A stretch of DNA of 11,066 nucleotides from Cetobacterium sp. UBA6069 (GTDB taxonomy: Bacteria > Fusobacteriota > Fusobacteriia > Fusobacteriales > Fusobacteriaceae). The translations under genes and the position numbers were made by a program. Below the pieces are notes generated by a model. The model had not been told where the DNA came from and ran no database searches. It saw nothing but the letters and a program-made list of their open reading frames with translations. Below, one piece after another: positions 1 through 11,066 of this stretch. The stretch's first letter is position 1; every line of letters begins with the position of its first letter. Where the stretch lies: assembly GCA_002428805.1 (NCBI GenBank), contig DIXX01000093.1, positions 9,409 to 20,474 on the forward strand. Reading direction: 5' to 3'.

Positions 1-690
1 TTAACTTATGATACAGGTGGACTTTGTATAAAGCCTGCAGATTCTATGTTTGAAATGAAAAGTGACATGGCTGGAGCAGCTTCAGTTATAGGTGCTATGT
101 GTGCTATTGCTGCAGAAAAAGTTGAAAGAAATGTAATTGCAATTGTTCCAGCTTGTGAAAATGCGATAAATGAAAACGCTTATAGACCTGGAGATATTAT
201 AAAATCTATGAATGGGAAAACAGTAGAGATTATAAATACAGATGCAGAGGGAAGACTAGCTTTAGCAGATGCTATAACATATGCAGTTAGAAATGAAAAG
301 GTTACTGAAATTGTAGATATAGCTACTTTAACAGGAGCTGTAATGGTTGCTTTAGGAAGTCTTACAACAGGTGTATTTTCAAATTGTGATGAAAAATACT
401 CTATGATAGAAAAAGCAAGTAGATTACACGGTGAAAAAGTTTGGAGAATGCCTTTATTTGAAGAGTACGCAGAGCAATTAAAATCAACAGTTGCAGATAT
501 AAAGCATACAGGTGGAAGAATGGGAGGATCTATAACAGCTGCTAAGTTCTTAGAAGGATTTGCAGAGGGATTACCTTGGACACACATGGATATAGCAGGA
601 ACATCTTTCAACAGTAGTGTTAAATGGGTTAAAAAAGGTGCAACAGGTGTAGGAGTAAAATCATTATATAGTTATGTAAAAAATAGATAA
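1..690 (+). CDS. pepA: Leucyl aminopeptidase, family M17 (3' part; 5' end outside window)
   Basis: This is the C-terminal catalytic part of a cytosolic M17 aminopeptidase, which removes N-terminal residues from peptides using two metal ions. The frame is open from base 1 and ends with TAA at 688-690, so the true start lies upstream. The first codons read LTYDTGG, the usual metal-ligand segment, followed by KSDMAGAA with the next ligand Asp. The family signature NTDAEGRL is encoded at 235-258 and supplies the Asp and Glu ligands and the catalytic Arg. DIATLTGA follows at about 313-339, as in the family. The N-terminal domain and the first catalytic Lys, normally just before the TYDTGG segment, are missing only because of the window edge. 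The symbol pepA is the generic name for this family. Substrate preference cannot be read from the sequence. A hairpin terminator follows. Confidence 0.95.
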   Translation, partial: LTYDTGGLCIKPADSMFEMKSDMAGAASVIGAMCAIAAEKVERNVIAIVPACENAINENAYRPGDIIKSMNGKTVEIINTDAEGRLALADAITYAVRNEKVTEIVDIATLTGAVMVALGSLTTGVFSNCDEKYSMIEKASRLHGEKVWRMPLFEEYAEQLKSTVADIKHTGGRMGGSITAAKFLEGFAEGLPWTHMDIAGTSFNSSVKWVKKGATGVGVKSLYSYVKNR

Positions 691-698
691 AAATTATG

Positions 699-736
699 AA
701 GGGTGAGATAAGAAAATTATACTCACCTTTTCTTCT
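699..736 (+). terminator. Intrinsic terminator after the aminopeptidase gene
   Basis: Arm AAGGGTGAG (699-707) pairs with CTCACCTTT (722-730). This gives a 9-bp stem with one G-T pair and a 14-base loop, followed by a T-rich tract (TCTTCT). It starts 9 bases after the stop codon, as expected for a rho-independent terminator. The T tract is interrupted, so read-through into the next gene is plausible. The right arm is also complementary to the ribosome binding site of the next gene. Confidence 0.65.
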
Positions 737-740
737 ATAA

Positions 741-755
741 GAGGTGAGAGGCGTG
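741..755 (+). promoter_or_regulatory. Ribosome binding site that sets the GTG start at 753
   Basis: GAGGTGA (741-747) is a near-perfect Shine-Dalgarno sequence, placed 5 bases before GTG 753-755. An in-frame GTG at 744 lies inside this site and so cannot be the start that it serves. The same bases (742-748) can pair with 722-728 of the upstream hairpin. Confidence 0.7.
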
Positions 756-1895
756 TTAGAAAATAGATTGAAAAAAATGTGGAGAGACCTTTTTCAAGAT
801 GATATAGACTATATTAACTGGTATTTTGAAAGAGTTTATAAAGAGAAAACTACAGGATTATTTTTAGAAGATCAGAAATTAATAGGAATGCTATATCAAA
901 ATTATTATCATATATGGATAGATAGAGATAGATTTTTAGGTCGTTATCTTGTTGGGCTTGGAGTAACTCCAGAAAAAAGAGGAGAGGGAGTTATGAAATC
1001 ACTTCTTCTAAAAACTTTGAAAGAAGCCTATGAGTATGGTGAAGAATTTCTTTATTTGACTCCAATTGATAAAAATATTTATGAAAGATTTGGCTTTGGC
1101 TTTATATCAAAACTATCTAAGTACGAATTGCCATTTTTTAAATTAGAAGATATGAAAAAAATTTTTAGAGTTGAAAAAATTTCAGAAGAGGAATATGATG
1201 AGAAGCTTTTGATAGATTTAAAGGAGTTCTATGCAGAGATATCAAAAGATTTTTATATAAGCGTAGCTAGAGAAAAGGAGGACTATAAAAAGATTTTATC
1301 AGAAGTTTTTATTGAAGAGGGAATTGTTTATTTGAGTTACGATATTTCTGGAAAAATAAATGGATATATGAGTATATTGAAGGGTGAGAAAATAGTTATA
1401 AAAGAGCTACTTTTTAAAGAAAGAGCTGCTTTAGAAAGTTTACTGTCAGTTATTTATGGATATAAGGATTATGCAACAGAATTAGAAATAATTTTACCTG
1501 AAAACACATATTTAGAAGATTATTTTAAAAGTGAAAATAATCTGAAGAAAAGTGTAAAAAATAAAGTTCAAGCTAGAATTTTAAGAGTTGAAAAAGTTTT
1601 GCTGAGACTTTCAAAGGAACTGTTAGATGGAGAGGAGATAGCTGTCTATGTTCAAGATGATCATATAGTTGAAAATACTGGAGTATACTCTATGAAAAAA
1701 GATAGTGTGCAAAAAATAAAAGGTGAATTTGATATTAGTTTAAAAATAAGAGATTTAGCAATAATGGCCTATGGTTTTAGAGATTTTAATTCTTTAAAAA
1801 AAATAGAAAGTTTTTATATAAAAAATAAGGATAAGGAGCATATGCTGAGTAAAATGTTTAAGAAGAGAATAAACTATTTTAACCAAGACTTTTAA
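753..1895 (+). CDS. Eis-like GNAT N-acetyltransferase with C-terminal SCP2-like domain
   Basis: This predicted cytosolic acetyl-CoA-dependent N-acetyltransferase has 380 aa. Its layout matches the Eis/COG4552 family: an N-terminal GNAT domain (about 1-145), a second degenerate GNAT-like domain (about 150-260), and a C-terminal sterol-carrier-like domain (about 270-350). The acetyl-CoA-binding segment is VTPEKRGEGVM (71-81). The family feature IY-x-RFGFGF at 109-116 places Tyr110 where mycobacterial Eis has its catalytic Tyr. The chain ends in Phe380; Eis uses its C-terminal Phe carboxylate in catalysis, so the exact C-terminus may matter. GTG 753 was chosen for its ribosome binding site. The next gene follows after 17 bases with its own GAGGAGG site, so the two probably form an operon. 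Known family members acetylate amines such as aminoglycosides and protein lysines; the substrate here is unknown and resistance should not be assumed. Confidence 0.8.
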   Translation: MLENRLKKMWRDLFQDDIDYINWYFERVYKEKTTGLFLEDQKLIGMLYQNYYHIWIDRDRFLGRYLVGLGVTPEKRGEGVMKSLLLKTLKEAYEYGEEFLYLTPIDKNIYERFGFGFISKLSKYELPFFKLEDMKKIFRVEKISEEEYDEKLLIDLKEFYAEISKDFYISVAREKEDYKKILSEVFIEEGIVYLSYDISGKINGYMSILKGEKIVIKELLFKERAALESLLSVIYGYKDYATELEIILPENTYLEDYFKSENNLKKSVKNKVQARILRVEKVLLRLSKELLDGEEIAVYVQDDHIVENTGVYSMKKDSVQKIKGEFDISLKIRDLAIMAYGFRDFNSLKKIESFYIKNKDKEHMLSKMFKKRINYFNQDF

Positions 1896-1912
1896 TTATT
1901 AGAGGAGGAGCC

Positions 1913-2386
1913 ATGGAAAATAGAATAGATTATGTAGATAAACATTTAGGAAGTTTAGAAGACTTTGTCAGAGCTAATTCAAAATACTACTTAGAAGTTT
2001 GGAGAAACAATAAAATTAAATTTAATTTTGCTGCATTTTTATTTGAAACTCTATGGTTTGCTTATAGAAAAATGTATGATTGGGCTATTATATTTTTAAT
2101 TATAAATCTAATTATAAATCTATTAATTTTTTTAGTGCTTATAAAAACAAAGTTTTATATGGGTGGAGTTTTTTTAGTTTTTCTAATAAGAATATTTGTA
2201 GGGTTTAAAGCAAATGATATTTATTATAATAGAGCTAAGAAAAAATTAGAAAAATATGAGTTTGAGCCTGAAGATAAAGAGTGTGGAACAAGTTTATTCT
2301 TTGCGACAGTTATATTTTTTATTATGATTATTTTTCAAGTGATTTTAGATTTTTATTCTGAAATAAATTTATATTATGGCGTTTAA
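1913..2386 (+). CDS. Small DUF2628-family membrane protein
   Basis: This protein has 157 aa and no known function. The segment around residues 36-55, with FNFAAFLFETLWFAYRKMY, is the hallmark of DUF2628, where an aromatic stretch precedes the first helix. Three hydrophobic segments are visible at about 56-77, 82-98 and 126-147, so it is predicted to sit in the cytoplasmic membrane. Between helices two and three lies a charged stretch with NDIYYNRAKKKLEKY (101-115), also typical of the family. ATG 1913 has a strong GAGGAGG site at 1902-1908. It lies 17 bases downstream of the acetyltransferase gene and ends at a strong terminator, so it is probably the last gene of that unit. Nothing in the sequence indicates a biochemical activity. 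Confidence 0.75.
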   Translation: MENRIDYVDKHLGSLEDFVRANSKYYLEVWRNNKIKFNFAAFLFETLWFAYRKMYDWAIIFLIINLIINLLIFLVLIKTKFYMGGVFLVFLIRIFVGFKANDIYYNRAKKKLEKYEFEPEDKECGTSLFFATVIFFIMIIFQVILDFYSEINLYYGV

Positions 2387-2389
2387 AAT

Positions 2390-2438
2390 AAGCTAGACAA
2401 GTTGAAAACTTTCAACTCGTCTAGCTTTATTGGTTTTT
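2390..2438. terminator. Bidirectional terminator between convergent genes (2386 and 2446)
   Basis: Bases 2390-2406 pair with 2411-2427: a 17-position stem with one A/C mismatch (2399/2418) around the loop AACT. A T-rich tract follows on the + strand (ending TTTTT at 2434-2438). An A-rich flank on the left (2385-2390) gives a T-rich tract on the - strand. Its place between converging genes fits termination in both directions. Confidence 0.85.
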
Positions 2439-2445
2439 ATTAGAA

Positions 2446-3132
2446 TTAATTTTCCATATAGAAAGTAGCGTTTAAGCTAGCAGTAACCTCAATATTACTT
2501 GGAATAGTTACAGGGACAGGAGCAGTATCTCCTTTAAATGAACTATCAAGCATAAATGGAAGAGGTCTAGGTGAGGTAAAACTCAAATCAATATTTTTAG
2601 GTCTAATTTTTAAATTTTCTAAATTAGCAATAAGTGTAGCTTTGTTTTTAGCATCATTATAAGCTAATTTATAAGCCATATCTTCAAGTTCTTTTCTATC
2701 TGCGATGTAGAAATTGATTTCACCTATATTATTTACTCCACCTTTGTTCAGAGCTGTTAAAATTGAGCTAGCTTTTTCTAAATCACTACTTGTTATTTTA
2801 ATTTGATTTCTAGCAAAATATTTCATTTCATTACTCGAATTGTTTGAATTGTTATAGTCAACTCTATAATTTAAAGTATAATTTTCAGTTTTTAGATTGT
2901 TGTCTTTTAAGCCTGTTTTTTTCAAAAGGTTAATAGTGTCTTTTATAATTTTTGTATTTTCATCAATGGCAACTCCAGATTCTTTATTTGAAGTCTCTAC
3001 AGTAGCTATAAGAGAAAAAGTATCAGGTTTTCCTGAAATTGTACCTGTTCCAGTGACTGATATTGTGGGACTTTCGTTACCAAAAGCAAAAGAAGATCCT
3101 AGAATAAAAATAGAAGTTATTATTTTTTTCAT
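2446..3132 (-). CDS. Exported SIMPL-domain (DUF541) protein
   Basis: This 228-aa protein begins with a short signal peptide: MKK, a hydrophobic stretch, then SFAFG with probable cleavage near residue 18. It should act in the periplasm or at the outer surface. The mature part reads ISVTGTGTISGKPD at 24-37, the typical SIMPL/YggE opening. It also has the family's Ala/Lys-rich helix near 150-175 (AYKLAYNDAKNKATLIA). An Asn/Ser-rich patch at 94-101 is probably a loop. The molecular function of the family is poorly known; E. coli YggE has been linked to oxidative stress. The gene starts 12 bases after the stop of the nitroreductase gene. Its AGGAGG site (3141-3146) overlaps that stop codon (TAG, 3145-3147), so translational coupling is likely. 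No separate promoter is evident. Confidence 0.85.
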   Translation of the reverse strand: MKKIITSIFILGSSFAFGNESPTISVTGTGTISGKPDTFSLIATVETSNKESGVAIDENTKIIKDTINLLKKTGLKDNNLKTENYTLNYRVDYNNSNNSSNEMKYFARNQIKITSSDLEKASSILTALNKGGVNNIGEINFYIADRKELEDMAYKLAYNDAKNKATLIANLENLKIRPKNIDLSFTSPRPLPFMLDSSFKGDTAPVPVTIPSNIEVTASLNATFYMEN

Positions 3133-3140
3133 AATTTAAA

Positions 3141-3147
3141 CCTCCTA
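3141..3147 (-). promoter_or_regulatory. Ribosome binding site overlapping the upstream stop codon (TAGGAGG)
   Basis: Read on the - strand, the nitroreductase stop TAG is the first part of TAGGAGG, the ribosome binding site for the SIMPL gene, 8 bases before its ATG. Ribosomes ending on the first gene would sit on the start region of the second, which suggests coupled translation. Confidence 0.75.
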
Positions 3148-3723
3148 GAATTTTTTTAGAATTAGAGTCTTTAGAGGTAACTTAGGAACGTAATGAATAT
3201 TATTTTCCAAATCTCTATGATATTTTAAATTACCTTCAGTTCCTTCAGTAAGGATTACTTTATCTGTAGGTTTTCCTAGAGCCACAAGAATTTGTGGAGA
3301 GTATTTTTCAGTATCTAAATCAAGAATTTGTGGAACTTCCATTTTATTAAAAGAACCAATTAAACATCCCCCAAAACCAAGTTCAGTAGCTTTTAGAAGT
3401 ATATTTTGAGAAGCTATTCCAATATCCATTCCTAAAGTTATAGGAGATAGAGGAGAATCTTTTAAAGTACTAATTAGAATGTAAGCTTTAGGTCCCTCTT
3501 CTAAAGTTGGACTCCAAGGGATAGCTCCAGCCCAAGCAGTGTGAGGGAATATTTTATGACATAAACTTGGAGAGTTGACTAAAGTGTATCTTAGAGTTTG
3601 ACTATTTCTAGCTGATCCACCTAATCTAGTGGCACTAACTATTTTCTCTAAAACCTCAAAACTAATCTCTGTTGAATCAAATGTTCTATAAGAACGAGTT
3701 TTAAATAGTAATTCATCTAACAT
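3145..3723 (-). CDS. Nitroreductase-family FMN-dependent oxidoreductase
   Basis: This predicted cytosolic flavoprotein of 192 aa belongs to the nitroreductase superfamily, whose members use NAD(P)H to reduce nitro groups, quinones, flavins or related electrophiles. Visible family features are RSYRTF at 10-15 (the usual R-S-x-R FMN-phosphate contact), SARNSQTLRY at 37-46 (the counterpart of the Asn-x-Gln flavin-contact segment), and GMDIGIASQNILL with GFGGCLIGSF (98-125), the usual core helix and Gly-rich turn. It is at the short end of the family. ATG 3723 has an AAGGAGG site 6 bases upstream. It is the first gene of a two-gene unit with the SIMPL gene, under a promoter at 3751-3779 that carries an inverted repeat. 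The natural substrate cannot be inferred. Confidence 0.85.
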   Translation of the reverse strand: MLDELLFKTRSYRTFDSTEISFEVLEKIVSATRLGGSARNSQTLRYTLVNSPSLCHKIFPHTAWAGAIPWSPTLEEGPKAYILISTLKDSPLSPITLGMDIGIASQNILLKATELGFGGCLIGSFNKMEVPQILDLDTEKYSPQILVALGKPTDKVILTEGTEGNLKYHRDLENNIHYVPKLPLKTLILKKF

Positions 3724-3735
3724 AAAAAACCTCCT

Positions 3736-3756
3736 TAGTATTTTAAATCAATACTA
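3736..3756. repeat. Perfect inverted repeat over the nitroreductase promoter (candidate operator)
   Basis: TAGTATT (3736-3742) and AATACTA (3750-3756) are exact reverse complements separated by 7 A/T-rich bases. The right arm contains the leftward -10 hexamer (TAGTAT on the - strand). The left arm touches the ribosome binding site, so the repeat covers the likely transcription start. A dimeric regulator could bind here and block the promoter. It is too weak and lacks a T tract to be a terminator for either gene. Confidence 0.45.
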
Positions 3757-3779
3757 CTTCATAAATGTTCAAAAGTCAA
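3751..3779 (-). promoter_or_regulatory. Sigma70-type promoter for the nitroreductase-SIMPL unit
   Basis: On the - strand TTGACT (3774-3779) is followed after exactly 17 bases by TAGTAT (3751-3756). Transcription would start near 3744, about 20 bases before the ATG. The spacing is ideal, with five of six matches in the -35 box and four of six in the -10 box. Confidence 0.65.
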
Positions 3780-3797
3780 CATCTGAAAAGGAAAAAG

Positions 3798-3826
3798 TGG
3801 ACAATTAGTGTAAGTTATTATAAAAT
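3798..3826 (+). promoter_or_regulatory. Sigma70-type promoter for the first synthetase-acyltransferase gene
   Basis: TGGACA (3798-3803) and TAAAAT (3821-3826) are separated by 17 bases, each one mismatch from consensus. Transcription would start near 3833, giving a leader of about 34 bases before ATG 3867. The -35 box lies 18 bases from that of the leftward promoter, so the two promoters are back to back. Confidence 0.65.
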
Positions 3827-3866
3827 AGGTTGTTATTTCTCATAAAGATAGGGAGGATTGAGGTTT

Positions 3867-6386
3867 ATGAATTTTATATATGATAGAAAAAAAACTGCAG
3901 TAATTTATAAAGATAAAGAATATTCTTATTATGAGCTTATTAAAATGGCTAAAATATATTCTGAGTTATTAGATATAGAAAAAGAAGATAGAGTTGTTGT
4001 GTTTATGGAGAATAGACCAGAATATATGGCTGCTGTTTTAGGAGTGTGGGATAAAAAAGGAACGTGTACAAATTTAGATGCGAGTTATAATCCAGAGCAA
4101 TTAAGTTATGTTTTTAATGACTCTCATCCTAAATATATAATAACATCTAATGAAAACATAGAGGTTGTAAAAGCAGCAAAAGCAGATTCAAATTCAGATA
4201 TAATTATTTTAAATGTAGATGAAATTGATATAAAAAAAGAGATGAAAATAGAAAATGTAGCTATTGAATGCTTAGAAAAAGAAGCTATAGCAGTTATGCT
4301 GTATACATCAGGAACTACAGGAAATCCTAAAGGAGTAATGTTAACGTTTGATAATATAATGTCTAATGTTGAAGCAATTCAAGAGATAAAAATGGTTGGT
4401 GCTGAAGACAGATTACTGGCATTATTACCATTTCATCATATACTACCACTATCGTTTACAGTATTAATGCCTTTAAGCTTTGGATGTTTAGTTGTGATTT
4501 TAGATGAGCTTTCTTCAGAAGCTATAAAAAGAAATTTACAAAAATATAAAATTACTATTGTTATAGGTGTACCTAGAGTATGGGAGATGTTCCATAAAGG
4601 TATAATGGGGAAAATAAAGAGTAGTCCTGTTACTTATAAGTTATTTAATATTTGTAAATCTTTAAATATAATTCCATTAAATAAAATAATCTTCAAAAAA
4701 ATTCAAGAAGCATTTGGAGGAAATATAAACTTCTTGGTTTCAGGAGGAGCGAAGTTAGATAAGGAAATATGTGAGGATTTTAATGCATTCGGATTCAAAA
4801 TGCTTGAAGGATATGGATTGACAGAAACGTCCCCAATTATTTCTTTTAATAGGATTGATAACATCATTCCGGGAACTGTAGGAGTACCATTACCTGGAGT
4901 AAAAGTAAAACTAGAAACTGATGGTGAGATTGTGGTTAAGGGTAGAAATGTAATGAAAGGTTATTATAATAAACCAGAAGCTACATCTGAAGCAATTGAT
5001 GAAGAAGGGTGGTTCCATACTGGAGATTTAGGACAATTTGATGGAGACCATCTAAAAATAATCGGAAGAAAAAAAGAGATGATTGTTTTATCAAATGGAA
5101 AGAATATTAATCCATCAGATGTAGAAGCTGAAATTATAAAAGAAACAGATTTAATTGAAGAGGTTGCAGTTACAGAATATCAAAAACATTTAATAGCAAT
5201 AGTTTATCCTAATTTCAAAGTTCTAGAGGAGAGGGGAATAGCTAATACTAAAGATGCTATAAAATGGGAAGTTATTGATAAATATAATGTTACAGCTCCT
5301 AATTATAGAAAAATATTGGATATAGTTATAGTAAAAGAGGAACTTCCAAAAACGAAACTAGGAAAATTAAGAAGGTTTATGTTGAAAGATTTAATAGCGG
5401 GAGTTACTGCAAAAGTTAATGGAAATGAAACTGATAGTCAAGTTTTAGAAAAAAAATCGGTTGAGAAGAAAGTATCGACTTCAAAAGAGATAAATTCAGA
5501 GGAGTTTAAACAGATTTCTAAATATATCTCAACTTTACATGATGGAATAGATATAATTCCAGAATCACATTTAGAGATTGATTTAGGATTGGATTCGTTG
5601 GATATAGTAGAAATTATAACATATATTCAAAATACATTTGGAGTAGAGATTGGTGAAGAAGATTTTGCAAGAATAAAAACAGTAGAAGCTCTTTGTCAAT
5701 ATGTGAGAGAAAAAGGTGGAAGTTTTGAAGAGGGTGAAGTAAATTGGAAAAAAATATTTGAAGAGCCTGTAGAGGTAGATATGCCTACATCGAAAGCTGT
5801 TCTACCAATTACGACTGTTTTAAAACCAATATTTAATCACTATATAAAATTAGAAAGAAATATAGAAAAGCTTCAAAAAGAATCTCCTGTAATATATGTA
5901 GGGAATCATCAAAGTATGTTAGATGCATTTGCATTTGGACAAACCTTGCCAAAAGATATTTTAAAGAACACATACTTCTTAGCAATAAATATCCACTTTG
6001 AAGGAAAAATAAAAAAATATTTAGCCCACAATGGAAATGTGATCTTAGTTGATATGAATAAAAATTTAAAAGAAACTTTAAAAATAGCTGCAAAAGTATT
6101 AAAAGAAGGAAAAAATTTAGTTATTTTCCCAGAAGGAGCAAGAACTAGAGATGGAGAAATTCAAGAATTTAAAAAGACTTTCGCAATTCTGTCGAAAGAA
6201 CTAAATATTCCTGTGGTTCCATTCTCAATAAAAGGAGCATATGAATTAATGCCATATGGGCAAAGCAAACCATCATCTGGAAAAATGAGTGTAACGATAT
6301 TAGATCCAGTATCTCCAAAAGATAAAAGTGTTGATGAAATTTTGAAACTTACAAAACAAGAAATCATAAATAACTTAAAATCATAG
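3867..6386 (+). CDS. Acyl-activating enzyme / acyl carrier / PlsC acyltransferase fusion, copy A
   Basis: This 839-aa protein has three fused domains. The AMP-forming acyl-adenylate domain (about 1-510) carries YTSGTTGNPKG (146-156, ATP loop), GYGLTE (315-320), HTGD (384-387), GRKKEMIVLSNGKN (400-413) and PKTKLGK with the expected catalytic Lys500. The acyl-carrier domain (about 545-616) carries LGLDSLD, with Ser577 as the phosphopantetheine site, and looks like fatty-acid ACP. The PlsC domain (about 650-839) carries NHQSMLD (H681-x4-D686), FPEGART (754-760) and IPVVPF (781-786). No transmembrane helix is evident. By family knowledge it should make acyl-AMP, load the acyl group on its own carrier, and transfer it to an acceptor, probably a lysophospholipid. 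ATG 3867 is preferred over TTG 3858: GGGAGG (3851-3856) is 10 bases upstream, and the N-terminus then aligns with copy B. A plain acyl-CoA ligase label would miss two domains. Confidence 0.9.
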   Translation: MNFIYDRKKTAVIYKDKEYSYYELIKMAKIYSELLDIEKEDRVVVFMENRPEYMAAVLGVWDKKGTCTNLDASYNPEQLSYVFNDSHPKYIITSNENIEVVKAAKADSNSDIIILNVDEIDIKKEMKIENVAIECLEKEAIAVMLYTSGTTGNPKGVMLTFDNIMSNVEAIQEIKMVGAEDRLLALLPFHHILPLSFTVLMPLSFGCLVVILDELSSEAIKRNLQKYKITIVIGVPRVWEMFHKGIMGKIKSSPVTYKLFNICKSLNIIPLNKIIFKKIQEAFGGNINFLVSGGAKLDKEICEDFNAFGFKMLEGYGLTETSPIISFNRIDNIIPGTVGVPLPGVKVKLETDGEIVVKGRNVMKGYYNKPEATSEAIDEEGWFHTGDLGQFDGDHLKIIGRKKEMIVLSNGKNINPSDVEAEIIKETDLIEEVAVTEYQKHLIAIVYPNFKVLEERGIANTKDAIKWEVIDKYNVTAPNYRKILDIVIVKEELPKTKLGKLRRFMLKDLIAGVTAKVNGNETDSQVLEKKSVEKKVSTSKEINSEEFKQISKYISTLHDGIDIIPESHLEIDLGLDSLDIVEIITYIQNTFGVEIGEEDFARIKTVEALCQYVREKGGSFEEGEVNWKKIFEEPVEVDMPTSKAVLPITTVLKPIFNHYIKLERNIEKLQKESPVIYVGNHQSMLDAFAFGQTLPKDILKNTYFLAINIHFEGKIKKYLAHNGNVILVDMNKNLKETLKIAAKVLKEGKNLVIFPEGARTRDGEIQEFKKTFAILSKELNIPVVPFSIKGAYELMPYGQSKPSSGKMSVTILDPVSPKDKSVDEILKLTKQEIINNLKS

Positions 6387-6394
6387 TAGTAAAA

Positions 6395-6439
6395 AAATAA
6401 AGAAGCTGAGAGTATCTATTTCTCTCAGCTTCTTTATTT
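6395..6439 (+). terminator. Terminator between the two synthetase-acyltransferase genes
   Basis: Bases 6395-6412 pair perfectly with 6422-6439 (18 bp, including AAGAAGCTGAGAG and its complement) around a 9-base loop. The T-rich part (TTCTTTATTT) forms the lower right side of the stem. It lies just after the stop of copy A and just before the promoter of copy B, so the two genes are probably separate transcription units. Confidence 0.85.
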
Positions 6440-6445
6440 CATTAA

Positions 6446-6474
6446 TTGAAATAATAACACAATTATGCTATAAT
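6446..6474 (+). promoter_or_regulatory. Strong extended -10 sigma70-type promoter for copy B
   Basis: TTGAAA (6446-6451), a 17-base spacer and the perfect TATAAT (6469-6474), preceded by TGC (6466-6468, an extended -10 element). Predicted start is near 6481, about 38 bases before the start codon. It is closer to consensus than the promoter of copy A. Confidence 0.8.
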
Positions 6475-6507
6475 CATTTTGAGATTAAAAAAACACCTGT
6501 AATAAAT

Positions 6508-6521
6508 GGGAGGAAAAATTG
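6508..6521 (+). promoter_or_regulatory. Ribosome binding site and TTG start of copy B
   Basis: GGGAGG (6508-6513) lies 5 bases before TTG (6519-6521). No ATG in the frame is close. Starting here, the first 14 residues line up without gaps with copy A from its ATG 3867 (shared M, F, KTA and Y), which supports both starts. TTG usually lowers initiation relative to ATG and may offset the stronger promoter. Confidence 0.75.
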
Positions 6522-8981
6522 GAATTTGTAAAAAATCATAATAAAACTGCGATATTCTATGAGGGGAAAGAGTATTCGTATAAAGAGTTGATAGCTGGAG
6601 CTAAAGAGTATGCTTCATTGCTAGACTTAGAAAAAGAGGGGAAAGCTGTAGTATTTATGGAGAATAGGCCAGAACTACTTTATGCTTTTTTAGGAATTTG
6701 GGATAAAAAGGGAACTTGTGTATGCTTAGATGCTGCATCTAAAGTTTCAGAGTTTCAGTATTTTATAGAGGATTGTAGACCAAAATATATATTTGCATCA
6801 GAAAATACTTATGAGATAGCTAGAGAAGCTGTGGAAATGTCAGGAGTATCAACAAAGATTATAAATGTAGATAAAGTTGATTTATCAAAAGCGGATAAAG
6901 AGGGGACTATATATGCTCCAGACAGAGATGCAGTTGCACTAATACTTTATACTTCAGGAACAACTGGAAGTCCAAAAGGGGTAATGTTAACATTTGATAA
7001 TATACTAGTAAATATAGAGGGACTTAATAAATATAATATGTATAAACCAACAGATAGAGTATTAGCTCTATTACCTATGCATCATATATTCCCGCTTTTA
7101 GGTTCTGGAATAGTTCCGTTACAACAAGGAGCAACAATAGCATTCTTAAAAGAGTTATCATCACAAGCTATGATAGAAGCATTAAACAATTATAAAATAA
7201 CTATGATGATAGGAGTTCCAAGACTTTGGGAGATGCTGCATAAAAAAATAATGGAAAAAATTAACTCGAATAAAGTTATAAAAACTTTATTTAAGGCTGC
7301 TGAAAAAATAGATAGTAAAGATTTCAGTAAAAAACTATTTAAAAAGGTTCATGAAGGATTTGGAGGAAATATAAGGTTCTTTGTTTCGGGAGGATCAAAA
7401 TTAAATCCAGAAGTATCAAGAGATTTTAAAACACTAGGAATAGATGTTTGTGAAGGATATGGACTTACAGAAACTGCTCCAATGATTGCGTTTACTCCAA
7501 TAAATCAAGTTGTACCAGGATCAGCTGGAAAAATAATGGATGGTGTAGAGGTTAAAATAGCTGAAGATGGAGAGATTCTTTCAAAAGGAAGAAACCTAAT
7601 GAAAGGATACTATAATAAACCAGAGGCAACAGCAGAAGTAATCGACGCTGATGGGTGGTTCCATACAGGAGATTTAGGAGAGGTAAAAGATGAATATCTG
7701 TATGTAACTGGAAGAAAAAAAGAGATGATTGTATTATCAAATGGAAAAAATATAAATCCAATAGAGATCGAGCAATGGATAATGTCTAATACAGATTTAA
7801 TAGAAGAGATGGTAGTCATAGAATACAATGCTTTATTGACTGCAGTTGTATATCCAAACTTTGCAAAGGTAAAAGAGGGTAGAGTTACTAATATTGCAGA
7901 GACGTTGAAAAATGAAGTTATTGATAAATATAATGGTAAAGCACCAAATTATAAGAAAATTTTAGATTTAAAAATAGTTCAACAAGAGTTACCTAAAACT
8001 AAAATTGGAAAAATAAGAAGGTTTATGGTTCCTGATTTACTAGAGGGTAAGATTGAAGTAGAGAAAGAGGAAAACGCTCCAACATTTGAAGAGTATGTTG
8101 TAATTTCAGAATATTTAGCTAATTTAAAAAGTAAAAAAGTACTATCAAAAGCTCACTTAGAATTAGATCTAGGTTTAGATTCGTTAGATTTAGTTGAATT
8201 TATGGCGTTTGTCCAAAATAGTTTTGGAGTAAATTTAACAGAGGAAATTTTAACAGAGAATCCAACTGTGATAGCCATATCTGAATATCTAAAAGAGAAT
8301 TCAAATGGTTTAGAAGTGAAAGATATAGATTGGAAAACAATATTAGAAAAAGAGAGTTTGGAAGGATTGCCTAAATCAAATACTGCTGGAAAAGTTGTAA
8401 AGTGTATTTTAAAACCTATATTCTCAGGATACATAAAAATAGAGAAAGAAGGAGCAGAAAATACAGATGTAGCTAAACCAACGGTGTTTATAGGAAATCA
8501 CCAAAGTTTCTTAGATGGCTTTATTTTCAATCAGAGTGTTGATAATAAAATCTTAGATAACACATATTATTTAGCAAAAGTAGCTCACTTCCAAAAAGGG
8601 TTTATGAAGTCTCTAGGTGAGAATTCAAATGTTATGTTAATAGATATAAATAAAAACTTAGCAGAGACACTACAAAGTGCTGCGACAGCTTTAAGAAAAG
8701 GAAAGAATATAGTTATATTCCCAGAAGGAACAAGAACAAGAGATGGAGAGATGAAAGAGTTTAAGAAATTCTATGCTATTTTAGCAAAAGAGTTAGGTGC
8801 TGATATAGTTCCATTTGGAATTAAAGGTGCTTATGAACTGTTCCCAGCTCATAGAAAAACTCCAGCAAGAGGAACTGTAAAAGTTAAATTCTTCCCTAAG
8901 GTTTCACCAGCTTCTTTAACTGTTGAAGAGATTGTAGAAAAGAACTTTAAAGATATAAAAAAATGGGTAGAAGCAAAATAA
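6519..8981 (+). CDS. Acyl-activating enzyme / acyl carrier / PlsC acyltransferase fusion, copy B
   Basis: This 820-aa tandem paralogue of copy A has the same domain order and, by eye, about half or more identical residues. The adenylation domain (about 1-508) carries YTSGTTGSPKG (144-154), GYGLTE (313-318), HTGD (382-385), GRKKEMIVLSNGKN (398-411) and PKTKIGK (catalytic Lys498). The carrier domain (about 524-595) carries LGLDSLD with Ser555 as phosphopantetheine site. PlsC (about 630-820) carries NHQSFLD (H661-x4-D666), FPEGTRT (734-740) and IVPFGIKGA (773-781). All key catalytic residues are present, so both copies look active. The linker between adenylation and carrier domains is 20 residues shorter than in copy A and accounts for almost the whole length difference. 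The predicted role is ATP-dependent acylation of a lysolipid from free fatty acid, at the inner membrane face. Acyl chain and acceptor are not readable from sequence. Confidence 0.9.
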   Translation: MEFVKNHNKTAIFYEGKEYSYKELIAGAKEYASLLDLEKEGKAVVFMENRPELLYAFLGIWDKKGTCVCLDAASKVSEFQYFIEDCRPKYIFASENTYEIAREAVEMSGVSTKIINVDKVDLSKADKEGTIYAPDRDAVALILYTSGTTGSPKGVMLTFDNILVNIEGLNKYNMYKPTDRVLALLPMHHIFPLLGSGIVPLQQGATIAFLKELSSQAMIEALNNYKITMMIGVPRLWEMLHKKIMEKINSNKVIKTLFKAAEKIDSKDFSKKLFKKVHEGFGGNIRFFVSGGSKLNPEVSRDFKTLGIDVCEGYGLTETAPMIAFTPINQVVPGSAGKIMDGVEVKIAEDGEILSKGRNLMKGYYNKPEATAEVIDADGWFHTGDLGEVKDEYLYVTGRKKEMIVLSNGKNINPIEIEQWIMSNTDLIEEMVVIEYNALLTAVVYPNFAKVKEGRVTNIAETLKNEVIDKYNGKAPNYKKILDLKIVQQELPKTKIGKIRRFMVPDLLEGKIEVEKEENAPTFEEYVVISEYLANLKSKKVLSKAHLELDLGLDSLDLVEFMAFVQNSFGVNLTEEILTENPTVIAISEYLKENSNGLEVKDIDWKTILEKESLEGLPKSNTAGKVVKCILKPIFSGYIKIEKEGAENTDVAKPTVFIGNHQSFLDGFIFNQSVDNKILDNTYYLAKVAHFQKGFMKSLGENSNVMLIDINKNLAETLQSAATALRKGKNIVIFPEGTRTRDGEMKEFKKFYAILAKELGADIVPFGIKGAYELFPAHRKTPARGTVKVKFFPKVSPASLTVEEIVEKNFKDIKKWVEAK

Positions 8982-8984
8982 TAA

Positions 8985-9017
8985 AAATAAAGGTTGCCAA
9001 AGTGGCAACCTTTATTT
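8985..9017. terminator. Bidirectional terminator between copy B and the HIT gene
   Basis: Bases 8985-8999 pair perfectly with 9003-9017 (15 bp, GGTTGCCA core) around the loop AAG. T-rich sequence on the right serves the + strand and an A-rich flank on the left serves the - strand. It lies between two converging genes. Confidence 0.9.
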
Positions 9018-9025
9018 AATTACTA

Positions 9026-9370
9026 TTAAATTGATAACATAGGTCCAAGGTGTTGTCCACCTAAGATGTGGAAGTGTAAGTGAAACACTTCTTGTCCACC
9101 ATGAGAATTACAATTTGTAATTACTCTGTACCCATTTTCAGAGATATTTAAATCTTTAGTAATATCTTTAATCGCTAAATACATAGCTGTTAGATACTCT
9201 GAATCCTCAGCTGTAATATCATTTAAAGTTGGAATCTCTTTTTTAGGAACAACTAAAATATGAATTGGTGCTGCAGGATTTATATCTTTAAAAGCAATAA
9301 CTTTATCATTTTCAAAAACGATAGAAGCTGGAATCTCTCTATTTATAATTTTTGTAAATATAGTAGCCAT
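9026..9370 (-). CDS. HIT-family (histidine triad) nucleotide-binding protein
   Basis: This 114-aa protein is typical in size for the Hint branch of the HIT family, cytosolic hydrolases of nucleoside phosphoramidates and acyl- or aminoacyl-adenylates. The opening TIFTKIINREIPA (3-15) and the mid-section DINPAAPIHILVVPKK (29-44) are classic. The catalytic triad motif is HLHFH (His97, His99, His101), followed by ILGG. ATG 9370 has an AAGGAG site (9378-9383) 7 bases upstream. The gene follows rpiB after 18 bases and is probably the last gene of that unit, ending at a strong terminator. The physiological substrate of bacterial Hint proteins is not well settled. Confidence 0.95.
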   Translation of the reverse strand: MATIFTKIINREIPASIVFENDKVIAFKDINPAAPIHILVVPKKEIPTLNDITAEDSEYLTAMYLAIKDITKDLNISENGYRVITNCNSHGGQEVFHLHFHILGGQHLGPMLSI

Positions 9371-9388
9371 AAGTTTACTCCTTTTTAA

Positions 9389-9817
9389 TTAAAGTTCTAT
9401 AGCTTCGATTCTTGTTAAGTGTCTTCCACCTTCGAATTCAGTTCTTAAAAACTCATCAACAATTTCAAGAGCTAAAATATCCCCAGTCATTCTAGCACCA
9501 AGAGCTAGAATATTAGCATCGTTGTGCTCTCTAGTTAATTTAGCCATTGTCGTATTTGAACAAAGCGCTGCTCTTATCCCTTTAAATCTATTAGCTGCAA
9601 TTGAGATTCCAATTCCAGTTCCACAGATAAGGATTCCAAAATCAGCCTCTTTTTCTAAAATAGAGTTAGCAACAGATTTTGCATAAGTAGGGTAATCAAC
9701 AGAGTCTGTTGAATAACATCCCTTATCTAAAACTTCAAATCCTTTTCCTTCTAAGTGTTTTTTAACAATCTCTTTTAAAGCAAATCCACCATGATCTGCA
9801 CCTAAAGCTATTTTCAT
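9389..9817 (-). CDS. rpiB: Ribose-5-phosphate isomerase B (RpiB/LacAB family)
   Basis: This 142-aa cytosolic enzyme interconverts ribose 5-phosphate and ribulose 5-phosphate in the pentose phosphate pathway. It shows the N-terminal GADHGGFALK (6-15) with Asp8 and His9, the active-site segment ICGTGIGISIAANRFKGIRA (64-83) with Cys65 and Thr67, the REHNDAN segment (96-102) with His98, and C-terminal Arg132 and Arg136 that contact phosphate in E. coli RpiB. Length is normal. ATG 9817 has an AAGGAG site (9827-9832) 9 bases upstream. It lies 40 bases after the slyD-like gene with no terminator between, and 18 bases before the HIT gene, so it is probably co-transcribed with both. LacA/LacB sugar-phosphate isomerases are close relatives, but there are no lactose genes here and the residues fit RpiB. 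Confidence 0.95.
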   Translation of the reverse strand: MKIALGADHGGFALKEIVKKHLEGKGFEVLDKGCYSTDSVDYPTYAKSVANSILEKEADFGILICGTGIGISIAANRFKGIRAALCSNTTMAKLTREHNDANILALGARMTGDILALEIVDEFLRTEFEGGRHLTRIEAIEL

Positions 9818-9857
9818 TTATTTATACTCCTTAAACTCTTATAGTAATGTTTTTAGA

Positions 9858-10343
9858 TTAGTCTTCGAATCCGTGGAAGTGAGCGTGACCGTGCTCGATT
9901 TCCTCTTCAGTAGCTTCTCTAACGTCAGAAACTGTAACGTCGAACTTTAAGTTTTTACCAGCGAACGGGTGGTTTCCATCAGCAGTTACAACCTCATCTT
10001 CGATTTTTGTAATGATGAATGATTGCTCAGTATCGTCATCCATATCAGCTATGAAATCAAGACCTTCGTAAAGATCATCGAATTCAACGAACTCAGATTT
10101 ATCCATTTCCATAATTAAATCTTCGTCGTACTCTCCGTATCCTTCTTCTGGAGTTAACTCAATAGTAGTAGTATATCCTTTTTCTTTTCCTTCTAAAGCT
10201 TCTTCAATAGCAGGAACAAAGTTTCCAAATCCGTGGATATAGAAAAATGGTCCTACATCTTGTGTATTCTCTAAAAGTTCTCCATTGCTTTTGTCGTAAA
10301 CTTTAAACTCAAGTGTTACTACTTTTCCTTCTTCTATTTTCAT
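9858..10343 (-). CDS. slyD: SlyD-like FKBP-type peptidyl-prolyl cis-trans isomerase
   Basis: This 161-aa cytosolic prolyl isomerase and chaperone has an FKBP fold split by an insert-in-flap domain. The first FKBP part includes PFFYIHGFGNFVPAIEEAL (32-50) and TPEEGYGEYD (64-73). The insert domain runs roughly 70-125, and the fold closes with GNHPFAGKNLKFDV (123-136), the SlyD signature. The tail HGHAHFHGF (151-159) is a short His-rich metal-binding candidate, much shorter than in E. coli SlyD. ATG 10343 is chosen because GAGGTG (10350-10355) sits 6 bases upstream. The frame stays open upstream to 10406, but that 21-residue extension lacks a ribosome binding site and is not SlyD-like. Codon choice is unlike its neighbours, with many C-ending codons (GAC, TTC, CAC), which suggests strong expression. 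It is likely first in a unit with rpiB and the HIT gene. Confidence 0.92.
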   Translation of the reverse strand: MKIEEGKVVTLEFKVYDKSNGELLENTQDVGPFFYIHGFGNFVPAIEEALEGKEKGYTTTIELTPEEGYGEYDEDLIMEMDKSEFVEFDDLYEGLDFIADMDDDTEQSFIITKIEDEVVTADGNHPFAGKNLKFDVTVSDVREATEEEIEHGHAHFHGFED

Positions 10344-10438
10344 ATAAAACACCTCACTAGAATCCCTATATAAAACAGGGTTATTTGACACTTTAAAGCA
10401 TAGCATAAAACAGAATAAATTTCATTAAAAATCTTAAA

Positions 10439-11032
10439 TTATTTAAAAAATCCCATATTTTTTTTGACAATCTTACAATTTTCCTCATCTGTAAACTCTT
10501 TTAGTAGATAAAAAGCAACATCAATGGCTGTGCTTGGGCCAGAAGACGTAATAATATTGTCGGATATAACAATCTCTTCACGAACTGGAATAGCTCCATA
10601 TTGATTTAATTGTTTAAAATATCTTTCATTGTCTAATAGATAAGTTGTTGCGGGAATATTTTTTAAAAAACCGTGGCTAGCGATAGCGAGTGCTCCAGTA
10701 CAAATTCCAATAACAATCTTTTTGCTCAAAATAAAATAATTTAACAAGGATTTTAACTCGTCAGATTGAATATCATTAAAGAATCCAGCTTTACCAAATC
10801 CACCAGGAATGACAAGAGCATCAAATTCATTTAAGGATAGATTTGACGTTTTTAAGTTTATCTCAGGTACAATTTTTAAGTTCCAAGTTGCATTAAGCTC
10901 ATCATGAAGGGCACAAATTGTGGAAAAAACTTTTTTATTTCCTACTATATTATTCCAACCAAATACGTCAAGAAACGGTGCTAACTCTAGGGTTTCGAAG
11001 CCATTTGATACAAAAATTAAAATTTTTTTCAT
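10439..11032 (-). CDS. DJ-1/PfpI-family protein
   Basis: This 197-aa cytosolic protein belongs to the DJ-1/PfpI superfamily, class I glutamine amidotransferase-like proteins that include YajL and human DJ-1. The opening MKKILIFVSNGFETLE (1-16) holds the conserved Glu13 that faces the active Cys. ALVIPGGFG (72-80) is the glycine turn, and IGICTGALAIASHG (108-121) holds the nucleophile-elbow Cys111. TSSGPSTAIDVAFYLL (162-177) matches the family's C-terminal helix. Members act as glyoxalase, chaperone or stress-response proteins; which applies here is uncertain. ATG 11032 is preferred over TTG 11053: AAAGGAAA (11043-11050) lies before it, while nothing comparable precedes the TTG. The spacing is long, with about 12 bases from the AGGA core. 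The next gene on the strand begins 95 bases later with no terminator seen between. Confidence 0.88.
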   Translation of the reverse strand: MKKILIFVSNGFETLELAPFLDVFGWNNIVGNKKVFSTICALHDELNATWNLKIVPEINLKTSNLSLNEFDALVIPGGFGKAGFFNDIQSDELKSLLNYFILSKKIVIGICTGALAIASHGFLKNIPATTYLLDNERYFKQLNQYGAIPVREEIVISDNIITSSGPSTAIDVAFYLLKEFTDEENCKIVKKNMGFFK

Positions 11033-11066
11033 AAAAATTAGATTTCCTTTCAAAAAATAGTTGACT

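Follow-up and report, generated by a model that had tools for sequence, protein, structure and literature searches.

Aas of E. coli joins an acyl-ACP synthetase to a PlsC-type acyltransferase, with the PlsC domain N-terminal, the synthetase C-terminal and no built-in carrier. Synthetases of the AasS type rely on a separate ACP and have no acyltransferase domain, and carboxylic acid reductases off-load their carrier by reduction. Recycling of free fatty acid, as reported for AasS-type acyl-ACP synthetase in excerpts of PMC11271967, is the feature that AasS-type enzymes share with the proteins considered here. The combination of synthetase (ACS), carrier and acyltransferase on one chain is already known from Myxococcus xanthus ElbD (Lorenzen et al. 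2014), a FAR1-ACS-ACP-AGPAT protein; excerpts of the review PMC9131029 report ACS and ACP activity in vitro, acyltransferase activity that was undetected in vitro, and ElbD-like homologues without FAR1 in other phyla. A preliminary description of the present locus knew of no characterised example of the arrangement, an absence that is not supported in view of ElbD. What is new is the setting of the three-domain protein in Fusobacteriota, where it is spread across the phylum and occurs in genomes without FabF. Among the open-licence papers searched, we found none on the fusobacterial protein and nothing useful on three-domain fusions or on loss of fatty acid synthesis (FASII) in Streptobacillus or Sneathia; the words 'fatty acid' occur nowhere in PMC5093955 or PMC3535699.

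The window, i.e., the whole stretch of 11,066 nucleotides analysed from Cetobacterium sp. UBA6069, carries two such genes on the forward strand. Gene A (3867..6386) encodes 839 aa from the ATG at 3867, ahead of which the open reading frame list shows an in-frame TTG at 3858, and gene B (6519..8981) encodes 820 aa from a TTG start; open reading frames, Pfam and a tree place them in paralogue clades A and B of Fusobacteriaceae, respectively. The Pfam search agrees with the domain order previously proposed for both genes, every match lying above its curated cut-off. In A, the adenylation domain (AMP-binding, PF00501, residues 8-367, 3888..4967, E 4.8e-73) is followed by AMP-binding_C_3 (residues 404-503, 5076..5375), in which a motif scan locates the A10-motif Lys500 (codon 5364-5366), then by the PP-binding carrier (residues 561-613, 5547..5705, E 4.8e-11) with Ser577 (codon 5595-5597), and by a PlsC-type Acyltransferase domain (residues 664-789, 5856..6233, E 3.1e-25) with HX4D at 681-686 (His681) and FPEG at 754-757. 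The same succession is seen in B, with AMP-binding at residues 5-365 (6531..7613, E 3.7e-69), AMP-binding_C_3 at 402-512 (7722..8054) with A10 Lys498, the carrier at 547-591 (8157..8291, E 1.9e-7) with Ser555 (codon 8181-8183), and the PlsC-type domain at 640-769 (8436..8825, E 2.2e-23) with HX4D from 661 (His661) and FPEG from 734. The key residues are thus intact, the two carrier serines being exactly those named in the preliminary description, and the carrier matches reach 43.2 bits in A and 31.7 bits in B against a cut-off of 20.8.

Both the covalent fusion of the carrier and the reversal of order relative to Aas had been claimed, and both are borne out by Pfam, which puts PP-binding within both chains and PlsC at both C-termini. 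A and B share with Aas, PRK08633 and PRK06814 the fusion of acyl-ACP synthetase to PlsC-type acyltransferase; membership in Aas was rejected on domain order and on score, since PRK08633 yields 227 bits for A and 203 for B against a cut-off of 1221, and neither protein attains the curated score of PRK08043 (scanned with the PlsC parts alone), PRK08633 or PRK06814. The PlsC domains carry the HX4D and PEG motifs of PlsC/AGPAT and score 70.1 and 76.5 bits with the AGPAT model TIGR00530, under its cut-off of 102.95. By sequence the PlsC domain also matches the solved structure 5kym (E 1.1e-17), the PlsC of Thermotoga maritima, which belongs to the same acyltransferase fold family but stands alone, with no synthetase or carrier. 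In an AlphaFold2 model the three domains are ordered, and the adenylation and carrier domains are linked by a hinge of low confidence (518-534); its PDB matches include 4r0m (A-PCP of McyG), the carboxylic acid reductase 5msc is a sequence match, and the top matches in a viral structure library cover either the synthetase or the acyltransferase portion singly. The succession of adenylation domain, carrier and C-terminal off-loading domain is shared with NRPS-like A-PCP modules and carboxylic acid reductases, whereas off-loading in A and B falls to a PlsC-type acyltransferase rather than to condensation or reduction.

Although the genes lie in tandem, they are perhaps transcribed separately, as the gap between them holds a terminator-like 17-bp hairpin with a U-rich 3' arm (6396..6438, forward strand, -24 kcal/mol, z -7.45), followed by TTGAAA-17-TATAAT, a promoter-like site whose -10 is extended (6446..6474, forward strand, 11 of 12). 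The hairpin has a loop of 9 and no clear T run past the stem, and is absent from the pattern-scan list; the promoter-like site is among the two best in a scan in which such sites are not enriched (30 seen, 28.1 by chance). A terminator-like hairpin also lies 3' of gene B on both strands (8985..9017), of a class of which the pattern scan saw 2 and chance predicts 1.5. Nitroreductase, SIMPL, HIT, RpiB, FKBP and DJ-1 genes flank the pair, and an Rfam search of the window gave no match.

The three-domain protein is found at E 1e-100 or better in 92 of 98 Fusobacteriota genomes (73 of the 79 high-quality ones), which rules out an oddity of Cetobacterium. Conservation was assessed, within the stretches retrieved, in 61 open reading frames of at least 650 aa whose homology covers most of the protein (long frames with less coverage were excluded, and one of the 61 is cut at its 5' end). 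All 61 retain the A10 lysine, the DS of the carrier motif, the histidine and aspartate of HX4D and the EG of the PEG motif, in a set that is free of badly broken copies because it was selected by length; two A3 variants occur, the set being unfiltered on the adenylation motif. Together with the Pfam E-values, this conservation rules out a chance motif match. At that cut-off six of the genomes go unmatched, the gene in one of them (G047) being broken, and the matches in G070 are split and contain stops, so some FabF-bearing species manage without the protein.

We consider it probable that A and B are each a self-loading acyl-ACP synthetase/acyltransferase and turn scavenged fatty acid into phospholipid, a reading in which we infer the in-chain transfer and the acceptor. 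The adenylation domain would activate free fatty acid with ATP, as its intact motifs suggest and as in vitro work indicates for the ACS of ElbD alone; a phosphopantetheinyl transferase (PPTase) would arm the built-in carrier serine, onto which the acyl chain would be loaded; and the C-terminal PlsC domain would hand it to a lysophospholipid, most likely to the sn-2 position of lysophosphatidic acid to give phosphatidic acid, an acceptor suggested by what else the genomes lack. In species that retain FASII, such as that of the window, the protein would supplement it. According to excerpts of PMC12921513, FabK of F. nucleatum is essential despite exogenous fatty acids, for which its authors point to lipid A, so the protein does not replace FASII there. 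In relatives without FabF it would provide the sn-2 acylation step, and exogenous fatty acid could reach sn-1 through FakA/FakB together with PlsY.

The preliminary description had envisaged that scavenged fatty acid is channelled into membrane lipid, and patterns of gene loss support such a route. FASII loss was judged through the FabF profile (PF02801), which is unmatched in 12 of the 98 genomes; ten of these are 91% complete or more, and the others are incomplete (G028, 70%; G082, 76%). The three-domain protein is matched in all ten, and every match to PF01553, the family by which acyltransferases outside G061 were searched, sits inside it (frame 787-846 aa). Stand-alone PlsC of 242-261 aa is present in all 11 FabF-bearing comparison genomes and is also listed in 17 of 17 FabF-bearing genomes of family f4; the contrast of 0/10 with 11/11 gives a Fisher p of 2.8e-6, a value that overstates independence, as only two losses probably underlie the ten genomes. 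FakA and DegV/FakB were found in 8 of the ten; lack of FakA is likewise seen in FabF-bearing G021, G032, G037, G079 and G097. Five of the ten (those other than G060, G089, G090, G095 and G096) were searched for PlsX, PlsY, free ACP and other AMP-binding proteins. PlsX is missing from all five, a loss that is not peculiar to FabF-less genomes, for it is unmatched in FabF-bearing G040, G042, G047 and G050 and under the cut-off in G094. PlsY is present in four of the five, and no AMP-binding match above the cut-off lies beyond the three-domain protein.

An assembly gap was ruled out as the cause of FabF loss in f4. The gene order in the window genome is plsX-fabH-fabD-acpP-fabF-rnc, and acpP directly adjoins rnc (gene names by Pfam) in G044, G052, G057 and G058; in FabF-bearing f4 genomes G040 and G050, FabF is about 1 kb from acpP. 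The chromosome of G052, one of the ten FabF-less genomes, has 1,662,578 bases, as published for Streptobacillus moniliformis 9901T. Excerpts of PMC3035246 and PMC4529157 state that blood, serum or ascites fluid is necessary for this strain, and list C16:0, C18:0, C18:1 and C18:2 (linoleic acid) as fatty acids of S. moniliformis.

Also among the ten is G061, a reduced genome of 766,287 bases (0.77 Mb; estimated 91% complete) with two copies of the three-domain protein. At E 0.01, tblastn gave no match to E. coli FabH, FabD, FabG, FabF, FabZ, AccA, PlsX, PlsY, PlsB or ACP, and fusobacterial PlsX, FabH, FabD, FabF, PlsY and FakAB gave nothing better than E 0.4; no stand-alone PlsC was found, and a CoaD query was without match. 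Several of these absences come from searches with E. coli queries only, and the PPTase detected by Pfam escaped the AcpS query from E. coli. Matches were obtained to CdsA, PgsA (two stretches), GpsA and Lgt, and to the positive controls rnc, ftsZ and secA. Both PP-binding matches fall in the three-domain proteins, with no match to a free ACP, and one of the two genes lies tail to tail with PgpA in the order PPTase, PgpA, three-domain gene, a locus that supports arming of the carrier by a PPTase. With PlsX, PlsY, PlsB and stand-alone PlsC all unmatched, both acylations may fall to the two copies. Tentatively, and as a possibility we would not yet call probable, these two proteins may be the entire acyl arm of membrane synthesis in the apparently FASII-less G061, activating the fatty acid, providing the sole acyl carrier and catalysing both acylations that lead from G3P to phosphatidic acid, and Fusobacteriota that lost FASII may have swapped the stand-alone PlsC/acyl-ACP route for a self-loading enzyme.

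These genomes also bear on other readings. One is repair or remodelling of the kind known from Aas in E. coli, in which lysophospholipids from the host or from turnover are re-acylated with no de novo phosphatidic acid. It is in accord with the matches of the PlsC domains to the Aas-type models PRK08633 (66-67 bits) and PRK08043, both well short of the cut-offs, and with the separate PlsC of FabF-bearing species, where de novo synthesis needs no three-domain protein; we regard it as unlikely, given that the ten FabF-less genomes have no other PF01553 match and that G061 retains de novo steps from G3P (GpsA, CdsA, PgsA, PgpA) with no other acyltransferase match among the queries. Still less likely is that the adenylation domain feeds general pools by loading CoA or free ACP, with the fused carrier and PlsC loosely coupled to it. 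Free ACP is retained in four of the five FabF-less genomes tested, which would allow loading in trans. To judge from the molecule names of structure matches, related AMP-binding enzymes use CoA, and the carrier profile is weak in one of the two copies of G061 (18.8 bits, under the cut-off of 20.8; 23.5 in another scan) and in an F. animalis plasmid copy (15.3 bits). Yet both weak carriers keep the DS, the carrier serine is retained in 61 of 61, and the PPTase of G061 would have no other visible substrate.

The three-domain form also occurs outside Fusobacteriota, in Rubrobacter, two Bacteroidota, an Opitutales and Thioalkalivibrio among the matches listed. A wider contig scan, which is no census, kept 80 of the 567 loci listed, and of these only L141-L144 passed the motif filter; L145 fails it, yet is three-domain by Pfam. 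L142 is of the ElbD type, its FAR present as NAD_binding_4, and is split from the window clades at 100 SH-aLRT in a quickly built tree (5'-cut L013 left out) that carries long-branch warnings and in which L142, itself a long branch, stands in for the unsampled M. xanthus ElbD. A role in making ether lipids or plasmalogens, which has been proposed for ElbD, is most improbable despite the ACS-ACP-AGPAT order shared with it (PMC9131029), because A and B have no FAR/NAD_binding_4 domain by Pfam in place of the N-terminal FAR1-like reductase, no counterparts of the HAD-like elbB and NAD epimerase elbE of the ElbD ether-lipid operon adjoin them, and their clade is separate from L142 in that tree, with its long-branch warning.

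Excerpts of PMC9131029 report no acyltransferase activity for ElbD, a step that can be tested directly in the fusobacterial proteins with their single clear predicted substrate. If A and B are self-loading enzymes of phospholipid synthesis as proposed, most of one bacterial phylum would have a single protein that takes scavenged fatty acid all the way to membrane phospholipid. Some Fusobacteriota would depend on it because their fatty acid synthesis is gone, which would help to explain the linoleic acid in the profile of serum-grown Streptobacillus. The finding would also bear on the bypass of fatty-acid-synthesis inhibitors in Fusobacteriota, and would define a minimal enzyme set for building a membrane from free fatty acid.

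Gene A (3867-6386, forward strand) and gene B (6519-8981, forward strand) are both open reading frames (ORFs), and a Pfam domain search bore out the order that the preliminary description had read in these adjacent genes: AMP-binding, AMP-binding_C_3, PP-binding and Acyltransferase, all above the Pfam cut-offs. The carrier serines had also been correctly placed, at Ser577 in A and Ser555 in B. The proteins share about 50% identity and fall, in a quick tree, into two separate Fusobacteriaceae clades, which makes the pair an ancient duplication. The gap between the genes holds a 17-bp hairpin and a promoter-like site, such sites being no commoner than chance; together these suggest, without proving, two transcripts. 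The flanking genes (leucyl aminopeptidase, GNAT, DUF2628, SIMPL and nitroreductase; HIT, RpiB, FKBP and DJ-1) have no obvious lipid role. Among named proteins, the closest matches are from Cetobacterium; the window sits on contig C7 of an assembly of 1.73 Mb that is 67.5% complete.

The stretches examined hold 61 homologous ORFs that reach 650 aa, a length filter that keeps out badly broken copies. All 61 retain the A10 lysine, DS in the carrier, H and D in HX4D, and EG in the PEG motif. The P-loop motif deviates in one copy from G089 and in the second copy of G061, a reduced genome discussed below, and is absent from one incomplete sequence. Against a carrier-profile cut-off of 20.8 bits, one G061 copy scores a weak 18.8 and the copy on a Fusobacterium animalis plasmid 15.3. 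An AlphaFold2 model from 57 sequences (mean pLDDT 86.3, pTM 0.62) begins a helix at Ser577 and is of low confidence at residues 518-534, ahead of the carrier. Adenylating enzymes came top in Foldseek, where the A-PCP structure 4r0m ranked 11th; the PlsC domain matched 5kym and, below that model's cut-off, TIGR00530.

The three-domain protein was matched at E 1e-100 or better in 92 of 98 Fusobacteriota genomes (73 of the 79 of high quality), those without a match at this cut-off being G007, G013, G022, G037, G047 and G079. Two FabF-bearing genomes hold damaged genes: G047 a broken one (G047:C1:1810041-1812497; L058) and G070 split matches that hold stops (G070:C1:871444-878314). Separately, AMP-binding and PP-binding matches, with no PF01553 match listed, lie in ORFs of 950-1135 aa at G007:C10:22515-24035, G010:C1:88569-90092 and G013:C20:4215-5798, which may be another fusion type. 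Copies also lie on records labelled as plasmids: F. animalis pSB029A has one (L062:5001-7475), and Ilyobacter polytropus pILYOP01 has two in tandem (L064:6001-11168).

Outside Fusobacteriota, Rubrobacter has these domains too; all 120 listed of 7,741 matches from Rubrobacter relatives have AMP-binding and Acyltransferase, with PP-binding absent from many of these precomputed rows. Among the matches listed, they also occur in Bacteroidales and Bacteroidaceae (L141, L143), Opitutales (L144) and Thioalkalivibrio (L145), and an uncultured bacterium (L142) has the form of Myxococcus xanthus ElbD, with NAD_binding_4 in front. In the tree, L142, a long branch, and the Rubrobacter and Thioalkalivibrio rows split from the rest with 100 SH-aLRT, and the Bacteroidota and Opitutales rows group on the fusobacterial side. 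The preliminary description had known no characterised example of this arrangement; it is known in kind, ElbD being a precedent (PMC9131029). According to that review, ElbD has ACS, ACP and AGPAT behind an N-terminal FAR1 domain, its ACS and ACP are active in vitro, and no acyltransferase activity could be detected for it. The review also notes ElbD homologues that lack FAR1, and these may include the fusobacterial proteins; sponge and Black Sea bacteria are described as carrying ElbD homologues in the available text of PMC9426513 and PMC11868695. Within the open-licence literature searched, we found no description of a phylum-wide fusobacterial form, or of this form as the sole PF01553 enzyme detected in members without FabF.

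FabF (PF02801) was unmatched in 12 of the 98 genomes, two of which, G028 (70% complete) and G082 (76%), prove nothing about its absence. The remaining ten are G061 and nine genomes of one family, f4 (G044, G052, G057, G058, G060, G089, G090, G095 and G096), here called FASII-less as shorthand, FabF being the gene tested in all ten. The three-domain protein was matched in all ten, and a PF01553 search returned three-domain matches only. The same search found stand-alone PlsC in all 11 FabF-bearing comparison genomes; of these, G010, G021, G032, G050 and G097 have it together with the three-domain form, and G047 has it as well as the broken gene. A separate search lists it in 17/17 FabF-bearing f4 genomes. 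The contrast of 0/10 versus 11/11 (Fisher p 2.8e-6) probably rests on only two losses, since the tree clusters the five FASII-less f4 genomes that it includes. Two copies are present in six of nine FASII-less f4 genomes versus none of 24 others.

An assembly gap could leave FabF unmatched, and the gene order speaks to this. The window's genome has plsX-fabH-fabD-acpP-fabF-rnc, and acpP and FabF are about 1 kb apart in the FabF-bearing f4 genomes G040 and G050; in G044, G052, G057 and G058 (L224, L221, L223, L222) acpP directly adjoins rnc. In family f4, the absence is a loss, not a gap. Free ACP (acpP) is retained in these four genomes. The chromosome of G052, taken as Streptobacillus moniliformis, is 1,662,578 bases. 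Linoleic acid is usual in hosts and, to our knowledge, not commonly made by bacteria. For S. moniliformis 9901T, the available text of PMC3035246 states that blood, serum or ascites fluid is necessary in media and lists C16:0, C18:0, C18:1 and C18:2; the acids listed in that of PMC4529157 are 14:0, 16:0, 18:2 with 18:1, and 18:0. Linoleic acid in serum-grown cells could also be carried unincorporated. Human serum aids growth of Sneathia amnii, according to the available text of PMC3535699, and our guess is that G058 is this species.

FakA was matched in eight of the ten FASII-less genomes, DegV/FakB likewise in eight, and PlsY in 34 of 35 genomes tested, five of the ten included and G061 the exception. 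FakAB with PlsY would supply sn-1 from exogenous acid; the sn-2 step would require an acyl thioester and an acyltransferase, and for it we saw no candidate besides the three-domain protein. In the five FASII-less genomes tested there was no PlsX match, and no AMP-binding match over the cut-off other than the three-domain protein, the latter being true of 18/35 genomes. PlsX was unmatched in FabF-bearing G040, G042, G047 and G050 too, and its loss is therefore not tied to that of FabF. G057 has PlsY and, to account for its acyl-phosphate, no PlsX, FakA or DegV match, which counts against phospholipid synthesis by this enzyme from scavenged fatty acid.

Searches of G061 covered 766,287 of about 767,976 bases, at an estimated completeness of 91%. 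With E. coli queries (tblastn, E 0.01) there was no match to PlsX, FabH, FabD, FabG, FabF, FabZ, ACP, AcpS or AccA, or to PlsY, PlsB, LpxA-D, MurC, UvrC, PssA or Psd, these queries being so distant that AcpS was missed though Pfam detects a PPTase. CdsA, PgsA (two stretches), GpsA, Lgt, FtsZ, SecA and LepA were matched, and PlsC and Aas matched the two three-domain genes only. Fusobacterial queries at E 1 left PlsX, FabH, FabD and FakAB unmatched; those for FabF and PlsY gave nothing better than 0.4, stand-alone PlsC picked up the three-domain genes, with any other match no better than 0.9, ACP matched three-domain genes only, and rnc was found at 50% identity. CoaD was unmatched, which, with the completeness estimate, limits these results. 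One three-domain copy lies tail to tail with PgpA, and the PPTase lies just past PgpA; because PF00550 matches nothing in G061 outside the three-domain proteins, no substrate for the PPTase is visible apart from them, and this locus gives the strongest evidence for an armed carrier. Across L065-L104, L106-L116 and L133-L140 of G061, tblastn with E. coli MurC, BacA, IspU, Lpx and Fab proteins gave no match; by eye, long ankyrin-like repeat proteins adjoin one three-domain gene (L066:9082-12300). G061 (0.77 Mb) has the look of a reduced, host-associated lineage that may be wall-less.

FabK is reported to remain essential to F. nucleatum when fatty acid is supplied exogenously (PMC12921513), the authors invoking lipid A; FASII-bearing species thus still depend on FASII. 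The undetected acyltransferase activity of ElbD and the acpP kept in four FASII-less genomes also count against the reading that follows. The weak carrier profile of one G061 copy and the PlsX loss in FabF-bearing genomes slightly lower our confidence in it and in the bolder one. We consider it reasonably probable that the three-domain protein is a self-loading acyl-ACP synthetase/acyltransferase that builds phospholipid from scavenged fatty acid. More tentatively, and with the balance somewhat against it, the two copies of G061 may be its whole acyl arm, and FASII-less Fusobacteriota may have replaced the stand-alone PlsC/acyl-ACP route with this enzyme.
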